This document shows, in pieces, positions 1-64,000 of a DNA stretch of 64,000 nt. How positions within the stretch are numbered: position 1 is the stretch's first letter; each line of letters starts with the position of its first letter. The stretch is from positions 124,001 to 188,000 of the forward strand of contig JAUXVD010000008.1 of the NCBI GenBank assembly GCA_030684575.1, written 5' to 3'. A program made the position numbers and the translations under genes. The notes under the pieces were generated by a model. That model did not search any database. It was given only the letters and a program-made list of their open reading frames with translations, and was not told the origin of the DNA. The DNA is from Nitrospirota bacterium. GTDB lineage: Bacteria > Nitrospirota > Nitrospiria > Nitrospirales > Nitrospiraceae.

Positions 1-1
1 G

Positions 2-238
2 CTTCGAACGGTCGACGTTTACGTGCTCGAACGTGGCGCGATAGAGCAGTACTACCCCGAAGCCACCACCGGAGCAGACAAGCCATCGCGTGCCCAGGAC
101 TTCTGTGCCAAGGTTGCGACACGCGACGCGATCCTCGCCTGCTGCGGCGAGCAGACAGTCGACCGCGAGGGTACTCAGGAAAGCATCAAGGAGTTCGATC
201 TCATTTTCCAAGGGATCTTTGGAGACCCCTGCGGGTGA
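2..238 (+). CDS. C-terminal fragment of an OLD-family-like ATP-dependent nuclease (partial)
   Basis: The reading frame is open from the left edge of the window, so only the last 78 residues are visible. The fragment begins with a short hydrophobic strand followed by VLERGAIEQYYP, which resembles the end of the TOPRIM nuclease half of OLD-family proteins, where a similar RG-x-E-x-YYP segment is common. OLD proteins are ATP-dependent DNA nucleases, often used against phage. The ATPase part would lie to the left. An attC-like palindrome starts within 10 bp of the stop codon, as expected for a gene carried as an integron cassette. The family assignment rests on a short stretch and is tentative. 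Confidence 0.5.
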   Translation, partial: LRTVDVYVLERGAIEQYYPEATTGADKPSRAQDFCAKVATRDAILACCGEQTVDREGTQESIKEFDLIFQGIFGDPCG

Positions 239-246
239 CGAAGCTG

Positions 247-317
247 CGTCATTCGGCACCTAACAACAGCGTGCAGCGGACGGCGCTGCGCGCCGCCGCT
301 GATGCTGAGCGTTCGGC
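247..317 (+). other. attC-like recombination site 1
   Basis: An R''-like box ACCTAAC (258-264) matches the consensus RYYYAAC. An R'-like box GTTCGGC (311-317) differs from GTTRRRY at one position. Between them is an imperfect palindrome: CAGC (267-270) pairs with 304-307, then an unpaired spacer, then CAGCGG (274-279) pairs with 296-301. A280 is left extrahelical, and CGGCG (281-285) pairs with 291-295 around a 5-base tip. Bulged bases on one strand and an unpaired central spacer are the hallmarks of attC. The orientation (R'' first, just after a plus-strand gene) fits a cassette array whose integrase lies to the left of the window. Confidence 0.7.
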
Positions 318-480
318 TCGTGAGATGCGTGCTGTGGCCAGGGCCCGACACGTGTAGCAGAAGCAAAGCTGCTGGGGGTGGGCCGCTGTGCAGACTTATT
401 CTCGCAGATCCAGTAGCGTGGCCGGGTCTGACCCGCGTGTGGGTATCCCGTGATGTAAGTTTTGGGCGAAGGTACAGGGT

Positions 481-2793
481 ATGGCACGATACGACTTCAA
501 ATCCCTCTCCAGCCAGGACTTCGAGGAGCTGATTCGCGATCTTTTGCAGGCGGAATGGAAGCTCGCGCTCGAAGCCTTCCGCAGCGGTCGTGATCATGGG
601 ATCGACTTACGATATGCGTCGGCCGCCGGTGGCGCGACAATCATCCAGTGCAAGCACTACGCGGGCTCGGGGTTCGCCAAGCTGCTGGCGCATCTGCGCA
701 ACGGCGAACTCCCGAAGGTCCGACGCTTGCGTCCGGCCCGTTATGTGGTAGCGACCTCTGTCAGTCTCACACCCGGCAACAAGGACGAAATCGTCACGGC
801 GCTTCAGCCGTTCGTGTTGAGTGTTCGGGACGTTTTCGGCGCAGACGATATCGAAGGCCTGCTTAGCCGCCACGGGGACGTCGAGCGCGCCAACTTCAAA
901 CTATGGCTCACCAGCACGAGCGTTCTCGATCGAGTGCTTCACAATGCTACGTTGTGCCAGACAGATTTCGAGATTGACCGCCTCCGGCGCAAGCTTCCTC
1001 TGTTCGTGAAGAGCGACGCCTACCCGCGTGCGACTGAGATCCTCAACCAGACCCGCATAGTCGTTGTGACAGGGCCTCCAGGGATCGGTAAGACCACGCT
1101 GGCCGAGATGCTCCTTTACGCGCATCTGGAAGACGGGTACGAACCGGTCGCGATCAAGGCGGAGATTGCTGAGGCGAAGGATCTCTTCAAATCCGCGCGC
1201 AGGCAAATCTTCTACTATGACGACTTCCTCGGCCAGACATTCTTGGGCGAACGCCGCGAATACCTTGGCAGAAATCAGGACACGGCGATGGTGGATTTCA
1301 TGGAGATGGTCCGCCGGTCGCCCCAGTCTCGGTTCATCCTCACGACGCGGGAACATATCCTGAGCGGCGCACTTCAGGTCTCGGAGCGGCTTGCCCACAG
1401 TCGGATTTTGGAGCATCGCTGCATCCTCGAGCTGGGCGACTATCCGTATGGCCACCGAGCCCGCCTTCTCTATAACCATCTCTATTTCAGCGACCTGCCA
1501 CTGGAGTACAAGAACGAAGTGCTGAAGGAGGACTTCTTTCTGGACATTATCAGGCACGAGCACTTCAATCCTAGACTGATCGAATGGCTGTCTGCGTATT
1601 CGCACCTGGGGCAGGTTCCCGCTCAGGGCTACAGGACGCACGTCTCGGCCCTGCTGGAGGCACCGGAGACCATCTGGGCCCACGCGTTCCGTCACCAGAT
1701 CTCGGACGCGGCGCGCCACGTCCTCCTTAGCTTCCACACGTTCGGCGAGTGGACAGACACGGTCGACCTCGAGCCGGCGTTCATCGCGCTCCACCGGCAC
1801 AATGCCGCCAAGTACCATCACCGGATCCGGGCGGGCGATTTCCATCGGGCGCTTCAGGAGCTGGAAGGCGCTTTTCTCTCATATAGAATGAGACACGCGA
1901 GTTATCTCAACCCCTCTGTTCGGGACTTTGTGGCCTCGGTAGTCAGCAACGAGCGCGAGACCGCCGAAGACCTTGTCAATTCGGCCGTGCGCTTCAAGCA
2001 GGTCGTGAATCTCTGGAAACTTGCCGCTGCGCGGCCAGGCAGCGAACTCTGGGCTGTTCTAACGACGAATACCGATCTTCTCTGTCGGTCGCTGTCGCGC
2101 TTACTGGAGGGGCCCTCTATGCGCTGGGAGAAGATGCTGGACGGTACTCGGAGGGGCTACTCGATCGATATGAGCCATGAAGGGAAGGTGGGGTTCCTTG
2201 CGGAAGCGGCCGCGGTTCACAAGTCAACGCAGCTCGCCGCGATGGCCTCTCAGCTGACGGAGACCCTTGTCAGCGGGTGGGAGCATCAGGTCGTCGATTT
2301 CGGACCAGTGCTCCGGCTGCTCGCCGCGATCGCGGAGAATCGCTGGTTCCTCGACCACGGCGGGCGCGAAGTGTACGAGAGGCTCTTGAAAGGGGTCCTA
2401 GACGCACTCGCCTTCGCCAGGGCGGACGACTGGCTCGACCTCCTCGCGTTTCCCGCGAAGGCGCTCGAATGGAGCAACGCCGATGAAAACCAGCTGGCGA
2501 TGGCACTTCGGCTCTACGAGGAGAACGGCGCCAGGGATGAGCGCTACGACTGCACGACCGTTGATGAGCTGACGGGGCTGCGGGAGTCGCTCGACAAGCT
2601 CCGCAATGAGTACGGCCTCGATGTTAAGTATCAGATTGAGCTGCTCGACGAGGATATCGCCGAGCGGGAAGAGGGATCGCGGAATCTGGAGGAGGGCAGC
2701 GGGTACTGGCGGGACCGGACACCCGTCCAGCATGACCTCGTCACGGATGACGAAGTGCGGGAGATGTTCCGGACACTCCGTGAAGGCATCTGA
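481..2793 (+). CDS. Mrr-like nuclease fused to a STAND (nSTAND3-like) NTPase, candidate phage-defence protein
   Basis: The protein has 770 residues. Residues 1-130 look like an Mrr/REase-fold nuclease: after an opening helix (SSQDFEELIRDLL) come D42 in HGID and Q56-C-K58 in IIQCKHY, matching the D...(E/Q)xK catalytic pattern. A P-loop follows at 198-206 (GPPGIGKTT) and a Walker B-type strand at 242-248 (QIFYYDD), as in nSTAND3-type signal-transduction NTPases. The remaining ~500 residues are probably helical sensor or repeat sequence with no motif I recognise. Proteins of this design, related in layout to Avs-type sensors, typically detect a phage protein, oligomerise and cut DNA; this role is inferred. 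The ATG has an AAGG ribosome site upstream. The gene is alone between two attC-like sites, so it appears to be a single, unusually large (~2.7 kb) integron cassette. About 200 bp without a gene separates its stop from the second site. Confidence 0.75.
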   Translation: MARYDFKSLSSQDFEELIRDLLQAEWKLALEAFRSGRDHGIDLRYASAAGGATIIQCKHYAGSGFAKLLAHLRNGELPKVRRLRPARYVVATSVSLTPGNKDEIVTALQPFVLSVRDVFGADDIEGLLSRHGDVERANFKLWLTSTSVLDRVLHNATLCQTDFEIDRLRRKLPLFVKSDAYPRATEILNQTRIVVVTGPPGIGKTTLAEMLLYAHLEDGYEPVAIKAEIAEAKDLFKSARRQIFYYDDFLGQTFLGERREYLGRNQDTAMVDFMEMVRRSPQSRFILTTREHILSGALQVSERLAHSRILEHRCILELGDYPYGHRARLLYNHLYFSDLPLEYKNEVLKEDFFLDIIRHEHFNPRLIEWLSAYSHLGQVPAQGYRTHVSALLEAPETIWAHAFRHQISDAARHVLLSFHTFGEWTDTVDLEPAFIALHRHNAAKYHHRIRAGDFHRALQELEGAFLSYRMRHASYLNPSVRDFVASVVSNERETAEDLVNSAVRFKQVVNLWKLAAARPGSELWAVLTTNTDLLCRSLSRLLEGPSMRWEKMLDGTRRGYSIDMSHEGKVGFLAEAAAVHKSTQLAAMASQLTETLVSGWEHQVVDFGPVLRLLAAIAENRWFLDHGGREVYERLLKGVLDALAFARADDWLDLLAFPAKALEWSNADENQLAMALRLYEENGARDERYDCTTVDELTGLRESLDKLRNEYGLDVKYQIELLDEDIAEREEGSRNLEEGSGYWRDRTPVQHDLVTDDEVREMFRTLREGI

Positions 2794-2996
2794 GGGTTTC
2801 TCTTGTGTCGCTTTGCGCACTCGCGGTGAGTCCCGCGTGTCGATTTGGGAAGGCGGCGCGCGCAATCGTGCGGCGCATCGAGAACACGACGAGTGCGAAG
2901 AGCGCAGTGGGGTGCCGGATCTCGGTCACCAGGAGGAACTTCAACTTCAAGCGATGGTAGCGCCTATCCTCCGCCACGAGGTTGCCAAAGACTGCC

Positions 2997-3055
2997 GAAT
3001 AACAGCGTGGAGCCGACGCCTGAGGAGTGGCGCGGCTCACGCTGAGGCGTTAATG
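2997..3055 (+). other. attC-like recombination site 2
   Basis: The site sits downstream of the nuclease-STAND gene and has the same layout as the first one. Outer boxes GAATAAC (2997-3003) and GTTAATG (3049-3055) keep the invariant AAC and GTT but otherwise match the consensus poorly. The arms are excellent: CAGCGTG (3003-3009) pairs with 3038-3044, G3010 is bulged, AGCCG (3011-3015) pairs with 3033-3037, A3016 is bulged, and CGCC (3017-3020) pairs with 3029-3032 around an 8-base loop. Both bulges lie on the same strand, as in true attC sites. The shared AACAGCGTG start suggests both sites belong to one attC family. Confidence 0.7.
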
Positions 3056-3057
3056 CG

Positions 3058-3820
3058 ACAGGGATCAGGACCGCTTTATGTCGGTACGATCTCGGCGCCG
3101 AACTTCCGCACTTGGCCGATAGCGGTCATCTTGGAACGAATGCCCCCTAGCGTTCGGTGCCGAATGACGAGATTACAGAATAATCCTCGTCTGCTTACAC
3201 AGCAGTGCCACGAGACAGATGGTTGCCACCGCCCTTCCATATCATCGGATCTCTAGTCTTTTAGCCACGTCATATCCCATGGACCAGGCCAAGCTGAAAA
3301 AGTAGAGTAGCTTGCCTATCATTCACTTCTAAGAACCAAGCATTGGGTTATGGTCTTCCCGCAAGACACCCAGGCTCCCTTTCGCCTTTTTCATGGATTC
3401 CTTCTGTTCTGTAAGAACGGTTTCATTTATTCATGCAGGGCCCCAATCGGCTCTATTCGCCAGATATAACTGCCCTATTGATAGATAGTTTCTAAAAACT
3501 GCTCTTCGATTCAGTTTGTTGTGTTCGATTGTCGCTTGTTCGTGCTCGTTTTTTTCCTCTCTTATCAAAGCTGCCTTTCTGCCTGCGCGCGAATCCTTGC
3601 ATCTGGCCTAGCGTTTCTGATTAAAAAAGGTTCGCATTGCTAATCTACTGGACGAAACTGATGCGTGTCGCCAGCCATGCGCGCTACGAGACGACTCACG
3701 AAATAATGTCCCTTCGTGTCTTCTCTTGACCTCTCCTGTCCCCCGCAGGGTCTCTTTTCACACCATCACGACATCGGTATGGTTCCAGCCATGCTGCCTG
3801 TTGCGCTGAAGAGGAGTCGA
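3058..3820 (+). other. Gene-free spacer with an attC half-site and AT-rich segment
   Basis: I see no convincing gene in these ~760 bp. Bases 3152-3169, read on the minus strand, match 247-264 (the R'' side of attC site 1) at 17 of 18 positions, so a lone or truncated attC arm is present here. From about 3280 to 3720 the sequence is distinctly richer in A and T than its neighbours, with runs of T. This is compatible with the promoter region of the integrative element that follows or with a junction between two mobile units. No copy of the tRNA-Lys 3' end was found here. Confidence 0.5.
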
Positions 3821-4075
3821 ATGAAGAAAACATGGCTTATCACGAATGAACTCGCGGCCCTGCTGCAGGTCAGTATCAAAACCATTCGGCGTGCCTACCG
3901 GAATGGGGAGATTCCGATCGTGCGGTTTCGCCGGATGGTGCGGTTCGACTTGGAGGACGTGCGGCGGGTGATGCAACAGAAGAGCATACGCCCAAACCTG
4001 AGAGTGATGGCACCGCAGCGCGCGACCGCCGGCAAAAGCCGGCGGCGCGTGCAGCCCAACGCCCCCGTTCGGTAA
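3821..4075 (+). CDS. Small helix-turn-helix protein, excisionase/AlpA-like
   Basis: The 84-residue protein begins MKKTWLITNELAALLQVS and continues with TIRRAYRNGEIP and VRFDLEDVRRVM, the pattern of the MerR-like HTH_17 fold used by excisionases and AlpA-type activators. The start at 3821 is chosen because GAGGAG lies four bases upstream; an upstream in-frame start at 3716 lacks such a site. It is the first gene of the element that ends with the integrase, so it probably controls excision or replication of that element. The C-terminal 30 residues are basic (RRR, SRRRVQ) and the stop codon lies in the loop of a stable hairpin. Confidence 0.65.
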   Translation: MKKTWLITNELAALLQVSIKTIRRAYRNGEIPIVRFRRMVRFDLEDVRRVMQQKSIRPNLRVMAPQRATAGKSRRRVQPNAPVR

Positions 4076-4084
4076 GACGGGGGC
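4061..4084 (+). other. Perfect hairpin at the end of the HTH gene, upstream of rep
   Basis: GCCCCCGT (4061-4068) and ACGGGGGC (4077-4084) form a perfect 8-bp stem with an 8-base loop that contains the stop codon of the upstream gene. A second perfect 8-bp stem (4026-4033 with 4038-4045, AAAA loop) lies just before it within the coding region. The 3' flank TTCTATAG is a poor U-tract. This could be a weak terminator, or the cruciform of a rolling-circle origin, which often lies beside the initiator gene. The sequence alone does not decide. Confidence 0.45.
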
Positions 4085-4114
4085 TTCTATAGCAGAGGAG
4101 TGAAAGGACCGTTC

Positions 4115-5104
4115 ATGGATGATCGTATCTTTACAGCAACCATCGATTGGCTCGCGTTTACCGTCCCTCAGGCCACCGTCCAGGAGTTGGGCCCTGTCAT
4201 CGGTGGGGACTGGTTCGAGACGACGACGGGCTTTCGTGGCTATCCCACCTGCTGGCTGACCAATCAAGGCCGCCACGGTGTGGGCAAACTCGGGACGGGA
4301 GCCCCTCGCAATGCCCAAGAAGTCCACGTGGATCTCTCTGCGGGCATTGTCTCCACCTGGGCCGAAGACAAGATCCGCTCGGTCCTGACGTGGGTCTTTG
4401 CCCGTGGGGGGCACATCACCCGCATGGATGTGGCCCTGGATGATCGGGCGGCGGGGGTCTCCATCGCACAGATCAAACAGGCCGTCGAGGCCGGCCAGGC
4501 CGTGACGCGGTCCCAGAAGTTCAAGGTCATTGCCGGGTCCTCGCTGCGCTCCGGCACCTCGACGGGCGACACGCTCTACTTCGGGAGTCGGGAGAGCCAA
4601 ACCATGTTGCGTGTGTATGACAAACGACTAGAACTCGAACAGAAAGGCCGTGAAGAGGCCAAGGACTATGGCGTGCGGTGGGAACTCGAACTGAAAAAGG
4701 ACCGGGCGCAAGCCTGCGCCAAAGCCTTGCTCACCCTGCCGCCAGAGGATTGGCGTGAATTCCTCGTCGGGATTCTGCGCTCGTACGTGGACTTTCGGGA
4801 CACCACGCGCGAGGCGGAACCCTGGGAAAAGTATCGGGCCCCGCTTTTAGCCTGGTGGGAAGCCCTCACCGAAGGCTTCAAACGCTGCCGGCTCGTGGTG
4901 GAGAAGGTCCAGCAGACCTTCGAGGAGGTCTGTCAGTGGCTAGGCGAGTCGATCAGCGCGATGCTGGCCCTGGTCTACTTTCGCCGCGGGGAGCAATTTC
5001 TGCAGGAGTTGATCTACGCAGGCTCCAAGAAATGGAAAACTCGGCACCTGGCCATGCTGCATGAGGGACGGAGCATGCGACCGTATGTCCTTCGTCCCAT
5101 CTAA
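4115..5104 (+). CDS. Replication initiation protein, Rep_trans (RstA-like) family
   Basis: The 329-residue protein carries the landmarks of the replication initiation factor family (Rep_trans) found in rolling-circle plasmids and filamentous-phage-type elements: an early DWLAFTVP strand, HITRMDVALDD, then GDTLYFGSR and LRVYDKRLEL followed by RWELELK. Such proteins nick the double-strand origin through a tyrosine and prime replication from the 3' end. The start at 4115 has AAAGGA six bases upstream; a GTG at 4100 is possible but would sit on its own ribosome site. Its position between two HTH genes and an integrase suggests an element that replicates as a circle after excision. No structural phage genes are present. 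Confidence 0.8.
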   Translation: MDDRIFTATIDWLAFTVPQATVQELGPVIGGDWFETTTGFRGYPTCWLTNQGRHGVGKLGTGAPRNAQEVHVDLSAGIVSTWAEDKIRSVLTWVFARGGHITRMDVALDDRAAGVSIAQIKQAVEAGQAVTRSQKFKVIAGSSLRSGTSTGDTLYFGSRESQTMLRVYDKRLELEQKGREEAKDYGVRWELELKKDRAQACAKALLTLPPEDWREFLVGILRSYVDFRDTTREAEPWEKYRAPLLAWWEALTEGFKRCRLVVEKVQQTFEEVCQWLGESISAMLALVYFRRGEQFLQELIYAGSKKWKTRHLAMLHEGRSMRPYVLRPI

Positions 5105-5294
5105 GGAATGGACCCGCATGTGTCCAGGTTGTGGCGCACGAGGGTGCGGATGCTGGTGGATCAACGGTGCGTTAGTCCTGACCTGCCGTCTGTCCTGGTG
5201 GAAGAGGTGCCCGATGGTGCTTGCAGTGGGTGTGATCAGATGAGATGGGGCGCGGCAGTGCTCTGGGTGCTCCGGCTCATGCGGGCCTGAGCCC

Positions 5295-5798
5295 TTAGGC
5301 ACCGGGCCAGCCTTGGTCGGCGAAGCTGTAGCAGCGGGCGTCCGTGAGGATGAGATGGTCCAAGAGTGTGATGCCGAGCAGTTCGGCTCCCTGCCGAAGT
5401 CGGCTGGTGAGCACGCGATCCTCCTGGCTCGGGGTCGTATCGCCGGAGGGGTGATTGTGCGCACAAATCCAGGCGCCGGCGTTCATCAGGATCAGTGGCT
5501 TGAACACCTCCCGCGGATGCACGATCGACATCGTGAGGGAGCCCATGGAGACGATATTAACGCCGATGATGCAATGCTTCGCATCCAGCCCGCAGACGAG
5601 GAATTGTTCGCGATCCAGACCCTCAAAGAGCGGTCTGAGCAGATCCGCCGCGCCGACCGAGGTCAGCAGCGGGGCCGTCGGCCTGGCAGCCCGACCGTCA
5701 CGCACCAGCGTGACACGATAGCGGGGGACCGCATAGGGGTTGCCCGGCTTCGGCTGCCGCTGAATGTTCAGAATGCCCTGTAAACCGTGAATGGCCAT
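5295..5798 (-). CDS. RadC-like JAB/JAMM domain protein
   Basis: The 167-residue protein has the RadC C-terminal metalloprotease-like fold: E64, the metal motif H114-N-H116-P-S-G-D120, and the following TTPSQED that is typical of RadC. The N-terminal helix-hairpin-helix domain of chromosomal RadC is absent; instead there is a ~45-residue segment of unknown role. The start is fixed by AAGGAGG five bases upstream of the ATG at 5798. Short RadC-like proteins are frequent on plasmids, ICEs and prophages, where their function is unsettled. It is encoded against the direction of the rest of the element. Confidence 0.8.
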   Translation of the reverse strand: MAIHGLQGILNIQRQPKPGNPYAVPRYRVTLVRDGRAARPTAPLLTSVGAADLLRPLFEGLDREQFLVCGLDAKHCIIGVNIVSMGSLTMSIVHPREVFKPLILMNAGAWICAHNHPSGDTTPSQEDRVLTSRLRQGAELLGITLLDHLILTDARCYSFADQGWPGA

Positions 5799-6064
5799 AT
5801 CCGCCTCCTTCTTCTTCATCAAGATGTGTAGCCCCACCCTTCACAACACAGGGGGTGGGGCGTCGAAGAAGAAGGCGGGATGGCACTCTCGCGGGGGGCA
5901 GGCCTGAAACGGGAGGGGCCCTCCGGGACGGCACCCGGAAAGGCCTGGCCGCTGCTCTTCAGCGCCAGCTCGCACCCGCTGGGAGTGCAGTCCGAATCCG
6001 ACGCCGGCGGAGACGCGGGCGCATCGTGGGGGGAGGGGGGTGTCGTGAGACTCCCCCGGTTTGT

Positions 6065-6364
6065 ATGTCAATGCTTCTGACCATCAAAGACCTGGCGGAA
6101 CAACTGCGAATTAAACCAGGGACCCTCTATGCCTGGGTGTCACAGCGCAAGATCCCGTGCGTCCGCATTCATGGACTCATTCGATTCCGCCCAGAAGACA
6201 TCGAAGGGTGGCTGATTGGGTTTGCCAAGTACCGACCCACGCTGCCTGACTACAAGAAGCACGGTGGCGACATTGACGAGATCATTGCGGCGGCGAAACG
6301 GGCTATCTATAATCCCCGGCACGGGGAAACCGGACCAGCATTGAGCCCTAGGAAAGGAGAGTGA
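6065..6364 (+). CDS. Helix-turn-helix DNA-binding protein upstream of the integrase (excisionase-like)
   Basis: This 99-residue protein starts with MLLTIKDLAEQLRIKPGTLY and continues with WVSQRKIPCVRIHGLIRF and RPEDIEGWL, the classic HTH_17 arrangement of a helix-turn-helix followed by a winged beta-hairpin. Its TGA stop is immediately followed by the ATG of the integrase gene, so the two are translationally coupled. It is the best candidate for the recombination directionality factor. The ATG at 6065 has no strong ribosome site. The 266 bp before it (5799-6064) are G-rich and contain nothing else I can identify. Confidence 0.65.
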   Translation: MSMLLTIKDLAEQLRIKPGTLYAWVSQRKIPCVRIHGLIRFRPEDIEGWLIGFAKYRPTLPDYKKHGGDIDEIIAAAKRAIYNPRHGETGPALSPRKGE

Positions 6365-7426
6365 ATGGGGCTCTATAGAAGAAATACGGTCTGGTGGATG
6401 AGGTTCAAGTATCACGGTCAGCAGGTGCGACGATCGACGGACACCTCGGATCGGCGATTAGCAGAGGCGATCCTTGCGAAGATCACGGTCGATATCGTGG
6501 AGGGTCGGTACTTTGAGAAACGAGAAGAGCAGGAACGGACGTTTGCGGAGCTGATGGATCGATATCTGAAAGAACATGTTGTGAAACAGATGAGCCAACG
6601 ATCCGTCAGTGGCTATACGAAGAACCTGCTGCCTTTCTTTCAAGGCTCTACCTTGGCTGACATCACGCCGAAGCGCATCGTGGCGTATAAAGCCAAGCGG
6701 TATGCGGATGGGGCGGCTCCGGCCACCATCAACCGTGAGCTCGCCTGCATGAAGAAGGCGTTTAACCTCGCCATCCGGGAGTGGGAGTGGTGCCGGGAAA
6801 ATCCTGTCGCGCGTGTCTCCATGGAAAAAGAGAGAAATAGGCGGGATCGATGGTTGAGCACGGGAGAGGAAGAGCGTCTTCTCCAGGCTGCAAGGCCCTG
6901 GCTCAAGGACATTATTCTGTTCGCACTGAATACAGGCATGCGGATGGGAGAAATTCGAGCGTTGACGTGGGAGGGAGTCGATCTATTCCGAAAAACTGTG
7001 ACCGTCTTTCGGTCAAAGAACGGGGAACGGCGAACCATCCCGATCAACAATCTCGTGCTGGATGTCCTGAAGAGCAAAGCCAAGGTGCGGTCGGTCAAGA
7101 GTGACTACGTGTTCCCGAGTGAAACGTTCACCCTGCTTGACGATAGCCATCTCCGCCGCGCGTTCCGTGGAGCGATGAAGTTGGTCCGTATCGAGAATTT
7201 TCATTTTCATGATCTCAGGCATACCTTTGCCACGAGACTTGTGCAATCAGGGATTGATCTCTACAAGGTTCAATGCCTCTTAGGGCACAAGTCGCCGATC
7301 ATGACCCAGCGCTATGCTCACCACTATCCGGAGAGTCTTCGCGAGGGCGTGGAAATTCTAGAGAGGTACCGTGTGGCTAGCACAAAAAGCACAAATTTAG
7401 CACACGCGGCAGGATCGGCACTCTGA
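6365..7426 (+). CDS. Tyrosine-type site-specific integrase
   Basis: The 353-residue protein has an N-terminal arm and core-binding segment (about residues 1-160) and a catalytic domain with all expected residues: R193 (GMRMGEIR), K218, H282-x-x-R285 (FHDLRHTFATRL), H308 (LLGHKS) and nucleophile Y317 (RYAHH). It belongs to the phage integrase family. AAAGGAGA precedes the ATG, and the start touches the stop of the HTH gene. The gene points at and ends 36 bp before the 3' end of a tRNA-Lys gene, the usual position for integrases that target tRNA 3' ends. Confidence 0.9.
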   Translation: MGLYRRNTVWWMRFKYHGQQVRRSTDTSDRRLAEAILAKITVDIVEGRYFEKREEQERTFAELMDRYLKEHVVKQMSQRSVSGYTKNLLPFFQGSTLADITPKRIVAYKAKRYADGAAPATINRELACMKKAFNLAIREWEWCRENPVARVSMEKERNRRDRWLSTGEEERLLQAARPWLKDIILFALNTGMRMGEIRALTWEGVDLFRKTVTVFRSKNGERRTIPINNLVLDVLKSKAKVRSVKSDYVFPSETFTLLDDSHLRRAFRGAMKLVRIENFHFHDLRHTFATRLVQSGIDLYKVQCLLGHKSPIMTQRYAHHYPESLREGVEILERYRVASTKSTNLAHAAGSAL

Positions 7427-7462
7427 CCGATGATCGAAGAGGATGTAAGTGGTTGAAGTATT

Positions 7463-7538
<76 letters not shown>

Positions 7539-7594
7539 ACCGGGTATGTACGTGGCGGATATCTATGTGCAGAGTCTGTCCCTTGCCTGTTTGC

Positions 7595-7671
7595 TGGTGC
7601 GCCTGACAGGATTTGAACCTGTGGCCCTCAGCTCCGGAGGCTGATGCTCTATCCAGCTGAGCTACAGGCGC
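7595..7671 (-). tRNA. tRNA-Arg (anticodon CCG)
   Basis: The 77-nt cloverleaf has acceptor stem GCGCCTG/CAGGCGC, discriminator A and an encoded CCA. The anticodon stem TCAGC/GCTGA closes loop CTCCGGA, giving anticodon CCG, which reads CGG. The T arm is AGGTTCAAATCCT. It lies 56 bp upstream of tRNA-Lys on the same strand and is probably cotranscribed with it. Confidence 0.95.
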
Positions 7672-7730
7672 TCCCGCAACCAAGGTTTGAGACATTAGCA
7701 CAGGGTTTTATCCTCTGTCTAGCAGTAGTC

Positions 7731-8360
7731 TTACGAACTTTCTTGGGGACGTCCGGCTAAGAACCCGTAGGGTAGGAGCACTTCATCCCCTGCTGATCCT
7801 GTCGCGAGACGAAGGGCCTCCAACGCGAGGGTTTCCTCATGCAACAAGCGATTTTCCTCCTCCCGGAATGAGGAGGCGAGTTGCACAATGGGGATGAATG
7901 TTTGGACCTCACAGGCGCCATGGGTTAGGCCGTGACGTTCTGTCGGGATGCCCATGGATCGGCAAACCAGGGGGCGGTGTTGATAGACGCCACAACGACC
8001 GTCCGGTTCGAGTGCTGGACAGGGATAGTGGTGAAACTCTGTGACCAGCCGGTCGATTTCCTGGTCGGACCAGGTATCGAGCAGCTCGCTATGGGTCAGT
8101 TGTGGGAAGGCGACCTCCATTGCGGCAGTCTGTTCGATGGCACGCTGCTGGATACGCAGGCGCTGATCCTGCGAGAGGCTGGGCAGTCCCTGTTGGAGCG
8201 TTTGCACGTCGAGGAGGGTAATGGGAAATGGGCCGATGCAGCAGTTGGTACAGCCGAGTCGGCAGGGAACTTCGCCGAGCAGGGCGGCAGCGGCCCGATC
8301 GAACCAATGGACAGTGTGTTGGTAGAGAGGAGCAGGGTTGGACGGAGTTGGACCTGCCAC
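7731..8360 (-). CDS. YkgJ-family cysteine-cluster protein
   Basis: This 209-residue protein has the cysteine pattern of the YkgJ (CxxCxxxxC-type, putative Zn/Fe-chelating) family: C33-x3-C37-x2-C40-C41 near the N terminus, then C114, C123 and C133 in PCPALEPDGRCGVY...RPLVCR. The biochemical role of the family is unknown; the cysteines probably bind a metal or Fe-S cluster. The GTG start at 8360 begins six bases after the stop of the upstream gene, so the two form an operon. The C-terminal 60 residues are helical and carry no motif. Confidence 0.75.
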   Translation of the reverse strand: MAGPTPSNPAPLYQHTVHWFDRAAAALLGEVPCRLGCTNCCIGPFPITLLDVQTLQQGLPSLSQDQRLRIQQRAIEQTAAMEVAFPQLTHSELLDTWSDQEIDRLVTEFHHYPCPALEPDGRCGVYQHRPLVCRSMGIPTERHGLTHGACEVQTFIPIVQLASSFREEENRLLHEETLALEALRLATGSAGDEVLLPYGFLAGRPQESS

Positions 8361-8366
8361 AGCGGC

Positions 8367-8924
8367 TTATTCCACTTTAACGGAGAGATCGAGGATCAGG
8401 TCGCCTTTGGGTGAGTAGAAGCCTTGGTTGTCGATCTGGACGATGCCGTTACAGTGTTCTTGGTAGAACTCTAAAATCCAACCGTTAAAGTCATAGCCCT
8501 CATCGGTGATATCGTTTTGAACAAATCGAGTGGTGAGCACGAATCGCGCGCGCTCGATGTATTCGCGGACGAGGCCTGCCTCGATATCGTCGTGAGCGGA
8601 GACGAGGTCCAGGAACTGGGCCTTCTCTTTGTCGAAGACGTCTTGATAGGTGCCTCGATCCCTGACACAGAGCACTTGAATCGGCTTGCGGTCGCGATCG
8701 TATCCGAGCGTCACTTGAACCCAGGCCCATTCATCCAACATGGTCTCATCCATGTCAGGCGGAGCAATCGGCGTCTGGCCACGGGATTTGAGAAATTCCA
8801 TGAGCAGGCGAAGCGGCGGGGAGTTTTCTTTTTGACAAAACACGCGAGAATACTGGAACAGCTCTGCCTGAGCCTCGTCAGCCGGTTGGGCAGTCGAAGG
8901 CAGAATAGGTAGTTCTTTTGCCAT
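8367..8924 (-). CDS. Conserved hypothetical protein, first gene of a two-gene operon with the YkgJ-like gene
   Basis: I do not recognise this 185-residue protein. It is soluble, rich in acidic residues, and contains segments such as LGYDRDRKPIQVLCVRDRGT and DEGYDFNGWILEFYQEHC that look like a mixed alpha/beta domain. There is no signal peptide or transmembrane helix. The start at 8924 is preferred over the longer in-frame start at 8981 because CGGAG precedes it at a suitable distance. It is cotranscribed with the downstream cysteine-cluster gene. Confidence 0.65.
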   Translation of the reverse strand: MAKELPILPSTAQPADEAQAELFQYSRVFCQKENSPPLRLLMEFLKSRGQTPIAPPDMDETMLDEWAWVQVTLGYDRDRKPIQVLCVRDRGTYQDVFDKEKAQFLDLVSAHDDIEAGLVREYIERARFVLTTRFVQNDITDEGYDFNGWILEFYQEHCNGIVQIDNQGFYSPKGDLILDLSVKVE

Positions 8925-9054
8925 GCTAGCAACTCCGAGGGTGGGAGAATATTGAGACGCAACTGCTATCCAATTTTCCACTTTACGCTGGCTGGTCTTG
9001 AAACTGCAAGAGGAGGTGGAGGCGTTTCCCTACGTCTGGCCTGTGTTTTTCCGG

Positions 9055-9083
9055 TTGACAGCTTCCGAGCGCTTGGATAGACT
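9055..9083 (+). promoter_or_regulatory. Sigma-70-type promoter of the HU gene
   Basis: A perfect -35 box TTGACA (9055-9060) is separated by 17 bp from TAGACT (9078-9083). Transcription would begin near 9090, leaving a ~120-base leader before the HU start codon. The 287 bp between the divergent gene at 8924 and HU contain nothing else I can identify. Confidence 0.65.
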
Positions 9084-9211
9084 CCCGCTGGTTTTCGTTG
9101 CAACGCCTATCACGACTGTTTGCTTAGGAATGTGTATCGAGTCTGAGTGGGGTCAAGTAGGGGCGAGTTCGTTGTTGTTCACCATCTTGTTTTTTTAAGG
9201 AGGTTGGTTGC

Positions 9212-9499
9212 ATGGCTAAATCAATGACCAAGTCGCAGATTGCTGAACATATGGCCCAGAAGACCGGGCTGACCAAAAAAGCGTCCGTCCAGCTCATGGA
9301 TGACTTTGCCGCCTTGGCGTACAAGGAAGCGAAGAACATTTTCGTGATTCCTGGGATTGGAAAGCTTGTGTTGGCGAATCGCAAGGCCCGCATGGGACGG
9401 AATCCGCAGACCGGCGAGCCGATCAAGATTCCGGCCAAGCGCGTGGTCAAGTTCCGCGTGGCCAAAGCCGCCAAGGACGCGATCCTCGGCAAGAAGTAA
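9212..9499 (+). CDS. HU/IHF-family nucleoid DNA-binding protein
   Basis: The 95-residue protein matches the HU family along its length: an N-terminal helical dimerisation part (MTKSQIAEHMAQKTGL...ASVQLMDDF), then IPGIGKLVLANRKARMGRNPQTGEPIKIPAKRVVKFRVAKAAK, which includes the RNPxTGE beta-arm tip that bends DNA. The strong ribosome site AAGGAGG lies upstream of the ATG. The gene has its own promoter and a strong terminator, so it is monocistronic. Confidence 0.93.
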   Translation: MAKSMTKSQIAEHMAQKTGLTKKASVQLMDDFAALAYKEAKNIFVIPGIGKLVLANRKARMGRNPQTGEPIKIPAKRVVKFRVAKAAKDAILGKK

Positions 9500-9571
9500 G
9501 CGGAGATCGTCCGGCGCAGATCGGACGTCACGTGTCTTCTTTCAGCCTCATTCGCGCTGCATGAAGCATCG

Positions 9572-9605
9572 CAGGGCCGACTCCCCGAGAGGGGCGTCGG
9601 CCCTG
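9572..9605. terminator. Bidirectional terminator between HU and the convergent sulfur-carrier-like gene
   Basis: CAGGGCCGAC (9572-9581) and GTCGGCCCTG (9596-9605) form a perfect 10-bp stem. The apparent loop contains a further TCCCC/GGGG stem with a GAGA tip. It lies 14 bp from the stop of the convergent gene at 9619, so it can serve both strands. Confidence 0.75.
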
Positions 9606-9618
9606 TAGTTTGCGGCCG

Positions 9619-9891
9619 TTATAGCGAGGGGCCGAGTCCGGTCCCGCCCATCCCGTCATGTCCCACCAGCCTGATGGCGTCGCCGTCCTGAACGAGTGAG
9701 TCGTCGCTTGCGATCTTTTTATTGATGGTCACGAGCACCTTTTTCTCGCGGATGAGTTGGAGAAGATGGCGCAACTGAATGCCCTGTCTCTGGATCACCT
9801 GGCGGACAGACATCGGTGATGGCACTTCACAGGCGAGATCCCGTTCCCCATCGGCGGTCTGTAGCTGACCCATCAGTGAAATCGTAATCAT
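9619..9891 (-). CDS. MoaD/ThiS-like sulfur-carrier protein with an extended C terminus
   Basis: The 90-residue protein looks like a ubiquitin-fold sulfur carrier: a first strand (MITISLMGQL), a central helix (MSVRQVIQRQG...LLQLIREKKV), VTINKKIASDDSLVQDGDAIRLVGHDGMGG. In MoaD and ThiS the protein ends in the Gly-Gly that is adenylated and thiocarboxylated. Here seven more residues (TGLGPSL) follow, so the tail would have to be removed, as reported for some CysO-type carriers, or the protein no longer carries sulfur. GAGGAG precedes the ATG. No activating enzyme or tail protease is adjacent. Confidence 0.7.
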   Translation of the reverse strand: MITISLMGQLQTADGERDLACEVPSPMSVRQVIQRQGIQLRHLLQLIREKKVLVTINKKIASDDSLVQDGDAIRLVGHDGMGGTGLGPSL

Positions 9892-9989
9892 GGTCGGATA
9901 CTCCTCATCTTCAATCGTGACAGCTGCCTATGTGGTGGGGGCCTTGTGCCCGTTGACTCCATGCCGGTTGACATCGATAATGCTGGACC

Positions 9990-10397
9990 ATGCCATCGTT
10001 GGACCTCCATAACCCCGGGATGCAGGATCTGCAATTCGTCCTGTTCGTGTCGGCCCTCTGCACGGCTGATTTGACGACAATCAATGTTTCGCCTGAACTC
10101 CGCGCCACGATTTTCGACCGCTGTTGGGCCCTTATCAATACAGACGTGCCGCCGACTGACCCCAAACAGCGCGTGCTCGATCTCCGCGGGGGCACGGAGT
10201 TGACGCTGGAGGCCTGTTTGGCCACGATCCGTTCGTTGCTGACAGAGGCCGGCATTCACACCCTCACATGGGACCACCCGGTGAGTGAGCCGACCCGCGA
10301 GAGCACGCCGGCTGCGAAGCCGTTGATCGATCGGTTGGGGCAATTGTACCCCGATCCTCCTGAGATCGTCGATCCTGAAAAACCGGCGTCTAGTTAG
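9990..10397 (+). CDS. Hypothetical protein
   Basis: I do not recognise this 135-residue product. The frame is favoured over the opposite strand because its third codon positions are strongly G/C-rich and the translation is balanced (LQFVLFVSALCTADLTTINV, LTEAGIHTLTWD), whereas the antisense frames are rich in Arg, Ser and Cys. The C-terminal third is proline-rich. A start at 10020 (MQDLQF) is also possible, since neither start has a clear ribosome site. The gene directly precedes the rfbC pseudogene. Confidence 0.5.
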   Translation: MPSLDLHNPGMQDLQFVLFVSALCTADLTTINVSPELRATIFDRCWALINTDVPPTDPKQRVLDLRGGTELTLEACLATIRSLLTEAGIHTLTWDHPVSEPTRESTPAAKPLIDRLGQLYPDPPEIVDPEKPASS

Positions 10398-10440
10398 CCG
10401 TGCGAGGTTGGCAACCTGAGCGAGCAACGGGTGGGCGAAG

Positions 10441-10854
10441 AGGAGCATCGTGCAGGGCACGTTGCGAGGGCTCCACTTCCAGGATCCGCATGCCCAGGGG
10501 AAGCTGGTAGTGGTGACGGAAGGGACCGTATACGATGTGGTTGTGGATATCCGAAAGGGGTCGCCAAGTTTTGGCCGATAGTACGGGGTCGAGCTTTCAT
10601 CGGAAAAGTGCCGCCAACTGTACGTTCCGCCAGGTTGTGCGTATGGGTTCTGCGTGACCAGCAACCGTGCCTCCTTTCTGAATAAGTGCACGGATTATTA
10701 TGTGCCGGGCGACGAGCGAGCGATTATCCGGAACGATTCGGCTCTTGCCATTCCCTGGCCGGTTGCGAATCCCATACTCTCCGCCAAGGATTAGGCCTAC
10801 AAATCTTTGGCTGAGATGGAACCCTCGTTGCCGAGATATCGACCGGGCGGATGA
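10441..10854 (+). pseudogene. rfbC: rfbC (dTDP-4-dehydrorhamnose 3,5-epimerase) pseudogene with two in-frame TAG codons
   Basis: One frame encodes recognisable RfbC sequence: GTLRGLHFQDPHAQGKLV, then TVYDVVVDIRKGSPSFGR, a TAG at 10579-10581 where the family has Trp, YGVELSSEKCRQLYVPPG, CTDYYVPGDERAIIRND and PWPVANPILSAKD. A second TAG follows at 10792-10794, then AYKSLAEMEPSLPRY, the usual RfbC C terminus, and a TGA. The first ~50 residues of the enzyme are missing. No other dTDP-rhamnose gene is nearby. The reading frame itself is preserved, so decay appears recent. Confidence 0.85.
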
Positions 10855-10964
10855 GAAACTACTGTGGCCCATTGATCCCGCGAGGATCGCTATGTTATTC
10901 AGCGGGGAGAGAGTGGTACGATTGCGGTGACGGTTCGATTTCTTAGCATATAGAGGAGGACGCG

Positions 10965-11393
10965 ATGGGGAAAAGTTTGAAGGGAACGAAGAGCCACGAC
11001 AATCTCAAGGGAGCCTTTGCCGGTGAATCGCAGGCCAATCGGCGCTATCTCTATTTTGCCAGGCGGGCGGACATCGAGGGCTTTCCTGATATCGGAGGTC
11101 TGTTTCGCGATACGTCAGAGGCGGAAACTGGCCATGCCTTCGGGCATCTGGACTTCTTGAAGGAAGTCGGCGATCCGGCGACCGGGGTGCCGATCGGCAA
11201 TACCGAAGCCAACCTGAAGTCGGCGATTGAGGGCGAAACCTACGAGTATACCCAGATGTATCCCGGTATGGCCAAAACGGCTCGGGACGAGGGATTCGCT
11301 GAACTGGCCGAATGGTTCGAGACCCTCGCCAAGGCGGAGCGGTCCCATGCGAATCGTTTCACGAAGGGACTCGACAGCCTGAAGCAGCTCTAG
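10965..11393 (+). CDS. Rubrerythrin-type diiron protein without rubredoxin domain
   Basis: The 142-residue four-helix protein carries the two ExxH pairs of erythrins: E21 near [10 protein letters not shown]54-x-x-H57 (SEAETGH), E91 and E94 ([12 protein letters not shown]), and E125-x-x-H128 ([10 protein letters not shown]). It lacks the C-terminal CxxC rubredoxin domain of classical rubrerythrin. Such proteins reduce hydrogen peroxide at a diiron site. AGAGGAGG precedes the ATG. A terminator follows, but the next genes (Fe-S protein and DUF3501) commonly accompany rubrerythrin, which suggests a shared role in peroxide defence. Confidence 0.88.
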
Positions 11394-11418
11394 AGTTTTT
11401 CCATGTGCGACATCACGG

Positions 11419-11450
11419 GGGTGGGCTGGGAATATTCCAGCTCACCCTTT
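11419..11450 (+). terminator. Probable rho-independent terminator after the rubrerythrin gene
   Basis: GGGTGGGCTGGGAA and TTCCAGCTCACCC form a stem of 13 pairs, two of them G-U, with an ATA-type tip. The short run TTT and then GTGCTTT follow. It lies 25 bp after the rubrerythrin stop and 50 bp before the next start, so readthrough may link the genes. Confidence 0.5.
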
Positions 11451-11500
11451 GTGCTTTCCGATCTTGTAATTAGAAGACGTCACAGGAGACAATATACACC

Positions 11501-12775
11501 GTGAATGGTCTGAGCCTGCTCAATCCCATCGATCCCGCACAGCTCCAGAAAGACACGCAGCGCATTTACGAAGTCTGCGATGGCTGTCGGCGCTGTTTCA
11601 ACCTCTGCCCCTCCTTCAACACGCTGCTGGACGGTATCGACCGGTATGAGGGCGACGTCGCTCAGTTGACGGCTACTGATCATAGCCGGGTTGTCGACGA
11701 ATGTTATTACTGTAAGCTGTGCTATAACCACTGCCCCTATACGCCGCCGCACCAGTATGGGCTCGATTTCCCCCGTTTGATGATCGCCTGGAAGAAGCAT
11801 CTGGCTGCGACGCGCGGGGTGAGCTGGCGCGATTGGCTCTTGCTCAAGACGGATATCATCGGCACCCTTGGCAGTCTGATGGCGCCGATTGCCAATTGGC
11901 TATTGGGCCTTCGGTTTCTTCGAGCAGCGACGGAACCGCTCGTGGGTGTACATCGGGATCGGCAGGTCCTGCCCTTTGCGGCAGAGACCTTTACCCATTG
12001 GTGGGAGCGTCGAGGGGCGGCACAGGTTCCTGCCTCCGCGCCGCGGAAGGTCGCGCTCTTTGGGAGCTGCCTGGTCAACTATCAAGCGACTGACATTGGG
12101 AAAGCGACGATTCAAGTCCTCGAGAAAAATGGTGTCCATGTCGTGATTCCCGAACAGCGTTGTTGCGGCATGCCCTCGTTCGACATTGGGGATACGGCCG
12201 CGATTCAGCAGGCCGCTTCGTCGAATGTCGCCTCGTTTCTGCCCTGGGTTGAGAAAGGGTATGAGGTTGTCGTGCCGGTGCCCAGTTGCAGCCTGATGTG
12301 GAAGCGGGAATATCCGGAGATCGTCGGTGGTCCTGACGTGCGGCGCGTGGCGGAACGGACGTTCGACGTCTGCGAATACCTCATGAAGATGAAGCGGGAG
12401 GGTGCCTTGGCGACCGACTTTCCGCAGAAGCCCGGGCGAGTGGCCTATCAGGTGCCGTGCCATCTGCGGGATCAAAACATCGGATTCAAATCCAAGGAAC
12501 TGATGGAATGTGCCGGTGCGCAGGTCGAGGTGATTGAGAAATGTTCCGGCCACGATGGTTCCTGGTCCGCCAAGACGGAATTCTTTCCCCTGTCGATGCT
12601 GATTGCGCAGAAGGCCGTTCGCGTCATTGAGGAGGCTCCGGCAGATCTGATCGCCTCCGATTGCCCGCTGGCAGGATTGCAGTTGGATCAAGCCGGCGCC
12701 ATGGCTCATACCGGCGGCAGGTCGACCAAACACCCGATTCAAATTGTGCGCGATGCCTATGGGTTGACATCATGA
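11501..12775 (+). CDS. GlpC/HdrD-like iron-sulfur protein with two 4Fe-4S motifs and two CCG domains
   Basis: This 424-residue protein begins with two ferredoxin-type cluster motifs, C26-x2-C29-x2-C32-x3-C36 and C68-x2-C71-x2-C74-x3-C78. Then follow two cysteine-rich CCG domains typical of heterodisulfide-reductase subunit D and GlpC: CLVNYQ...QRCCGMPSFD around residues 194-235, and VPCHLRDQNIG...CSGHDGSW around 320-360. These domains bind Fe-S clusters and pass electrons between soluble donors and an acceptor. There are no membrane segments. The stop overlaps the ATG of the DUF3501 gene by the ATGA arrangement, so translation is coupled. With rubrerythrin upstream it may supply electrons for peroxide reduction; that is inference. 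Confidence 0.85.
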   Translation: MNGLSLLNPIDPAQLQKDTQRIYEVCDGCRRCFNLCPSFNTLLDGIDRYEGDVAQLTATDHSRVVDECYYCKLCYNHCPYTPPHQYGLDFPRLMIAWKKHLAATRGVSWRDWLLLKTDIIGTLGSLMAPIANWLLGLRFLRAATEPLVGVHRDRQVLPFAAETFTHWWERRGAAQVPASAPRKVALFGSCLVNYQATDIGKATIQVLEKNGVHVVIPEQRCCGMPSFDIGDTAAIQQAASSNVASFLPWVEKGYEVVVPVPSCSLMWKREYPEIVGGPDVRRVAERTFDVCEYLMKMKREGALATDFPQKPGRVAYQVPCHLRDQNIGFKSKELMECAGAQVEVIEKCSGHDGSWSAKTEFFPLSMLIAQKAVRVIEEAPADLIASDCPLAGLQLDQAGAMAHTGGRSTKHPIQIVRDAYGLTS

Positions 12776-13353
12776 ACTGTTTAACGTCCCAAGACCTCTT
12801 GCCTGCCGCAGTCTATGAGCAGCAGCGGGAGCCCTTTCGTGCGCAGATTATCGCGCTTAAGCAGCGGCGTAGGATTTCTGTCGGGCCGCTTATCACACTG
12901 GTCTTTGAGAATCGCGAGACGTTACGGTTTCAGACTCAGGAAATGATTCGAGTCGAACAAATCCTCGATCCCCACAAAGCTCAAGAAGAATTGGACGTCT
13001 ATAATGCCCTCATGCCAGGAGTCGGCGAAGTGAGCGCCACGCTCATGATTGAGATTACGGAACAGGATCGGATGAAGGAATGGCTCGATATGTTCATGGG
13101 GCTCGACCACGGAGAGAAAATCGCGATCCGCGCCGGGACGGAGCATGTATTCGGGGAGTTCGAGGGGGGGCACAGTCATGAAACAAAAATCAGTGCCGTG
13201 CATTTTGTGCGATTCAAGCCGACCGCATCGATGATCGCGTCGTTTGCCGATCTACATGTGCCGGTCTCCTTGACGGTCCATCATTGCGAATACCATGCTG
13301 AGGCGCCTGTTCCTGGAAGCATGCGTGAGGAATGGCTCAAAGATCTTCAGTAG
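12772..13353 (+). CDS. DUF3501 family protein
   Basis: The 193-residue protein resembles DUF3501: it begins MNCLTSQDLLPAAVYEQQRE, contains RRRISVGPLITLVFENRETL and QTQEMIRVEQI, and ends with a strand-rich half (KISAVHFVRFKP). The family has no established activity and is usually found beside rubrerythrin and a GlpC-like Fe-S protein, as here. The start at 12772 overlaps the upstream stop; the frame is open further upstream to 12661, but that stretch lies inside the Fe-S gene. Confidence 0.8.
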   Translation: MNCLTSQDLLPAAVYEQQREPFRAQIIALKQRRRISVGPLITLVFENRETLRFQTQEMIRVEQILDPHKAQEELDVYNALMPGVGEVSATLMIEITEQDRMKEWLDMFMGLDHGEKIAIRAGTEHVFGEFEGGHSHETKISAVHFVRFKPTASMIASFADLHVPVSLTVHHCEYHAEAPVPGSMREEWLKDLQ

Positions 13354-13418
13354 TTACGAGTGCTAGACGGAGTGCTGAGTAGGAGCCTGTTTCAGGGACA
13401 AAGCCAGGGGATAAGAAG

Positions 13419-14171
13419 ATGCCATCGGTCTTGCTGACGAAACGTATCGAATTTGCGGCGGCGCATCGCTATATCAAGCCTGAATGGGATGAGGCCAAGA
13501 ACCGTGCGGTGTTCGGCCTTTGTTACAACCCGCCTGCGCATGGACATAACTACATGGTCGAGGTGACGGTCTTGGGTGAAGTGGATCCGAAGACCGGTAT
13601 GGTGGTGAATCTCTTCGACTTGAAGCGGGTCTTGCTCGATGTGCTGGAGGAGTTCGACCATAAGAACCTGAACCTGGACATGTCGTATTTTACGGACCGG
13701 ATTCCTACGTCAGAAAATCTGGCGCGCCTGCTTTGGACCAAATTGGAACTGCAGAAGGAGATCGGCACACTCCACACGATTCGATTATACGAGGACGAAG
13801 ACCTCTATGCAGAGGTAACTGCCGTGGCCGGTCTCGACGTCGCCAGTGTGACCAGGCGCTATTCGTTTACGGCGGTGCAGGATGGCAATCAGGGACGCGA
13901 GTGGGACTGCTTTGTGACGGTCCATGGCGCCATCGATGCCGTGACCGGCATGGTCACCGACATCGGGGCGCTCAACCGTTTGGTCCAAGGGACAGTCGTG
14001 CAGGCCTTTGACCATCAGGACCTTCGTCAGGTCATCGGGGCTCAGGTCGTGACCGGCGAGCAGCTGGTCGAGCATATCTGGAAGCAACTGGCCTCTTCTC
14101 TTTCAGCGGGCAGACTCTCGAACGTGCGTCTTGTGCAGTCTCGTGACTTGGTCTTCGAGTTTGCTGGATGA
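13419..14171 (+). CDS. 6-pyruvoyl-tetrahydropterin synthase / QueD-like protein with a duplicated, degenerate second domain
   Basis: Residues 1-125 form a normal PTPS/QueD domain: Zn ligands H16 (FAAAHRY) and H41-x-H43 (HGHNY), catalytic C35, a DLKRVL helix, EFDHKNLN, PTSENLA and a final glutamate strand (IRLYED). Residues 131-250 repeat the same fold (TRRYSFTAVQ, VTDIGALNRLV, FDHQDLRQV, TGEQLVEHIW, VRLVQSRD). The repeat has lost the Zn histidines and the catalytic cysteine. The family makes 6-carboxytetrahydropterin for queuosine or pyruvoyl-tetrahydropterin; which applies here cannot be told. The second domain probably supports oligomerisation, since PTPS enzymes are hexamers. Confidence 0.85.
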   Translation: MPSVLLTKRIEFAAAHRYIKPEWDEAKNRAVFGLCYNPPAHGHNYMVEVTVLGEVDPKTGMVVNLFDLKRVLLDVLEEFDHKNLNLDMSYFTDRIPTSENLARLLWTKLELQKEIGTLHTIRLYEDEDLYAEVTAVAGLDVASVTRRYSFTAVQDGNQGREWDCFVTVHGAIDAVTGMVTDIGALNRLVQGTVVQAFDHQDLRQVIGAQVVTGEQLVEHIWKQLASSLSAGRLSNVRLVQSRDLVFEFAG

Positions 14172-14202
14172 CCGGGCTGCGTTCATGCGGTGAGGGCGTT
14201 CT

Positions 14203-14685
14203 ATGACGACACGGCTGATCTGTGGACTGCTAATGCTGTGCCTCTTGTGGCCTGCGGTCGCCAGGTCTGCCGAAGATGGGGAAACGATCGAGAGGACCGT
14301 CAAGGATGCCGCCATGGCGGCGGCGACTTTCTCGGAAACCAGAGACACACAATCCGTCTTGAAGCTCTACACCATGGACTACGTCGGCATTCAGGATGGC
14401 GAGACGGAGGGACGAGACTCCATTGAAAAGTGGCTGTCGGACTATGAGTCTGAGCTCGACAAAGGCAGTACCCTGCGGTTTATCGGCGCCCTGTCGAATT
14501 TAAACGTTCGAACGACCAGCTCGACAGCCTGGGCGACCTACGACTATGTGTTTCAGGCGATCAGGAAAGGCGAATTCGAAGCACAGGACTCCGGACAATG
14601 TACCGCTCTCTTGCGCAAGGATGGCCCCCGTTGGCTCATTTTCCACGAGCATTGCTCGAAGACACGGTCTGGGTTCGTGAAGTAA
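14203..14685 (+). CDS. Secreted SnoaL/NTF2-like domain protein
   Basis: The 160-residue protein starts with a signal peptide (LICGLLMLCLLWPAVARSA), followed by an NTF2-like fold of ~130 residues. The TFSETRDTQSVLKLYTMDYVGI segment is the helix typical of SnoaL/DUF4440 ketosteroid-isomerase-like proteins, and the last strands include WLIFHEHCS. These domains bind small ligands, and the substrate cannot be inferred. It lies 31 bp after the PTPS gene on the same strand and is probably cotranscribed. Confidence 0.65.
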   Translation: MTTRLICGLLMLCLLWPAVARSAEDGETIERTVKDAAMAAATFSETRDTQSVLKLYTMDYVGIQDGETEGRDSIEKWLSDYESELDKGSTLRFIGALSNLNVRTTSSTAWATYDYVFQAIRKGEFEAQDSGQCTALLRKDGPRWLIFHEHCSKTRSGFVK

Positions 14686-14743
14686 TGAGACGGACCATAG
14701 GGCATGGGCCACTGCGTTCACGCGTAATGGTGTGGTCAGGCGA

Positions 14744-16261
14744 TCAGCGCTGCTGAGCCGTCTGCAGGAGTTCCCGGACTTTCTCGATGAGCGTGGTAGG
14801 CAGGAAGGGCTTTGGCAGGAAGGGCATGTCGTCCTGTACCCCGTTAGCCAGAAGGGTGTCGCCTGCGTAGCCTGACATATAGAGCACCTTGGTTTCTGGC
14901 CGCATCGCATGGACACCATCGATAAACGTGGAGCTTTTCATCCGAGGCATGATGACGTCGGTAATGACGAGAGAACATTGTCCTTTGAGTATTTGCAGGC
15001 CCTGTAAGGCTTGAATCCCATCGCCTGCTGCCAGCACCTGGTAGCCCTGATCCTGCAGGACCGTCGTAATCAAACTCCTGATGCCCTCCTCATCCTCTAC
15101 CACGAGAATTGTATCTTGTGGCACGAGGGTTGGTTTTCCTGCCTGAGGCGTCTCAGTTTCGATCTCAGGCTGTCCTACACGCGGGAGGTAGACGGTAAAG
15201 CGAGAGCCTCGCCCCGGTTCACTGCTGACCTCGATATAGCCCTGGCTTTGCTTGACGATACCATACACGGTGGCGAGCCCGAGCCCAACTCCATGCTCCG
15301 GGCATTTTGTCGTGAAAAATGGTTCAAAAATGTGGGTCAATGTTTCCCTATCCATCCCGCATCCCGCATCCTGCACCATAATCTTGACGTAGGGTCCAGG
15401 TGTGGAGCCTGGGTGCGAGTTCGAGAATTGCTCGTCTAAGTCGATGTTATCCGTCTCGATATTGATGAGGCCACCGTCCGGCATCGCATCGCGGGCATTT
15501 AAGACGAGGTTCATGATCACTTGTTCGAGCTGCACGGGATCGACCAGCGCATGACCTGTCCGGGGATGGAGCACGACAACCATCTGAATCTGCTCCCCGA
15601 TCAGCCGCTGAAGAATATCTTCCAACTCGCGGATGGCTTGATTCACCGGCAATTCTTTCGGTTCGAACACTTGCCGCCTGCTAAACGTAAGCAGCTTCTT
15701 AGTCAGCGCTGCCGCCCGCAATCCGGCCTGGCTGATCATTTCTAACTCCTGACGGGCCGGGTGGGCTCCCAGTTGCTGCAGCACCCGTTGGGCATGTCCG
15801 ATCACGACCATCATCAGGTTGTTGAAATCATGTGTAATGCCGCCCGCCAATCGTCCGACCGCTTCCATCTTCTGCGATTGGTGCAGCGCTGCGGTCGTTC
15901 GTTTATGTTCAGTGATATCGACGATCGTTTCGATCACGTGGGTCTGCCCGTCGGCGGTGGAAGCTTTGGACCAATGGACGAGGAGAAACTTATCCCCAGG
16001 GAGCGTGATTTCTCTGGAAATGACGGCGCTCGAAGTCAGCGCTTCCGGCATGCGGCAGAATGAGCAGGGGGAGGGGCATCCGATAAGTTTGTCATGGCAG
16101 GAGGCTCCGGCGAGATCGCCGTACCTCTTGAGGCCTGTGTCGTTCTGGAACTGGATCTGGTGATTCGAGGGGTCGATGACCGTGACGATCACCGGTTGTG
16201 AGTTCAACAAGACCTGTGGGTCGTAGCGCGGTCGATCGGACGTCGGTGATGGAGATCCCAT
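14744..16261 (-). CDS. PAS-containing hybrid histidine kinase with C-terminal receiver
   Basis: The 505-residue protein is cytoplasmic. It contains a PAS domain (about 15-120) with cysteines C55, C62, C66 and C69; this spacing recurs in PAS domains and might bind a cofactor. Next is a phosphoacceptor region with H144 in GRLAGGITHDFNNL, then a HATPase domain (MNLVLNARDAMPDGG, DAGCGM, FEPFFTTK, GLGLATVYG). The receiver begins ILVVEDEEG and has its phosphorylated aspartate in VITDVIMPRM. All catalytic residues are present. No response regulator gene is adjacent, so signalling partners are elsewhere. It ends tail to tail with the NTF2-like gene. Confidence 0.88.
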   Translation of the reverse strand: MGSPSPTSDRPRYDPQVLLNSQPVIVTVIDPSNHQIQFQNDTGLKRYGDLAGASCHDKLIGCPSPCSFCRMPEALTSSAVISREITLPGDKFLLVHWSKASTADGQTHVIETIVDITEHKRTTAALHQSQKMEAVGRLAGGITHDFNNLMMVVIGHAQRVLQQLGAHPARQELEMISQAGLRAAALTKKLLTFSRRQVFEPKELPVNQAIRELEDILQRLIGEQIQMVVVLHPRTGHALVDPVQLEQVIMNLVLNARDAMPDGGLINIETDNIDLDEQFSNSHPGSTPGPYVKIMVQDAGCGMDRETLTHIFEPFFTTKCPEHGVGLGLATVYGIVKQSQGYIEVSSEPGRGSRFTVYLPRVGQPEIETETPQAGKPTLVPQDTILVVEDEEGIRSLITTVLQDQGYQVLAAGDGIQALQGLQILKGQCSLVITDVIMPRMKSSTFIDGVHAMRPETKVLYMSGYAGDTLLANGVQDDMPFLPKPFLPTTLIEKVRELLQTAQQR

Positions 16262-16408
16262 ACGCGCTACCTCGAAACAGGCGGTGGTGCCGGCGATCCG
16301 TGCCTCACGTCTCCACGGCCTCTCGACCTTACTACAAGTGCTGAGTGAGTCAAGAAGATCGGCGATTTCAGGAAGACGTGAGCTGAATTCGATGGAGGGA
16401 CGGTGCGG

Positions 16409-16741
16409 CTACTTGAGCAGGTGGTCTGAAATCAACGAGGCGAGTTCTGCTGGCTCGACGACACCTTCGCGGGTCAGGAGCAGCTTGCCATGTGCAAAGA
16501 GGTGCGTGGTGGGGTAGGTTTCGAAGGTATGGCTCTTTTTAATCTCTCGGCATCGGCCAGGGACATGCATCTTCGCTTTGCCGACTTTTACACCGGGGAA
16601 CTTGGCGGCGGTCTCCTCCAGGATCGGGTCGTAGGTCTTGCAGGGCTCACAGGTCGCGAGGCCGTAGGCGACGATCGCAGCGGGCGCGTCGGTGAATTCC
16701 TTATAGTTTTCGTCTCTGACGTCTTCGACTGTTCCTGCCAT
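16409..16741 (-). CDS. Thioredoxin-fold protein with CEPC motif
   Basis: The 110-residue protein has the thioredoxin layout: a first strand (AAIVAYGLAT), redox motif C31-E-P-C34, KVGKAKMHV, the cis-proline segment (TYPTTHLF) and a C-terminal helix. It probably reduces disulfides in the cytoplasm; there is no signal peptide. The start at 16741 is chosen over an upstream in-frame start because the domain begins there and a GGGGGTGG stretch precedes it. The peroxiredoxin gene upstream on the same strand is separated by a strong terminator but may be a functional partner. Confidence 0.8.
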   Translation of the reverse strand: MAGTVEDVRDENYKEFTDAPAAIVAYGLATCEPCKTYDPILEETAAKFPGVKVGKAKMHVPGRCREIKKSHTFETYPTTHLFAHGKLLLTREGVVEPAELASLISDHLLK

Positions 16742-16755
16742 GAGTCCACCCCCGT

Positions 16756-16801
16756 CTGAAAAAAACAAAAGGGGAGGCCACTACGAAGCGCCTCCCCTTT
16801 T
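16756..16801 (-). terminator. Strong rho-independent terminator downstream of the peroxiredoxin gene
   Basis: On the minus strand, AAAAGGGGAGGC and its complement GCCTCCCCTTTT (outer positions 16767 and 16801) form a 12-bp stem with an 11-base loop, followed by GTTTTTTTCAG. It starts about 10 bp after the peroxiredoxin stop. Confidence 0.9.
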
Positions 16802-16811
16802 GCGAAGGAAA

Positions 16812-17282
16812 CTAGCTCAGCTTCGCGAGGGCCGCGAGGATGTCCTTGTCTTCTCGCGCCACTTTGATCTCCTGCACCTTCGCGTAGGCGACCTTACCGT
16901 TCTTGTCGACGATGACGGTTGCACGCTTTGAGCAGTTCAATGGCTCAAAGTAGAGACCATAGGCCTTCGCCGTGGTCCGGTGCACGTCCGACAAGAGACG
17001 GTGCTTGAGGTCCATGGAATCAGCCCAGGCCTTGTGCGAAAAGAAGCTGTCGCAGCTGACGCCGAACAATTCTGCGTTGGCCGATTGGAACTTGGGGAAG
17101 TCGTCGGTTAGACACTTGTTCTCGCCCTGACAGACCGGGCTCCAATCTAGAGGATAGAAGCAGAGCACGACATTCTTCTTGCCGCGGTAGTCGCTCAGCT
17201 TCACGTCCTTCTGGTCCTGATCCTTCAAGTCAAAATCCGGTGCGGTATCGCCAACCTTAATTTCTGCTGCTACGTCGCTCAT
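16812..17282 (-). CDS. Peroxiredoxin of the AhpC/TSA superfamily
   Basis: The 156-residue protein has the peroxiredoxin active site P44-x3-S48-x2-C51 ([13 protein letters not shown]). C51 is the peroxidatic cysteine, with a further cysteine, C57, close by that could act in resolution. [19 protein letters not shown] opens the domain, and [13 protein letters not shown] and [11 protein letters not shown] follow in order. It reduces peroxides, probably with thioredoxin; the thioredoxin-like gene just downstream is a candidate donor. AAGGAGG lies seven bases before the ATG at 17282. An upstream in-frame start exists but lacks a ribosome site. Confidence 0.88.
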
Positions 17283-17426
17283 CTGGATGCCTCCTTCACT
17301 GGGTTTAGTCCGGTCTCTGACACATTCGTCTGTATTTTTGTACCGTGCGGATTGAAACCTTGTCAACGGTCCTGAAGGCCTATGGCTGGCCCTGGAGACA
17401 TATAAGTACTCGATATAACAGGAAAG

Positions 17427-18182
17427 CTATGACGAAGTTCTGATTTCTCGAAAGCTGAGCATACGACCGGATGGTGCAGCGGTGCGGTGATTGGTAATCT
17501 CGATATTCTGACCCGATGGTCCTACACGGATGCGACTTCCGACTTTGGGAGACTGTCCGGCCCTGGTCAATTCATCTGCCGTTTCACGGAGAAGGTCGCG
17601 GATAGGCTGGTCCGGAAGCCCGGGGGAGAGAAACATTTCAAGTTCATCCACTCCGAACTTACTGAGACCGAGGGTATAACACCGGCTCCGATGGCTCGGC
17701 TCATGGTCTTCCTGCAAGATCGGGATGTGATCGCTCACGTCGAAGTGGGTGAGGGGACGATTCTGCCAGTCAGACGGGTTCACATACTGGTTCGTGGTGA
17801 TGTCATGGGCCGTGCCTTGCGTGAGGAGTGTGAGACCCCTGGCCAGTCTCGCGGCAAAGAGAATCATGTCCGGCATGTCTCGCGGGGATGCGAGAGAGGG
17901 CGCAACCGCTCCCATCACGTCGTGTTCCCAGGCCAACTGCTTCATCACGTCGGCCACGTGGCTCATCGGCAGTGGCATTACGACATGGGCCGACCAAGGG
18001 CCGTGAGTCGCATTCCAGGATTCTGCTGACCCCGCTTCATGGCGAATGGTCAGCGGCCCACCATATTCCCGATCGTACCAGATCTTCAGTTCGTCGGTGG
18101 CTGGGGCCGTTCCCCGATAACCGATGAAGTAGAGCGGAGGGCGTCTGGCAGAGGGCTTGGGCGTTTTCTTTCGGATTCTCAT
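17427..18182 (-). CDS. Conserved hypothetical protein downstream of typA
   Basis: I do not recognise this 251-residue protein. After a basic N terminus (MRIRKKTPKPSARRPP) it appears to be one soluble alpha/beta domain containing WSAHVVMPLPMSHVADVM, DMPDMILFAARLARGLTLLT and KFGVDELEMFLSPG. No signal peptide, membrane segment or known catalytic motif is seen. The ATG at 18182 lies 13 bases after the typA stop codon, so the gene is very likely cotranscribed with typA. Confidence 0.65.
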   Translation of the reverse strand: MRIRKKTPKPSARRPPLYFIGYRGTAPATDELKIWYDREYGGPLTIRHEAGSAESWNATHGPWSAHVVMPLPMSHVADVMKQLAWEHDVMGAVAPSLASPRDMPDMILFAARLARGLTLLTQGTAHDITTNQYVNPSDWQNRPLTHFDVSDHIPILQEDHEPSHRSRCYTLGLSKFGVDELEMFLSPGLPDQPIRDLLRETADELTRAGQSPKVGSRIRVGPSGQNIEITNHRTAAPSGRMLSFREIRTSS

Positions 18183-18195
18183 TGTGGCGCTGCGG

Positions 18196-20082
18196 CTATT
18201 TGCTGGACTTCTTGGCCCTGCGGCGCTCATCCGAGTTGAGGATCTTTTTGCGAATACGCAGGCTCTTCGGCGTCACCTCAATCAGTTCGTCCGGGCCGAT
18301 ATATTCGAGTGCGAACTCCAAGCCCATTTCCCGAGGCGGCGTGAGGACCAAGGCTTCATCGGTACCAGACGCCCGCATGTTGGAGAGCTGTTTTTCTTTG
18401 CAGACGTTCACGTCCATGTCTTCGTCCCGACTGTTCTCGCCGACGACCATTCCGCGATAGACATCCACGACAGGGCCGATGAACATGGTCCCTCGGTCTT
18501 GGGTCATGAAGATGGCATACCCTGAGCTTGTGCCGTCTTCGCAGGCGACAAGCGATCCATGTGTCGCGACCGCGAGGTCGCGCTGTTCCAGCGGTTCGTA
18601 GGCGACAAAGACATGGTGCATGATAATGGTGCCGCGCGTCTTGGCGACCAGGAGATTTTTGAGACCCATGATGCCACGGGTGGGAATGTGGTATTCCAGA
18701 TGCATTTCGCTTGTCCCGACGTCGGAGTGGATGAGCCGCATGTGGCGTAACTCGCCACGGCGTTTGCCCAGCTCTTCGATCACGGCGCCTTGATACGTTT
18801 CCGGCACCTGGATCGTCAGTTCCTCATAGGGTTCGAGGACTTTATCCCCGTCTCGATGGACGATGACTTCCGGTTGCGAGACTTGCAGCTCGTAGCCTTC
18901 CCGTCGCATCGCTTCGATCAGGACGCCGAGATGCAGTTCGCCGCGGCCTGCCACGAGGAACTTATCCGCACTATCCGTTTCCTGGACGCGCAAGGACACG
19001 TTGGTTTCGAGTTCTTTGAAGAGCCGATCGCGCAAGTGCCGCGAGGTCAGGTACTTCCCCTCCCGTCCGGCGAACGGGCTATTGTTCACGGAAAAGGTCA
19101 TTTGGACGGTTGGTTCGTCGACCGTCACGCGAGTCAATGCGACGGGGTTCTCTGCGTCGGCAATGGTATCGCCGATGCTTACTTCGTCCAGACCTGCCAC
19201 TGCGACGATTTCTCCCGCTTCGGCTCGTTCGACATCCGTCCGGTCAAGGCCGGAGTAGACCGCGAGGTCGGACACTTTTCCGGGGAACTTGGCGCCATCT
19301 TTGCCGAGTACGACCACATTCTGTCGGCGGGCGATCGAGCCGGATTGAATCTTTCCCACTCCCATTTTGCCTTTGTAGAGGTCCTGGATCAGGGAAAGAA
19401 TCAGGATCTGCAATGGCGCCTCGGCGTTGATCGCCGGTGCGGGAATCTTCTCCAGGACGGTGTCGAGGAGGGGAGAAATGTCCGTGCCGGGTTTCGCGAG
19501 GTCGTTGGTTGCCGTGCCCTTGATCGCGGCGGTGTAGACAATGGGGAAATCCAGCTGATCGTCGGTTGCACCGAGGTGGACAAACAAGTCGAAGGTCCGA
19601 TTCACCACATCGTCGATGACGGCATCCGGGCGATCGATCTTGTTGATGACGACGATGGCTTTATGTCCAAGCGCGAGCGCTTTCCGCAATACGAAGGTCG
19701 TTTGCGGCATGGGGCCTTCTTTGGCGTCGATCAAGATAAGGACGCCGTCCACCATGCGCAGGGTCCGCTCGACTTCACCGCCGAAGTCGGCATGGCCCGG
19801 GGTGTCGACGATATTGATTTTTACGCCCTTGTAAATGACGCTGGCGTTTTTGGCCCGGATGGTGATCCCGCGTTCACGCTCCTGGTCCATCGAGTCCATG
19901 ATCCGTTCGCCCATGTCGTCGATCTTGCGATGGACATGGGTCTGTCGGAGCACGGCGTCAACGAGGGTTGTTTTGCCATGGTCAACGTGAGCGATAATGG
20001 CGATATTTCGAATGTCGCTTCGGCGCCCCATGGGGGCGATCTGATCTGCGACGGGAGACTCTGTTGGGGCTGTCTGATCCAT
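18196..20082 (-). CDS. typA: Translational GTPase TypA/BipA
   Basis: The 628-residue protein has the GTPase motifs AHVDHGKTTLVDAVL (G1), RGITI (G2), DTPGHADFGGEVER (G3), NKIDRPDA (G4) and a serine/alanine G5 region, followed by the EF-G-like domains II and III and the BipA-specific C-terminal domain (PTRGIMGLKN, RGTIIMHHVF, GIPVEN-like region). TypA binds 70S ribosomes and assists 50S assembly and growth under stress. The start at 20082 is tentative; MGRRSDIRN at 20031 would give a 611-residue protein closer to the usual length, and neither has an ideal ribosome site. A hairpin with a U-tract lies in the leader. Confidence 0.93.
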   Translation of the reverse strand: MDQTAPTESPVADQIAPMGRRSDIRNIAIIAHVDHGKTTLVDAVLRQTHVHRKIDDMGERIMDSMDQERERGITIRAKNASVIYKGVKINIVDTPGHADFGGEVERTLRMVDGVLILIDAKEGPMPQTTFVLRKALALGHKAIVVINKIDRPDAVIDDVVNRTFDLFVHLGATDDQLDFPIVYTAAIKGTATNDLAKPGTDISPLLDTVLEKIPAPAINAEAPLQILILSLIQDLYKGKMGVGKIQSGSIARRQNVVVLGKDGAKFPGKVSDLAVYSGLDRTDVERAEAGEIVAVAGLDEVSIGDTIADAENPVALTRVTVDEPTVQMTFSVNNSPFAGREGKYLTSRHLRDRLFKELETNVSLRVQETDSADKFLVAGRGELHLGVLIEAMRREGYELQVSQPEVIVHRDGDKVLEPYEELTIQVPETYQGAVIEELGKRRGELRHMRLIHSDVGTSEMHLEYHIPTRGIMGLKNLLVAKTRGTIIMHHVFVAYEPLEQRDLAVATHGSLVACEDGTSSGYAIFMTQDRGTMFIGPVVDVYRGMVVGENSRDEDMDVNVCKEKQLSNMRASGTDEALVLTPPREMGLEFALEYIGPDELIEVTPKSLRIRKKILNSDERRRAKKSSK

Positions 20083-20101
20083 AGATATTGCTGCATGCTC
20101 C

Positions 20102-20130
20102 AAAAAAAAGCGCCCGGGAATCCAGGCGCC
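20102..20130 (-). terminator. Terminator-like hairpin in the typA leader (possible attenuator)
   Basis: Read on the minus strand, GCGCCTGG and CCGGGCGC form an 8-bp stem (one G-U pair) around ATTC, and eight T residues follow directly. The T-tract ends 20 bases before the typA start codon, so the structure lies downstream of the typA promoter rather than at the end of a gene. It is positioned to stop transcription at the very start of the mRNA or to protect its 5' end. Confidence 0.6.
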
Positions 20131-20137
20131 GTGGGAC

Positions 20138-20167
20138 AGTATACCCGAAGCATGCTGTCCGGTACAA
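20138..20167 (-). promoter_or_regulatory. Probable sigma-70 promoter of typA
   Basis: On the minus strand, TTGTAC (20162-20167) is separated by 18 bp from TATACT (20138-20143), a five-of-six match to the -10 consensus. Transcription would start near 20131, at the foot of the leader hairpin. Confidence 0.5.
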
Positions 20168-20302
20168 GCGATGCAGGGCAGAAGATGCCTGGGAGTGGTG
20201 GGGGGCCGTCGCAGGCTTGAGTTTTGAGGGGCCCCACGGTATGGTGACTTCGGCCTCCTTCCCAGGGAGGCGAGTGCTTCCACAAGATAACCCCGCGTAA
20301 TT

Positions 20303-22690
20303 ATGATGGATCGTCAGGTTCCTCGTCAGTATGAGCCCCGCCACCAAGCACCCCGTCGGTCCTGGAGGTGGTGGCAGATCGGACTTCTCAGCTTAGGGGC
20401 GGTGGCCTTGATGGGAGGCTTAGCCGTCGGCGGTTTCGTGTGGCACCTCGCGAATGACCTTCCCCCATTGGATCAGCTGGAGACCTATCAGCCGAGCCTG
20501 GTCACGCAGGTCTATTCGAGCGACCAGCAGCGCATCGGTCAATTTTTCATTGAGCGTCGTATCCAGACCCCTCTGGCGGGAATTCCAGAAGGGTTTCGGC
20601 ATGCGGTCATCGCCGTTGAGGATGTCCGGTTCTTTGAACATCCGGGACTCGACTACATCGGCATGCTCCGTGCGGCCTGGACGAATCTCCGACGAGGAGG
20701 CAAGGTCGAGGGGGCCAGCACGATTACCCAGCAGTTGGCGCGCTCCCTGTTTCTTTCATCCGAGCGTACCTTTGATCGCAAAGTTCGCGAGTTGATTCTG
20801 GCGTACAAGATGGAACTAGTCCTGACGAAGGATAAAATTCTTGAACTCTATTTGAATCAAATTTACTTCGGGCAAGGCGCTTACGGGATCGCTTCGGCAT
20901 CCCAAACGTATTTCGGGAAAGATCTCTCCGCTCTCACGATTGCGGAGGCAGCTTTTCTGGCTGGCCTCCCGAAATCTCCGAACAATTATTCACCGTTCAA
21001 AGCCTATGACCGAGCAAAGAAGCGACAAGAACATGTATTGGCGCGGATGGAAGAGGCCGGGTTCCTCACCGCAGCAGAACGTGAAGCGGCGGTGGCCGAC
21101 ATGCTCAATTTCAGACGTCCTGGCGGTGAACAGGCGGCCCCCTACTTTGTGGAATATGTCAGGCAGATGTTGATCGCCAAGTACGGTGAGACGCTGGTGT
21201 ATAAGGGCGGGCTAAAAGTCTTTACGACCTTGAACCTGGAGATGCAGAAAGCTGCGGAAGTGGCGTTTGCGGCCGGTTTACGCGAACTGGATAAGCGGCA
21301 GGGGTGGCGAGGCCCGCTTCGAACGGTGGACGTGGATGCGCCGGTTACACCCGCCGCGGCTGCGACTGCTGGGCAGATTCTCAAGGCAGGGGACTACCGG
21401 GAGGGGTTCGTCACGAAAGTGGCGAAGGATCATTTTGTAGTGCAGGTCGGATCAACGGTAGCGAGGCTTCTGTTCGACGATATGGCCTGGGCGAAGCGCC
21501 GTCTGACTGGACCGGATACGGCGAAAGATGTGGTCGCCAACCCAAACCTCAAGCAGGCACTGAAGCCCGGCGACGTCATCGAGGTGATGGTGAAGAAGTT
21601 GGAGCGGGACCTCGTATACGTCCAGCTTGAGCAGACACCCCTGGTCGAGGGAGGGTTGATTGCTCTTGATCCGGCGAAGGGTGCCATTCGGGTCATGGTT
21701 GGTGGGTACGATTTCGGGCGCAGTGAATATAATCGGGCCGTCCAGGCCCATCGTCAGCCGGGGTCGGCTTTCAAGCCGATTATCTATGCCGCGGCTCTGA
21801 ATCACGGGATGAGCCCTGCGTCGGTCATTCTCGATGCCCCGGTTGTCTACGAGCAGGAGCTGGAGGAGAAAACGTGGAAGCCTGAGAATTACGGGAAGAG
21901 GTTCCATGGCATGGTGAGTTTGCGGGATGCGCTGGCCCATTCCTACAATCTCGCGACGGTCCGGTTGTTGGACAAGGTGGGGATCAGGAACGTCATCGAG
22001 TTTGCCAAAACGGTTGGAATTACCAGTCCGCTAGCCGCAGATTTGTCGCTCGGATTAGGATCGTCTTCTGTGGGGCTCATGGAACTGACTTCTGTGTATG
22101 CGGTGCTACTCAATGAGGGAAACCGGCAGGAGCCGTACGCGATCGTGTCGGTGGAGGATAGTGCGGGAAAGGTGCTTGAGTTGGCAGAGTCGCAAGCCCT
22201 GACGGTGATCTCTAAAGAAACCGCCTACGGGATCACCAACATGATGGAAGATGTGATTCAGAAGGGGACAGGACAAGCCGCCAAAAGCATCGGTCGGCCG
22301 GTTGCAGGAAAGACCGGAACGACCAACGACTTCGTCAATGCGTGGTTCATCGGCGGTGCGCCGAATTTAGTGACGGGCGTGTATGTGGGTTTCGACGATC
22401 GCCGTTCGCTCGGCGAGACAGAATCGGGGGCGCATGCCGCGCTGCCCATTTGGATCAATTTCATGAAGGAGGCGCTGAAGCCGCTACCAGTGGCGTTCTT
22501 CAGCATTCCGGAAGGCGTGACCTTCGTGAACGTCGATCCAGCGACGGGATTACTCGATGGCGAGCAGGAGGGACAGACCGGTAGGGTCGATATCTTTATT
22601 AAGGGTAGTGAGCCAACCCAAGCGCCTCAGCGCCGACCGGACCCGATTGATTTCTATAGGTTGGATCAAGTTCCCGAAGGGACTCTGTAG
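20303..22690 (+). CDS. mrcA: Class A penicillin-binding protein 1A (glycosyltransferase and transpeptidase)
   Basis: The 795-residue protein has a short cytoplasmic tail, one membrane helix (about 25-48), a GT51 glycosyltransferase domain with the catalytic motif E106-D107-VRFFEHPG and GASTITQQLARSLFL, and a transpeptidase domain. The active serine is in GSAFKP near residue 488, with HSYN near 547 and KTGTTNDF near 670. It polymerises and cross-links peptidoglycan in the periplasm. It is divergent from typA. Its TAG stop lies within the left terminal repeat of the MITE-like element that follows, so the last residues of the gene may have been altered by that insertion. Confidence 0.93.
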   Translation: MMDRQVPRQYEPRHQAPRRSWRWWQIGLLSLGAVALMGGLAVGGFVWHLANDLPPLDQLETYQPSLVTQVYSSDQQRIGQFFIERRIQTPLAGIPEGFRHAVIAVEDVRFFEHPGLDYIGMLRAAWTNLRRGGKVEGASTITQQLARSLFLSSERTFDRKVRELILAYKMELVLTKDKILELYLNQIYFGQGAYGIASASQTYFGKDLSALTIAEAAFLAGLPKSPNNYSPFKAYDRAKKRQEHVLARMEEAGFLTAAEREAAVADMLNFRRPGGEQAAPYFVEYVRQMLIAKYGETLVYKGGLKVFTTLNLEMQKAAEVAFAAGLRELDKRQGWRGPLRTVDVDAPVTPAAAATAGQILKAGDYREGFVTKVAKDHFVVQVGSTVARLLFDDMAWAKRRLTGPDTAKDVVANPNLKQALKPGDVIEVMVKKLERDLVYVQLEQTPLVEGGLIALDPAKGAIRVMVGGYDFGRSEYNRAVQAHRQPGSAFKPIIYAAALNHGMSPASVILDAPVVYEQELEEKTWKPENYGKRFHGMVSLRDALAHSYNLATVRLLDKVGIRNVIEFAKTVGITSPLAADLSLGLGSSSVGLMELTSVYAVLLNEGNRQEPYAIVSVEDSAGKVLELAESQALTVISKETAYGITNMMEDVIQKGTGQAAKSIGRPVAGKTGTTNDFVNAWFIGGAPNLVTGVYVGFDDRRSLGETESGAHAALPIWINFMKEALKPLPVAFFSIPEGVTFVNVDPATGLLDGEQEGQTGRVDIFIKGSEPTQAPQRRPDPIDFYRLDQVPEGTL

Positions 22691-22818
22691 CAGACTGCTG
22701 AAAAAGCCCGCCAGCTTCGCTCTCGCATCGTTCAGATCCTCAACGTACCCCTAGAGGGTACGCCTCCGGTCTTCACTCGCTGCGGCCTTGTCGGACGGTC
22801 TTTTTGAGCAGCCTGCTA
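22688..22818. mobile_element. 131-bp MITE-like element with terminal inverted repeats
   Basis: The left end TAGCAGACTGCTGAAAAAG and the inverted right end TAGCAGGCTGCTCAAAAAG, extended by a further CCG/CCG block, agree at about 22 of 26 positions. An inner palindrome (GTACCC and GGGTAC, 22739-22761 region) lies between them. There is no coding capacity. Similar TGAGCAGTCTGC-ended repeats occur in many copies in some bacterial genomes; that this one is a multi-copy family is an inference, as only one copy is in the window. It separates PBP1A from the convergent iscX gene. Confidence 0.7.
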
Positions 22819-22848
22819 GATTGTAAAGTCTTTGGGTTCTTCAATGGA

Positions 22849-23061
22849 TCAGGACTTCGAGTCCTGATATTCTTCGTGCCAGGCCATCTGAATCGCTTCC
22901 AGAATTTTCTCGTTCGACTTCTTGGGATCATCCTTGAAGTCCGGGAGCGCGACGATCCAGGCATGCATGTCGGTGAAGCGAATGGTGAGCGGGTCCGATT
23001 CCGGATGTTCTTCTACCAGACGAATCGCGATATCTTCAGTGTTGTTCCACTTCAAATCCAT
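22849..23061 (-). CDS. iscX: Fe-S assembly protein IscX
   Basis: The 70-residue acidic protein matches IscX/YfhJ along its length: MDLKWNNTEDIAIRL, then DPLTIRFTDMHAWI, LPDFKDDPKKSNEKILEAI and a terminal acidic helix (WHEEYQD). IscX binds IscS and iron and tunes the rate of cluster assembly. It is the last gene of the isc operon, 79 bp downstream of hscA. Confidence 0.93.
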   Translation of the reverse strand: MDLKWNNTEDIAIRLVEEHPESDPLTIRFTDMHAWIVALPDFKDDPKKSNEKILEAIQMAWHEEYQDSKS

Positions 23062-23140
23062 AGACTTCTCCTGGCGAAAGGCCAGCGGCCATTGACTAGA
23101 GGGCTGAATCTCTCGCCTCTTGCCCCTGGCCTCGTGCCTG

Positions 23141-24961
23141 TTATGTGATTTCCGAGACCTTCTTGCCTTGGAGCCCTCGCTTGAGCGAGTCGTTCAGCAG
23201 CGCGACGGTCAGTCGTTGCGCCGATTGTTCGAGGTCGGCGATGCGCGCGCGGATGGCACGCGGGTCGTTGCCCTCCTGTGCGGTTGCCAGGGCCGACAGG
23301 GCCGCTCGAATGGCGGCGGCATCTTCTGCGGCGATAAGGAGGAGGCCGTCCCCCAGTGATTTCTCCATCGTCGTGATCAAGGCGCCGGCGTCGAGCCGCG
23401 CCTCAATCAGTTTTCTGGCATTGACGTCATCTTTTGCGAACTTGAACGAGTCCTCGATCATCTGCTCCACTTCATGGTCGGATAACCCGTATGACGGCTT
23501 TACCTCAATGGACTGGCTCAGCCCGGTTCGCATGTCGCTGGCCGTTACGCTCAAGATCCCATTGGCGTCGATGAGGAACGTCACTTCGATGCGAGGGACG
23601 CCCGCCGGGAGTGGAGGAACCTTCAGCCTGAATTTCGCCAGGCTGCGATTGTCTTTCGCCAGTTCGCGTTCGCCCTGGAGAATGTGGATATCTACGCCGG
23701 TCTGCCCGTCGACATAGGTGGTGAACATCTCTTTGGCGCTGGCGGGGATCGTCGTATTTCGACGAATCAGGCTGCTCATGACTCCACCCATGGTTTCGAT
23801 GCCCAGGGAGAGCGGGGTGACGTCGAGCAACAGCATGTCGGTCGTGCCGCCGCTGAGAATGTCCGCTTGCACGGCTGCGCCGAGCGCCACGACTTCGTCG
23901 GGATTGATCTCGCAGTGCGGGGTCTTTCCGAACAGTTCCTGGACACGTTGCCGGACGATCGGCATGCGGGTAGAGCCACCGACCAGCACGACTTCGTCGA
24001 TCGCATCTGGGGTGAGCCCCGCATCTTTTAAGGCCATCCGGCAGGGAGTCAGGGTCCGCTCGATGATCTCCATGGTCAGGGATTCGAGCTGGTCCCGCGT
24101 CAGCTCTCTCGTGAAGTGTCCCTTGTTGTCGGGAAGCTCGACCGACACCTGTACTTTGAATTCGTCGGACAGCCTGATCTTGGCCCGTTCTGCTTCAAGC
24201 CGGATCGTTTGCATGTGGTCCGGGTGCCTGCTGAGATCAATCCCATGTCGGTTGCGAATCTCTGTCAGGAAGAGGTCAGCAATCTGGCGGTCGATATCGT
24301 CTCCACCTAAGTGAGTATCGCCGTTGGTGGACAACACTTCGAAGATGCCATTTTTGAGCTTGAGGATGGAGATGTCGAAGGTGCCTCCGCCAAAATCGTA
24401 CACTGCGATCGTGCCTTGCGTCTTTTCTTGGAGTCCATAGGCGAGGGAGGCGGCAGTCGGTTCGTTGATGATTCGGAGGACTTCCAACCCGGCGATCATG
24501 CCCGCGTCTTTTGTCGCCTGTCGCTGACTATCGTTGAAATACGCGGGGACCGTGATGACGGCTTTGGTGATACTTTCGCCGAGATGCGCCTCGGCCCGCT
24601 GTTTCAGCTCTTTCAGAATCATCGCCGAGATTTGCGGGGGCGAATAGGTTTTCTCGCCGAGCTTGATACGGATGACGCCGCCTTGTTCGGTGAGCGAGTA
24701 GGGGAAGTAGGACAGCTCGCTCTGTACATCCGCGAGCCCCTTCCCCATGAATCGTTTTACAGAGTAGACCGTTCGCTCAGGATTGCGGGTCAGGTGTTCC
24801 TTCGCGGAGTCGCCGACGATGAGCCCGTTGTCGGTCATGGCCACGACGGAGGGCACGATCATGCGCTCGTTCCGTCCGGGGATGACGCGCGGGCGTCCGT
24901 TCTCCATGTAGGCGACGAGTGAGTTTGTGGTGCCGAGGTCGATACCGACGATGCGTGCCAT
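23141..24961 (-). CDS. hscA: Hsp70-type chaperone HscA
   Basis: The 606-residue protein has the actin-like ATPase (GIDLGTTNSLVAY, phosphate loop VYDFGGGTFDISIL, VVLVGGSTRMPIVR) and the substrate-binding domain (TPLSLGIETMGGVM, PLPAGVPRIEVTF). The length, position behind hscB and lack of a DnaK-type C-terminal tail identify HscA. It uses ATP to help move [2Fe-2S] clusters from IscU, recognising the LPPVK motif that is present in the IscU of this operon. The start lies five bases downstream of the hscB stop. Confidence 0.95.
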   Translation of the reverse strand: MARIVGIDLGTTNSLVAYMENGRPRVIPGRNERMIVPSVVAMTDNGLIVGDSAKEHLTRNPERTVYSVKRFMGKGLADVQSELSYFPYSLTEQGGVIRIKLGEKTYSPPQISAMILKELKQRAEAHLGESITKAVITVPAYFNDSQRQATKDAGMIAGLEVLRIINEPTAASLAYGLQEKTQGTIAVYDFGGGTFDISILKLKNGIFEVLSTNGDTHLGGDDIDRQIADLFLTEIRNRHGIDLSRHPDHMQTIRLEAERAKIRLSDEFKVQVSVELPDNKGHFTRELTRDQLESLTMEIIERTLTPCRMALKDAGLTPDAIDEVVLVGGSTRMPIVRQRVQELFGKTPHCEINPDEVVALGAAVQADILSGGTTDMLLLDVTPLSLGIETMGGVMSSLIRRNTTIPASAKEMFTTYVDGQTGVDIHILQGERELAKDNRSLAKFRLKVPPLPAGVPRIEVTFLIDANGILSVTASDMRTGLSQSIEVKPSYGLSDHEVEQMIEDSFKFAKDDVNARKLIEARLDAGALITTMEKSLGDGLLLIAAEDAAAIRAALSALATAQEGNDPRAIRARIADLEQSAQRLTVALLNDSLKRGLQGKKVSEIT

Positions 24962-24966
24962 GATAA

Positions 24967-25683
24967 TTATCCGATCGTTGCAACGAGGTCGTTGACGATA
25001 CTGTTGACGTAGGTCCGATTGGAGAGAGTTTCCCTCATCTGCTTCAACAGACGGTCTCGTTCTGATCGAGCTTGGCTGGTCGCTTCACCCTGATCTTGGA
25101 GCCTATCCCAGTCGGTGAAGAGTTGTTGAAGCTGGGTCTCCATATCCCGTTTGCGTTGTTCCAGGGTGGCGTGTTCTGCTTTGAGTTGTGTGCGGAGCTG
25201 CTGTCCCGCATCCGATGTGCGATCGGCGGCTCGATACTCGTCGAGGGTGTCTTGCAGCTCGAGGATCTCCTCGAAGAGATCGGCTGGAGGCGAATTCCTG
25301 ATCTCCTTCACGGAGCCAGCTTCCAGATCGAGCAGATATTCGGCACGCTGAATCGGATCGCGGAGCGTACGATAGGCTGAATTGAGCGTCGCGGCATTGC
25401 CGAGGCTGATGCTTTGCTCCGTTTCGCTCTTGTTCTGATAGAAATCAGGATGAAATGCGCGGCTGAGTTCGTAGAACTTCGCTTCCAGTTTGCCTGGGTC
25501 GATGGTCAGCCGTCTCGGAAAGCCGAAACACGTGAAGTAATCGGTCTCTTTCGACACCGGCTGGACTTTGACGCAGCGATCGCAGAAATATTCGCCGGAT
25601 ACCTCGGATTGACAGTGCCAACACATGCTCCTGGCCATCTGGAGTTCACGAGGGTTTGAGCTGTGGGTATGGTGATGGTCCAT
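24967..25683 (-). CDS. hscB: J-domain co-chaperone HscB with N-terminal zinc-binding region
   Basis: The 238-residue protein has a CWHC...CDRC segment near the N terminus, which is a likely zinc site seen in one group of HscB proteins. The J domain follows with HPD in ELSRAFHPDFYQNK, then a helical C-terminal domain that binds IscU (NAATLNSAYRTL, RAEYLLDLE). The last 100 residues are strongly predicted as coiled coil and longer than in E. coli HscB (171 residues). It stimulates HscA ATPase. The start at 25683 has an AGAGG site; MARSM at 25638 is an alternative. Confidence 0.9.
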   Translation of the reverse strand: MDHHHTHSSNPRELQMARSMCWHCQSEVSGEYFCDRCVKVQPVSKETDYFTCFGFPRRLTIDPGKLEAKFYELSRAFHPDFYQNKSETEQSISLGNAATLNSAYRTLRDPIQRAEYLLDLEAGSVKEIRNSPPADLFEEILELQDTLDEYRAADRTSDAGQQLRTQLKAEHATLEQRKRDMETQLQQLFTDWDRLQDQGEATSQARSERDRLLKQMRETLSNRTYVNSIVNDLVATIG

Positions 25684-25761
25684 CCGCGACCTCTTCTGAC
25701 AAGACAGGCATGGCGGCCTGCCATGCCTGTGTAAGATGCTTCCTGACGACTATCGCAAGCG

Positions 25762-26118
25762 TTATGCGGAGAACGACTCTCCACAGCCGCAAGTTTTATC
25801 GGCATTCGGATTAACGAATTTGAAGTTTCCGCCCAGCAAGTCTTTTTGGAAGTCCAGCTGCGTGCCTTGGAGATAAATGGCGCTCTTGGCGTCAACAATC
25901 ACTTTTACGCCATCAATGTCATGGACTTGGTCATGAGGACCGATCTTTTCGTCGAAATTGATCGTGTAGCTCAGGCCTGAGCAGCCGCCGCCTTTTACGC
26001 CGAGGCGGAGCCCGCCTTCGGTGAGGCCTTGCACGTTGATGAGGCGTTTGACTTCCTTCATGGCCGCCTCGCTGAGCGTAATCACCGGAGCCTGGGTCTC
26101 TGCAGTTGTGGTGTCCAT
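25762..26118 (-). CDS. iscA: A-type Fe-S carrier, IscA/HesB family
   Basis: The 118-residue protein carries the three conserved cysteines of A-type carriers: one in LGVKGGGCSGLSY and two in the C-terminal CGCGESF. It binds an Fe-S cluster or iron and delivers it to target proteins. GGAG lies six bases before the ATG at 26118, which is preferred to the start four codons upstream. It lies between iscU and hscB in the operon. Confidence 0.92.
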   Translation of the reverse strand: MDTTTAETQAPVITLSEAAMKEVKRLINVQGLTEGGLRLGVKGGGCSGLSYTINFDEKIGPHDQVHDIDGVKVIVDAKSAIYLQGTQLDFQKDLLGGNFKFVNPNADKTCGCGESFSA

Positions 26119-26138
26119 GGCATGCTCCATTTGTGACG

Positions 26139-26537
26139 TTACTTCGCGGCAGTCGTGGTGCCGTCGGCTTTCTTTTGGTAGTCCGCGAGGGCGGCCTTGA
26201 TGGCGTCCTCAGCCAGTACGGAACAATGGATCTTCACAGGCGGCAAGTTCAGTTCCTGTACGATGTCGGTGTTCTTGATTTTCTGCGCTTCCTCGATGGT
26301 CTTGCCCTTGAGCCACTCCGTGGCGAGGCTTGAACTGGCGATCGCGGATCCGCAGCCGAAGGTCTTGAACTTTGCATCCACGATCATGTCGTTCTGCACC
26401 TTGATCTGGAGCTTCATCACGTCACCGCACTCCGGGGCTCCGACCATACCAGTGCCGACCCCTTCTTCGTCTTTTTTGAAAGACCCCATGTTGCGGGGGT
26501 TGTTGAAATGATCGACGACTTTGTCACTGTAAGCCAT
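26139..26537 (-). CDS. iscU: Fe-S cluster scaffold IscU
   Basis: The 132-residue scaffold has the cluster ligands C37, D39 (PECGDV), C62 (GCGSAIASSS), H104 and C105 (IHCSVLAEDA). It also has the LPPVK loop at 98-102 that HscA recognises. Clusters are assembled here from sulfur given by IscS. It follows iscS by 27 bp. Confidence 0.96.
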   Translation of the reverse strand: MAYSDKVVDHFNNPRNMGSFKKDEEGVGTGMVGAPECGDVMKLQIKVQNDMIVDAKFKTFGCGSAIASSSLATEWLKGKTIEEAQKIKNTDIVQELNLPPVKIHCSVLAEDAIKAALADYQKKADGTTTAAK

Positions 26538-26564
26538 GGTTCATCCTCCTCTTAACTATCCTGT

Positions 26565-27782
26565 TCAGTGGGCAGCCCATTGAACTGATTTCAAATCGAC
26601 GCCTTCTTTTGCCATCTCATATAGCGGGGACATTTCGCGCAACTTCGTGACGATCTCGACGACTTTTTTGATCGTATAGTCGATCTCGTCATCCGTGTTG
26701 AACCGGCCCAGGCCGAAACGGATTGAGGAATGCGCCAGCTCTGTTCCAACTCCCAATGCGCGGAGCACGTAGGAGGGCTCCAATGTTGCCGACGTACAGG
26801 CCGAGCCGGATGAAAGGGCAATGTCTTTCATTCCCATCAGCAACGATTCGCCCTCCACATAGGCAAAGGAGATATTGAGGTTGCCGGGGAGCCGGTTGGT
26901 CGGATGACCGTTCAGATAACTTTCTTCGAGGGCCTTCATGATACTGGCCTCGAGCCGGTCGCGCATCGCAATCAACCGTGCCGTCTCCTTGGTCATCTCT
27001 TGCTCGCAGAGTTCGCAGGCCTTGCCGAATCCCACGATGAGGGGCACCGGAAGTGTTCCGGAGCGCATCCCGCGCTCGTGTCCACCGCCGTCTATCTGGG
27101 CGACGATGCGAACGCGAGGATTCTTTTTTCTCACATAGAGCGCCCCAACCCCCTTGGGTCCGTACATCTTGTGGCTGGTGAAGGACATCAGATCGATGCC
27201 CATGTCCTGTACGTCGACCGGGATCTTTCCGACACCCTGTGTCGCATCGCAGTGGAAGAGGATGCCCTTTTCCTTGGCGATTTTGCCGATCTCTTTGACG
27301 GGGTTGATCGTGCCGATTTCATTGTTCGCCATCATGACGGAGATGAGAATCGTCTTCTCCGTGATCGCATTCCGCACATCCTCGGGGCTGACCATTCCGC
27401 ATTTATCGACGGGGAGATAGGTAGCGGTGGCTTTACCCTTGCCCTCTAACACCTTGACGGTGTCGAGCACGGCGCGGTGCTCGGTGGAGGAGGTAATGAT
27501 ATGGTTGCCTTTTTCCCCATACATCTCCAGCACGCCCTTGATCGCGAGGTTATCCGATTCAGTGGCGCCGCTCGTGAAGACGATTTCTTTCGGATCAGCC
27601 TTGATCAGCTTGGCGATCTGCTTTCGTGCGGTCTCGACGGCTTCTTCCGCGGCCCACCCGAAGGCATGGTTGCGGCTGGCTGCGTTCCCGAATTTTTCGA
27701 CGAAGTACGGGAGCATAGTCTCCAAGACGCGTGGATCCATCGGTGTGGTGGAATGGTTGTCTAGGAATATAGGCAGTTTCAT
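26565..27782 (-). CDS. iscS: Cysteine desulfurase IscS
   Basis: The 405-residue PLP enzyme has the group I desulfurase features: the N-terminal [15 protein letters not shown], the cofactor lysine in [12 protein letters not shown] (about 204) and the active-site loop cysteine in [15 protein letters not shown] (about 327). It converts cysteine to alanine and passes persulfide sulfur to IscU. Its start overlaps the end of iscR by four bases. Confidence 0.96.
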
Positions 27783-28252
27783 CGTTCGACTCCTTGTGCC
27801 GTGGGAGACTGAATCGTAATGAGGGGTGTGCCACCCATCATGTCTTGCAGGGTCATGTTATTGAGCAATTGGGCGATGCTGTCCTGGACTTTCAGGAGCG
27901 GGGTGCGAATATTGCAGTTTTCCCGCTGCATGCAGAACTCGCCATCTTTCTCATGCGAACAATCGGTGATGCCCAATGGGCCCTCGATACTTTCGAGAAT
28001 TTGCGCGATCGTAATCTGGTGCGCGCGACGGGCTAGGACGTATCCACCCTTGGGACCATTGTGACTCTCGATCAAGGCGTTCTTGGAAAGAGTCTGGAGC
28101 ACTTTGGCCAGGAGCTCGAGAGGGATGTTATATTCCTCCGCAATCTCCTTCGTATTCACCACACGCCCAGGTGTGACGTCACCGAACTGGGCCGCAGCGA
28201 TGTGCTGAAGCGCCATAAGGGCATAATCTGCTTTTTTTGAAATCTTCAACAT
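27779..28252 (-). CDS. iscR: Rrf2-family Fe-S regulator IscR
   Basis: The 157-residue protein has the Rrf2 winged helix ([50 protein letters not shown]) and a cluster site with C98, C107 and C113 (DCSH...EFCMQRENC), close to the E. coli spacing. With a [2Fe-2S] cluster it should repress its own operon when iron-sulfur supply is sufficient. The start at 28252 is chosen because the Rrf2 domain begins there; a longer frame to 28300 would run over the operator region. Confidence 0.92.
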
Positions 28253-28260
28253 TGCTATTG

Positions 28261-28310
28261 CCGATCTTCTAGGTCGGAGACTATAATGATCTCCGATCAA
28301 TAAGGTCGGA
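28261..28310 (-). promoter_or_regulatory. Two operator-like palindromes in front of iscR
   Basis: The two sites share CCGATC-N5-GGTCGGA: 28261-28278 and 28293-28310. Their centres are 32 bp apart, three helical turns. They lie between the promoter and the iscR start, where a bound repressor would block transcription. IscR is the obvious candidate ligand, although the sequence differs from the E. coli IscR consensus. Confidence 0.6.
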
Positions 28311-28313
28311 CTA

Positions 28314-28343
28314 ACAATACCATGCAGGTTTCAGAGCTGTCAA
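28314..28343 (-). promoter_or_regulatory. Promoter of the isc operon
   Basis: On the minus strand a perfect TTGACA (28338-28343) is followed after 18 bp by TATTGT (28314-28319). Transcription would start near 28307, inside the upstream operator-like palindrome. Confidence 0.6.
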
Positions 28344-28387
28344 CAGCGAGACAGCAGGCTGAATTGGGCTGAGAAAGGAACGAGCAT

Positions 28388-28804
28388 ATGGGCGGGACGA
28401 ATCCTTATATTGAAAAAGCTGAATATGAGTTACCTCAGCGAGTCTACACCGTCACATTTATCGCCCCTGATGGCGTGGCGACGAAGGTTGAGGTCAATCC
28501 AGCCAAAATTCCCTATGGTCCGACCGGGCTTCCAGGCAGTCTCCTGGACGTGGCGATGGGCAGTGGGGTTGCGTTGGAACATGTCTGTGGGGGGGTCTGT
28601 GCCTGCTCGACCTGTCACGTCATTGTGAAGCAGGGGCTTGAGAGCTGCAGTGAAGGAACGGACGATGAGTTCGATGAGTTGGAGCAAGCGCCGGTTACGA
28701 CGTTGCAGTCCCGACTCGGCTGCCAATGTGTGCCGGATGGGACGAAAGACATTGTGGTCGAAATCCCGTCCGTGAACAAGAACCTCGTGCGGGAAGGGCA
28801 CTAA
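28388..28804 (+). CDS. fdx: ISC-type [2Fe-2S] ferredoxin
   Basis: The 138-residue ferredoxin has ligands C67, C73, C76 and C112 with the C-x5-C-x2-C-x35-C spacing of adrenodoxin/ISC-type ferredoxins (HVCGGVCACSTCHV and GCQC). Two extra cysteines are present at 71 and 114. It would supply electrons for cluster assembly by the divergent isc operon. An N-terminal extension of ~20 residues precedes the domain. Its stop overlaps the stop of the convergent reductase gene by two bases. Confidence 0.92.
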   Translation: MGGTNPYIEKAEYELPQRVYTVTFIAPDGVATKVEVNPAKIPYGPTGLPGSLLDVAMGSGVALEHVCGGVCACSTCHVIVKQGLESCSEGTDDEFDELEQAPVTTLQSRLGCQCVPDGTKDIVVEIPSVNKNLVREGH

Positions 28805-29505
28805 TCGTAGGTTTCTGTCTTAACATCCTTTCGGTCATAGCCCGCCTCGACAAAATAGGCTCGCAGGGGCCGCACAAATCCTTTCGTGCCGCACAGCAGG
28901 GGTGTCACTTTCGCCGCTCCTTCAATCACGGGCCTGAGCATGGAGAGCGTGAGATCGACGCCTTGCTGCTCCCCTCCGGCGGCGACCAGGGGCAGGTAGC
29001 GAAACCGGGGATGGGTGACGGCCAACGTCAGCAATTCCTGGTGAAAGAGTAATTCTTCCTCCGCCGGAGCGACGGCAATCAGGAGGATCGCCGCCGTCTG
29101 TCGTTGTGCATAGAGATGTTTCAACATGCAGCGGATCGGGACGAGGCCAGTGTAACGGGCGATCAGAATCATTTCCCGATCGAGTGAGATCGGAAGGGTG
29201 AAGTTTCCATAGGGGCCTGAGAGTTCCATGTGATCGCCAGGCTTGAGGTGGTAGAGGTAGTTGGAGCCCATACCGCCCGGTATGCGGTCGAAGACGAGCG
29301 TCAGCTCGCCTGATGGAGTGCTAGGCGCCGCCATCGAGTAGGCTCTATTCAGCGGTGGTTTGGCCCCGACCGGCAACTTAAGTGAGACCCATTGACCGGG
29401 TCGAAAGGCGATGGGCTGAACAGTAGGGAGGAGTATGAGCTGACGAACGTGGGGCGTAAGATCCGTGATCGAGAGGACCGTCGCCGGTTGTGTGAGTTCC
29501 GCCAT
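28801..29505 (-). CDS. FAD-binding ferredoxin/flavodoxin reductase-like oxidoreductase
   Basis: The 234-residue protein has an FNR-type fold: the FAD-binding motif NRAYSMAAPS (RxYS), GPYGNFTLP, and a nucleotide-binding second half (IARYTGLVPIRCMLKHLY, PLLCGTKGFV). The conserved GxG of the NAD(P) site is modified (ARYTGLVP), but overall order is intact. It lacks an iron-sulfur domain, so a separate ferredoxin is needed; the convergent fdx gene is an attractive partner. GGAG lies six bases upstream of the ATG at 29505. Confidence 0.8.
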   Translation of the reverse strand: MAELTQPATVLSITDLTPHVRQLILLPTVQPIAFRPGQWVSLKLPVGAKPPLNRAYSMAAPSTPSGELTLVFDRIPGGMGSNYLYHLKPGDHMELSGPYGNFTLPISLDREMILIARYTGLVPIRCMLKHLYAQRQTAAILLIAVAPAEEELLFHQELLTLAVTHPRFRYLPLVAAGGEQQGVDLTLSMLRPVIEGAAKVTPLLCGTKGFVRPLRAYFVEAGYDRKDVKTETYD

Positions 29506-29637
29506 CACGATCTCCGTATCCCTCTCTTATCAGAAGGCCAGCCTAGATGAAAGGGCTATAGCCCACGATTCTGTACAACACTTTTCCTCACGTGTTATAG
29601 ATACCGGCCGTTAATCCTGCGACAGAGGTTCATCCCC

Positions 29638-31053
29638 ATGAGTCAGGTCAGAGTCAGGTTTGCGCCAAGCCCAACGGGCTTTCTCCACATTGGTGGTGTT
29701 CGTACGGCTTTGTTCAATTGGCTGTTTGCCCGCCAGCAGCAGGGGGTGTTCGTCCTTCGCATCGAAGACACGGATCAGGACCGCTCGACCGATGAGTCGA
29801 TCCAAGCCATTCTTGAGGGGTTGAAGTGGGTGGGGCTCGATTGGGACGAGGGCCCGTTCCGCCAGACCGAGCGGATCGATCTCTATCGCAGCTATGCCAT
29901 GCAGCTGCTTGAGAAGGGGCAGGCCTATTGGTGCGGCTGCAAGGCGGAAGAACTCGAGGCGCGGCGGAAGGAAGCCGAGGCCAAGGGGTTGTCGCCAAAA
30001 TATGACAGTCGTTGTCGCGATCGCGGCCTCAGTAATGAGGCCGGTGACGCGGCGTTGCGCTTTAAGGCTCCGTTAGAGGGTGAGACGGTGGTCGACGACC
30101 TTATCAAGGGCAAGATCGTCTTCGATAACAATGTGCAAGACGATCTGATCATCCTCCGGTCGACCGGCTATCCGACATACAACTTTTCAGTCGTGGTCGA
30201 TGATGCGCTGATGAACATTACCCACGTCATACGTGGCGACGATCATCTGACCAACACGCCGCGGCAGGTTCCGATTTTCCAAGCGCTCGGGTTTCCCGTT
30301 CCCCAGTTCGGGCACCTGCCGATGATTTTGGGCTCGGACAAGGCCCGCCTCTCGAAGCGGCATGGGGCGACCTCGATTATGGCCTATAAAGACATGGGTT
30401 ATCTGCCGGATGCCATGGTGAACTACCTCGTTCGCTTGGGCTGGTCGCATGGAGACCAGGAACTGTTCACTCGCCAGGAGCTGATCGAGAAGTTTGCCTG
30501 GAAGAACGTGCAAACGTCCCCTGCCGTGTTTAATCCCGAGAAGCTCATCTGGGTGAATGCGGAATATATCAAGATTAGTCCACCGGACCAGGTCGCTCAG
30601 GCCCTGATGCCCCTCTTGGAATCAGCGGGACTTGCAGCCGAAGCCAAGGCTGTCCCGACCGGTTGGCTGGCGCAACTCGTCATCCTCGTAAAGGAGCGGG
30701 CAAAAACGTTAGTGGAGATGGTCGAGTGGGTGAGGCCCTATTTCGGGCAGGCTGTGACGTTTGATGAAGAGGGCGCGAAGAAATTTTTAACCCCGGCCAT
30801 CGCGCCAGTCCTCAGTAAACTGCTGGCTTGTTTCGAGGCCTTCCCTGCCTTTTCGAAGCAGCAATGGGAAGAGGCGTTCAAGCTGCTGGTTGAAGCAGAG
30901 GGGATGAAGATGGGGCAGCTGGCTCAGCCGGTTCGTGTGGCCTTGACAGGCCGTACGGCCAGTCCTGGTCTCTTCGAGGTCATGGAAGTGTTGGGGCGAG
31001 ACCGGACCTTGTTCCGGCTCCGCCAGGGGATCGACCGGGCATCCCGCGTCTGA
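29638..31053 (+). CDS. gltX: Glutamate--tRNA ligase
   Basis: This 471-residue class I synthetase has the HIGH-type motif in PSPTGFLHIGGVRTALFNWL near the N terminus and the KMSKS-type motif in DKARLSKRHGATS around residue 240. A helical anticodon-binding domain of normal size follows. It charges tRNA-Glu, and because glnS is also present in the window it should not need to misacylate tRNA-Gln. AGAGG precedes the ATG. Two tRNA-Gln genes follow directly on the same strand. Confidence 0.96.
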   Translation: MSQVRVRFAPSPTGFLHIGGVRTALFNWLFARQQQGVFVLRIEDTDQDRSTDESIQAILEGLKWVGLDWDEGPFRQTERIDLYRSYAMQLLEKGQAYWCGCKAEELEARRKEAEAKGLSPKYDSRCRDRGLSNEAGDAALRFKAPLEGETVVDDLIKGKIVFDNNVQDDLIILRSTGYPTYNFSVVVDDALMNITHVIRGDDHLTNTPRQVPIFQALGFPVPQFGHLPMILGSDKARLSKRHGATSIMAYKDMGYLPDAMVNYLVRLGWSHGDQELFTRQELIEKFAWKNVQTSPAVFNPEKLIWVNAEYIKISPPDQVAQALMPLLESAGLAAEAKAVPTGWLAQLVILVKERAKTLVEMVEWVRPYFGQAVTFDEEGAKKFLTPAIAPVLSKLLACFEAFPAFSKQQWEEAFKLLVEAEGMKMGQLAQPVRVALTGRTASPGLFEVMEVLGRDRTLFRLRQGIDRASRV

Positions 31054-31124
31054 GATCGTTTTTGTCTCTAAATCAGTCTCGATCTTGACGAAGCCAAGAG
31101 CCTTATATTATTGTGAGCGCAGGT

Positions 31125-31198
31125 TGGGGGATCGTCTAGCGGTAGGACGTCAGTTTCTGGATCTGACTACCTAGGTTCGATTCCTAGTCCCCCAGCCA
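31125..31198 (+). tRNA. tRNA-Gln (anticodon CTG)
   Basis: The 74-nt gene begins with the U1-A72 pair typical of tRNA-Gln (acceptor TGGGGGA/TCCCCCA, discriminator G, encoded CCA). The anticodon loop TTCTGGA gives CTG. The pair closing the loop (31-39) is T-T, so the anticodon stem has only four good pairs. Outside the anticodon arm it is identical to the next tRNA. Confidence 0.93.
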
Positions 31199-31251
31199 AT
31201 AATCTTTCCCGCCCTGTACTTTCAGATCCATGACTCGGTTCCGTACCGTGC

Positions 31252-31325
31252 TGGGGGATCGTCTAGCGGTAGGACGCCGGCCTTTGGAGCCGGCTACCTA
31301 GGTTCGATTCCTAGTCCCCCAGCCA
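31252..31325 (+). tRNA. tRNA-Gln (anticodon TTG)
   Basis: The 74-nt cloverleaf has the same acceptor, D and T arms as the preceding tRNA-Gln. The anticodon stem CCGGC/GCCGG closes loop CTTTGGA, giving TTG. CCA is encoded and TTTTTCTTG follows, a likely end of transcription. Confidence 0.95.
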
Positions 31326-31347
31326 TTTTTCTTGATCACCTCGACAT

Positions 31348-32391
31348 CTACTTCAGCGATGCTAGATCGATCACGAATCTGTATCTGATGTCCCCCTTCA
31401 GCACTCGTTCATAGGCTTCATTCACCTGTTGGATCGGAATCACTTCAATATCAGACTCGATGCCGTGCGTGGCGCAGAAATCGAGCATCTCCTGTGTTTC
31501 TCGGATGCCTCCGATCACCGATCCGGCGATCCGGCGGCGATGCAGAATCAGGGGGAAGGGCTCTAGCAGCGTCGGTTTATCCGGCGCTCCCACGAGAATC
31601 ATGGTCCCGTCGGTTTTGAGCAGGTTCACATAGTCGTTGTAGTTGTGCGGGGCTGAGACGGTATCGAGGATGAAATCAAAGCTACGCTGTAGCCGGGTAA
31701 ACGTTTCGGGCTGTGAAGTGAGGGCGAAGTCCTTTGCGCCTAACCGTTCTGCATCGTTTCGCTTTTGTTCAGAGGTGCTCAACACGGTGACGTGGGTGCC
31801 CAGTGCCGTACCGATCTTCACCGCCATATGGCCCAGTCCACCCAATCCCACCACCGCAAGCTTGTGATACTTACCGACGCCCCAATGGCGAAGCGGGGAG
31901 TAGGTCGTAATGCCAGCACATAAGAGCGGAGCGGCTCCGGCAGGCGACAGGGTTGAGGGTATCCGTAGCACGTAATTCTCGTTCACAACGATCTGGGTTG
32001 AGTAACCTCCTTGCGTTACTTGGCCATCTTTGTCGCGGCCGCTGTAGGTGAGGAGCATGCCGGCTTCGCAATATTGCTCCGATCCCTCACGACAGGCGGG
32101 ACAGGTTCGGCAGGAATCGACAAAACAGCCGACGCCGACCGTCTCACTCAGATGGAACTGCGTGACCATGCTCCCAATCCGCGAGATCGTGCCGACAATT
32201 TCATGACCCGGCACCATGGGAAATATCGAGTCGCCCCATTCATTTCTGGCTTGATGGATGTCCGAATGGCAGATACCGCAATGGGTGATCGCGATGAGCA
32301 CGTCATGAGGCCCTACGTCTCGTCGCGTAAAAGTAAAGGGTTGTAGGGCAGCCTTGGCAGTCAACGCGGCATAGCCTGTAGTCGGCAACAT
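31348..32391 (-). CDS. Zinc-dependent NAD(P) alcohol dehydrogenase, CAD-like
   Basis: The 347-residue medium-chain dehydrogenase has the catalytic zinc site (CGICHSD and GHEIVG), the structural zinc cysteines in CRTCPACREGSEQYC and the nucleotide-binding motif GLGGLGHMAVK around residue 180. The closest family is the cinnamyl-alcohol/YahK-like aldehyde reductases that reduce a wide range of aldehydes with NADPH. The natural substrate cannot be inferred. AAGGAG lies eight bases before the ATG at 32391; the longer frame to 32457 lacks one. Confidence 0.88.
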   Translation of the reverse strand: MLPTTGYAALTAKAALQPFTFTRRDVGPHDVLIAITHCGICHSDIHQARNEWGDSIFPMVPGHEIVGTISRIGSMVTQFHLSETVGVGCFVDSCRTCPACREGSEQYCEAGMLLTYSGRDKDGQVTQGGYSTQIVVNENYVLRIPSTLSPAGAAPLLCAGITTYSPLRHWGVGKYHKLAVVGLGGLGHMAVKIGTALGTHVTVLSTSEQKRNDAERLGAKDFALTSQPETFTRLQRSFDFILDTVSAPHNYNDYVNLLKTDGTMILVGAPDKPTLLEPFPLILHRRRIAGSVIGGIRETQEMLDFCATHGIESDIEVIPIQQVNEAYERVLKGDIRYRFVIDLASLK

Positions 32392-32587
32392 AGCTTGTGC
32401 TCCTTGTGAGAGGCCTCGATCGAGCGTGACCATAGCAAGATGCCGTGGTCTTGCCAACTATGGAATCAGGTGAACGAGAGCGGCCTCAACAGCGTCTCGC
32501 GGTCAGTGGAGCTATTTAGGGTGGGATTGCCGAATGTGCGCTGCGGGAAGAGGGGTGGTTTCTCAGGGGGCTATGCCGCTGTACGGT

Positions 32588-32782
32588 TTACAGCGTGCCG
32601 GTCTCGTCCTCTTGCTCCAACGAGTCGGGAAGCGAGCTGTCCATTGTGAGGTCGGGACCTGGAATGCGATAGCGGTCGGTTGCCCAGGCGCCGAGGTCGA
32701 TCAATTGGCATCGTTCAGAGCAGAAGGGGCGCCAGGTATTGCCTTCCCACGTGGTGGGTTGGTGACAGAGGGGGCAGGTCAT
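32588..32782 (-). CDS. yacG: YacG-type zinc-finger protein (DNA gyrase inhibitor family)
   Basis: The 64-residue protein has the YacG four-cysteine zinc finger (CPLCHQPT and [14 protein letters not shown]), and then the conserved RYRIPG segment and an acidic tail. In E. coli YacG binds gyrase and inhibits its activity. It appears to be a stand-alone gene between an alcohol dehydrogenase and a PilZ gene. Confidence 0.88.
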
Positions 32783-32824
32783 GTCCGGCAGTATATCATG
32801 CCAAATCTGAGAATCGGTCAGCGG

Positions 32825-33160
32825 TTAACTCGGCTGGATCTGTGGCGGTGCGGTGATTTGCAGTAATCGGTGCAAGCGGCGCTGATCGATTTCCGAGAGG
32901 CCGAGAAATTCGACGCCAAATTCCCCGCCTTCACTCCAACGTACTGCGGCGGACTCGATCGTGATCGGTGAGCCTAAATCGGTGGCTCTGATGAGGATTC
33001 GCACGGCTATCCCGCGCTGAACCGACGACATGCTGGTGACGGCGCATCCTCTGGCGGATAGATCGAACATCGTGCCTTCGCGGATCTCCGTCTTGTTCGT
33101 GCTGGAGAAGAAGACCTGCATGTCAACGGGGACTCGTGGATATTCGCGGCACTCAATCAT
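32825..33160 (-). CDS. Single PilZ-domain protein
   Basis: The 111-residue protein is one PilZ domain with the c-di-GMP-binding elements: R-x3-R at the start (CREYPRVP) and D-x-S-x2-G (DLSARGCAV), then the strand-rich body ending in GVEFLGLS. The binding residues are intact, so it is expected to bind c-di-GMP. What it controls is unknown. Confidence 0.85.
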   Translation of the reverse strand: MIECREYPRVPVDMQVFFSSTNKTEIREGTMFDLSARGCAVTSMSSVQRGIAVRILIRATDLGSPITIESAAVRWSEGGEFGVEFLGLSEIDQRRLHRLLQITAPPQIQPS

Positions 33161-33316
33161 GCGGGACTCCTTCCGGTCTGTGGTTCCTCAGCACGGTTGC
33201 CAGGATGTACTCAGGCTAGTGTAGCAATCCCCGACCTGAGGTAAAGCAAATCATGGAAATGTGATGGCAGATGGCCTGAGGAAAGACGCTCACGAACGGG
33301 AGAAACCGACTGCCTG

Positions 33317-35011
33317 CTACCGGGACGGTTGCGCCTTTTCGATCTTGGCCCAGGCATCTTTCAGCGACACCGTGCGATTAAAGATCGGTGCCTCAGCCGT
33401 TGAATCTAGGTCGGTACAGAAGTATCCAAGACGCTCGAATTGGTATCGAGTGCCAGGCGTTGTTTGCCGTAAACTCGGCTCGACGAGGCAGTTTGTGATT
33501 CGCTCCAATGAAGCGGGGTTCAGATAGGTCGTCCAATCATGATCCGGCGGCACTTTTGCCAGGTCGGTCACCAACAAAGAATTATAGAGGCGGACTTCGG
33601 CTTTCACGGCATGGGCTGCGGAGACCCAATGGATGGTGGCTTTGACTTTACGCTGTTCCTGGGAGGCGCCGCTCATGGTGGTGGGGTCGTAGGTGCAATG
33701 GAGTTCCGTGATCTCGCCGGTCTGCGGATCTTTCGTCACCCCGACGCATTTAATGATGTAGGCGTACCGGAGCCGTACTTCGCGTCCTGGCGCGAGCCGG
33801 AAAAATTGCTTGGGTGGATCTTCACGGAAATCGTCTTGCTCAATGTAGAGGATGCGAGACAAGGGGACTTTCCGCCTCCCCGCCGCGGGATCTTCCGGAT
33901 TATTGATGGCCTCCAGTTCTTCTGACTGGTTCTCGGGATAGTTGTCGAGGATGATTTTAAGCGGTCGCAAGACCGCCATGACTCTGGGCGATCGTGTATT
34001 CAGGTCTTCGCGAACGAAGTGTTCGAGCAGCTGCATCTCGACGGTGGCCTCGCGTTTGGCGACGCCGATATGGTCACAGAATACCCGAATCGCTTCCGGC
34101 GTATAGCCGCGGCGGCGGAGGCCTTTGATCGTCGGCAATCGTGGGTCGTCCCATCCCGTCACGAGCTTCTTGCTGACCAACTCAAGCAGCTTCCGCTTAC
34201 TCATGACGGTATAGGTCAGGTTCAAACGGGCAAACTCGATCTGCCGTGGTCGGCAGGGTGCGTCAGACTGTTCGACCACCCAATTGTAGAGCGGCCGGTG
34301 ATCTTCGAACTCCAAGGTGCAGATGGAGTGCGTGATCCCTTCAAGTGCGTCCGAAAGGGGATGCGCATAGTCGTAGGCCGGGTACAGGCACCAGGCGTTT
34401 CCGGTTCGATAATGCGTCGCATGTCTAATGCGGTAGAGGACTGGGTCGCGCAGGTTGATATTGGGCGAGGACATGTCGATTTTGGCTCGGAGGGTATGGG
34501 TTCCGTCGGCGAATTCTCCGGCTCGCATACGTCGAAAGAGGTCAAGGTTTTCCTCGACGGAGCGGGTGCGAGAAGGGCTATTTTTGCCGGGTTCTGTGAG
34601 AGTGCCGCGATAGCTACGCATGTCTTCAGCCGTCAACGTGTCGACGTAGGCGAGGTCTTTCTGGATCAGTCTCACGGCAAATTCGTAGAGTCGCTCGAAG
34701 TAATCCGAGGCGAAAAACATCTTCTCGTGCCAGTCGAACCCCAGCCATCGGACGTCGTCTTGAATGGCCTGAACATACTCAGGATCTTCGGTGGTCGGGT
34801 TAGTATCGTCGAATCGCAGGTGGCAGATGCCGTCCGGGGTATCCTGTGCCAAGCCGAAGTTCAGGCAAATAGATTTCGCATGGCCGATATGGAGGTAACC
34901 GTTCGGTTCAGGTGGAAAGCGCGTGACCACTCGGCTGCCATGTTTGCCGGTAGCGAGATCGGTGGTCACAATTTCGCGAATAAAGTTCGAAGCACCAGAC
35001 TGGTCAGACAT
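33317..35011 (-). CDS. glnS: Glutamine--tRNA ligase
   Basis: The 564-residue protein has the GlnRS signature motifs: [20 protein letters not shown] near residue 35, the RFDDTNP motif, and [10 protein letters not shown] near 270. It has the two beta-barrel anticodon-binding domains that distinguish GlnRS from bacterial GluRS ([27 protein letters not shown] region, then [11 protein letters not shown]). It charges tRNA-Gln directly, so the GatCAB transamidation route should not be required for Gln. The start at 35011 follows the family length; an upstream start at 35050 would add 13 residues. Confidence 0.94.
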
Positions 35012-35130
35012 GCGAGGTCGTTGACTCCTGGAGATACGTGAACAAATCACCGCGGCTGTTCTACCATAAGAACGGTACAGGGGAGAAGGCCTTACGCGCC
35101 TGAGCAGGACGAGAGGGATATGGGTACGTT

Positions 35131-35544
35131 CTATGCGGTTTGATGAGTGGGCATCTGCATCACACTGAAGTCTTTCTGCGCGATGAGATGCCCTTCCATG
35201 CGCAGACGAAATTCATAACGCCCGGGGGCAGGGAAGACCAGAGATGGAATATTGATTCCAAAGTCTGAAATTTGAAGGCGGTCAGCGATCGCGATATTCG
35301 GGAGGGCCGCCCGGCAGACGAGTTGTTCGGTGTTGAGGTAAATCAAATCGATGTCGAAGTGATAGGTCCCTTCGGCGTCGGTGAGGCAGAAATACAGCCC
35401 CATTTGGGAATGTTGGAAGGGAAAACTCACAGCCTGTAGATGGGTGAAGAGGCCGATGAGGCTCTTTTTCCTGGTGACGCTGTCCTCAATGACCTGATCG
35501 CAGACCAGGAAGGCTTGCACGCTCGGTTTCATGATATCCGACAT
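35131..35544 (-). CDS. DUF6941-like conserved hypothetical protein
   Basis: The 137-residue protein opens with [28 protein letters not shown] and has a beta-sandwich-like body ([33 protein letters not shown]). This matches the layout of DUF6941 proteins, which have no known function. It is cytoplasmic, with no signal peptide. It is transcribed in the same direction as glnS but 120 bp upstream of it. Confidence 0.6.
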
Positions 35545-35685
35545 GCCTTGATTGTACGGAAGTTTTTCCGCTTGTCAAAAAAGATGCATGTTCTAGCAAG
35601 CGATCGAGGTGGTGTGAGTGGCCCAGTTCTTGATCGATTGGAGGCGGAAACGTGTGAGTTGAGGCTGCGGTGTTTGGGGAATGGA

Positions 35686-36228
35686 CTACCCGATTGTGGC
35701 TGCACCGCCGCGGCTTTCCGCGACATTGCCAAATAGGGTGAGGCCCGTGCCGATGCGGCAGTAGTGCGGGCTGACGGTCACTAATTCTCCGGTATGGGCA
35801 TTGAAGTGGCCTACGGTAATGCGGATCTTTCTTTTCTGGATGAGGCAGGCCTCGAACACCGTGCGTTCAGTCGTTCGGTCTGTGACGGTGACTGAAGGGG
35901 GGCTGTCCAGGGTGGTCTCGTCGCCGGCCTGTACCGTAACGGTGAAGCGGGCTGCACTATGCGCCGACAATACATTCCGTCGAATGTGACCGACCCGGGT
36001 CCCCTGGTCATCATAGAAGTCCATGGTCAGGAGCAGGGTAAAGGGATCGGGCTGCAGCTCCAGCACCACCTGCTCCTTCTTTTGGAGTTTAATGACGCCG
36101 TTCGTGTTTCGAAACACGTTTGAGCCAAGGTGGAGCTCAAGGCCCTGTTCAGGCTTTTCGAGGTCGATCAGTTCAGGGGAGTCTGTGATGCCGATAGATT
36201 TGGTTTTGGCTTGGAGCGGGTTGTTCAT
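35686..36228 (-). CDS. Hypothetical beta-rich protein
   Basis: I do not recognise this 180-residue product. It has alternating hydrophobic strands (VVLELQPDPFTLLLTMDFYD, ARFTVTVQAGDE, IRITVGHFNAHTGELV) and looks like an all-beta domain. The start at 36228 (MNNPLQ) is chosen over the longer frame, which reads through a Ser/Arg-rich leader. It is upstream of the DUF6941-like gene on the same strand and might share a promoter with it. Confidence 0.55.
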   Translation of the reverse strand: MNNPLQAKTKSIGITDSPELIDLEKPEQGLELHLGSNVFRNTNGVIKLQKKEQVVLELQPDPFTLLLTMDFYDDQGTRVGHIRRNVLSAHSAARFTVTVQAGDETTLDSPPSVTVTDRTTERTVFEACLIQKRKIRITVGHFNAHTGELVTVSPHYCRIGTGLTLFGNVAESRGGAATIG

Positions 36229-36457
36229 GTTCCACCATGAGTCTGTCGAGAGGAAGAGGGGGGCGACGACCGAAGAATCCCCTTTCTCAGAGACCCGCCG
36301 CACGTATTTTCCGCAAGGTAGGCTATGCCACCGTCCCTGTCAAGTTGCTGGTGAAGCCACGCTGGAACTGTCTGAGTCCTACTCGAAATTATCAGGAATT
36401 GAAAAGTGAAAAGCCCCTGTGCTACTGTTGCCGTTCGATTCCATGTTGTTGATGTCT

Positions 36458-36535
36458 GGTCCCATCGTCTAGCCTGGCCTAGGACGGAGCCCTCTCAAGG
36501 CTTAAACACGGGTTCAAATCCCGTTGGGACCACCA
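36458..36535 (+). tRNA. tRNA-Glu (anticodon CTC)
   Basis: The 78-nt gene has acceptor GGTCCCA/TGGGACC, discriminator A and an encoded CCA. The D arm is ATCGTCTAGCCTGG, and the anticodon loop CTCTCAA gives CTC, which reads GAG. The T arm is GGGTTCAAATCCC. The 278 bp that follow to the next gene hold nothing I can identify. Confidence 0.93.
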
Positions 36536-36813
36536 CATTCGCTGTTCTTCAGTTTCTCCCCTCTATGGGTGATGACCATTGGGTTGATCCTCAACCAGGT
36601 CATCGCATACCTGCTCTCATTCGTACGCTTCTCCGTCAAGGAATGATCGTTCTCGTTAACGGCGTGCCTGGTATCGGCTGCATTTCGCATCGACATATGT
36701 TCGCATTTTGGTGAACTTCGAATGGGGCAGGGGAACCTCCTGACCAGGGTGACGATTGTGCCGGAACGTTTTCCTCGTGGACCGTCTCAGACGCGGGAGA
36801 GGGATACGTAGGA

Positions 36814-37881
36814 TCAGGACTCGTTTATTTTAGAGGGGGAGGTCAACGCCATGCGGTTTGGAAGAAACGCTGAAACGCCTGACAGCCAACCTTCGAATTC
36901 GAGTTCAGTTTTACGAGTGACATCAATCAGGCGAGGAAGAAGTAGGGGATTGGAAGAACGGCTCACAAGTTGCGGGTTACCTGTCGTGGCAGACACGATG
37001 CCAGCCTCCTTCAACCAGGCGAGATGTCTAGGGTCAAATGAATTGCCAGGATAGCAAAAATGAAGAGGGCGAGCATCATGGGGCCTCATGCTGGATATCG
37101 CGCTGGCGTTGTCGTGCAGCTCTCTGAGGAAGGATGCCTTTTCAGTCGGGGCTTGATGTCTATGCGTGTGCAGTTGCACGCTCACCAGCGTGCTATCTAA
37201 AGACCCCACCTCTTCAGGTGTCATATTCGTGAGTATTCGCCGACCGACAAGGTCATCATAGTCGATACCGAGCCGTTCTGCTAAGACTCTTGCCAACGCA
37301 TCCTTCTGTTCTGTGCCTAAATTGTTATCCCGCGTGTACTGTTCTATCTGTTTGAAGAGGGCTAGTCGCAGGGGGGCGTTGTTGTTTTTTAGAAATATTT
37401 GATGCCGATCTGCAGTCAACCCATCGGTATCGAGTATTTGTCCTTCCCCTTTCCACAAAATGTACAAGATCATTGGTGAAAAAACTGGGAGCCTCAACTT
37501 GCAGTAATATGTCGTCAGATATAACGTGGCAGGATAACCGAACTCCTTGAGGAGTGGGGCTCCGAGCTTAAAGAAGTCGTAAAATCCATCGTCAAACGTT
37601 ATGGCGACACTTTTCGGAGGCAGCTGGCCATCCTTCAGTAATTGAAGCCCTACCTCTAAGGGAAGAACAGTATAGTTCTGTTCCTTCATGAGCATAAACC
37701 GTTTGCGGAGATGTTCAGGAGACACATATAAGTTTGATGCGACATGCTCGTCATCGAGCGAAATCCCGTGATAGCAGAGCACCAACAGGCGATTCCGTCT
37801 CCATCGACTTCGAGAGACGATCGAGGAAATCCCCAAGTGCTTAGAAAGCATTAGCGAAATGAGTTTTACCTCTCTAAGCAT
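36814..37881 (-). CDS. Polysaccharide deacetylase (NodB-like) family protein
   Basis: The 355-residue protein has the NodB motif 1 AITFDDGFYDF (metal and base aspartates) and LCYHGIS upstream of it. Later motifs VSVQLHTHRHQ (the H-x3-H metal site) and CYPGNSFDPRH follow. It should remove acetyl groups from a glycan. The protein is richer in Asn, Lys and Ile, and its DNA is visibly lower in GC than the neighbours, so it may have been acquired recently. There is no N-terminal signal peptide; the hydrophobic segment at 31-42 is the first strand. It is isolated from other sugar genes. Confidence 0.82.
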   Translation of the reverse strand: MLREVKLISLMLSKHLGISSIVSRSRWRRNRLLVLCYHGISLDDEHVASNLYVSPEHLRKRFMLMKEQNYTVLPLEVGLQLLKDGQLPPKSVAITFDDGFYDFFKLGAPLLKEFGYPATLYLTTYYCKLRLPVFSPMILYILWKGEGQILDTDGLTADRHQIFLKNNNAPLRLALFKQIEQYTRDNNLGTEQKDALARVLAERLGIDYDDLVGRRILTNMTPEEVGSLDSTLVSVQLHTHRHQAPTEKASFLRELHDNASAISSMRPHDARPLHFCYPGNSFDPRHLAWLKEAGIVSATTGNPQLVSRSSNPLLLPRLIDVTRKTELEFEGWLSGVSAFLPNRMALTSPSKINES

Positions 37882-38035
37882 TGGAGTCTTCCCGTCTCGT
37901 CGAGAGAGGTGACATCGATTGTGCGGTCAGATTTCCGAGCTGCGTACGGGTAGTCCTGCAGTTGCGTGCGTATGCTGACTTGGGCCGTGCGGGCATAGAC
38001 TTATGAGCGGGCACATACTTCCTACTCCAGGGTAT

Positions 38036-38181
38036 TTACCCAGTTTCCCTTGCAGGGTACGCCTCGGGGTCTTGTCCGGTCAACTTGATTATGTGCAGGA
38101 TCAATGTGGTCCCGAACAGGTTGATCAAGCCGCTGGCCAGGGGCGCAGGATCGTCGCAACGACGGGGAGAATATAATTCAT
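38036..38181 (-). pseudogene. Frameshifted small membrane-protein gene
   Basis: An ATG at 38181 with a perfect AGGAGG five bases upstream begins MNYILPVVATILRP, then meets a stop at 38125. If one C is added in the CCCC run at about 38141-38144, the frame continues as LASGLINLFGTTLILHIIKLTGQDPEAYPA and ends in TAA at 38036, giving a ~48-residue hydrophobic protein. The ideal ribosome site and the protein-like continuation argue for a real gene damaged by a 1-bp deletion, or for a sequencing error in a homopolymer. Confidence 0.5.
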
Positions 38182-38758
38182 AGGTTCCTCCTGGCCATGA
38201 AGTTGTGCAGGCTGAAAAGCAAGAACAGGGCCGATAGGTTGTGATGGCAGGTCATTGCCAAATCATCGAATAGTTGGGTAGGTTCTGCGTAGAAGATTAG
38301 GTAGGCCAAAAAATTGAGTGCGAGTTGTGCGAGTAGTCAGTGCGCGGACACACGGAGTTTGCGCCGGCGCACGTGGGAGCCACGGCCGCACGGCTTGATG
38401 GGCACGTAATATTCCAAGCATTGTCCGCGTAAGGGGTCCCCTCCGGGCGACCGGAGGCAGGGAGTTGTTGGCATGACATGGTTTCGTCTCCTGGGGGGTG
38501 GTCGAGGCTGGCGGCGGTTCGGGGTGCATATCTTATGAGGTCGTTGAATCGACCTCTCGATCCTTCAAAGTCTTGTTGATCTTGCGCGCTGTTCACCTCC
38601 GGCAGTTGTCGCGGCTCAAGGGATAAGTCCTGCATGCTCAGGCATGCAAGGGCGGCGAGGGGCATCTTGGGCTGCAACTTCGTTGACGCCTCTATCGCCG
38701 GTTGTGTATAAAGAATGCGCCGTTCCTCTATTCATCTCTATGGTAGGTAGACTCTCCT
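38182..38758 (+). other. Stretch without a supported gene
   Basis: Several short open frames exist on the minus strand (for example 38297-38677), but their products are rich in Pro, Arg, Ser and Cys and overlap each other in different frames, and I see no family resemblance. No tRNA or clear terminator was seen. The last 50 bp must contain the promoter of the DHS-like gene. Confidence 0.4.
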
Positions 38759-39865
38759 ATGGGTGCACGCGAATTCCGTGATGGGGCGCAAGATGGACTC
38801 GAAGCGCTTGAACCTCTCGACCCGGAACAGATCGGGTCGTTCGACGGCCTGCTGACCGCCATGCGAAAGACCGCCTTCGGGGGCCGCCGCTTGGGCGAAG
38901 CCTACGAAGTGCTTTGGGCGATGATCGAGGATCCCGACTGCTTCGTCGTGTTGACGCTGTCGGGGGCGATGACCATCGCCAAAATGGGCAAGATCATCAG
39001 CGCCATGATCGACCATGGGATGGTGCAATGTGTGGTCTCGACCGGTGCGTTGATCGCCCATGGGTTGAGTGAATCGGTCGGTAAAACGCATTATCGACAC
39101 CATCCGTCGATGTCAGACGAAGAACTATTCAAAAAGGGCTACAATCGGGTCTACGACACATTGGAGATGGAGTCCAACCTGAATTATGTGGAGCAGGTCG
39201 TCTCCCAGACGATGAAGCGGGTGAAGCCTGACCAGAATCTTTCCTCCGAAATTCTCACACGTGAATTGGGGCAAACGCTTGCGGAAGATTATGAGGGTGC
39301 GGGCATTCTCAAAAGCGCCTATGTGAACAAAGTCCCCGTCTTCATTCCTGCCTTTACCGACTCCGAGATGGGACTGGATGTCGGAACGTGGGCCATGGGC
39401 CGCGAGCTTGAGCAGGCTCGCGCAAAGCTGCAAGGGCGCAGCGATCTTGACGTGCTGCGGGCGATTCATGTCGCCTATCCCTCCTTCAATCCTTATCTCG
39501 ATCTGAACAGCTATGCGAGCCATATTGTGTCGGCCAAAAAACTGGGGATCTTTACGATTGGCGGGGGCGTGCCGCGTAATTGGGCGCAACAGGTCGGCCC
39601 CTACATCGAGATCAGCAATTCACGGCTTGGGCTCAATGTTCAGCCGCCTCGTTTCCAGTACGGTGTGCGTATCTGTCCGGAGCCGGACTATTGGGGCGGG
39701 TTGAGCGGCTGTACCTACCAGGAAGGTATTTCCTGGGGCAAGTTTGTGCCGCCGGAAGAAGGCGGGCGCTTTGCCGAAGTCTTGAGCGATGCCACGGTCG
39801 TCTGGCCTCTTCTCATGGTGGCATTGCTGGAGCGCGCCAAAGCAAAACGCGCGCTACGCACATGA
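38759..39865 (+). CDS. Deoxyhypusine synthase-like protein (possible homospermidine synthase)
   Basis: The 368-residue protein matches the deoxyhypusine synthase family: LTLSGAMTIAKMGKIIS, VQCVVSTGALIAHGL, an NAD-binding half and GGGVPRNWAQQ. The catalytic lysine is in the C-terminal SWGKF, and DATVVWPLLMVALLE follows. In eukaryotes the enzyme moves the aminobutyl group of spermidine to eIF5A. Bacteria have no eIF5A, and bacterial members are thought to act on other polyamine acceptors, for instance as homospermidine synthases. Arginine decarboxylase and agmatinase genes 3-5 kb downstream support a polyamine role. The stop overlaps the next start (ATGA). Confidence 0.85.
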   Translation: MGAREFRDGAQDGLEALEPLDPEQIGSFDGLLTAMRKTAFGGRRLGEAYEVLWAMIEDPDCFVVLTLSGAMTIAKMGKIISAMIDHGMVQCVVSTGALIAHGLSESVGKTHYRHHPSMSDEELFKKGYNRVYDTLEMESNLNYVEQVVSQTMKRVKPDQNLSSEILTRELGQTLAEDYEGAGILKSAYVNKVPVFIPAFTDSEMGLDVGTWAMGRELEQARAKLQGRSDLDVLRAIHVAYPSFNPYLDLNSYASHIVSAKKLGIFTIGGGVPRNWAQQVGPYIEISNSRLGLNVQPPRFQYGVRICPEPDYWGGLSGCTYQEGISWGKFVPPEEGGRFAEVLSDATVVWPLLMVALLERAKAKRALRT

Positions 39866-40503
39866 CGAAGGCCTATCTTTTTCGCACAGTCGCCGCCCTG
39901 TCGTTGTTGGTAATTTTGTCCTCGACTCAAGTTCGTGCCGGATCTGCCACGGAGGATGGACGAGCCAGAGGGCGCGCTGACGCACCGATCACCTTGATCG
40001 AGTATTCCGACTTTACCTGTGGCTGGTGCGTGAAGTTCTTTCAGGCGACGTGGCCTCGGTTGCAAGCCAAGTATGTCGATACGGGCAAGGTGCGTTTCGT
40101 CTATCGAGACTATCCTCGAGCCGATCAGGGGGTCGGTGTTGAGGCAGCCGTGGCGGCACGTTGTGCCGGAGCCCAGGGAAAATATTGGCCGATGCATGAC
40201 CGGCTCTTTAGCCAGGGAGGCCGGCTGGACTCAGGGCTGTTCAAAGGGTACGCGAAGACGATTGGCTTGGAGCAGGCGTCGTTTGCGAAGTGTTTCGACG
40301 AGCGGCAATATCTCGAATCCATTTTCCAGGATCGTCAAGAAGCGAATCGGTGGGGATTTCATGGGACTCCCGGTTTTATTCTGACTCGGACGGTCGGTGG
40401 ACCGACCGAGAAAGAGCCGGCTATCGCGATCCCAGGCGCAGTTCCGTTCGAGGATTTTGCCGAGGAGATTGAGCGCATGTTGGCCACTGCCCCACGTCCC
40501 TAA
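39862..40503 (+). CDS. Periplasmic DsbA-family disulfide/thioredoxin-fold protein
   Basis: The 213-residue protein starts with a signal peptide (LFRTVAALSLLVILSSTQVRA) and has a DsbA/Thioredoxin_4 fold with the redox pair C53-G-W-C56 (YSDFTCGWCVKFF) and the cis-proline loop GTPGFILT. It probably oxidises or isomerises disulfides in the periplasm. The start overlaps the stop of the DHS-like gene by the ATGA arrangement; the open frame extends further upstream only as an antisense-free shadow of that gene. Confidence 0.85.
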   Translation: MTKAYLFRTVAALSLLVILSSTQVRAGSATEDGRARGRADAPITLIEYSDFTCGWCVKFFQATWPRLQAKYVDTGKVRFVYRDYPRADQGVGVEAAVAARCAGAQGKYWPMHDRLFSQGGRLDSGLFKGYAKTIGLEQASFAKCFDERQYLESIFQDRQEANRWGFHGTPGFILTRTVGGPTEKEPAIAIPGAVPFEDFAEEIERMLATAPRP

Positions 40504-40579
40504 GGAGCTCCTACGGAGCCTCATGGGACGACGGTGGTGACGCAGAACAGTCAGTCCATCACTCACGAAGGATTACCCG

Positions 40580-40849
40580 ATGTCTGTTACACAATCGTAT
40601 TGGTCTGTTCCGCAGCGCGCAGGGGAGCCAGCTTACTGGGTCTGTATGTCCTGCTTGTCAGAAGCCTTTCATCTCAAGGTGCCGATGCCGGATTGCCCGA
40701 CGTGTCACGGGGTCTCAACCTATGAGGCTTTCACGCTTGAGGCCATTCGCGATTGGGGCACAGAGGAGCTGATTGCCAAAGCCGGTATCGCCCAACAGAC
40801 GGCCAGCCTTGAGTCTGTTCCCACAGTATCGGGTCAGTCCGCCGACTAA
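40580..40849 (+). CDS. Small zinc-ribbon-like protein
   Basis: The 89-residue protein has two CxxC pairs, C42-x-x-C45-like in WVCMSCLSEAF and in MPDCPTCHGVS, which suggest a rubredoxin-like or zinc-ribbon fold. Nothing else is recognisable. AAGGA lies eight bases upstream of the ATG. It lies between the DsbA-like and aldehyde dehydrogenase genes on the same strand and is probably part of the same transcription unit. Confidence 0.65.
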   Translation: MSVTQSYWSVPQRAGEPAYWVCMSCLSEAFHLKVPMPDCPTCHGVSTYEAFTLEAIRDWGTEELIAKAGIAQQTASLESVPTVSGQSAD

Positions 40850-40876
40850 GTCTTCACCACCCTCGGAGCATTTTCC

Positions 40877-42316
40877 GTGCAGGGACCACGTCCATTTTTG
40901 ATTGGAGGCCTGTGGCGGCACGGGGAGACTGTCGCTCCCGTGAATAATCCCTATACAGGGCAGCGGCTCGCCGAGGTGTCGACCGCGAGTTCCGTCGATG
41001 CCGAGGCTGCGATCCAATCGACGGTCGATGCCGCTGTCGAGATGGCCGCCCTCCCGTCCCACGCCCGTTATCAGGCGCTACAAAAAATCGCAGGCGGGCT
41101 CTATGCCCGACGTGAGGAATTTGCCAGGCTGATGACGGCTGAAGCGGGCAAGCCGATCGCCGATGCGACGCGTGAGGTGAGCCGGGCCGTCCAGACATTC
41201 ACCATTGCGGCCGAAGAGGCGAGGCGCATTCCTGGCGAGGTGATCCCCCTCGACTGGACGCCAGGGACGGATTCCCATCTCGGCATTCTTCGCCGGGTTC
41301 CGATCGGTCCGGTACTCGGAATCACCCCCTTTAACTTTCCGCTGAACCTTGTCGCTCACAAGGTCGCGCCAGCGCTGGCCGCAGGCAATTCCATTCTCAT
41401 CAAGCCGGCGCCACAGACACCCCTCACTGCCTTACTGCTGGGCGAAGTCGTGCTGGAATCCGGGCTTCCTCCTGGCGCACTCAACGTCCTGCCCTGCGAC
41501 AACCGAGTGGCAGAACAGCTTGTCGTCGACCCTCGGTTCAAGCTTCTGAGTTTTACCGGGAGTGCGGCCGTGGGATGGATGTTGAAGGCCAAGTGCGGGA
41601 AGAAGAAGGTGGTATTAGAGCTCGGCGGGAACGCGGGCGTAATCGTGGAACCCGATGCCGATCTGGAGGTTGCCGCACAGCGTTGCGCAGCCGGTGGGTT
41701 CGGCTATGCCGGTCAGACCTGTATTTCCGTGCAGCGCATCTTGGTCCATCATTCTATTGCGGACCTGTTCACGACGAAACTGCTGTTACAGGTAGCGCGT
41801 CTCAAAGCCGGCGATCCAAGCGACCAGTCGACGGTGGTTGGCCCACTCATTGATTCGGCCGCGGCCCATCGTGTCGAGGCCTGGGTCGAGGAAGCCGTAT
41901 CGCAGGGGGCGCGAGTGCTGCTAGGCGGAAAACGGATGGGCTCGGTGGTGGAGGCGACGGTGCTTTCCCACGTGACGCCAACGATGAAAGTATCTTGTCA
42001 GGAGGTATTTGGACCGGTGGTGACCGTGACCCCCTATCGTCACTTCGACGAAGCGATCACGGCGCTCAACCAGTCAGACTATGGACTTCAGGCCGGGGTC
42101 TTTACTCAGAATGTGAATGCGATTTTTCATGCGTTTCGGCATCTTGAAGTCGGGGCGGTGCTGGCCAACGAGATTCCGACGTTCCGGGCCGATCACATGC
42201 CCTACGGGGGCGTCAAAGACTCGGGAATCGGTCGCGAAGGGGTCCAGGCCGCGATCGAGGACATGACCGAGCCCCGCATGCTGGTGTTAAATCTCAGGCC
42301 GCCCGTAGGGGCCTAA
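40877..42316 (+). CDS. Aldehyde dehydrogenase family protein
   Basis: The 479-residue protein has the standard ALDH elements: ITPFNFPLNLVAHKVAPALAAGN, KPAPQTP, FTGSAAVGW, the general base in LELGGNAG (about 248), and the nucleophile in GYAGQTCIS (about 282). The end (NEIPTFRADHMPYGGVKDSGIGREG) resembles glyceraldehyde-3-phosphate or lactaldehyde dehydrogenases. Its closeness to polyamine genes raises the possibility of an aminoaldehyde substrate, but the sequence does not establish it. The GTG start at 40877 has no strong ribosome site. Confidence 0.88.
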   Translation: MQGPRPFLIGGLWRHGETVAPVNNPYTGQRLAEVSTASSVDAEAAIQSTVDAAVEMAALPSHARYQALQKIAGGLYARREEFARLMTAEAGKPIADATREVSRAVQTFTIAAEEARRIPGEVIPLDWTPGTDSHLGILRRVPIGPVLGITPFNFPLNLVAHKVAPALAAGNSILIKPAPQTPLTALLLGEVVLESGLPPGALNVLPCDNRVAEQLVVDPRFKLLSFTGSAAVGWMLKAKCGKKKVVLELGGNAGVIVEPDADLEVAAQRCAAGGFGYAGQTCISVQRILVHHSIADLFTTKLLLQVARLKAGDPSDQSTVVGPLIDSAAAHRVEAWVEEAVSQGARVLLGGKRMGSVVEATVLSHVTPTMKVSCQEVFGPVVTVTPYRHFDEAITALNQSDYGLQAGVFTQNVNAIFHAFRHLEVGAVLANEIPTFRADHMPYGGVKDSGIGREGVQAAIEDMTEPRMLVLNLRPPVGA

Positions 42317-42466
42317 GGAAAAAAAACGTCGCGGGATATTGCGAAGCGGCGCCAATCTTGGTACAACAGCGACCCTGTGCTTATTAGAAGGCGCACTGTG
42401 GGCGCGCATCTCAGTCAGCCATGCGTCCGTCACCTAGTTGCTTGGATAACGTAAGGAGAAGAGACG

Positions 42467-43033
42467 ATGGTACCTACGCAGATGTTTCTCACTCGAGGCG
42501 TCGGAGTCCATAAAGAAAAGCTGGCCTCCTTCGAGGAAGCCTTGCGTAGTGCTGGCGTTGCCTATTGTAACCTCGTCACGGTGTCGTCGATTCTTCCGCC
42601 GAATTGCAAAATTATTCCGCGCGTGCGCGGCGAGAAATTACTGAACCCCGGTGAAATTACGTTCTGCGTGATGGCGCGTTCGGAAACGAATGAACGGAAT
42701 CAGCTGGTTTCCGCGTCGATTGGAGTCGCGGTCCCGACGGATCGCCGGACCTATGGCTACCTGTCCGAGCACCATGCGCATGGCGAAACAGATGAAGAAA
42801 CGGGTGAATATACGGAAGACTTGGCAGCGCAGATGTTGGCCACGACGCTTGGGGTCGAATTCGATCCGGACATCGCCTGGAAAGAACGGGAACAAGTCTT
42901 CAAGATGGCGGGTAAGATCGTGCGGACCCAAAACATCACTCAGTCCGCAATTGGGAAACCCAATCGCTGGACGACGGTAGTGGCGTTGGCTGTTTTCATC
43001 CCGGAAGAAAATATTCCGAAGCGGCGTCGGTAG
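42467..43033 (+). CDS. pdaD: Pyruvoyl-dependent arginine decarboxylase
   Basis: The 188-residue proenzyme has the family motif [13 protein letters not shown]. Self-cleavage between S40 and S41 would turn S41 into the pyruvoyl group of the alpha chain. The rest ([41 protein letters not shown]) matches PvlArgDC. It makes agmatine from arginine. The enzyme family is widespread in archaea and less common in bacteria. AAGGAGAAGAG precedes the ATG. The agmatinase gene starts 23 bp downstream, so the two steps are encoded together. Confidence 0.92.
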
Positions 43034-43055
43034 CCCTGCCCGTGAGCATTCGCCC

Positions 43056-43988
43056 ATGACACTTCCTGCCGGATGGGAAGGTATCGAGCAGAACTTCCTT
43101 GGGCTTGAAGAGCCATGGTGCCATCCTGATCAGGCGGGCGTCTATATCCTCCCTGCGCCCTACGAACATACCTCCAGCTATGTGTTAGGATCCGATCGAG
43201 GGCCCTCCTCGATCATTGAGGCGTCCCAACAAGTCGAGTTGTACGACGAAACACTGTGTTGTGAGCCTTATCGCGAATGGGACGGGGTCGCCACCATTCG
43301 CTCGCTCGACCTTGAGGGTAAAGTCGATCGGCAGGCGGTGGATGCCATCGAGGCTTTCGTCACACCGCATGTCGGGACCGGTCGGTTTATCGTGACCTTA
43401 ACCGGTGAACATACCGGTGCGTTGGGGGCGATTAGAGCCCATGCCCGCCGCTATCCTGATTTGTGCGTGGTGCAAATCGATGCCCACGGCGATTTGCGGA
43501 AAGCCTACCAGGGAAACCCCTACAGCCACGCCAGCGTCATGGCACGTGTGGTCGATGACGGACTACCGTTGGTTCAAGTCGGGATTCGGTCAATTTCTCC
43601 AGAAGAAATCGATCGTATTCAGAGCACCGATCGGATTGCGACGTTCTTTGCCGCCGACATTCTTGACCCGTCAGGGCCTTACGAGGGCAAGGCTTCTCGC
43701 TGGGTTCCTGAGGTGGTCAAGGCCTGTCGCGGGCCGGTCTATCTGACGTTCGATTGTGACGGGCTTGATGCCTCGCTGGTTCCTGCGCTCGGCACTCCTG
43801 AGCCAGGTGGATTGGGGTGGTACGATACCCTGAATCTCATCACCGCGTTGGCCAACGGCCCAGGCATCCTCGGGATGGATATCAGCGAGATTGCTCCAAT
43901 CGAAGGGTTCGTCGCTCCGCAGTTTTGTATTGCCCGCTTGATTTACCGCATGTTGGGGCGAATTAAAGCGGGCCGTCGCGTTCACTGA
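43056..43988 (+). CDS. speB: Agmatinase (ureohydrolase family)
   Basis: The 310-residue protein has the ureohydrolase dimanganese ligands in TGEHTGA, QIDAHGDLR and FDCDGLDAS, and the final ISEIAP glutamate segment. It converts agmatine to putrescine and urea. Its position directly after the arginine decarboxylase gene gives a complete arginine-to-putrescine route. The DHS-like enzyme upstream could then use putrescine. Confidence 0.92.
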   Translation: MTLPAGWEGIEQNFLGLEEPWCHPDQAGVYILPAPYEHTSSYVLGSDRGPSSIIEASQQVELYDETLCCEPYREWDGVATIRSLDLEGKVDRQAVDAIEAFVTPHVGTGRFIVTLTGEHTGALGAIRAHARRYPDLCVVQIDAHGDLRKAYQGNPYSHASVMARVVDDGLPLVQVGIRSISPEEIDRIQSTDRIATFFAADILDPSGPYEGKASRWVPEVVKACRGPVYLTFDCDGLDASLVPALGTPEPGGLGWYDTLNLITALANGPGILGMDISEIAPIEGFVAPQFCIARLIYRMLGRIKAGRRVH

Positions 43989-44005
43989 AACGGCATGCGT
44001 ACCCT

Positions 44006-44734
44006 GTGACCGACCAGCTTCGTATCAATAAGTTTTTCACACACCATGGCATTTGCTCTCGGCGAGAGGCCGATCGCTTGATTGAATCCGGCCGCGTGAC
44101 CATCAATCAACGGGTGGCTTCTTTGGGAGATAAGGTCAGCCCTGAGGACGTCATCGCACGAGACGGACAGGTGATCCCATGGGGAACGGCCTCGGTCTAT
44201 ATCAAGTATCACAAGCCTGTCGGCGTGACGACGACCAGCGAGTCGCATGTGGCTCGTAACATCATCGCAGAGATCGGCCACCCTGAGCGAATTTTCCCCA
44301 TCGGCCGACTCGACAAGGACTCGTCCGGTCTCATTCTGCTCACGAACGACGGAGATATCGTGAACGAGATTCTCCGAACCGAGCATGGGCATGAGCGGGA
44401 ATATGAGGTATCAGTCGATCGCCCGTTTGACCAGGCATTCGTTGATCGTATGGCTCAGGGGGTCGACATTCTTGACCGTCCGACCAAACCCTGCCGGGTT
44501 GATCGGCTCGGTCCCGCACGGTTCCGCATCATTCTCACAGAAGGACGCAATCGACAGATCCGGCGCATGTGCCTAGTCTTGGGGTATCGGGTGCTCATGT
44601 TGCACCGTGTCAGGATCATGCATCTGACGCTTGGTGGATTAGCCTCGGGGGCCTGGAAACCGCTCACCGACGAGGAACGCGCACAGCTCTTTCAGGCAGT
44701 CGGACGAGGGAGTAGTCACGGCGTAAACGGGTAG
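44006..44734 (+). CDS. rluF: RluF-like 23S rRNA pseudouridine synthase
   Basis: The 242-residue protein has an S4 RNA-binding domain (RINKFFTHHGICSRREADRLIESGRV) and the RsuA/RluB/E/F catalytic domain with its aspartate in PIGRLDKDSSGLILLTNDGD. EGRNRQIRRMCLVLGY is the family motif II. The INKF...GICSRREAD start is closest to RluF. It modifies a uridine in 23S rRNA; the exact site is not deducible. It starts with GTG 18 bp after speB and ends tail to tail with the 4HB membrane-protein gene. Confidence 0.87.
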   Translation: MTDQLRINKFFTHHGICSRREADRLIESGRVTINQRVASLGDKVSPEDVIARDGQVIPWGTASVYIKYHKPVGVTTTSESHVARNIIAEIGHPERIFPIGRLDKDSSGLILLTNDGDIVNEILRTEHGHEREYEVSVDRPFDQAFVDRMAQGVDILDRPTKPCRVDRLGPARFRIILTEGRNRQIRRMCLVLGYRVLMLHRVRIMHLTLGGLASGAWKPLTDEERAQLFQAVGRGSSHGVNG

Positions 44735-44750
44735 GCAGACTCAGGACGAA

Positions 44751-45545
44751 TTATTCCTGACGGAGTACCGCCGCGGGGATGTCATTGGCCAGCGGACTCG
44801 GGATGGGGCTGTGGCCGGAACTGATCTCGCGTTCGTCCTGGCCATCAATGTGCAGGGAGGTTCCTCTACGCTGTCTGGTGAAAAAGAGATTCAAGAAGGC
44901 GATGAAGAAACTTCCCCCCACGAGCAACAGGCTTGTGCGCTGGATCGCCAGGGTGCCCTCATCGCGCATGTCTTTCGCCACATCCGCCACAGTGTCTAGC
45001 AGCCGATCCAGCGCGAGGCTGACCTGAATCATTTTCGGGCCTGCGTTGTCGGAGGCATGCTCTTCCGCTTTTCGCCTGATGGCTTCCCGTTCTGCCGGAG
45101 AGACGGCGGTCCATTCTTGCGTCAAGAGTTGTATGGTCGTGCTGGCTACCGAAAAATACTGATCGAGACTGCGCCGGACCGCCTCGATATCCTCAGGCTC
45201 ACTGCGCCCGCTCCGTGAGACGCGCAGCCCCGCAGCCGCATACCGGTCTACGGCATGCTGAATTCTCGCGCGTTGTGCGGGCAGGGATTCCGTGATTCGC
45301 TCGAAGTCCTTCTGGCTGTTCGCTTCGAGCGCGCGGATAATGGTGTTCCGGTACCGCATGATGTCTGCGGAAATATGGGCAAGGTCGGTGGCCCCGAGTG
45401 TGTACTCGGTATACATAATGCGTAAATCCTGATCGACGCTGCTCAGGGCTTGCCCGCTGAGCCATCCCAGGCCGGCCACGAGGAAGCTGATCAATAGTTG
45501 TGAGGCGCTGGGACGAAATGATCGAAAAAATGTTGTCAGTCCCAC
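44751..45545 (-). CDS. Membrane protein with a periplasmic four-helix-bundle (4HB_MCP-like) domain and no output domain
   Basis: The 264-residue protein has a membrane helix near the N terminus (LLISFLVAGLGWLSGQAL), about 160 residues of long amphipathic helices (DLRIMYTEYTLGATDLAHISADIMRYRN and following) and a second membrane helix (LLLVGGSFFIAFLNLFF). A short ~40-residue tail follows. This is the sensory half of a chemoreceptor, but the HAMP and signalling domains are missing. It starts 13 bp after the stop of the ABC exporter gene and is the last gene of that operon, so it may sense or stabilise the transporter. Confidence 0.75.
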   Translation of the reverse strand: MGLTTFFRSFRPSASQLLISFLVAGLGWLSGQALSSVDQDLRIMYTEYTLGATDLAHISADIMRYRNTIIRALEANSQKDFERITESLPAQRARIQHAVDRYAAAGLRVSRSGRSEPEDIEAVRRSLDQYFSVASTTIQLLTQEWTAVSPAEREAIRRKAEEHASDNAGPKMIQVSLALDRLLDTVADVAKDMRDEGTLAIQRTSLLLVGGSFFIAFLNLFFTRQRRGTSLHIDGQDEREISSGHSPIPSPLANDIPAAVLRQE

Positions 45546-45558
45546 TCTGTTCCCCTAC

Positions 45559-47247
45559 TTAATCGAGAATGATTCGTCGATCGACGTGCGGTGTGAGATT
45601 CGGATCGTTCGACACAAAGATCACCGACCAAGGTTCGTCTTTTGAACAGAGCCGTCGCAAGACGGTCTCGCGCATGGCCGGCTGCATATTGTGGATGATG
45701 CCGTCAAAGATCAGAATTTGTGGACGGGCGAGAATCGCGCGTGCGAGTAAAATCCTCATGATATGAGTCGGGGTAAGAACTTTCCCGGGGGCTCGGACGT
45801 GGGTCTTGAGTCCCTGGGGGAATGCGTCGACGTCGTCTTCGAGCTCGGTAAAGCGCAACGCCCACCGGACGTCGCCGTACGGAATATAGGATCGTCCCAA
45901 CAGGATGTTGTCCTCGATCGTGCCCTCGAACAGCGAGAGCTGGGAATCGATCATGAACCCTCGACAACGATTGATCGCCTGAAGATCGAGGTGTCGAAGG
46001 TCTACCCCGTTATAGCGAAGGACCCCGCCGGTTGGCGCTTCCAGTCCTGCCAAGACTCGTGCGAGTGCCGTTTTGGCTACCGCCGTACTGGCGTAGACGC
46101 CGATTTTTTCGCCGGGGGTGACTTCAAGGTTGAAGTGTTCGAAGATCGGTGGCAGCCCTGGGTGGATGACGGCGAGGTCTTTGCTGGTCACGCGAATGCC
46201 GTGAATGGTGGGATCCGGCAGTGGGACGGACAGGGTGGCGGAGGCTTGGTCTTTCGGAAGCGAGAAGAAAAAGTCGAGTTCGTTCAAACCGGTGAGGAAG
46301 TAATAAATATGTCCCATACGTTTGACGACGGCATCGAAACTCAGGAGGAGCCCGCTGACAACCACCTCGGCGGCTACCAGTTGCCCGAGCGTCAATTGGC
46401 CGATGGACAACAACCATCCGGCAGTGGCAAGGAGTCCGCTGTGGGCGATGGCTTGCCAGCCGACCGATGCCAGGTACTGGCGAATCAGAATGCCGAATCG
46501 AGTTTGTCTGGTTTCGACGTACGACTGGACTAGCTCATCGGTCCTTCCCGTCAGTAGCGCTTGACTATCCGCGGCTTTGAAGTGCAACAGATTAAACGAG
46601 ATCTCCTGCAGCCAATGCAGGGTGTCGTATTTTGCATGGGACGTGTTGATGGTGGCCTTCAGCCCTCCATGCGACATAAGAAAAAAGACGACGGTAAACC
46701 CTGCCATGAGTAAGGCGTTATACAGCAGGAAGTAGGGATGATAAAAGACCAGGATGGTCATGCCGACCGTCCCGCCCACGATGACATTGATCAGGTCAAC
46801 GAGGAGGACGGAGAGCGCCCGTTGGATAAAGACTGTCTCCACGAAGTAATTGGCATAGCGGGGCTTAAACCCTGAAATTTGCAGTTGGGGTAACTGTTGG
46901 GCCATCCCGAGGGCGACCCGAGCGAAGATCCGGCGCTCCAACACTTCGACGGAGTAGAACTGTAAGGCCCGAAACGCTCCGACGAACATGAGCCCGGCCA
47001 CCATCACCCCCGCGAGGGTGACAATGGTGATGGGCTGAATGGCGAAGGCAAACGTGTTGACGAGCTCTTGGACTGTGAGAGGGACAATGAGAGAGAAGAG
47101 TCCGATGGCGAGTGAATAGGAGACGATCAGGGCGAGGATCCGCCGCTCCAAGCGGAAGAGGACGCCCAGGCATGCGAGCATCGATTGGAATAGATTCTGT
47201 TGGTGGCCGACCTGACTTTGCACGGAATCTGCCTTCTTCTTCGGCAT
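45559..47247 (-). CDS. ABC exporter-like protein with a degenerate nucleotide-binding domain
   Basis: The 562-residue protein has the architecture of a type I secretion ABC exporter: a six-helix membrane domain (about 35-325) followed by an NBD (about 345-562). The NBD has lost most catalytic motifs. The Walker A glycines are replaced by alanines, leaving AxxAVAKT at 386-393. The signature LSGGQ reads LTPTH at 491-495. Walker B keeps D515 but the catalytic glutamate is G516, and the switch histidine is N547. The Q-loop (IDSQLSLFEGTI) is conserved. It is therefore unlikely to hydrolyse ATP alone. The start at 47247 lies in a long hairpin; an in-frame start at 47289 would include its other arm. 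HlyD-like and TolC-like genes lie upstream in the same operon. Confidence 0.88.
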   Translation of the reverse strand: MPKKKADSVQSQVGHQQNLFQSMLACLGVLFRLERRILALIVSYSLAIGLFSLIVPLTVQELVNTFAFAIQPITIVTLAGVMVAGLMFVGAFRALQFYSVEVLERRIFARVALGMAQQLPQLQISGFKPRYANYFVETVFIQRALSVLLVDLINVIVGGTVGMTILVFYHPYFLLYNALLMAGFTVVFFLMSHGGLKATINTSHAKYDTLHWLQEISFNLLHFKAADSQALLTGRTDELVQSYVETRQTRFGILIRQYLASVGWQAIAHSGLLATAGWLLSIGQLTLGQLVAAEVVVSGLLLSFDAVVKRMGHIYYFLTGLNELDFFFSLPKDQASATLSVPLPDPTIHGIRVTSKDLAVIHPGLPPIFEHFNLEVTPGEKIGVYASTAVAKTALARVLAGLEAPTGGVLRYNGVDLRHLDLQAINRCRGFMIDSQLSLFEGTIEDNILLGRSYIPYGDVRWALRFTELEDDVDAFPQGLKTHVRAPGKVLTPTHIMRILLARAILARPQILIFDGIIHNMQPAMRETVLRRLCSKDEPWSVIFVSNDPNLTPHVDRRIILD

Positions 47248-47292
47248 GGTCCTGCCTCTCGTTGCACTGCGTGAGAGGGGCAGGACCATGCC
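47243..47292 (-). promoter_or_regulatory. Long stem-loop covering the start codon of the ABC gene
   Basis: GGCATGGTCCTGCC (47243-47256) and its exact complement at 47279-47292 form a perfect 14-bp stem. A further TCTC/GAGA stem (47257-47260 with 47273-47276) lies inside it. In the mRNA the start codon and the GAGAGG ribosome-site region would be paired, so the structure could limit translation of the ABC gene relative to the upstream TolC gene. Confidence 0.65.
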
Positions 47293-47362
47293 GATATAAG
47301 GGAATACGCGCGTTATGCGCTCACGCTATCAAAGCAGTGAAAGAAAAGCCACTTCTTCTCAA

Positions 47363-48847
47363 TCAATCTCTTGCGCGATAGGTCACGGGAGTCACAAACG
47401 GTGTGGTTCTAGCCCAGGCTCCGATGGCCCATTGGTACAAGGCCTGGGCCTTCTGATAGTCCGCCTTGGCGCGGATGACCTGGACTTCTGAGTCGACCGA
47501 ATTCCGTTCGCGTAAATTGACGAAGAGGACACTGGTGGCTCCAAGGCTAAACCGGAAACGCTCCCCTTCTTCAAGGGTTTTGGCCAGGCGGAGGGATTCC
47601 GCCGCGGTCGCGACACGTTCCTTGGCACGTTCGAGAGCAGAGAGGGCATTATCGACGTCGATGAGCACTTGTTGCTCGCGGAATTGCTGCATGAAGACAA
47701 ATCGATCTGCCTTGCCTTGCGCTTCCAGGACTTCGCCGCGGCTCTTTCGCTGGAGGATCGGAATCTTGAGTTCCAGTCCAAAGCGGTAGCCGAGCCCCAG
47801 CACGAACTTCTCCGGCGCACGGGCGGGCGCTGCCTCAGCATCCAGGCTGGGGAGGAGGTTGTTCTTGGCCAGCTCCAGATCGATGTTGTTGAGTTTAGCT
47901 TCGATGCCGATTTCCTTGACCTCCGGCCGATCGACTTTCGCTTGGAGTTTATGGGCAATGATCGTGTCAGGCGCCGGCACGAGCATCGCCGACGGAAAGT
48001 TCGGGGCTCGATCCAGAGGCGGCGGGACGGGCGCATTATTATCCCAGAGGAACATGGACAGCTTCAGCTGTTCTTGCTCTACCAGCCGCTGCACGGCGAT
48101 GGCCACCTCGCGGCGGCGCTGCACTTCCTGATTGGCCTCGACCACGTCGAGCGGCGCGACGGCCCCTGCCTTGGCGCGGCCCTCGACCTGTCGATACCGG
48201 TCTTCGGCCACTCCTACGGCCCGGCGCTGCACCTCCGCAAGTTTTACTGCAGTGACCCAATCCCAAAACTGTGTGGCTGCGGCAAGAAACAGGTCCTGTC
48301 TCGTTTGAGAGATCTGCACCTCGGCCTTTGGGTCGGCCAGTTCGGATCGTTGGAGTTCGGCATTCTCGGGATTTACCATGAGGCCTCGAAGCAGCGGGAT
48401 GAAGCCTCCGAGGAGGACTTGGTTGTTGCCTCCGCCGAATGAAAGATCGGGAATCTTGGCATTGCCGATGGCTTCACGGACTCCGGCACTGTAGCGGAAG
48501 CCCCAGGGGTGGCGGGCCTCGATAAGCGTGTCGTTGAATCCCACCGTTTGGGTGCCTTTGCCCGGGTTTGAACTGGAGATGAACCGCTCAAGCTCCGTAT
48601 CGTTGATGAGGGTGGGCTCAAAGGCGCCTAGGGCCTTGAGCATTTTCCCTCGCGCCATGGTTTTCTCTGTACCGGCTCCCCTGAGGAGTGGGTGCGAACG
48701 ATCGATCCAGGCGTGAATCTCATCGACGCTCAAGGGAATCGGCGGGAGCGATTTCGATTTCATCGGCTCTTCCGCAGAAGTGGGGAAGGGACAGAGCCCG
48801 ATCGAACCCAGGAGCAGTACGACTGGAAGATAGTGACGGGAATGCAT
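47363..48847 (-). CDS. TolC-family outer membrane efflux protein
   Basis: The 494-residue protein begins with a signal peptide (YLPVVLLLGSIGLCPFPTSA). It has the two long coiled-coil halves typical of TolC proteins: one around ATQFWDWVTAVKLAEVQRRAVGVAEDRYRQ and AKAGAVAPLDVVEANQEVQR, the other around VLEAQGKADRFVFMQQFREQQVLIDVDNAL. It should form the trimeric outer-membrane duct of the export complex encoded with the HlyD-like gene upstream and the ABC-like gene downstream. Confidence 0.88.
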   Translation of the reverse strand: MHSRHYLPVVLLLGSIGLCPFPTSAEEPMKSKSLPPIPLSVDEIHAWIDRSHPLLRGAGTEKTMARGKMLKALGAFEPTLINDTELERFISSSNPGKGTQTVGFNDTLIEARHPWGFRYSAGVREAIGNAKIPDLSFGGGNNQVLLGGFIPLLRGLMVNPENAELQRSELADPKAEVQISQTRQDLFLAAATQFWDWVTAVKLAEVQRRAVGVAEDRYRQVEGRAKAGAVAPLDVVEANQEVQRRREVAIAVQRLVEQEQLKLSMFLWDNNAPVPPPLDRAPNFPSAMLVPAPDTIIAHKLQAKVDRPEVKEIGIEAKLNNIDLELAKNNLLPSLDAEAAPARAPEKFVLGLGYRFGLELKIPILQRKSRGEVLEAQGKADRFVFMQQFREQQVLIDVDNALSALERAKERVATAAESLRLAKTLEEGERFRFSLGATSVLFVNLRERNSVDSEVQVIRAKADYQKAQALYQWAIGAWARTTPFVTPVTYRARD

Positions 48848-48968
48848 GAGACAGACTCCTTTCGTCAGATAGGCGAGGGACCGCTGCGAGGATTAGACCC
48901 AGCGCGGAAGGGCGATGTCGGTTGTGGTGCAGGCATATCGAGACGAGATACCACGTACTGCGTCGAGC

Positions 48969-50405
48969 TTATTTCGCACCTCGCCCTGCTTTTGGCAAGA
49001 GCGTGTCGATGAGGCTCGGTGGGCGTTCTTGATAATCCGGCGGGAAGAGATTGAAGCGCCGCCAGATCTCGTACCACAGGGGGACCCGGTTTAAGATGAC
49101 CCATCCCATGGCTTTGGTCCCCTGGCGGACATGTTCTTGTGGAGGCCAGGCCCGATCGTCTGGATCCGGGACTACCCAGAAACGAAAGTTTCCCTTGCCG
49201 TCGTCGACTTGGTCGATGACCTTGATGACGCCACCATAGGTTCCTGCCATGATCTCCGGCCAAGCTGGGAGAGGAATAGCTGGAATCCCATAAAACAAGA
49301 CGCGTACCTTCCGGCCTACGTTGAGCAGCGGGGCGTCCATTCCGTCAGCCACCATCTCAAGGGCTTTGTCGGCACTCGCCGGAGAAAGCATCACGAGTTT
49401 GTCCCCGGGGCGGACGGTCTCACCGGCACCGGCTTGAGCCATCTTTACCACGGTGCCATCGATCGGGGAGAGGACGTGCCCGGCGAGCCGGCGTTGTTCC
49501 GCGTTGGACATCCGCAGTGAGACATCGGCCAGTTGATCGGTGGCTTTTGCTGCTTCGCCGATAGAGGCCTCACGGGCCGCTTCTGCGTCGAGCAATCGTT
49601 GCAGGACTTCTGCGCTGACCTGGTCGCGGCCGAATCCGAGAGCCTTCATGGCCTGTTCTGCTCCCTTGAGGTTGGCTTGTGCTCCGCTCAGATCGGCTTT
49701 GGTGGCCAGCGCCGATTGAATGGTCAACTCGAGTTCGCGTTGCGACACGAGGCCCTGTTCCGCTAACTGTTTGTGCCGGTCCATATTCAACTCGGCTGTT
49801 GCGACCGCAATTTTTGCTGCTTCGACTTTCTGGTAGGCCTCCCGGACCTTATTCTCAGATTCGATCACGCGTGCCTGGGCGGACGGGACCGCGGACTTAA
49901 CGAGGTTCTGCATCTCCTTGATCCGTTTATCCAATTGTTCGGCGCGGGCGAGCGCCGCCTTGCGACTTTGATCCAATGCCTTGCGTCGTTGGTCTAAGAA
50001 GGAGAGGAGGTCCGGAGACATGAAACTGGGGTCGTAGTCCTCCAACTCAAGAATGAGATCGCCTTGCTTGACGCGCACCCCCTCAAAGATGTGCCACTTC
50101 TTGATCCGTCCGGTAATCTGCGCTTCAATATACTGCGGACGTTCGGAGGGCGTATAGGCGGAGAGTTGTCCGCTGACGGTAATCGTCTGAGTCCAAGGCA
50201 CGAAGGCGATGATCAAGAGAAACAGGAGTACGAGTTTGATGGCGAGGCGCGAAGAAAATCGAAGCCGCTCGGGGATTTGGACCGCTTCCCAGGACTGAAG
50301 TTTTCTGGAGGTCGCAAGTTCGTCGATGCCGATCTCATCCAGGCCGGTGCCCCGCCTGACGAGGGAGCGAACTTTGTTTCGCAAATCCTGTGTGAAGCGT
50401 GCCAC
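48969..50405 (-). CDS. HlyD-family membrane fusion protein
   Basis: The 478-residue protein has one membrane helix (about 53-72, LAIKLVLLFLLIIAFVPW) and a barrel/lipoyl part (QYIEAQITGRIKKWHIFEGVRVKQGDLILEL). A coiled-coil hairpin of ~170 residues rich in Ala, Glu, Lys and Gln follows, then the returning half (HVLSPIDGTVVKMAQAGAGETVRPGDKLVML). It links an inner-membrane exporter with a TolC-type channel. It is the first gene of the four-gene operon HlyD-TolC-ABC-4HB and is divergent from purE. Confidence 0.88.
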   Translation of the reverse strand: MARFTQDLRNKVRSLVRRGTGLDEIGIDELATSRKLQSWEAVQIPERLRFSSRLAIKLVLLFLLIIAFVPWTQTITVSGQLSAYTPSERPQYIEAQITGRIKKWHIFEGVRVKQGDLILELEDYDPSFMSPDLLSFLDQRRKALDQSRKAALARAEQLDKRIKEMQNLVKSAVPSAQARVIESENKVREAYQKVEAAKIAVATAELNMDRHKQLAEQGLVSQRELELTIQSALATKADLSGAQANLKGAEQAMKALGFGRDQVSAEVLQRLLDAEAAREASIGEAAKATDQLADVSLRMSNAEQRRLAGHVLSPIDGTVVKMAQAGAGETVRPGDKLVMLSPASADKALEMVADGMDAPLLNVGRKVRVLFYGIPAIPLPAWPEIMAGTYGGVIKVIDQVDDGKGNFRFWVVPDPDDRAWPPQEHVRQGTKAMGWVILNRVPLWYEIWRRFNLFPPDYQERPPSLIDTLLPKAGRGAK

Positions 50406-50603
50406 CGATTTCTCCTCGACAGAGGCAGAGAAACTTCTATCACGGCTCCATCATAGTGGAAAGCCGATCACCCGGTCAATTTCTCTACGGGAATCGGCTT
50501 GTGCTGGTAGGGCCTGCTTGACCATCCTTCAGAGAGTCGATAAGGTGGGGGCTCCGTTGAAAGCCACAAGTCAGAGACCCATGAGAGAAAGGCCCGTGCG
50601 ACT

Positions 50604-51188
50604 ATGCCTCGTCTCAGTAGAGGACCCCAACGACTATTGCAACTAAAAACGGTGGATCGCTCGCATCCCTTGGTCGGGGTGTTGGGCGGAAGTAAATCCG
50701 ATTTTCCGATTTTAGAGAAGGCCGTGGCGATGCTGACGGATCTGGGGGTTCCAAGCGAACTCCTGGTTGTCTCGGCGCACCGGACTCCGGATCGCTTGTT
50801 CGCCTATGCAGAACAGGCTCCCGACCGGGGGATCGAAGTGATTATTGCCGGAGCCGGCGGGGCGGCCCATCTCCCCGGGATGCTGGCTGCGAAGACGCAT
50901 CTGCCGGTCATTGGAGTGCCGATCCCGACGGAGAATCTTCGCGGACTGGACTCCCTCCTCTCCATCGTACAGATGCCACGAGGGATCCCCGTCGCCACCG
51001 TGGCGATCGGCGGGGCGGAGAATGCCGGTTTGCTGGCGGCGCAAATCTTGGCAGGCCGGTATCCAGCGATTGCCGACCGTGTGAAGTTATTCCGTCAAAC
51101 ACAGACGGACAGCGTACTCCAGTCTCCTGAGGCGAAGGGCCTGGTGGTCAACACGAAAGGCTCAGGCCGCCCGAGTCGCCGGCCGTGA
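50604..51188 (+). CDS. purE: N5-carboxyaminoimidazole ribonucleotide mutase
   Basis: The 194-residue protein has the PurE motifs [28 protein letters not shown] and [17 protein letters not shown], and the final [22 protein letters not shown]. It converts N5-CAIR to CAIR in purine synthesis. The N terminus is ~20 residues longer than usual and the C terminus carries a basic tail; a GTG at 50652 is a reasonable alternative start. Its stop overlaps the GTG of purK. Confidence 0.95.
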
Positions 51189-52363
51189 AGGCAGAGGTCG
51201 TCGAGCCAGGCTCCGTTCTCGGTGTTCTGGGCGGCGGACAATTGGGCGCCATGTTCACCATGGCCGCTCGCCGTCTTGGTTATCAGGTCGCCGTGTGGGA
51301 CCCCGATCCAGAGGCGCCTGCCCATCGTTTTGCCACACACAACTTTTCAGTACCCTTTCACGATCAGCCCAGTCTTGTGCGGTTTGCCGACCTGGTCAGC
51401 GCCGTGACCTATGAATGGGAAAATATTCCTGCGGAACTCTGTCGTGCGTTGGAGCAGCGGAAACCGGTTCGTCCGTCGAGTGCCGTCCTAAACGTGATTC
51501 AGGATCGCCTCGAACAAAAGGGGTTCTTGGCCTCCAACGGATTCCCCGTTCCTTCGTTTGCCACCCTGACAGCACCCGATCAATTAGCGGCAACCGTCCG
51601 ACAGGTTGGCTATCCCGCATTCTGTAAGACGGCGACGGCCGGTTATGACGGCAAAGGCCAGTGGCGCATTGGTCAGGAGTCCGATGTGCAGGAGGTGGAG
51701 CGGGCATTATTGGAATCCGTCCGCCCCGGCATGCGGTGGATCGTGGAGTCGTATGTGCCGTTTGAACGTGAACTCTCGATCCTGGTGGTCCGTGGATCGG
51801 ATGGGCAGAGTTGTACCTATCCGTTGGCTGAGAATGCACATGAAGAGGGGATACTTCGGACCACCATGGTGCCGGCGTTGACCTCTCTCATTCTGGCCGA
51901 ACGAGCGGCCGCTCTTGCACGTCAGGTCGTGGATCGTCTGGAAGGGGTCGGGGTCTTCTGCCTCGAATTATTTCAGCTGCCTAGCGGAGAACTGCTCATC
52001 AACGAAATCGCGCCTCGGCCCCATAACTCCGGCCACTATACGCTTGATGCCTGCAGTGTGTCTCAGTTTGAGCAACAGGTTCGTACGGCGAGTGGGATGC
52101 CGCTTGGTGAAGTGCGTTTGCTGAGCCCTGCCGTTATGGTGAATCTCATCGGGAATGATGTCGCGGCGATTACACATGGATCAGGCTGTCGAGCCTTGCT
52201 GGGTATCCCAGGTGCGGTGCTCCACCTCTATGGTAAACGTGAGATTCGTTCCCGTCGCAAAATGGGACATGTCACGTTTCTCGGCGAGACCGTCGGTCTT
52301 GCGCTCGATCGTGCGAAACCATTTCGTGACGGCCTGGCGAACGGTTTCCTCCCCTCAGCATAA
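51185..52363 (+). CDS. purK: 5-(carboxyamino)imidazole ribonucleotide synthase
   Basis: The 392-residue ATP-grasp protein starts with [25 protein letters not shown] and has the ATP-grasp core ([62 protein letters not shown]). It makes N5-CAIR from AIR, bicarbonate and ATP, the step before PurE. The GTG start at 51185 overlaps the purE stop as GTGA. Confidence 0.95.
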
Positions 52364-52713
52364 ACACCTTCATGGATCAGTCTGGTTCCTATCCGGCATC
52401 AACCGAGAGGATGCTGTCGGGTGAGCCAACATTATCGGCCTCGGTAATCAGGCAACGCCAATCTGAGAGCCGCTTTCTGGCCATCAGGTACCGTTCTATT
52501 TTGTGACTTGCTGTAGGGGGATGGATAAAATGGTCCACCTTCTCAGTGCGTCGTTACTGGGAATGGCGGGGTTCTCCTCTGTTGGGGTATCGGTACGGGA
52601 CTTGCTCCACTCTGAACTGGTTGCAGGAAAACGATGTTGGCACGAGAGGCCACGACCGGTGGACTCGCTCAGCATCCTGTGAGTCTTTGGTATCCCAACA
52701 GGAGATGATGCAG
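52364..52713 (+). other. Intergenic region upstream of the second hybrid kinase
   Basis: These 350 bp hold no supported gene. The kinase frame stays open back to 52546, but that extension is rich in Trp, Arg and Cys and has no ribosome site, so it is probably not translated. No terminator after purK is obvious. Confidence 0.4.
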
Positions 52714-54564
52714 ATGAGCAGTTGCGCGGTTCCTTCTGAAAATCGTGCTGAGCCGCTGTTGGATGACTCGCGGTACGAGAGTGCAATTTCACGTCCACGA
52801 TATGTCGTGCTTCAGTCGCTGGTTGGGGTCATGTTGGCCTACCAGCTATTATCAGGAGGAGAGCTTTTCGCAAGCCATGTGACGAGCGAAGTGATGGTCG
52901 GCGGGTTGGCGGCGATGGTGCTGTGTCTGTTGTTGGTGCCGCTCTCAATTCTACAGGCTTCATGGTTCAGCGGAGCGCTGATCGGGATCGATACGCTGTT
53001 CGTCACTGCGACAATCTACCTGTCCGGTAATGCTCGCTCGGATCTCTATCTGTCGTATTTCCTGCTCATGCTCATTGCCGCTTCGGTGCGGCGGCTCTCC
53101 CACGTGATCGCCTTTTCCCTGCTGCTCTGTGCCGGATATGGATTCACCCTCTATCAAGGGGTCGTCCAAACTGGTTCATTGACGGTCGGGCATCTGATGG
53201 GGGTGCCGGTATTATTGGTGATGGCAACATTCTACGGACTCGCGTTGCAAACAATTGGGACTGAACGGCAACAGAAGTCATTCTTGATGGAGAGTATCGA
53301 GACCTTGAAAGAAACTGAGCAGGCCTTGCAGGGTTCGCGTGACCAGTTGGAGGCCCGTATCAAGGCGCTCAAGGGGGATCTCTCACGAGCGAATGAGCAA
53401 GTCCGGCAGGAGCAGCAAGAGCGGCAAGGTCTGGAGACGCAATTACTTGAAGCGCAGAAGATGGAGGCGATCGGTCGAGTTGCCGGTGGGATTGCCAGCG
53501 AACTCAATCATCTGGTGTCCGTGATCGGGCGGCAGACGGGCGTTGTCCTCTCCTCTCTCAAGGCGGGCGACCCGCTGTATCGGCCGGTCGATGACATCTT
53601 TCGGAGTGGAGGCCGGGCAGCAGCCCTGACGGCGCAATTGTCCGGACTGGGCCTCCATGACGGCCACTTTCGGCAGGTGCTGTCGGTCAAGGCCGTGCTG
53701 GAGGAGATTCGTGGGGTGATCAGAGGGTTGCTGCCTGCGTCGATTGAGCTGGATCTAGTCATCGACCATGCACCGATGGATGTCGAGGTTGACCGTGAAG
53801 GACTCGAACAGGTTCTGCTGCATCTTGCGGTCAATGCGCGGGAAGCCATGTCACAGGGAGGCCGGCTTCGGATTGAAGCGAAGCCTCTGTCCAGTGGGCA
53901 TGAGACTGTATCGGTGAGTGGTGAGGGGAGGCATCAGTCCAAGGTGCTGATTCAAGTGAGCGATACGGGAAGCGGGATGAGTCTCGAGACCCAGTCGCAC
54001 ATGTTTGAGCCCTTCTTCTCCACAAAAGAAATGAATGTGGGACTTGGACTCACCGCAGTCTATGGCATCGTGAAACAAAGTGCAGGCCAGGTCGAGGTGG
54101 TGAGTCAGCCAGGCCAAGGCACCGTGGTGCGGGTGGTGTTGCCCCGTGCCCCACAGGGTCGGCCGCTCGCGCCATCGCTTCAGCCTCAGGTTTCCGCCAA
54201 AGGCCAGGAGACGGTGCTCTTGGTGGATGCAAATGAAATTGACCGCAAGCTCGCACTCTCCACGCTATTGCGGCATCGCTATCAGGTTTTGGAGGCGAGC
54301 TCGTCCGTTGAAGCGTTGCTGCTCACGCAGCAACATCCTGGATCCGTCCATGTGACCGTGAGCGATCTCATCATGCCGGAGATTGGTGGGCGTGACTTAG
54401 CCACACGGTTGCTGGCGCAACATCCGATGATGAAACCGCTCTTCGTCTCTGGTTATGATGATCAGGCGATGGTATCGCATCGACTCAACCCGAAATACCT
54501 CTTGCGGCGCCCCTATCGACAAACTGGGTTGGTGGAAAAGGTGCGTGAACTGCTCGATGCATGA
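52714..54564 (+). CDS. Membrane hybrid kinase-like protein lacking the phospho-acceptor histidine
   Basis: The 616-residue protein has six predicted membrane helices (about 30-180), a coiled coil (185-250), a dimerisation region, a HATPase domain and a receiver. The expected GGIAHDFNNL motif reads GGIASELNHL, so the phospho-acceptor histidine is S262. The ATP-binding domain is intact (LHLAVNAREAM, DTGSGM, FEPFFST, GLGLTAVYG). The receiver keeps its aspartate (VSDLIMPE) but has DA for the acidic pair and R for the conserved lysine (RRPYRQ). It may act as a scaffold or modulate another kinase. The start at 52714 follows GGAG by nine bases. Confidence 0.85.
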   Translation: MSSCAVPSENRAEPLLDDSRYESAISRPRYVVLQSLVGVMLAYQLLSGGELFASHVTSEVMVGGLAAMVLCLLLVPLSILQASWFSGALIGIDTLFVTATIYLSGNARSDLYLSYFLLMLIAASVRRLSHVIAFSLLLCAGYGFTLYQGVVQTGSLTVGHLMGVPVLLVMATFYGLALQTIGTERQQKSFLMESIETLKETEQALQGSRDQLEARIKALKGDLSRANEQVRQEQQERQGLETQLLEAQKMEAIGRVAGGIASELNHLVSVIGRQTGVVLSSLKAGDPLYRPVDDIFRSGGRAAALTAQLSGLGLHDGHFRQVLSVKAVLEEIRGVIRGLLPASIELDLVIDHAPMDVEVDREGLEQVLLHLAVNAREAMSQGGRLRIEAKPLSSGHETVSVSGEGRHQSKVLIQVSDTGSGMSLETQSHMFEPFFSTKEMNVGLGLTAVYGIVKQSAGQVEVVSQPGQGTVVRVVLPRAPQGRPLAPSLQPQVSAKGQETVLLVDANEIDRKLALSTLLRHRYQVLEASSSVEALLLTQQHPGSVHVTVSDLIMPEIGGRDLATRLLAQHPMMKPLFVSGYDDQAMVSHRLNPKYLLRRPYRQTGLVEKVRELLDA

Positions 54565-54648
54565 GTGATGGGTGGTTTCTTGGCTCTGTTTGGCTCATCC
54601 GGTTTTTCTGGTTGGTTCCGTTCAACCAAATAAACCAGGCTAGTTCTC

Positions 54649-55344
54649 TCACCCGCTTCTGTCGCTTGCGCCAAAGAAGGGTACGTTCGGGCGCTTGAAC
54701 AGACCGATCAGCGCCATTCCAGCGAGAAATCCGCCGATATGGGCGAAGAAGGCCACACCTCCACCTGTGCTGCCGATGCTCATTCCGCCACTGAAGAGTT
54801 GCATCACAAACCACATGCCGAGGACGAAACCAGCCGCCACCTTCGTGAGACCCAGGCCCGGTATCAACACCAGCACGCGGGCTCGCGGGAACAACAACAC
54901 ATAGGCGCCTAAGACACCGGAAATGGCGCCGCTGGCTCCGACCATAGGAACAGTTGAAGACGGATCGGTTACGGCGTGACTCAAGGCGGCGAGGATTCCG
55001 CATGTCAGGTAGAACAGCGCGTATTTCGTATGCCCCATGACGTCTTCGATGTTGTTCCCGAAGACCCAGAGGTAGAGCATATTGCCGATGAGGTGCATCC
55101 AGCCGCCGTGGAGAAACATGCTCGTGATCAACGTGGCATAGGGGGGGATGGCCACACTCGTTTCGGAGAGGCCTGCCTGTCCGAACACAAGCGCCGGGAT
55201 CGCTCCGTACTGGAAGACGAAGGTATTGTCAGGGCCGACAGGAAGGCTGATCTGATAGAGAAAGACGAAGACGCAGGCCGCGATAGAAGTAACTGTGACC
55301 ACCGGCGTCAGCTCGGTCGGGTTATCGTCGTGCAGAGGGATCAC
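54649..55344 (-). CDS. Rhomboid-family intramembrane serine protease
   Basis: The 231-residue protein has six membrane helices and the rhomboid catalytic dyad: serine in VGASGAISGVLGAY and histidine in FFAHIGGFLAGM. The L1-loop/oxyanion region FLHGGWMHLIGNMLYLWVFGNNIED is also present. It cleaves membrane proteins within the bilayer; substrates are unknown. The GTG start at 55344 has AAGGG five bases upstream and lies eight bases after the DHH gene stop, so the two are cotranscribed. Confidence 0.88.
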   Translation of the reverse strand: MIPLHDDNPTELTPVVTVTSIAACVFVFLYQISLPVGPDNTFVFQYGAIPALVFGQAGLSETSVAIPPYATLITSMFLHGGWMHLIGNMLYLWVFGNNIEDVMGHTKYALFYLTCGILAALSHAVTDPSSTVPMVGASGAISGVLGAYVLLFPRARVLVLIPGLGLTKVAAGFVLGMWFVMQLFSGGMSIGSTGGGVAFFAHIGGFLAGMALIGLFKRPNVPFFGASDRSG

Positions 55345-55351
55345 GGTGCCC

Positions 55352-56242
55352 TTATTGCGAGGGAGGGCGGCGACGGTCGATGACCGATCGGGGCAGTGCT
55401 GGATTATCCGGCAAGGTGCCATCGGGGCCCAGCAGGACTGAGAACCCGGCTGCATGGGTATGGCCGCCACCGCCGAAGGACGCGGCAATGGCTCCCACAT
55501 CCGCCCCGTCTTCTCTCGAGCGCATGCTGTAATAGCGGCGTCCGTCGCGATCGTGCCACATGACGCAGAACGGATGTTCCGCAGACAGGCGTTCACCGAT
55601 CTGACTGGTCAGGACTGCGCTTTGGACTGACGGGACGACGGCTCCGTGAAAGTCGATCAACATCGCCTGCGCCGCGAGTTTGCTCACGAGTTCGTTTTCA
55701 TAACGGAGGATGGCTCGACCCTCCTGTTCCAACTCCTTCTGCTTAAAGTTACTCCAGAGCTGGTAGTCGAACGGGTACGACGCCACAGCGGCGCTGATTT
55801 CTCGACTGGAAGGGAGCGCCCAGGTCCAGAGGTCTTTGTCTTGAATATAGTTGAGGAGCCAAGGCGCCGGTCGGTCGTGAGCCCATTCCCAGGCCAGGAC
55901 CGCCCCCGATTTTTTCATGTCGAAATAGGCATAGGGAAGGCCGGTCAGGGCCTTCTCTGCGGTGATGTGATGATCGAGCACGAGGAGCGCCTGCGTCTGT
56001 GCGGCCATGATTACCAACGTCTCGCGGGCATAACTGAAATCCACGATGACGACCCGTTGGTCTTCTAGCCCTCCAGGCGGCGGGTTGCCGTGTTTAACGG
56101 GAATGAACCGAGCCCTGGGGAATTGATTCCAGATTGCCCAAGCGGCGCCGAATCCATCGGCGCATTCGGCGTGATACAGCACGACCGTGGGTGGCTCACT
56201 GAACGGGTGTTGTATACGGGATGCGATCATCGTGGCGAGCAT
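55352..56242 (-). CDS. DHH-family phosphoesterase
   Basis: The 296-residue protein has the DHH-superfamily metal motifs: HAECADGFGAA (motif I), VDFSYARE (II) and LDHHITAEKAL (III). The DHHA1-type nucleic-acid-binding end GGGGHTHAAGFSV also fits. Members hydrolyse small phosphodiesters, such as nanoRNA, or polyphosphates; this one cannot be assigned more precisely. The frame is open to 56242. MIASRI at 56230 is an alternative start. Confidence 0.82.
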   Translation of the reverse strand: MLATMIASRIQHPFSEPPTVVLYHAECADGFGAAWAIWNQFPRARFIPVKHGNPPPGGLEDQRVVIVDFSYARETLVIMAAQTQALLVLDHHITAEKALTGLPYAYFDMKKSGAVLAWEWAHDRPAPWLLNYIQDKDLWTWALPSSREISAAVASYPFDYQLWSNFKQKELEQEGRAILRYENELVSKLAAQAMLIDFHGAVVPSVQSAVLTSQIGERLSAEHPFCVMWHDRDGRRYYSMRSREDGADVGAIAASFGGGGHTHAAGFSVLLGPDGTLPDNPALPRSVIDRRRPPSQ

Positions 56243-56286
56243 AGCATGAGGCTTTGTCGAGACAAAAGCCTCTTTATGCCGTGCGA

Positions 56287-57342
56287 TCAGAGATTGTTGA
56301 GATGGTCGATGAGCTGACGCAGCCGACTGGCGCTTCGGCGGTTGGAGATGAAGGTTAAACGAGATAAGTCCCTCAAGTCCGGTTCGTCGAGTTCTTCGGG
56401 AAGTGGACCGCGCAGCTCAAAGGTGCCCTCGGACAAAAGATCGCCGAATGTATCATGAAGGGCGGCCACCTGTTCGGGGGAGATGGCGGTTTGTAACCGC
56501 ATGGTCAACAAGCGTCCTACATACCGGATGGAATGGAATCGGCGATAGAAGTGTTTGATCTCATCGATGGCCTCGTCCACGGATGTGGTGATTTTGAAGA
56601 GGCTGAGATCTTCAGGGTTGATCAGTTTACGAGCCAGCAGTTGGCGTGTGACGAAGCCGTACCAGTCGTCCCAATAGTCGCACCCGGGAGCCTGGAGGCA
56701 GACGATCGGCTGAGGGTCGCTCTTGCCGGTTTGGGCGAGGGTCAGAATCTCAAAGCCTTCGTCATGCGTGCCAAAGCCGCCAGGGAACAAGGCAATTGCA
56801 TTGGCCTCTTTCTGAAAGATCAGTTTGCGCGTGAAGAAGTATTTGAAGGTGACGAGCTTGGGGTCATCGGCAATCGTGGCATTCGGGCCCTGCTCGAAGG
56901 GCAGCATGATGTTCACCCCGAAGCTGTTCTCGCGGCCGGCGCCTTCCTGACATGCCCGCATAATCCCGTCAGCCCCTCCGGTAATGACCATGAACCCTTC
57001 TTCGACGATCTGACGGGAAAATTGGAAGGCCATCTGATAGTTGGGGTCATCCGAGGCCGTGCGGGCCGATCCGAAGATGCTGATTTTGCGTCGATCACGG
57101 TAGTCATGAAAGACACGGAAGGCGTGGCGTAGCTCTTTGACGGCGCGGTTCACGATCTTGAGGTCCAAGGCATCCAGATGGGCATCGTGAAGCCGAAGCG
57201 TCCCGGCCAGGAGTTCCTTCATAATTGCGGCTTGCAGATCGTCTTCCGGGCTGTCGAGCAGGAGGCGAATCTGACCGAGCAACTCCTCGTTCGAAGGGAG
57301 GGCTCGGGAACGGGTCTGGGAGGTCTTCATTGGGTTATCCAT
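56287..57342 (-). CDS. LOG-family (TIGR00730-like) nucleotide-binding protein
   Basis: The 351-residue protein has the Rossmann-like LOG core: ISIFGSARTASDDPNY, FMVITGGADGIMRACQEGA, NIMLPFEQGPN and the catalytic PGGFGTHDEGFEIL. LOG proteins release cytokinin bases from their ribotides, but bacterial members often have other nucleotide-hydrolase roles and were once misnamed lysine decarboxylases. Helical N- and C-terminal extensions of ~70 and ~90 residues are present. The start at 57342 is tentative (57330 and 57360 are in frame). Confidence 0.83.
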   Translation of the reverse strand: MDNPMKTSQTRSRALPSNEELLGQIRLLLDSPEDDLQAAIMKELLAGTLRLHDAHLDALDLKIVNRAVKELRHAFRVFHDYRDRRKISIFGSARTASDDPNYQMAFQFSRQIVEEGFMVITGGADGIMRACQEGAGRENSFGVNIMLPFEQGPNATIADDPKLVTFKYFFTRKLIFQKEANAIALFPGGFGTHDEGFEILTLAQTGKSDPQPIVCLQAPGCDYWDDWYGFVTRQLLARKLINPEDLSLFKITTSVDEAIDEIKHFYRRFHSIRYVGRLLTMRLQTAISPEQVAALHDTFGDLLSEGTFELRGPLPEELDEPDLRDLSRLTFISNRRSASRLRQLIDHLNNL

Positions 57343-57428
57343 GTGTGGTACTGGCTCCATCCTCGGTCGAGAAAAAATACTACCAGGAGATTCTTGGTTG
57401 GTCAAAAGAATGGAGGATATTTGTGAGG

Positions 57429-58205
57429 TCAGGAACGATCGAGGGAGGGCGGCATGGTCTGAAGCGCCCAGGCCCTGATGCGTGAGAGGTCGGACGACGA
57501 GAGATCCGTGAATTGAATATCGACATGCCAGGTACGGGAGCCGCTCGCGGTCTCAGCTGGTTCTGCTTCGAGACTCTCGCTGGCCAGCACTTTTCCTCGA
57601 ATCGTCAGGGGCGTGTTTTGACCGGAAATGGAAAACGCCAGTACGACGTTCGTTTTTGGTATGAGCTTCGTCGCCGATTCGACTAATGCGCCGACATGGT
57701 TCAGTTGGATGATCATGGCATTATAGTTGAGCCCCTGAGCCGATGCGCGTCCGACCACACTCACCACTGAGTGAATTTTCGTGCGGCGCCGGGCCGGCGT
57801 GAGCATGAGGTCTTGTGCCGTAAGGACCCCAACCGGTTGGTTCTGTTTGGTGACGATCAAGAGCGATGTCCCTGTCGCCATCATGAGGACCGAGGCGTCT
57901 GCTAAGGCCTGGTCGTATTCGATGAATTGCACCGGGCGTGTCATGATCGCCCGGACTTCGATATCGTGCGGTTCGAGCCCTTGCGCGACAACTTTCTTGA
58001 CGATATCGGTCGGCGTCATCAGCCCGAACTGCGCGTCGGTATCCTTCACCAGCAGGCAGGGGGCCTGTTCTCGTTCAAGTAGCAGCGCCGCCTCGCTGAC
58101 GGAAATATCCCCGGGAATTTGCACGACTCCTGGCGTCATCATATGGGCAATCACAGTTGATAAAGGATTGGTTGTCTTGGCAGATGTATCATTGGTGTCC
58201 GACAT
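57429..58205 (-). CDS. CBS-domain pair fused to a PilZ-like domain
   Basis: The 258-residue protein has two CBS motifs (IAHMMTPGVVQIPGD...LMTPTDIVKKVV and VRAIMTRPVQFIEYD...VGVLTAQDLML) that form a Bateman module for adenine nucleotides. A ~120-residue beta-rich C-terminal part follows and resembles a PilZ domain without a clear c-di-GMP motif: RRRTKIHSVV stands where R-x3-R would be, and the D-x-S-x2-G motif is missing. It may link nucleotide levels to motility or envelope control; this is speculative. It is divergent from the MNIO-like gene. Confidence 0.68.
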   Translation of the reverse strand: MSDTNDTSAKTTNPLSTVIAHMMTPGVVQIPGDISVSEAALLLEREQAPCLLVKDTDAQFGLMTPTDIVKKVVAQGLEPHDIEVRAIMTRPVQFIEYDQALADASVLMMATGTSLLIVTKQNQPVGVLTAQDLMLTPARRRTKIHSVVSVVGRASAQGLNYNAMIIQLNHVGALVESATKLIPKTNVVLAFSISGQNTPLTIRGKVLASESLEAEPAETASGSRTWHVDIQFTDLSSSDLSRIRAWALQTMPPSLDRS

Positions 58206-58382
58206 GGGTTCGAGACCATCCTCGATTCGTCCTTGCACGATTCGTGAGGGTTTCGCCCCCGGCGACGTACGTCAAAGTATAGCAGACGGCGCGCCTTCGT
58301 TTGTGGCAAGGGCTTTCCTTGTCAAACAAGGGGTTGAGCGAATAGACTAGGAGAATTGTTCAGGCAGCACAAGGGTGGATTG

Positions 58383-59873
58383 ATGGTCGATCACGATTTG
58401 GTTTTTCAGGACTTTCACTGCCGACTCAGGCCGATCTCTCCGCTGGGGATGGGGCTGTCGGTCGACGTCTACTCCCCCGATGTGTTCGAGCTGGCGACAC
58501 AGCTCAAGGAGCGAGGCCTCCGGCCTGGCTATCTCGAAGTTTTTAAAGCGACCACGACTGCCCTGGCAACGGTTCGACAGGCGCTGCCGGAGATGTCGCT
58601 GGCCTACCATGGGGAAGGCCTCTGGATCACGCAGCCGGATGTTCAGGCCTCTCCATTTTTTCAGCAGGATGTCGGCGAGATGGTCACGCAGCTCAATAGC
58701 ATTCAGAGTCTCTGGCTGAATCATGAATGTGCCATGAAGCAAATGGCAGGCTACTCCTTTGGCACCTATGTGCCGCCACTCTATACGCCGCTGAGCGCCG
58801 AAGTGGTGGCCGACAATATTGCGACGATTCAGGCGGCGATGGATCGACAGGGGCGCCGGGCAGACGGGACCGCGCCACTGTTTCTGTTGGAAATGCCGCC
58901 GCTCACATATTTTTCCCCTGGCACGGTCCCTATCCCTCATTTTTTCCGGCTCGTCACCGCGCGAGTGCCCTGCGGTCTCGTGTTGGATATCGGGCACCTC
59001 TGGACGGTCTATCGCTATACGGCTGCCCGTCGACGAACGTCCCTCGCTCAATTCGTGAAGGAGTTCCTCGACGAATTTCCTCTGGAGCGGGTGGTCGAGA
59101 TCCACGTGGCCGGGCTGGCCTGCCATGAGTCAAGTGATGGGGCTGAGCGGGGGGAGGGGCTTCCTGAATGGATCGACGCCCATGCTGCGCCGATTCCCTC
59201 AGTCCTCTTCACCATGCTCGACCAGGTTCTGGCCCATCCGAACCTCGTGAGCCTCAGGGCGGTGGCGCTTGAAGTGGATACGAAGCCGATCGAGATGATC
59301 GTGGAGGAATATGCGGAGGCCGTTCGGCGTTTCTCACCCGTCGTTCAGCAGGCGATGGCCCGAGGAATGGCAGCGGCATGGCCGATGGACGGGATGCGTC
59401 CTTCATGTTCAGTTCCGAAGCCGATGCACGAGTCTGACCGACAACAGTTGCGTGACGACTATGCGCGTTATGCGCAAATCATCTCAGGGAAAATTCCCGC
59501 TACGGGTCAGGAATGGCAGGCGGTGGCCGCGGATCAGGCAGGGCTCACATCCTATCGGATGTCCTATCTACCCCACGAGATCCTCCATTGGGGAGGAGAC
59601 CTCGTCGAGATGTTTCCCCAGACCTGTAAGCTCCTCGCGGAGCGGGGTGTCTGCCTCACCGAGTTTGTGTCCTTCTGGTTTCGCGCGCCACGCCCGATCA
59701 CGCAGTCCTACGATTTCTTTCTCCTGAAGATCGACCGGTTCCTCGAATTTGTGACGGAGTCTGCGCCGGACGTAGGGATCGCTGCTCAACAGGAAGGCGA
59801 TCAGTTACGACTGGCCTATGCGCAGGCGAATGAAGTCGGAGAACGGGTGCTGGAGATGGAGCCATCCGTATGA
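58383..59873 (+). CDS. DUF692/MNIO-like multinuclear iron oxidase fused to a DUF2063-like partner domain
   Basis: Residues 15-300 of 496 follow the DUF692 (MNIO, MbnB/TglH-type) TIM-barrel: LEVF, H76 (LAYHGEGLW), H114-E115 (LNHE), PPLYTPLSAEVV, E170 (LLEMPP), D202 and H205 (LDIGHL), H241 (EIHVAG), D265 and H267 (DAHAAPI) and E297 (LEVD). All metal-ligand positions appear filled. Residues 310-496 resemble the partner protein that usually accompanies these enzymes (DUF2063/HvfC-BufC): YRMSYLPHEIL, DLVEMFPQTCKLL, LTEFVSFWFRAPRP and DRFLEFV. MNIO enzymes modify cysteines or other residues of RiPP precursor peptides. No precursor gene is adjacent. The ATG at 58383 has AAGG eight bases upstream. 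The dus start overlaps its stop. Confidence 0.75.
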   Translation: MVDHDLVFQDFHCRLRPISPLGMGLSVDVYSPDVFELATQLKERGLRPGYLEVFKATTTALATVRQALPEMSLAYHGEGLWITQPDVQASPFFQQDVGEMVTQLNSIQSLWLNHECAMKQMAGYSFGTYVPPLYTPLSAEVVADNIATIQAAMDRQGRRADGTAPLFLLEMPPLTYFSPGTVPIPHFFRLVTARVPCGLVLDIGHLWTVYRYTAARRRTSLAQFVKEFLDEFPLERVVEIHVAGLACHESSDGAERGEGLPEWIDAHAAPIPSVLFTMLDQVLAHPNLVSLRAVALEVDTKPIEMIVEEYAEAVRRFSPVVQQAMARGMAAAWPMDGMRPSCSVPKPMHESDRQQLRDDYARYAQIISGKIPATGQEWQAVAADQAGLTSYRMSYLPHEILHWGGDLVEMFPQTCKLLAERGVCLTEFVSFWFRAPRPITQSYDFFLLKIDRFLEFVTESAPDVGIAAQQEGDQLRLAYAQANEVGERVLEMEPSV

Positions 59874-61045
59874 GTTTTTGGCAATCGCTCACGGGACCGG
59901 TGATCGGGATGGCGCCCATGGACGGGGTCACCGATGCCACGTTTCGCCATACCGTGGCGATACATGGCCATGCAGACGTCTCCTTCACGGAGTTCACGCA
60001 TGTGCATGACGTCTGCCGTGGGCCGGAGTTTTTGCTGGATTCCCTCATCTATAACGAGGCGGAGCGACCGATCGTCGCGCAGCTCTATGGGAAAGACCCG
60101 GACCTCTTTTATCAGGCTGCCCATGCAGTCTGTGAGTTGGGGTTCGACGGATTGGATATCAACATGGGCTGTCCCTCGCGCAGTGTCGCCTCATCCGGCT
60201 CAGGCGCGGGGCTGATTCGAACGCCGGACGTGGCCCATGCGATCATGCAGGCCGCTCGACGAGGGATTGCCGATTGGGCGGCCGGACAGACCCTGGAGGG
60301 TGCGGGACTCAAGCAGAGTCGAGTGGCGGCCTTCGAGCGGATGAACGAGCAGCGGCAGAACGCTCGCCCGCTTGTCCGCCGGACGATTCCGTTATCCGTC
60401 AAGACACGCCTCGGCTACGATGTCGTCGTCGTCGATCGTTGGATCGAACATCTCCTCATGGAGCAGCCAGCCGTGATCTCCCTGCATGGACGTACCCTGG
60501 AGCAAATGTATCGAGGGGAAGCAGATTGGGCTGCCATTGCGCGGGCGGCAGAGATTGCGCGGGGCAGCGGGACCCTGCTGTTTGGAAACGGCGACGTGCA
60601 TAGTCTCCAGGACGTGGTCCGTCGTGTCCGGGATACCGGGGTCGATGGGGTGTTGGTTGGGCGCGCCGTGCTCGGGGCCCCCTGGTTTTTTCGGCAGAAA
60701 GAGGACGCGCGAATGTTGCTTCAGCAGCAGCTGCCTGGCCGGGGGCCTGAGCCGGTGGTGCCGCCACTCGACGTGCGGTTCGAGATGTTGCTCGATCATG
60801 CCAGACGGTTCGAAGCGGTGAGCGGGACGGGGCAGTTTCGGCGGATGCGTAAACACCTGGGGTGGTACTGCAAAGGGTTCCCTCATGCCGCCTCACTCCG
60901 GGCCAACATGGTCCGAGTCTCGTCGGTCGTCGATGTGGAGCAAGTGCTCGCTGATTTTCGCATGACCTGTATGAGTCTTGAGGAAGGCCCTGAGCAGATC
61001 TCGCTCGAACCCCTAGCCTCCATTGAGTCCTCTTCGGCGTTGTAA
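59870..61045 (+). CDS. tRNA-dihydrouridine synthase family protein
   Basis: The 391-residue protein has the Dus flavin-binding TIM barrel: GMAPMDGVTDATFRH, PIVAQLYGKDPDLF, DINMGCPSRSV with the catalytic cysteine, PLSVKTRLGYD, ISLHGRTLEQMYRG, and FGNGDVHSL...GVLVGRAVLGAPWFF. It reduces uridines in tRNA D-loops with FMN. The segment after the cysteine (ASSGSGAGLI) is unusual compared with VKKGAGSAL. A ~35-residue insertion rich in Ala, Arg and Gln lies near residue 140-175. ATGA overlap couples it to the MNIO-like gene. Confidence 0.88.
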   Translation: MSFWQSLTGPVIGMAPMDGVTDATFRHTVAIHGHADVSFTEFTHVHDVCRGPEFLLDSLIYNEAERPIVAQLYGKDPDLFYQAAHAVCELGFDGLDINMGCPSRSVASSGSGAGLIRTPDVAHAIMQAARRGIADWAAGQTLEGAGLKQSRVAAFERMNEQRQNARPLVRRTIPLSVKTRLGYDVVVVDRWIEHLLMEQPAVISLHGRTLEQMYRGEADWAAIARAAEIARGSGTLLFGNGDVHSLQDVVRRVRDTGVDGVLVGRAVLGAPWFFRQKEDARMLLQQQLPGRGPEPVVPPLDVRFEMLLDHARRFEAVSGTGQFRRMRKHLGWYCKGFPHAASLRANMVRVSSVVDVEQVLADFRMTCMSLEEGPEQISLEPLASIESSSAL

Positions 61046-61678
61046 ATGTCACTCATCCTGGCTTCAACCTCACCGCGCCGTCGCGAGTTGCTCGCATTGC
61101 TGGGCGTCCCCTTCCACGTCGCGAGCCCATCGTTCGAGGAGTTGCTGGTGTCCGGTCTCACCGCGATCGAGCAGGTGCAGTCTTTCGCGCAGGGTAAAGC
61201 GCAGTCGGTCGCGAGGCTCGCGCCAGAAGAGATCGTGTTGGGGAGCGATACGGTCATCGAGCTGGATCATCACGTGCTCGGGAAGCCGGCTGACCTTGTG
61301 GAGGCCCGAGCGATGCTCAGGCGCCTGGCCGGCCGTGACCATCGAGTCCTCACGGCGGTTGCGCTGGTCTGTTCAGCTCCTGCGATGGACGTGGTCGCAC
61401 TCTCCGCAGCGGTCGTCCGGATGAAGCCCTTCGATGAACGACTGCATGAGCACTATCTGGGGACCAGAGAAAGTTTGGGGAAGGCCGGCGCCTATTCGAT
61501 TCAGGGAGCAGGCGGAGACCTGATCGATTCCATTGCTGGCGATTTTCCCACCGTGGTTGGCCTGCCGCTTCGTCTGGTTGCCCAGTTGCTGGCGCAAGCC
61601 GGCGTCAGCCTGCCGGTCGATCTTGAGGAACTGTATGCTGCCAAGCCCTACGCCAACTGGGCTCGCTTCTCGGTCTGA
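61046..61678 (+). CDS. maf: Maf-family nucleoside triphosphate pyrophosphatase
   Basis: The 210-residue protein begins MSLILASTSPRRRELLALLG and has the Maf motifs VLGSDTVIELDHHVLGKP, RDHRVLTAV, the YLGTRESLGKAGAYSIQGAGG active-site segment and a final VVGLPLRLV. Maf proteins hydrolyse non-canonical or canonical NTPs. The ATG directly follows the dus stop, so the three genes from 58383 form one operon. Confidence 0.92.
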   Translation: MSLILASTSPRRRELLALLGVPFHVASPSFEELLVSGLTAIEQVQSFAQGKAQSVARLAPEEIVLGSDTVIELDHHVLGKPADLVEARAMLRRLAGRDHRVLTAVALVCSAPAMDVVALSAAVVRMKPFDERLHEHYLGTRESLGKAGAYSIQGAGGDLIDSIAGDFPTVVGLPLRLVAQLLAQAGVSLPVDLEELYAAKPYANWARFSV

Positions 61679-61746
61679 TTGCAAAGGAGTAGGGGTTTCC
61701 GTACAATACCGCCCCATCATTTGTTGTCTTGTTTACGGAGGACGTT

Positions 61747-62418
61747 ATGAGCGTGCGATGCCTGACATCAGTGGCGCAGGTTGGAGTCGTTGTCACCTGT
61801 GTTGTCGTGGGTCTGCTGACGGTCGTCGGTCCCCAGACGGCCCTGGCGATCGATGTGAAATTATCCGCGGAAGAGGCGCAGAAGGCCTTGGAAGCCGGGC
61901 GGGCGCCGATGGAGAAGGCCAATAGCCCGGAGGACGTCAAGAAAGTTCTTCAGCAAGCTTCCCTGGTGACGCGAGTGGGTGCCGATCCAGAGAAAGATTC
62001 CTGTGGAGCCAGTGCCATCCTCAGGACCAAGCGGTATCGCCTGGAAGCCTTTGGCCGGCAGGAAGCGGCCGAGTCTAAGAAGCGAAAGATGGATGTGCGT
62101 ATGCCCGACGAATTCATCAAGAAAGTCGTGGACATGCCCAATATGGAAATCGAAGTGCAGCTCTGTGGCGATGACGAGTATTTTGCAGAAGGTGCCTTGA
62201 TCGAGTTGCAACAGGGCTCCAAGAAGATCAAGCCCATCGATATCACCAAAGCCGAACGTGGCCGAAAGAATGAAGGCAGTGGACCGGCCTACCGCTCGCG
62301 CTTTACGGCATCGTTCGCGTATGAAAAGTTTGATCCCCAGGCAGCGTCCCTGTTCGTCGTGAATCTTCAGGATGGAAAAGAGGCGAGAATCGCCGCTGAT
62401 TTCTCCAAGGTAAAGTAG
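61747..62418 (+). CDS. Secreted protein of unknown function
   Basis: I do not recognise this 223-residue product. It starts with a signal peptide (VGVVVTCVVVGLLTVVGPQTALA) and continues as a charged soluble domain of about 195 residues with an amphipathic helix (LSAEEAQKALEAGRAP) and strands (MEIEVQLCGDDEYF, ARIAADFSKVK). Two cysteines (DSCGAS and QLCGDD) could form a disulfide in the periplasm. GGAGG lies five bases upstream of the ATG, and a strong terminator follows. Confidence 0.65.
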   Translation: MSVRCLTSVAQVGVVVTCVVVGLLTVVGPQTALAIDVKLSAEEAQKALEAGRAPMEKANSPEDVKKVLQQASLVTRVGADPEKDSCGASAILRTKRYRLEAFGRQEAAESKKRKMDVRMPDEFIKKVVDMPNMEIEVQLCGDDEYFAEGALIELQQGSKKIKPIDITKAERGRKNEGSGPAYRSRFTASFAYEKFDPQAASLFVVNLQDGKEARIAADFSKVK

Positions 62419-62437
62419 CGCAGCCTTTTCAATCCTG

Positions 62438-62470
62438 CCCCTGACAGCGAGTCTATACCGCTGTCAGGGG
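62438..62470 (+). terminator. Terminator after the secreted-protein gene
   Basis: CCCCTGACAGCG (62438-62449) and CGCTGTCAGGGG (62459-62470) form a perfect 12-bp stem with a 9-base loop. CCTGTTCTTCC follows. The U-tract is weak, but the stem is strong. Confidence 0.7.
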
Positions 62471-62533
62471 CCTGTTCTTCCATCCCCGTTCAGTCAGCCG
62501 TTGGTCCCACCCTTGCATTTTCATTCCTGTACG

Positions 62534-62550
62534 TTGGCAAAGCCGGTGCA
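62534..62550 (+). promoter_or_regulatory. Candidate sigma-54 (-24/-12) promoter upstream of the NtrC-like gene
   Basis: TTGGCAAAGCCGGTGCA keeps the invariant GG (62536-62537) and GC (62548-62549) with exactly 10 bp between them, plus the T upstream and CA downstream of the consensus. It lies about 130 bp before the regulator start. A perfect dyad TTGACC-N6-GGTCAA (62620-62637) lies between them and could be an operator. Confidence 0.4.
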
Positions 62551-62680
62551 ATCGTTGGAACATTGGGGCGTTTGTCCCCAAAGGTTGGGCTGTGCCTGTC
62601 GCATTTCGCGACGGGAGGCTTGACCATACTTGGTCAAAGGGCTAGCGTCTGATTTCCTGTCAGCAGAGAAGGAGTGCAGC

Positions 62681-64000
62681 ATGACCGAAGAGTGGGGTGC
62701 GATTCTCGTCGTCGATGACGATGCGGAAATGCGAGAACTTGTCCATGATGTTCTCAAGGACCGTGGGCATCAGATCACGATGGCGGGGAGCGGACCGGAG
62801 GCTCTCAAGCTGTTGGAGGAAAAAGACCACGCGGTCGTGCTGACGGATTTGCGGATGAAAGGGATGCTGGGGACGGAGTTGCTCACGGAGATCAGGCGCC
62901 TCTACCCGGACATCGGGGTCATACTCATGACCGCGTTCGGGTCGGTGGACACCGCGGTGGAGGCCATGAAGCGGGGCGCCAGCGACTACTTGACCAAGCC
63001 GGTGAAAAACGAGGAGTTGGTTCGTGTGGTCGAGCGCGCGATTCGCGAAGCGGCGTTACGACGGGAAGTGAATCGGCTCCGGCGGGAAGTGCACAAGGAG
63101 TATAGCTTCCATCAGATTATCGGCAAGAGCAAGCCGATGCAGGAGGTGTTTGACCTGATCCGGCGCGTGGCCGACAGTCCCACGAATTTATTGATCACCG
63201 GCGAGAGCGGAACCGGCAAAGAATTAGTGGCCAAGGCCATCCATTATAATAGCGACCGCAAGGATGCGCCGTTCATTCCCGTCAACTGCGCCGCCATCCC
63301 GGAACAGCTGCTCGAAAGCGAGCTGTTCGGCCATATGCGTGGCTCATTCACGGATGCCAAGGTGGATAAGCGGGGCCTCTTTGAAGAGGCGCAAAAGGGG
63401 ACGCTGTTCCTCGACGAGATCAGCGAACTGCCATTGATGCTGCAGGCCAAGATTTTGCGCGCGATCCAGGAGAAAGAAATCCGTCGTGTGGGGGCGAACA
63501 AGCCGATCGCGGTGGATGTCCGCATCATTGCGGCGACGAATCTCAACCTGACGGAAGAGGTCAAGGCGAAACATTTCCGGGAGGATTTGTATTACCGGCT
63601 GAATGTGATCGAACTACGCCTTCCCCCCTTGCGTGAGCGTCGCGAAGATATCCCGTTGCTCGTGGATGCGTTCATGAAGAAGTGTGCCGCGTCCCGCGGG
63701 AAACAGATACAGGGCGTGAGCGAGTCTGCGCTGGCCATGCTGGTGGATTATGCCTGGCCGGGCAATGTGCGTGAATTGGAAAATGTGATCGAACGGGCCG
63801 TCACGCTCAGCCGGAGCGAACAGATTGTCCCGGACGACCTGCCGGTGACGCTTCAGGGCGCCCGTGGCGACCGGAGACTCCTCGATGATGCGGCTGAACG
63901 GACCCTCCCGCTGGACCAAGTGGAGAAAGAATACATTCTCAAGATCCTCGAGAAGACCGGCGGCAATAAATACCAGGCCGCGCAAGTACTCGGGATCGAT
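62681..64000 (+). CDS. NtrC-type sigma-54-dependent response regulator (partial, cut by the right edge)
   Basis: The first 440 residues are visible. The receiver has acidic residues at 12-14 (VDDD), the phosphorylated D56 (VVLTDLRMKG) and K106 (YLTKPVKN). The AAA+ domain has Walker A at 174-181 (GESGTGKE), Walker B (GTLFLDEI) and the sensor/arginine-finger region FREDLYYRLNVIELRLPPLRERREDI. The sigma-54 contact loop, normally GAFTGA, reads GSFTDA at 221-226. The C-terminal Fis-type helix-turn-helix begins at KTGGNKYQAAQVLGID and is cut off. AAGGAG precedes the ATG. No cognate kinase is seen next to it in the window. Confidence 0.92.
   Translation, partial: MTEEWGAILVVDDDAEMRELVHDVLKDRGHQITMAGSGPEALKLLEEKDHAVVLTDLRMKGMLGTELLTEIRRLYPDIGVILMTAFGSVDTAVEAMKRGASDYLTKPVKNEELVRVVERAIREAALRREVNRLRREVHKEYSFHQIIGKSKPMQEVFDLIRRVADSPTNLLITGESGTGKELVAKAIHYNSDRKDAPFIPVNCAAIPEQLLESELFGHMRGSFTDAKVDKRGLFEEAQKGTLFLDEISELPLMLQAKILRAIQEKEIRRVGANKPIAVDVRIIAATNLNLTEEVKAKHFREDLYYRLNVIELRLPPLRERREDIPLLVDAFMKKCAASRGKQIQGVSESALAMLVDYAWPGNVRELENVIERAVTLSRSEQIVPDDLPVTLQGARGDRRLLDDAAERTLPLDQVEKEYILKILEKTGGNKYQAAQVLGID

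Follow-up and report, generated by a model that had tools for sequence, protein, structure and literature searches.

A HlyD-TolC operon of Nitrospirota with an ABC exporter subunit that appears to be ATPase-free

How would an envelope-spanning exporter work if its ABC subunit could no longer hydrolyse ATP? The question is raised by an operon in the 64,000-nucleotide stretch of Nitrospirota DNA analysed here (the window), in which genes for HlyD- and TolC-family proteins accompany a gene for an ABC exporter-like subunit with a degenerate nucleotide-binding domain (NBD). A sequence-only reading of this DNA had described a type I secretion-like operon whose ABC subunit is catalytically degenerate, a description that our analysis supports.

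An operon of type I secretion build

Four genes lie on the minus strand in the order HlyD, TolC, ABC, four-helix-bundle membrane protein, with the following features:

48969..50405, minus: HlyD-family membrane fusion protein, 478 aa (Pfam HlyD_3 2.2e-7, above cut-off; NCBIfam type_I_hlyD 5.9e-19, below cut-off)
47363..48847, minus: TolC-family outer membrane protein, 494 aa (Pfam OEP 4.1e-32)
47241..47294, minus: RNA hairpin in the TolC-ABC gap, directly upstream of the ABC ribosome-binding site (fold z -6.4)
45559..47223, minus: ABC exporter-like subunit with a degenerate, apparently dead NBD, 554 aa from the probable GTG start
46264..47193, minus: predicted six-helix type IV ABC exporter membrane domain, residues 33-342 (AlphaFold2 model; VIA match to HlyB)
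45562..46197, minus: degenerate NBD, residues 365-576 (Pfam ABC_tran 5.8e-8; NBD fold kept in the model)
44751..45545, minus: 264-aa protein with a four-helix-bundle sensory domain (Pfam 4HB_MCP_1 6.7e-8, above cut-off)

The ABC exporter gene is where the sequence-only reading had put it, on the minus strand; its location stands, but the 5' end then given, 47247, is the second ATG. We place the probable start at the GTG at 47223 because close homologues align without either of the upstream ATGs; the resulting length of 554 residues is that of three relatives (L039-L041). Counted from the first ATG (47289), the gene would occupy 45559..47289 on the minus strand and encode 576 residues, and it is from this ATG that residues of the ABC protein are numbered throughout. 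The companion HlyD and TolC genes had been taken to be intact, and both are indeed complete, upstream of the ABC gene and on the same strand. In the 264-residue protein we see, by eye, two membrane helices that flank the four-helix bundle; it has no kinase or chemotaxis signalling domain, and its gene occupies the equal operon position in most main loci. As for the hairpin (47241-47294), none of 200 shuffles was as good, its arms differ in relative L014 with pairing kept, covariation across 7 sequences is weak, and an Rfam search gave zero matches.

AlphaFold2 predicts a full exporter protomer for the ABC protein (pLDDT 79, pTM 0.69), in which a six-helix membrane domain and an NBD adopt the exporter arrangement of the type IV fold. 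Among solved structures, HlyB from the HlyB/D complex 8dck comes nearest to this model (first in the Foldseek ranking; VIA against 8dck_A: Z 29.2, rmsd 2.5, 532 residues aligned), and the degenerate NBD is itself predicted to fold like HlyB. The likeness to type I secretion (HlyB-HlyD-TolC) therefore comprises an operon with HlyD and TolC genes and a model that is closest to HlyB; the differences are that the window's operon lacks ATPase motifs and any recognisable substrate gene. None of the NCBIfam models for type I ABC proteins comes near its cut-off with this protein, and that for the NHLM bacteriocin exporter ABC protein scores 126.7 bits against a cut-off of 853.3. We describe the architecture as type I secretion-like, with an ABC subunit that, judged by its residues, appears to lack the ATPase that membership requires.

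Motif loss across the family

The catalytic motifs of the NBD survive as remnants:

46069..46092, minus: Walker A remnant ASTAVAKT, residues 400-407
45943..45948, minus: Q-loop position, D448-S449 replacing x-Gln
45763..45777, minus: signature remnant LTPTH, residues 505-509 (L505-T-P-T-H509), replacing LSGGQ
45700..45714, minus: Walker B LIFDG, residues 526-530, with Asp529 kept and the catalytic Glu replaced by Gly530
45607..45609, minus: switch His replaced by Asn561

In Walker A (A400-S-T-A403-V-A405-K406-T407), three Gly have become Ala and the Lys and Thr are retained; the aromatic residue of the A-loop is lost as well. The changes previously noticed in the Walker A glycines, LSGGQ, the Walker B Glu and the switch His can all be verified in the residues. 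The Q-loop, on the other hand, is not intact as had been claimed: in a HMMER alignment, the Gln of P-glycoprotein falls on S449, and the adjoining Q450 is not conserved among first-family proteins (see below). With ABC_tran this NBD scores 37.3 bits; elsewhere in the genome, the 33 best matches reach 92.5-131.9 bits.

With a profile of the ABC protein at 1e-80, we found the gene in 77 of 295 genomes of the phylum, all in two families (here the first and second family) of one order. The window's HlyD, at 1e-20, matches 78 of the 295, namely those 77 and G070, such that matching HlyD and ABC genes occur together in 77 of 78 genomes. A search of genome contigs, limited to the best 80 of 547 relatives, yielded 78 loci with Nitrospira-type titles, including Ca. 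Nitrospira defluvii. We picked 41 loci for inspection: 38 contain HlyD, TolC and ABC genes, and 3 contain ABC alone.

Motif states were counted after 241 frames matching the family profile had been reduced to 174 distinct proteins covering >430 model columns; the counts refer to the 159 that cover every motif position, with 15 left out. Consensus Walker A, SGGQ, the Walker B Glu and the switch His each occur in 0/159. The Q-loop Gln is found in two of the 159, D448-S449 is fixed in 159/159 first-family proteins, the Walker B Asp persists in 131 and the signature Gln in 61. As a control, the same alignment was applied to 11 normal NBDs that the window's genome also encodes: GxxGxGK[ST] and Asp-Glu are present in 11/11, and the switch His in all seven that cover its position. 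Gly530 is fixed in all 161 proteins covering the position, and the NBD's own new invariants include G530, H533, C548, W554 and D562. Furthermore, dN/dS against eight relatives is 0.05-0.13 in the membrane domain and about 0.04-0.20 in the NBD (for L043, dS in the NBD is saturated). Strong purifying selection acts on the dead NBD.

These data bear directly on the proposal that the window's gene reflects local pseudogene decay or a sequencing error. Such a proposal might draw on the erosion of Walker A and A-loop, which is most marked in some clades, on a broken hlyD in one relative (L223) and on the remnant that persists in G070. Against it stand the conserved synteny and, above all, identical losses in 159/159 relatives together with low dN/dS in both domains; these last two rule out both decay and error in the case of the window's gene, and we give the idea hardly any credence. 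Alignment of homologues had been put forward as the means of recognising local decay by the normal motifs of relatives; with such motifs in 0/159, that expectation is not borne out. Given that none of the 159 proteins has the functional ATPase motifs that type I secretion, or an ATP-driven type IV exporter, requires, the ABC subunit is very probably ATPase-free. The remnant in G070, a 2 Mb genome, lies in the syntenic place (L222, 7316-8605) and is a shortened HlyD without the N-terminal membrane helix; the TolC, ABC and four-helix-bundle genes are gone.

Nucleotide binding need not have disappeared together with hydrolysis: some family members might still bind nucleotide, because the Walker A Lys is retained in 129/159 and GK[ST] in 22. 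The ABC subunit could then be a switch that binds ATP without hydrolysing it, nucleotide setting its conformation so that it senses the energy state; an aromatic residue at A-loop position 376 in 30 of the 159, and the NBD fold kept in the model, also agree with this. However, the window's own protein has lost three Walker A glycines and the A-loop aromatic, second-family members have lost the Lys (of 15, 13 have Arg and 2 have Gly), and forms exist in which there is no NBD at all. We consider a switch improbable.

Relatives without an NBD, and the case for a partner ATPase

The gene is present in 20 of the 48 genomes of the second family: 15 copies are full-length, two are cut by contig ends, and three consist of the membrane domain only. 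The last three (L181, L182 and L223; 337, 346 and 337 aa) lie inside contigs, 3' of HlyD and TolC genes, and in L181 and L182 a different gene starts directly downstream. A tblastn search of these two loci with the NBD gave nothing significant; whole-genome searches of all three genomes revealed no family NBD elsewhere, the matches being to ordinary ABC proteins at 8e-20 or weaker. Pfam and NCBIfam have nothing informative to say about the NBD-less protein. Its AlphaFold model is weaker than that of the window's protein (pLDDT 73, pTM 0.65); Foldseek returned two matches below 0.001 (ComA, rmsd about 11), and VIA returned ABCC/SUR-type membrane domains with Z up to 18.9. SbmA does not appear among the matches listed, which excludes nothing.

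Because the three NBD-less proteins form one clade (support 100/100) within the second family, we conclude from the sequences that the NBD was deleted in one event. Of 55 membrane-domain positions that full-length relatives conserve, P134, N233 and K238 alone differ in two or more of the NBD-less proteins, and all three positions fall within the coupling-helix zones 130-147 and 226-243. These zones hold 5 of the 55 positions, a coincidence with a chance of 3.8e-4, bearing in mind that the zones were drawn after the positions were known. When each of the 15 full-length second-family proteins was left out in turn, there were six deviations, none of them in these zones. The coupling-helix changes fit the notion that NBD-less proteins are free of contact with any NBD. 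The clade could also be decaying, because it has a higher dN/dS (0.23-0.29) and because L223, one of the three loci, has an in-frame stop in hlyD at about 5600, directly after the membrane helix; it is because of this stop that HlyD dN/dS rows with L223 were discarded.

Such relatives are relevant to the idea that a normal ABC ATPase, encoded at another place in the genome, forms a heterodimer with the ABC subunit or drives it, in the manner of a degenerate-site exporter such as TmrAB. Degenerate partners in known heterodimeric exporters retain ATP binding; the window's protein has lost its Walker A glycines. The type IV fold, and tandem paralogues in some genomes, are shared with TmrAB, TM287/288 and BmrCD, and two family ABC genes are indeed present in 12 of the 41 inspected loci (11 tandem pairs; in L070, two separate loci on one contig). 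However, in the window's family both paralogues are dead: the tandem partners also lack the motifs, and none of them has a consensus catalytic site. Heterodimeric exporters with one degenerate site are described in the part of PMC8277102 that we draw on, and the genome of the window encodes three normal half-exporters (L189-L191), but these are unlinked to the operon and resemble MsbA or MsbA-related proteins. The earlier suggestion of pairing with another NBD is thus not supported, on three counts: the tandem paralogues are dead, the genomes of the three NBD-less forms have no family NBD at an unlinked site, and exactly those positions that lie in the coupling helices are relaxed there. We regard a trans-acting ATPase as distinctly unlikely, although an unlinked one might still serve the full-length lineages.

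In several lineages the residues that bind nucleotide are eroded further. Members that keep GK in Walker A fall on either side of the midpoint root, which was placed for drawing only, and we found no sister group with normal motifs. Because these members flank that root, and because the Glu, the His and SGGQ are kept by no member, the simplest reading of the sequences is that hydrolysis would have been lost first, that nucleotide binding was eroded next, and that deletion of the domain came last, in one lineage.

Energy source of a putative ATPase-free complex

What, then, might drive the complex? Our leading interpretation, to which we give a little less than an even chance as a whole, is an ATPase-free, tripartite envelope complex that is most likely driven by an ion gradient, as SbmA is. 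Its parts differ in strength. We consider independence of ATP to be well supported, and infer the energy source, the substrate and the direction. It is likely that the ABC subunit is still a transporter or conduit, whereas we treat drive by an ion gradient as a tentative proposal. We hypothesize an envelope-spanning transport complex of type I secretion build with an ATPase-free ABC subunit in the inner membrane: the membrane-domain dimer would still alternate or gate, and would hand cargo to a HlyD/TolC conduit; an ion gradient could act on the membrane domain through conserved residues (E75, D165 and H184 being candidates); the dead NBD may have been kept to serve as a structural clamp; and gating of the complex may fall to the four-helix-bundle protein. 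E48, E75, E151 and H184 are invariant, with NBD-less proteins included, and in the model E75 belongs to predicted TM1 and H184 to the turn between TM3 and TM4. Other type I ABC proteins, too, may commonly have E48, E151 and D165.

SbmA, as described in excerpts of PMC13316013, is proton-driven, has an ABC-like membrane domain, and is thought to derive from an ABC transporter after NBD loss. SbmA/BacA peptide transporters (SLiPT) share with the window's protein an ABC-exporter-like membrane domain, and SbmA works without ATP; it differs in being an importer with a TM0 domain and a glutamate ladder, and with no coupling helices. The window's system has HlyD and TolC partners, and its NBD is usually retained; the SLiPT hallmark of having no NBD applies to the three NBD-less relatives and not to the window's protein. 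The ladder of SbmA may be set against the conserved acids of the window's family, for which a position in the cavity and coupling to protons are hypothetical. Although a Pfam family for SbmA/BacA exists, it matches neither the window's protein (E up to 1) nor the three NBD-less proteins (E up to 0.1).

The strongest rival is a passive or ligand-gated conduit: the ABC dimer would form an unpowered gate or channel of the inner membrane, cargo or the four-helix-bundle protein would open it, and cargo would move downhill through HlyD/TolC. ABC folds do act as a channel or a channel regulator, CFTR and SUR1 being examples. In accord with this, motor motifs are missing from every member, deletion of the NBD is tolerated, and a sensor-like four-helix-bundle protein is encoded in most main operons. 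However, 14 of the 41 inspected loci have no four-helix-bundle match, so gating by this protein cannot be general. The sequence-only reading had listed both a different energy source and a gated channel; we favour the former, and consider the unpowered conduit unlikely, while ranking it above the trans-acting ATPase, which in turn ranks above the ATP-binding switch.

Energy sources other than ABC ATPases have been proposed before. A SecA_DEAD + HlyD/M50 module with a type I-like HlyD and a proposed non-ABC energy source is reported from Nitrospirae in the portion of Kamneva 2015 (PMC4452313) that describes it; in contrast to the window's operon, its loci hold no ABC homologue. We rejected this module for the window: no SecA_DEAD gene adjoins HlyD, and the matches in the genome lie on contigs C19 (full) and C1 (below cut-off), the window being on C8. 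A weak parallel is Salmonella SPI-4, as presented in extracts of PMC12607715, in which SiiAB, a proton channel, supplements a type I exporter but the ABC protein still hydrolyses ATP. In our literature search, we found no earlier description of the window's ABC family.

What can be said about the conversion of primary, ATP-driven pumps into secondary transporters rests, to our knowledge, mainly on SbmA/BacA. The family supplies what can be viewed as living intermediates, all with the same partners: a dead NBD with the Walker Lys, a dead NBD without it, and no NBD. That a HlyB-like ABC exporter has turned into a secondary, ion-driven transporter within a HlyD/TolC complex, the stages of motor loss being visible in living species, is a conceivable course of events, if one that we put forward with reserve. 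If true, tripartite envelope transporters that work without ATP would make up a new class, in one bacterial order. The annotation of HlyD-TolC-ABC operons as ATP-driven type I secretion is called into question, in important nitrite oxidisers.

The surroundings of the operon vary. Because flanking genes differ between the two families, a link to polyamines or purines that might be read from the neighbours is unsupported. At the syntenic locus in one genus (L059, L065, L069-L073), three tandem TolC-like genes precede ABC and HlyD, two being visible in L071, at a contig edge. A LysR-type regulator, NhaR-like by eye, adjoins the HlyD gene in L058, L067, L070, L176, L178, L181 and L182, on the strand opposite ABC. 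In L074 (6381-8480), a frame change separates the membrane domain of one tandem ABC copy from its NBD. Downstream of the NBD-less genes (L181, 5504-8465 and 8477-11731; L182, 1996-8209) are genes for a Proton_antipo_M protein (Pfam, L181) and a large protein, which we take to resemble the DAB bicarbonate-uptake pair. Solitary ABC copies of the family, with HlyD and TolC missing (L060-L062, L170, L172), adjoin, by eye, a PAS-type sensor kinase and an NtrC-like regulator.

Follow-up and report, generated by a model that had tools for sequence, protein, structure and literature searches.

To our knowledge, all functionally characterised MNIOs modify dedicated precursors, usually together with a separate partner protein. 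Two types of partner (PME) are distinguished: type 1 corresponds to DUF2063 (PF09836), and type 2 has a TglI/NGO1945-like helical fold without the DUF2063 signature. In most MNIO systems activity depends on a partner that combines a DUF2063 domain with an RRE, either complete or partial, and the Fe(II)/Fe(III) state, which is the active one, was seen only with the partner present (PMC13419390). HvfB-HvfC and the bufferin system BufB-BufC (DUF692 plus DUF2063) are natural examples in which enzyme and partner are separate proteins, sited with a DUF2282/EGKCG precursor and DoxX. An artificial HvfB-HvfC fusion is active and outperforms the co-expressed pair (PMC13419390). Fused domains also occur in nature, as an RRE in MovX and as an extra domain or helical bundle in ChrH (PMC13419390, PMC12636315). 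In some taxa the C-terminal helical domain of the ChrH/DybH/MelH MNIOs occurs as a protein of its own (PMC12636315); for the ChrH group of Cyanobacteriota, this separate domain is required and one substrate is a 34-kDa secreted protein (PMC12636315). Fused-domain MNIOs, partners lacking the DUF2063 signature and precursors encoded in trans have thus each been described already (PMC12452194, PMC13419390, PMC12636315).

The metal site is compared here with that of TglH. Its Fe1 and Fe2 are bound by His71, His107, Glu151, Asp184, His216 and Glu258, and its Fe3 by Asp184, Asn187, Asp229 and His231 (PMC10880893). The H107A and N187A variants lost activity in vitro, but product was still formed in vivo (PMC10880893). 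VcMbnB has an equivalent ligand set and a proposed general base, Asp240 (PMC8888699).

Here we analyse a gene from a 64,000-nucleotide stretch of a Nitrospirota genome (the window), whose product joins a DUF692 barrel to a helical C-terminal domain in one chain, in the same order as the artificial HvfB-HvfC fusion. For both halves the closest solved structure is TglH-TglI of the 3-thiaglutamate pathway (8hi7/8hi8), with which the protein shares the barrel, seven of nine iron ligands and a W-x-x-x-[H/E]-C context. TglH-TglI differs in consisting of two proteins, in the RRE half of TglI, in the existence of a TglA precursor, and in two ligands, His107 and Asn187, which are Glu and His in the Nitrospira protein. 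MovX is likewise single-chain without a separate partner, but its fused domain is an RRE, whereas that of the Nitrospira protein is predicted to be all-helical (PMC13419390, PMC12636315); the ChrH/DybH/MelH proteins have a smaller bundle (~7.8 kDa) and CPxCGxG precursors in their clusters. In a literature search, outside which most subscription papers fell, neither this fusion nor Nitrospira MNIOs nor these ligand swaps were found to have been described, and the locus possibly represents a new type of MNIO system.

The MNIO barrel and its metal site

The gene is a real, intact open reading frame and is the single DUF692 gene of a 3.79-Mb genome (99.84% complete) whose nearest named relatives are Nitrospira MAGs. 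The features of the locus are given in Table 1. Compared with the homologue at locus L033, the gene shows 27, 12 and 81 differences at the first, second and third codon positions, with 75 synonymous and 36 non-synonymous codons among those that differ; because the codon differences to relatives lie mostly at third positions, the gene is under purifying selection. The homologue at L065 (G044, 6001-7075) is split into two frames and is either a pseudogene or the product of a sequencing error.

Table 1. Features of the fusion gene and its neighbours (positions in the window; n/30, conservation in 30 diverse homologues)
Feature	Position	Strand	Basis or remark
CBS-domain pair with weak PilZ-like domain	57429-58238		divergent from the MNIO gene; beside MNIO in most Nitrospiraceae
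Whole gene, MNIO barrel and C-terminal helical domain, 496 aa	58383..59873	+	intact ORF, intact homologues, purifying selection
DUF692/MNIO TIM-barrel domain, residues 1-320	58383..59342	+	PF05114, PDB profile, TglH Z 15.3, hhalign
His76 = TglH His71 (Fe1 ligand)	58608..58610	+	30/30
Glu115-Cys116; Glu115 at TglH His107 (Fe1), Cys116 = TglH Cys108	58725..58730	+	each 30/30; alignment register
Glu170 = TglH Glu151 (Fe1-Fe2 bridge)	58890..58892	+	30/30
Asp202-Ile-Gly-His205; Asp202 = TglH Asp184, His205 at TglH Asn187 (Fe3)	58986..58997	+	both 30/30; TglH/MbnB alignment
His241 = TglH His216	59103..59105	+	30/30
Asp265, His267 = TglH Asp229, His231 (Fe3)	59175..59183	+	30/30
Glu297 = TglH Glu258; Asp299 = VcMbnB Asp240 (proposed general base; PMC8888699)	59271..59279	+	30/30
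C-terminal all-helical domain (predicted), residues 356-485, partner-like, without RRE	59448..59837	+	model; TglI 8hi7_A; separate ORF in L100
Dihydrouridine synthase	59870..61045	+	ATG overlaps the stop codon of MNIO (ATGA); syntenic only in Nitrospiraceae
Maf protein	61046..61678	+	in MNIO operon
Sec-type secreted protein, unknown family	61729-62418		downstream, same operon

The assignment of the N-terminal ~320 residues to the DUF692/MNIO TIM barrels, already proposed in the preliminary description, is solid. PF05114 (MbnB_TglH_ChrH) matches residues 55-312 with E=4e-13, scoring 49.6 bits where the gathering cut-off is 25, and in hhalign the match with canonical MNIOs of plasmid and Nitrospirota origin has a probability of 99.7% (E 6.7e-27). 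When a profile built from 29 diverse homologues was searched against the PDB, only the DUF692 structures 3bww, TglH and MbnB (E 3e-5, 3e-4 and 0.025) preceded the noise. The full-length AlphaFold model, made from 21 close sequences, is poor (pLDDT 57), among other reasons because this model, like that of the C-terminal domain, was given close homologues only; the best structural matches of this low-confidence barrel are TglH (Foldseek E 2e-5; Z 15.3) and MbnB, with sugar isomerases and Endo IV ranking below TglH at Z about 9 or less. All NCBIfam MNIO equivalog models score far under their cut-offs (15.5 bits against 600 for the ChrH model NF050165), and the protein therefore falls outside all named subfamilies.

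The barrel had been credited with every expected metal ligand, and this stands for seven of the nine positions known from TglH. All four Fe2-site equivalents (Glu170, Asp202, His241, Glu297) are present in 30/30 homologues, and at the Fe1 and Fe3 positions His76, Asp265 and His267 are kept; the two exceptions are the counterparts of His107 and Asn187, replaced in all 30 by Glu115 and His205. Judged by residue type both replacements are metal-capable, and they may change or abolish MNIO chemistry. The equivalence of Glu115 with His107 follows from the gapless alignment of 'SPWVANHC108' of TglH with 'SLWLNHEC116', and the register is identical when bufferin-type MNIOs are aligned by hhalign (SEHL to NHEC). 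His114, considered as an Fe1 ligand, was rejected: it is found in only 26/30 homologues, and in the gap-free alignments to TglH and the bufferin MNIOs the position falls to Glu115.

The C-terminal domain

The preliminary description had likened the C-terminal half to a DUF2063-type partner, a likeness that failed by sequence and persists weakly by structure. This half has no Pfam match, including to the DUF2063 HMM (PF09836), and no PDB match in a profile search; in a Pfam scan of 29 C-terminal members no family occurs in more than one of them and none falls below E 0.007. Aligned by hhalign with 12 DUF2063 partners, its profile gives E 0.015 over 111 columns, a score that unrelated families and cyclic shifts equal, for which reason we discounted a favourable first column-shuffle control. 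With no significant match from the Pfam scan, the PDB profile search or hhalign, an assignment to DUF2063 by sequence was rejected.

The domain (~130 residues) was also modelled separately, with helices only, no strands and a mean pLDDT of 69.7. Among 350,542 PDB chains the best match to this model is TglI (8hi7_A), and it is a weak one (E 0.78, prob 0.69). In VIA-align, 121 residues align with TglI 4-162 at Z 6.2, the next row being an unrelated chain with 81 residues at Z 5.2. Helical bundles often reach Z values of about 6 and match by chance. The weak TglI match is noteworthy because TglI is the partner of TglH, the best match of the barrel itself. The second half of TglI, the region of the RRE-type domain, has no counterpart in the C-terminal model; with a strandless model and only TglI 4-162 aligned, no RRE (winged helix) was found. 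One genome outside the family (G305, locus L100) encodes the barrel in one ORF and the C-terminal domain in a second that overlaps it in another frame, possibly through an assembly frameshift, and the tree places G305 between fused relatives. On the model, the identification of the C-terminal domain as a built-in partner is plausible: the top match to TglI, the partner-like gene order and the split in L100 speak for that part of the earlier proposal. The domain gives no DUF2063 match by sequence and, in the model, has no RRE half.

Neighbourhood and distribution

Among 395 sampled Nitrospirota genomes, 142 carry the fusion family. Split by family in our own count, these are 109 of the 110 sampled Nitrospiraceae (G035 alone lacks it), 11 members of two more families in the same order, a single genome of a further family in the class, and 21 genomes of one family that belongs to a different class. 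Within the Nitrospiraceae the fusion counts as a core gene. Its tree mostly follows taxonomy, the exception being f3 members that lie inside the f1 part; genus g8 of f3 lacks the fusion. Gene order in the Nitrospiraceae is largely frozen (rhomboid, DHH, LOG-like, CBS-PilZ, MNIO, DUS, Maf, secreted protein). In other families its neighbours are gltB-gltD, a pseudouridine synthase of the RsuA type, or genes of the TPR/GGDEF/CheZ-like kind, as named by eye rather than by HMM, so that several unrelated housekeeping neighbourhoods host it.

The three neighbours reported earlier (CBS-PilZ, dihydrouridine synthase and Maf) are indeed there, and the reported lack of a RiPP precursor beside the gene extends to the Nitrospirota loci inspected. 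Among Cys-containing small ORFs within 3.5 kb in 53 loci, with the top clusters inspected, none recurs except shadow ORFs, and the recurring Cys-rich candidates were rejected as shadow ORFs of conserved neighbours. A search of the gene's own genome found no DUF2282, no EGKCG match and no second DUF692; CPxCGxG has five matches there, with no excess over the reversed-pattern control (four). A canonical RiPP cluster is therefore rejected.

Canonical MNIO-DUF2063 pairs are present in 7/61 relatives as extra, separate loci. Four of the seven (L069, L070, L072 and L073, in G009, G033, G026 and G018) are bufferin-type loci, each including DoxX and a precursor resembling DUF2282; the other three genomes (L071, L074, L075) have a second type of pair.

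Discussion

Our preferred reading, to which we give a probability of roughly 55%, is that of a naturally single-chain MNIO which has its own partner domain and whose substrate is encoded in trans. A DUF692 iron barrel would be joined to a partner domain that resembles TglI/DUF2063 proteins in their helical first half and lacks their RRE. We infer iron binding, oxidase activity, the partner role and the substrate from the MbnBC, TglHI and HvfBC systems. On this analogy two or three irons would sit in the barrel, while the C-terminal domain would close off the cavity of the active site and determine the state of the cofactor; the enzyme would then use O2 to oxidise a peptide or protein residue, often a Cys. 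Because there is no RRE, a classical leader peptide would not be used; since no peptide substrate gene adjoins, the substrate is probably encoded elsewhere, and by the same analogy a protein encoded in trans would fit best. A bolder proposal, which we hold only tentatively, is a housekeeping MNIO outside RiPP biosynthesis, in which one chain whose iron site has been rebuilt, Fe1 having Glu and Fe3 His, would modify either a conserved protein of the cell or a substrate that is not a peptide, and would do so in nearly all Nitrospiraceae.

The chief rival to the MNIO reading is that the swapped ligands signal a change of chemistry, the barrel being of DUF692 lineage but binding another metal or catalysing another reaction, for instance as an Endo IV- or sugar-isomerase-like metallohydrolase or isomerase with a small molecule or a nucleic acid as its substrate. 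His205 creates a D-x-x-H motif, which is that of Endo IV and xylose-isomerase-like enzymes, and Glu115 replaces His107; Endo IV and epimerases come after DUF692 proteins in structure searches, no inspected locus of the fusion has a precursor, and in two clades the neighbours are RNA-modification genes (DUS, RsuA-type). We nevertheless consider this unlikely: sequence profiles match DUF692 only, all 30 homologues retain the Glu-x-Asp of MNIOs (Glu297, Asp299), and it is hard to see what a partner-like domain would do in an enzyme of that kind.

The partner role itself would fall if the C-terminal half were an unrelated helical domain, binding for example a membrane, a nucleic acid or a regulator. 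The failure of Pfam to find any family in more than 1/29 members or below E 0.007, the closeness of the controls to the hhalign score against DUF2063 (E 0.015) and the frequency of chance matches between helical bundles all lean that way, but the top chain among 350,542 is the partner of the very enzyme that tops the barrel search, its alignment covers 121 residues against 81 for the next row, and the domain's position matches MNIO-partner gene order; such an unrelated domain seems to us improbable, to about the same degree as changed chemistry. Far less probable still is that the enzyme acts on the secreted protein whose gene lies downstream. That protein shares the operon, its synteny is conserved in the Nitrospiraceae, it has a Sec-type N-terminus and two Cys, and many MNIO substrates bear Sec signals (PMC12452194). 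However, members of the order without the MNIO have homologues of it too, and in other members the homologues lie apart from the MNIO gene, and since it does not track the MNIO we rejected it as a candidate. A distant paralogue of this protein is encoded elsewhere in most Nitrospira genomes.

If the preferred reading is true, a vertically kept, cluster-free single-chain MNIO in nearly all Nitrospiraceae, the family of the nitrite-oxidising Nitrospira, would extend the MNIOs to core physiology. The Nitrospira protein would offer a convenient one-protein system for study of the iron cofactor, and its invariant His-to-Glu and Asn-to-His swaps a direct test of the roles of the Fe1 and Fe3 sites.

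Two further divergent DUF692 proteins were noted. The first, on Piscinibacter gummiphilus plasmid NZ_CP136338.1 (L122:2486-3361), has similar swaps, with Asp at the His107 position and D-x-x-H at Asn187; a carbamoyltransferase gene lies nearby, and the DUF692 gene has a ~1-kb unannotated gap behind it. The second (L068:2306-3202) is a short protein (299-aa frame) with D-x-x-H, encoded in a genome (G034) that also has the fusion.
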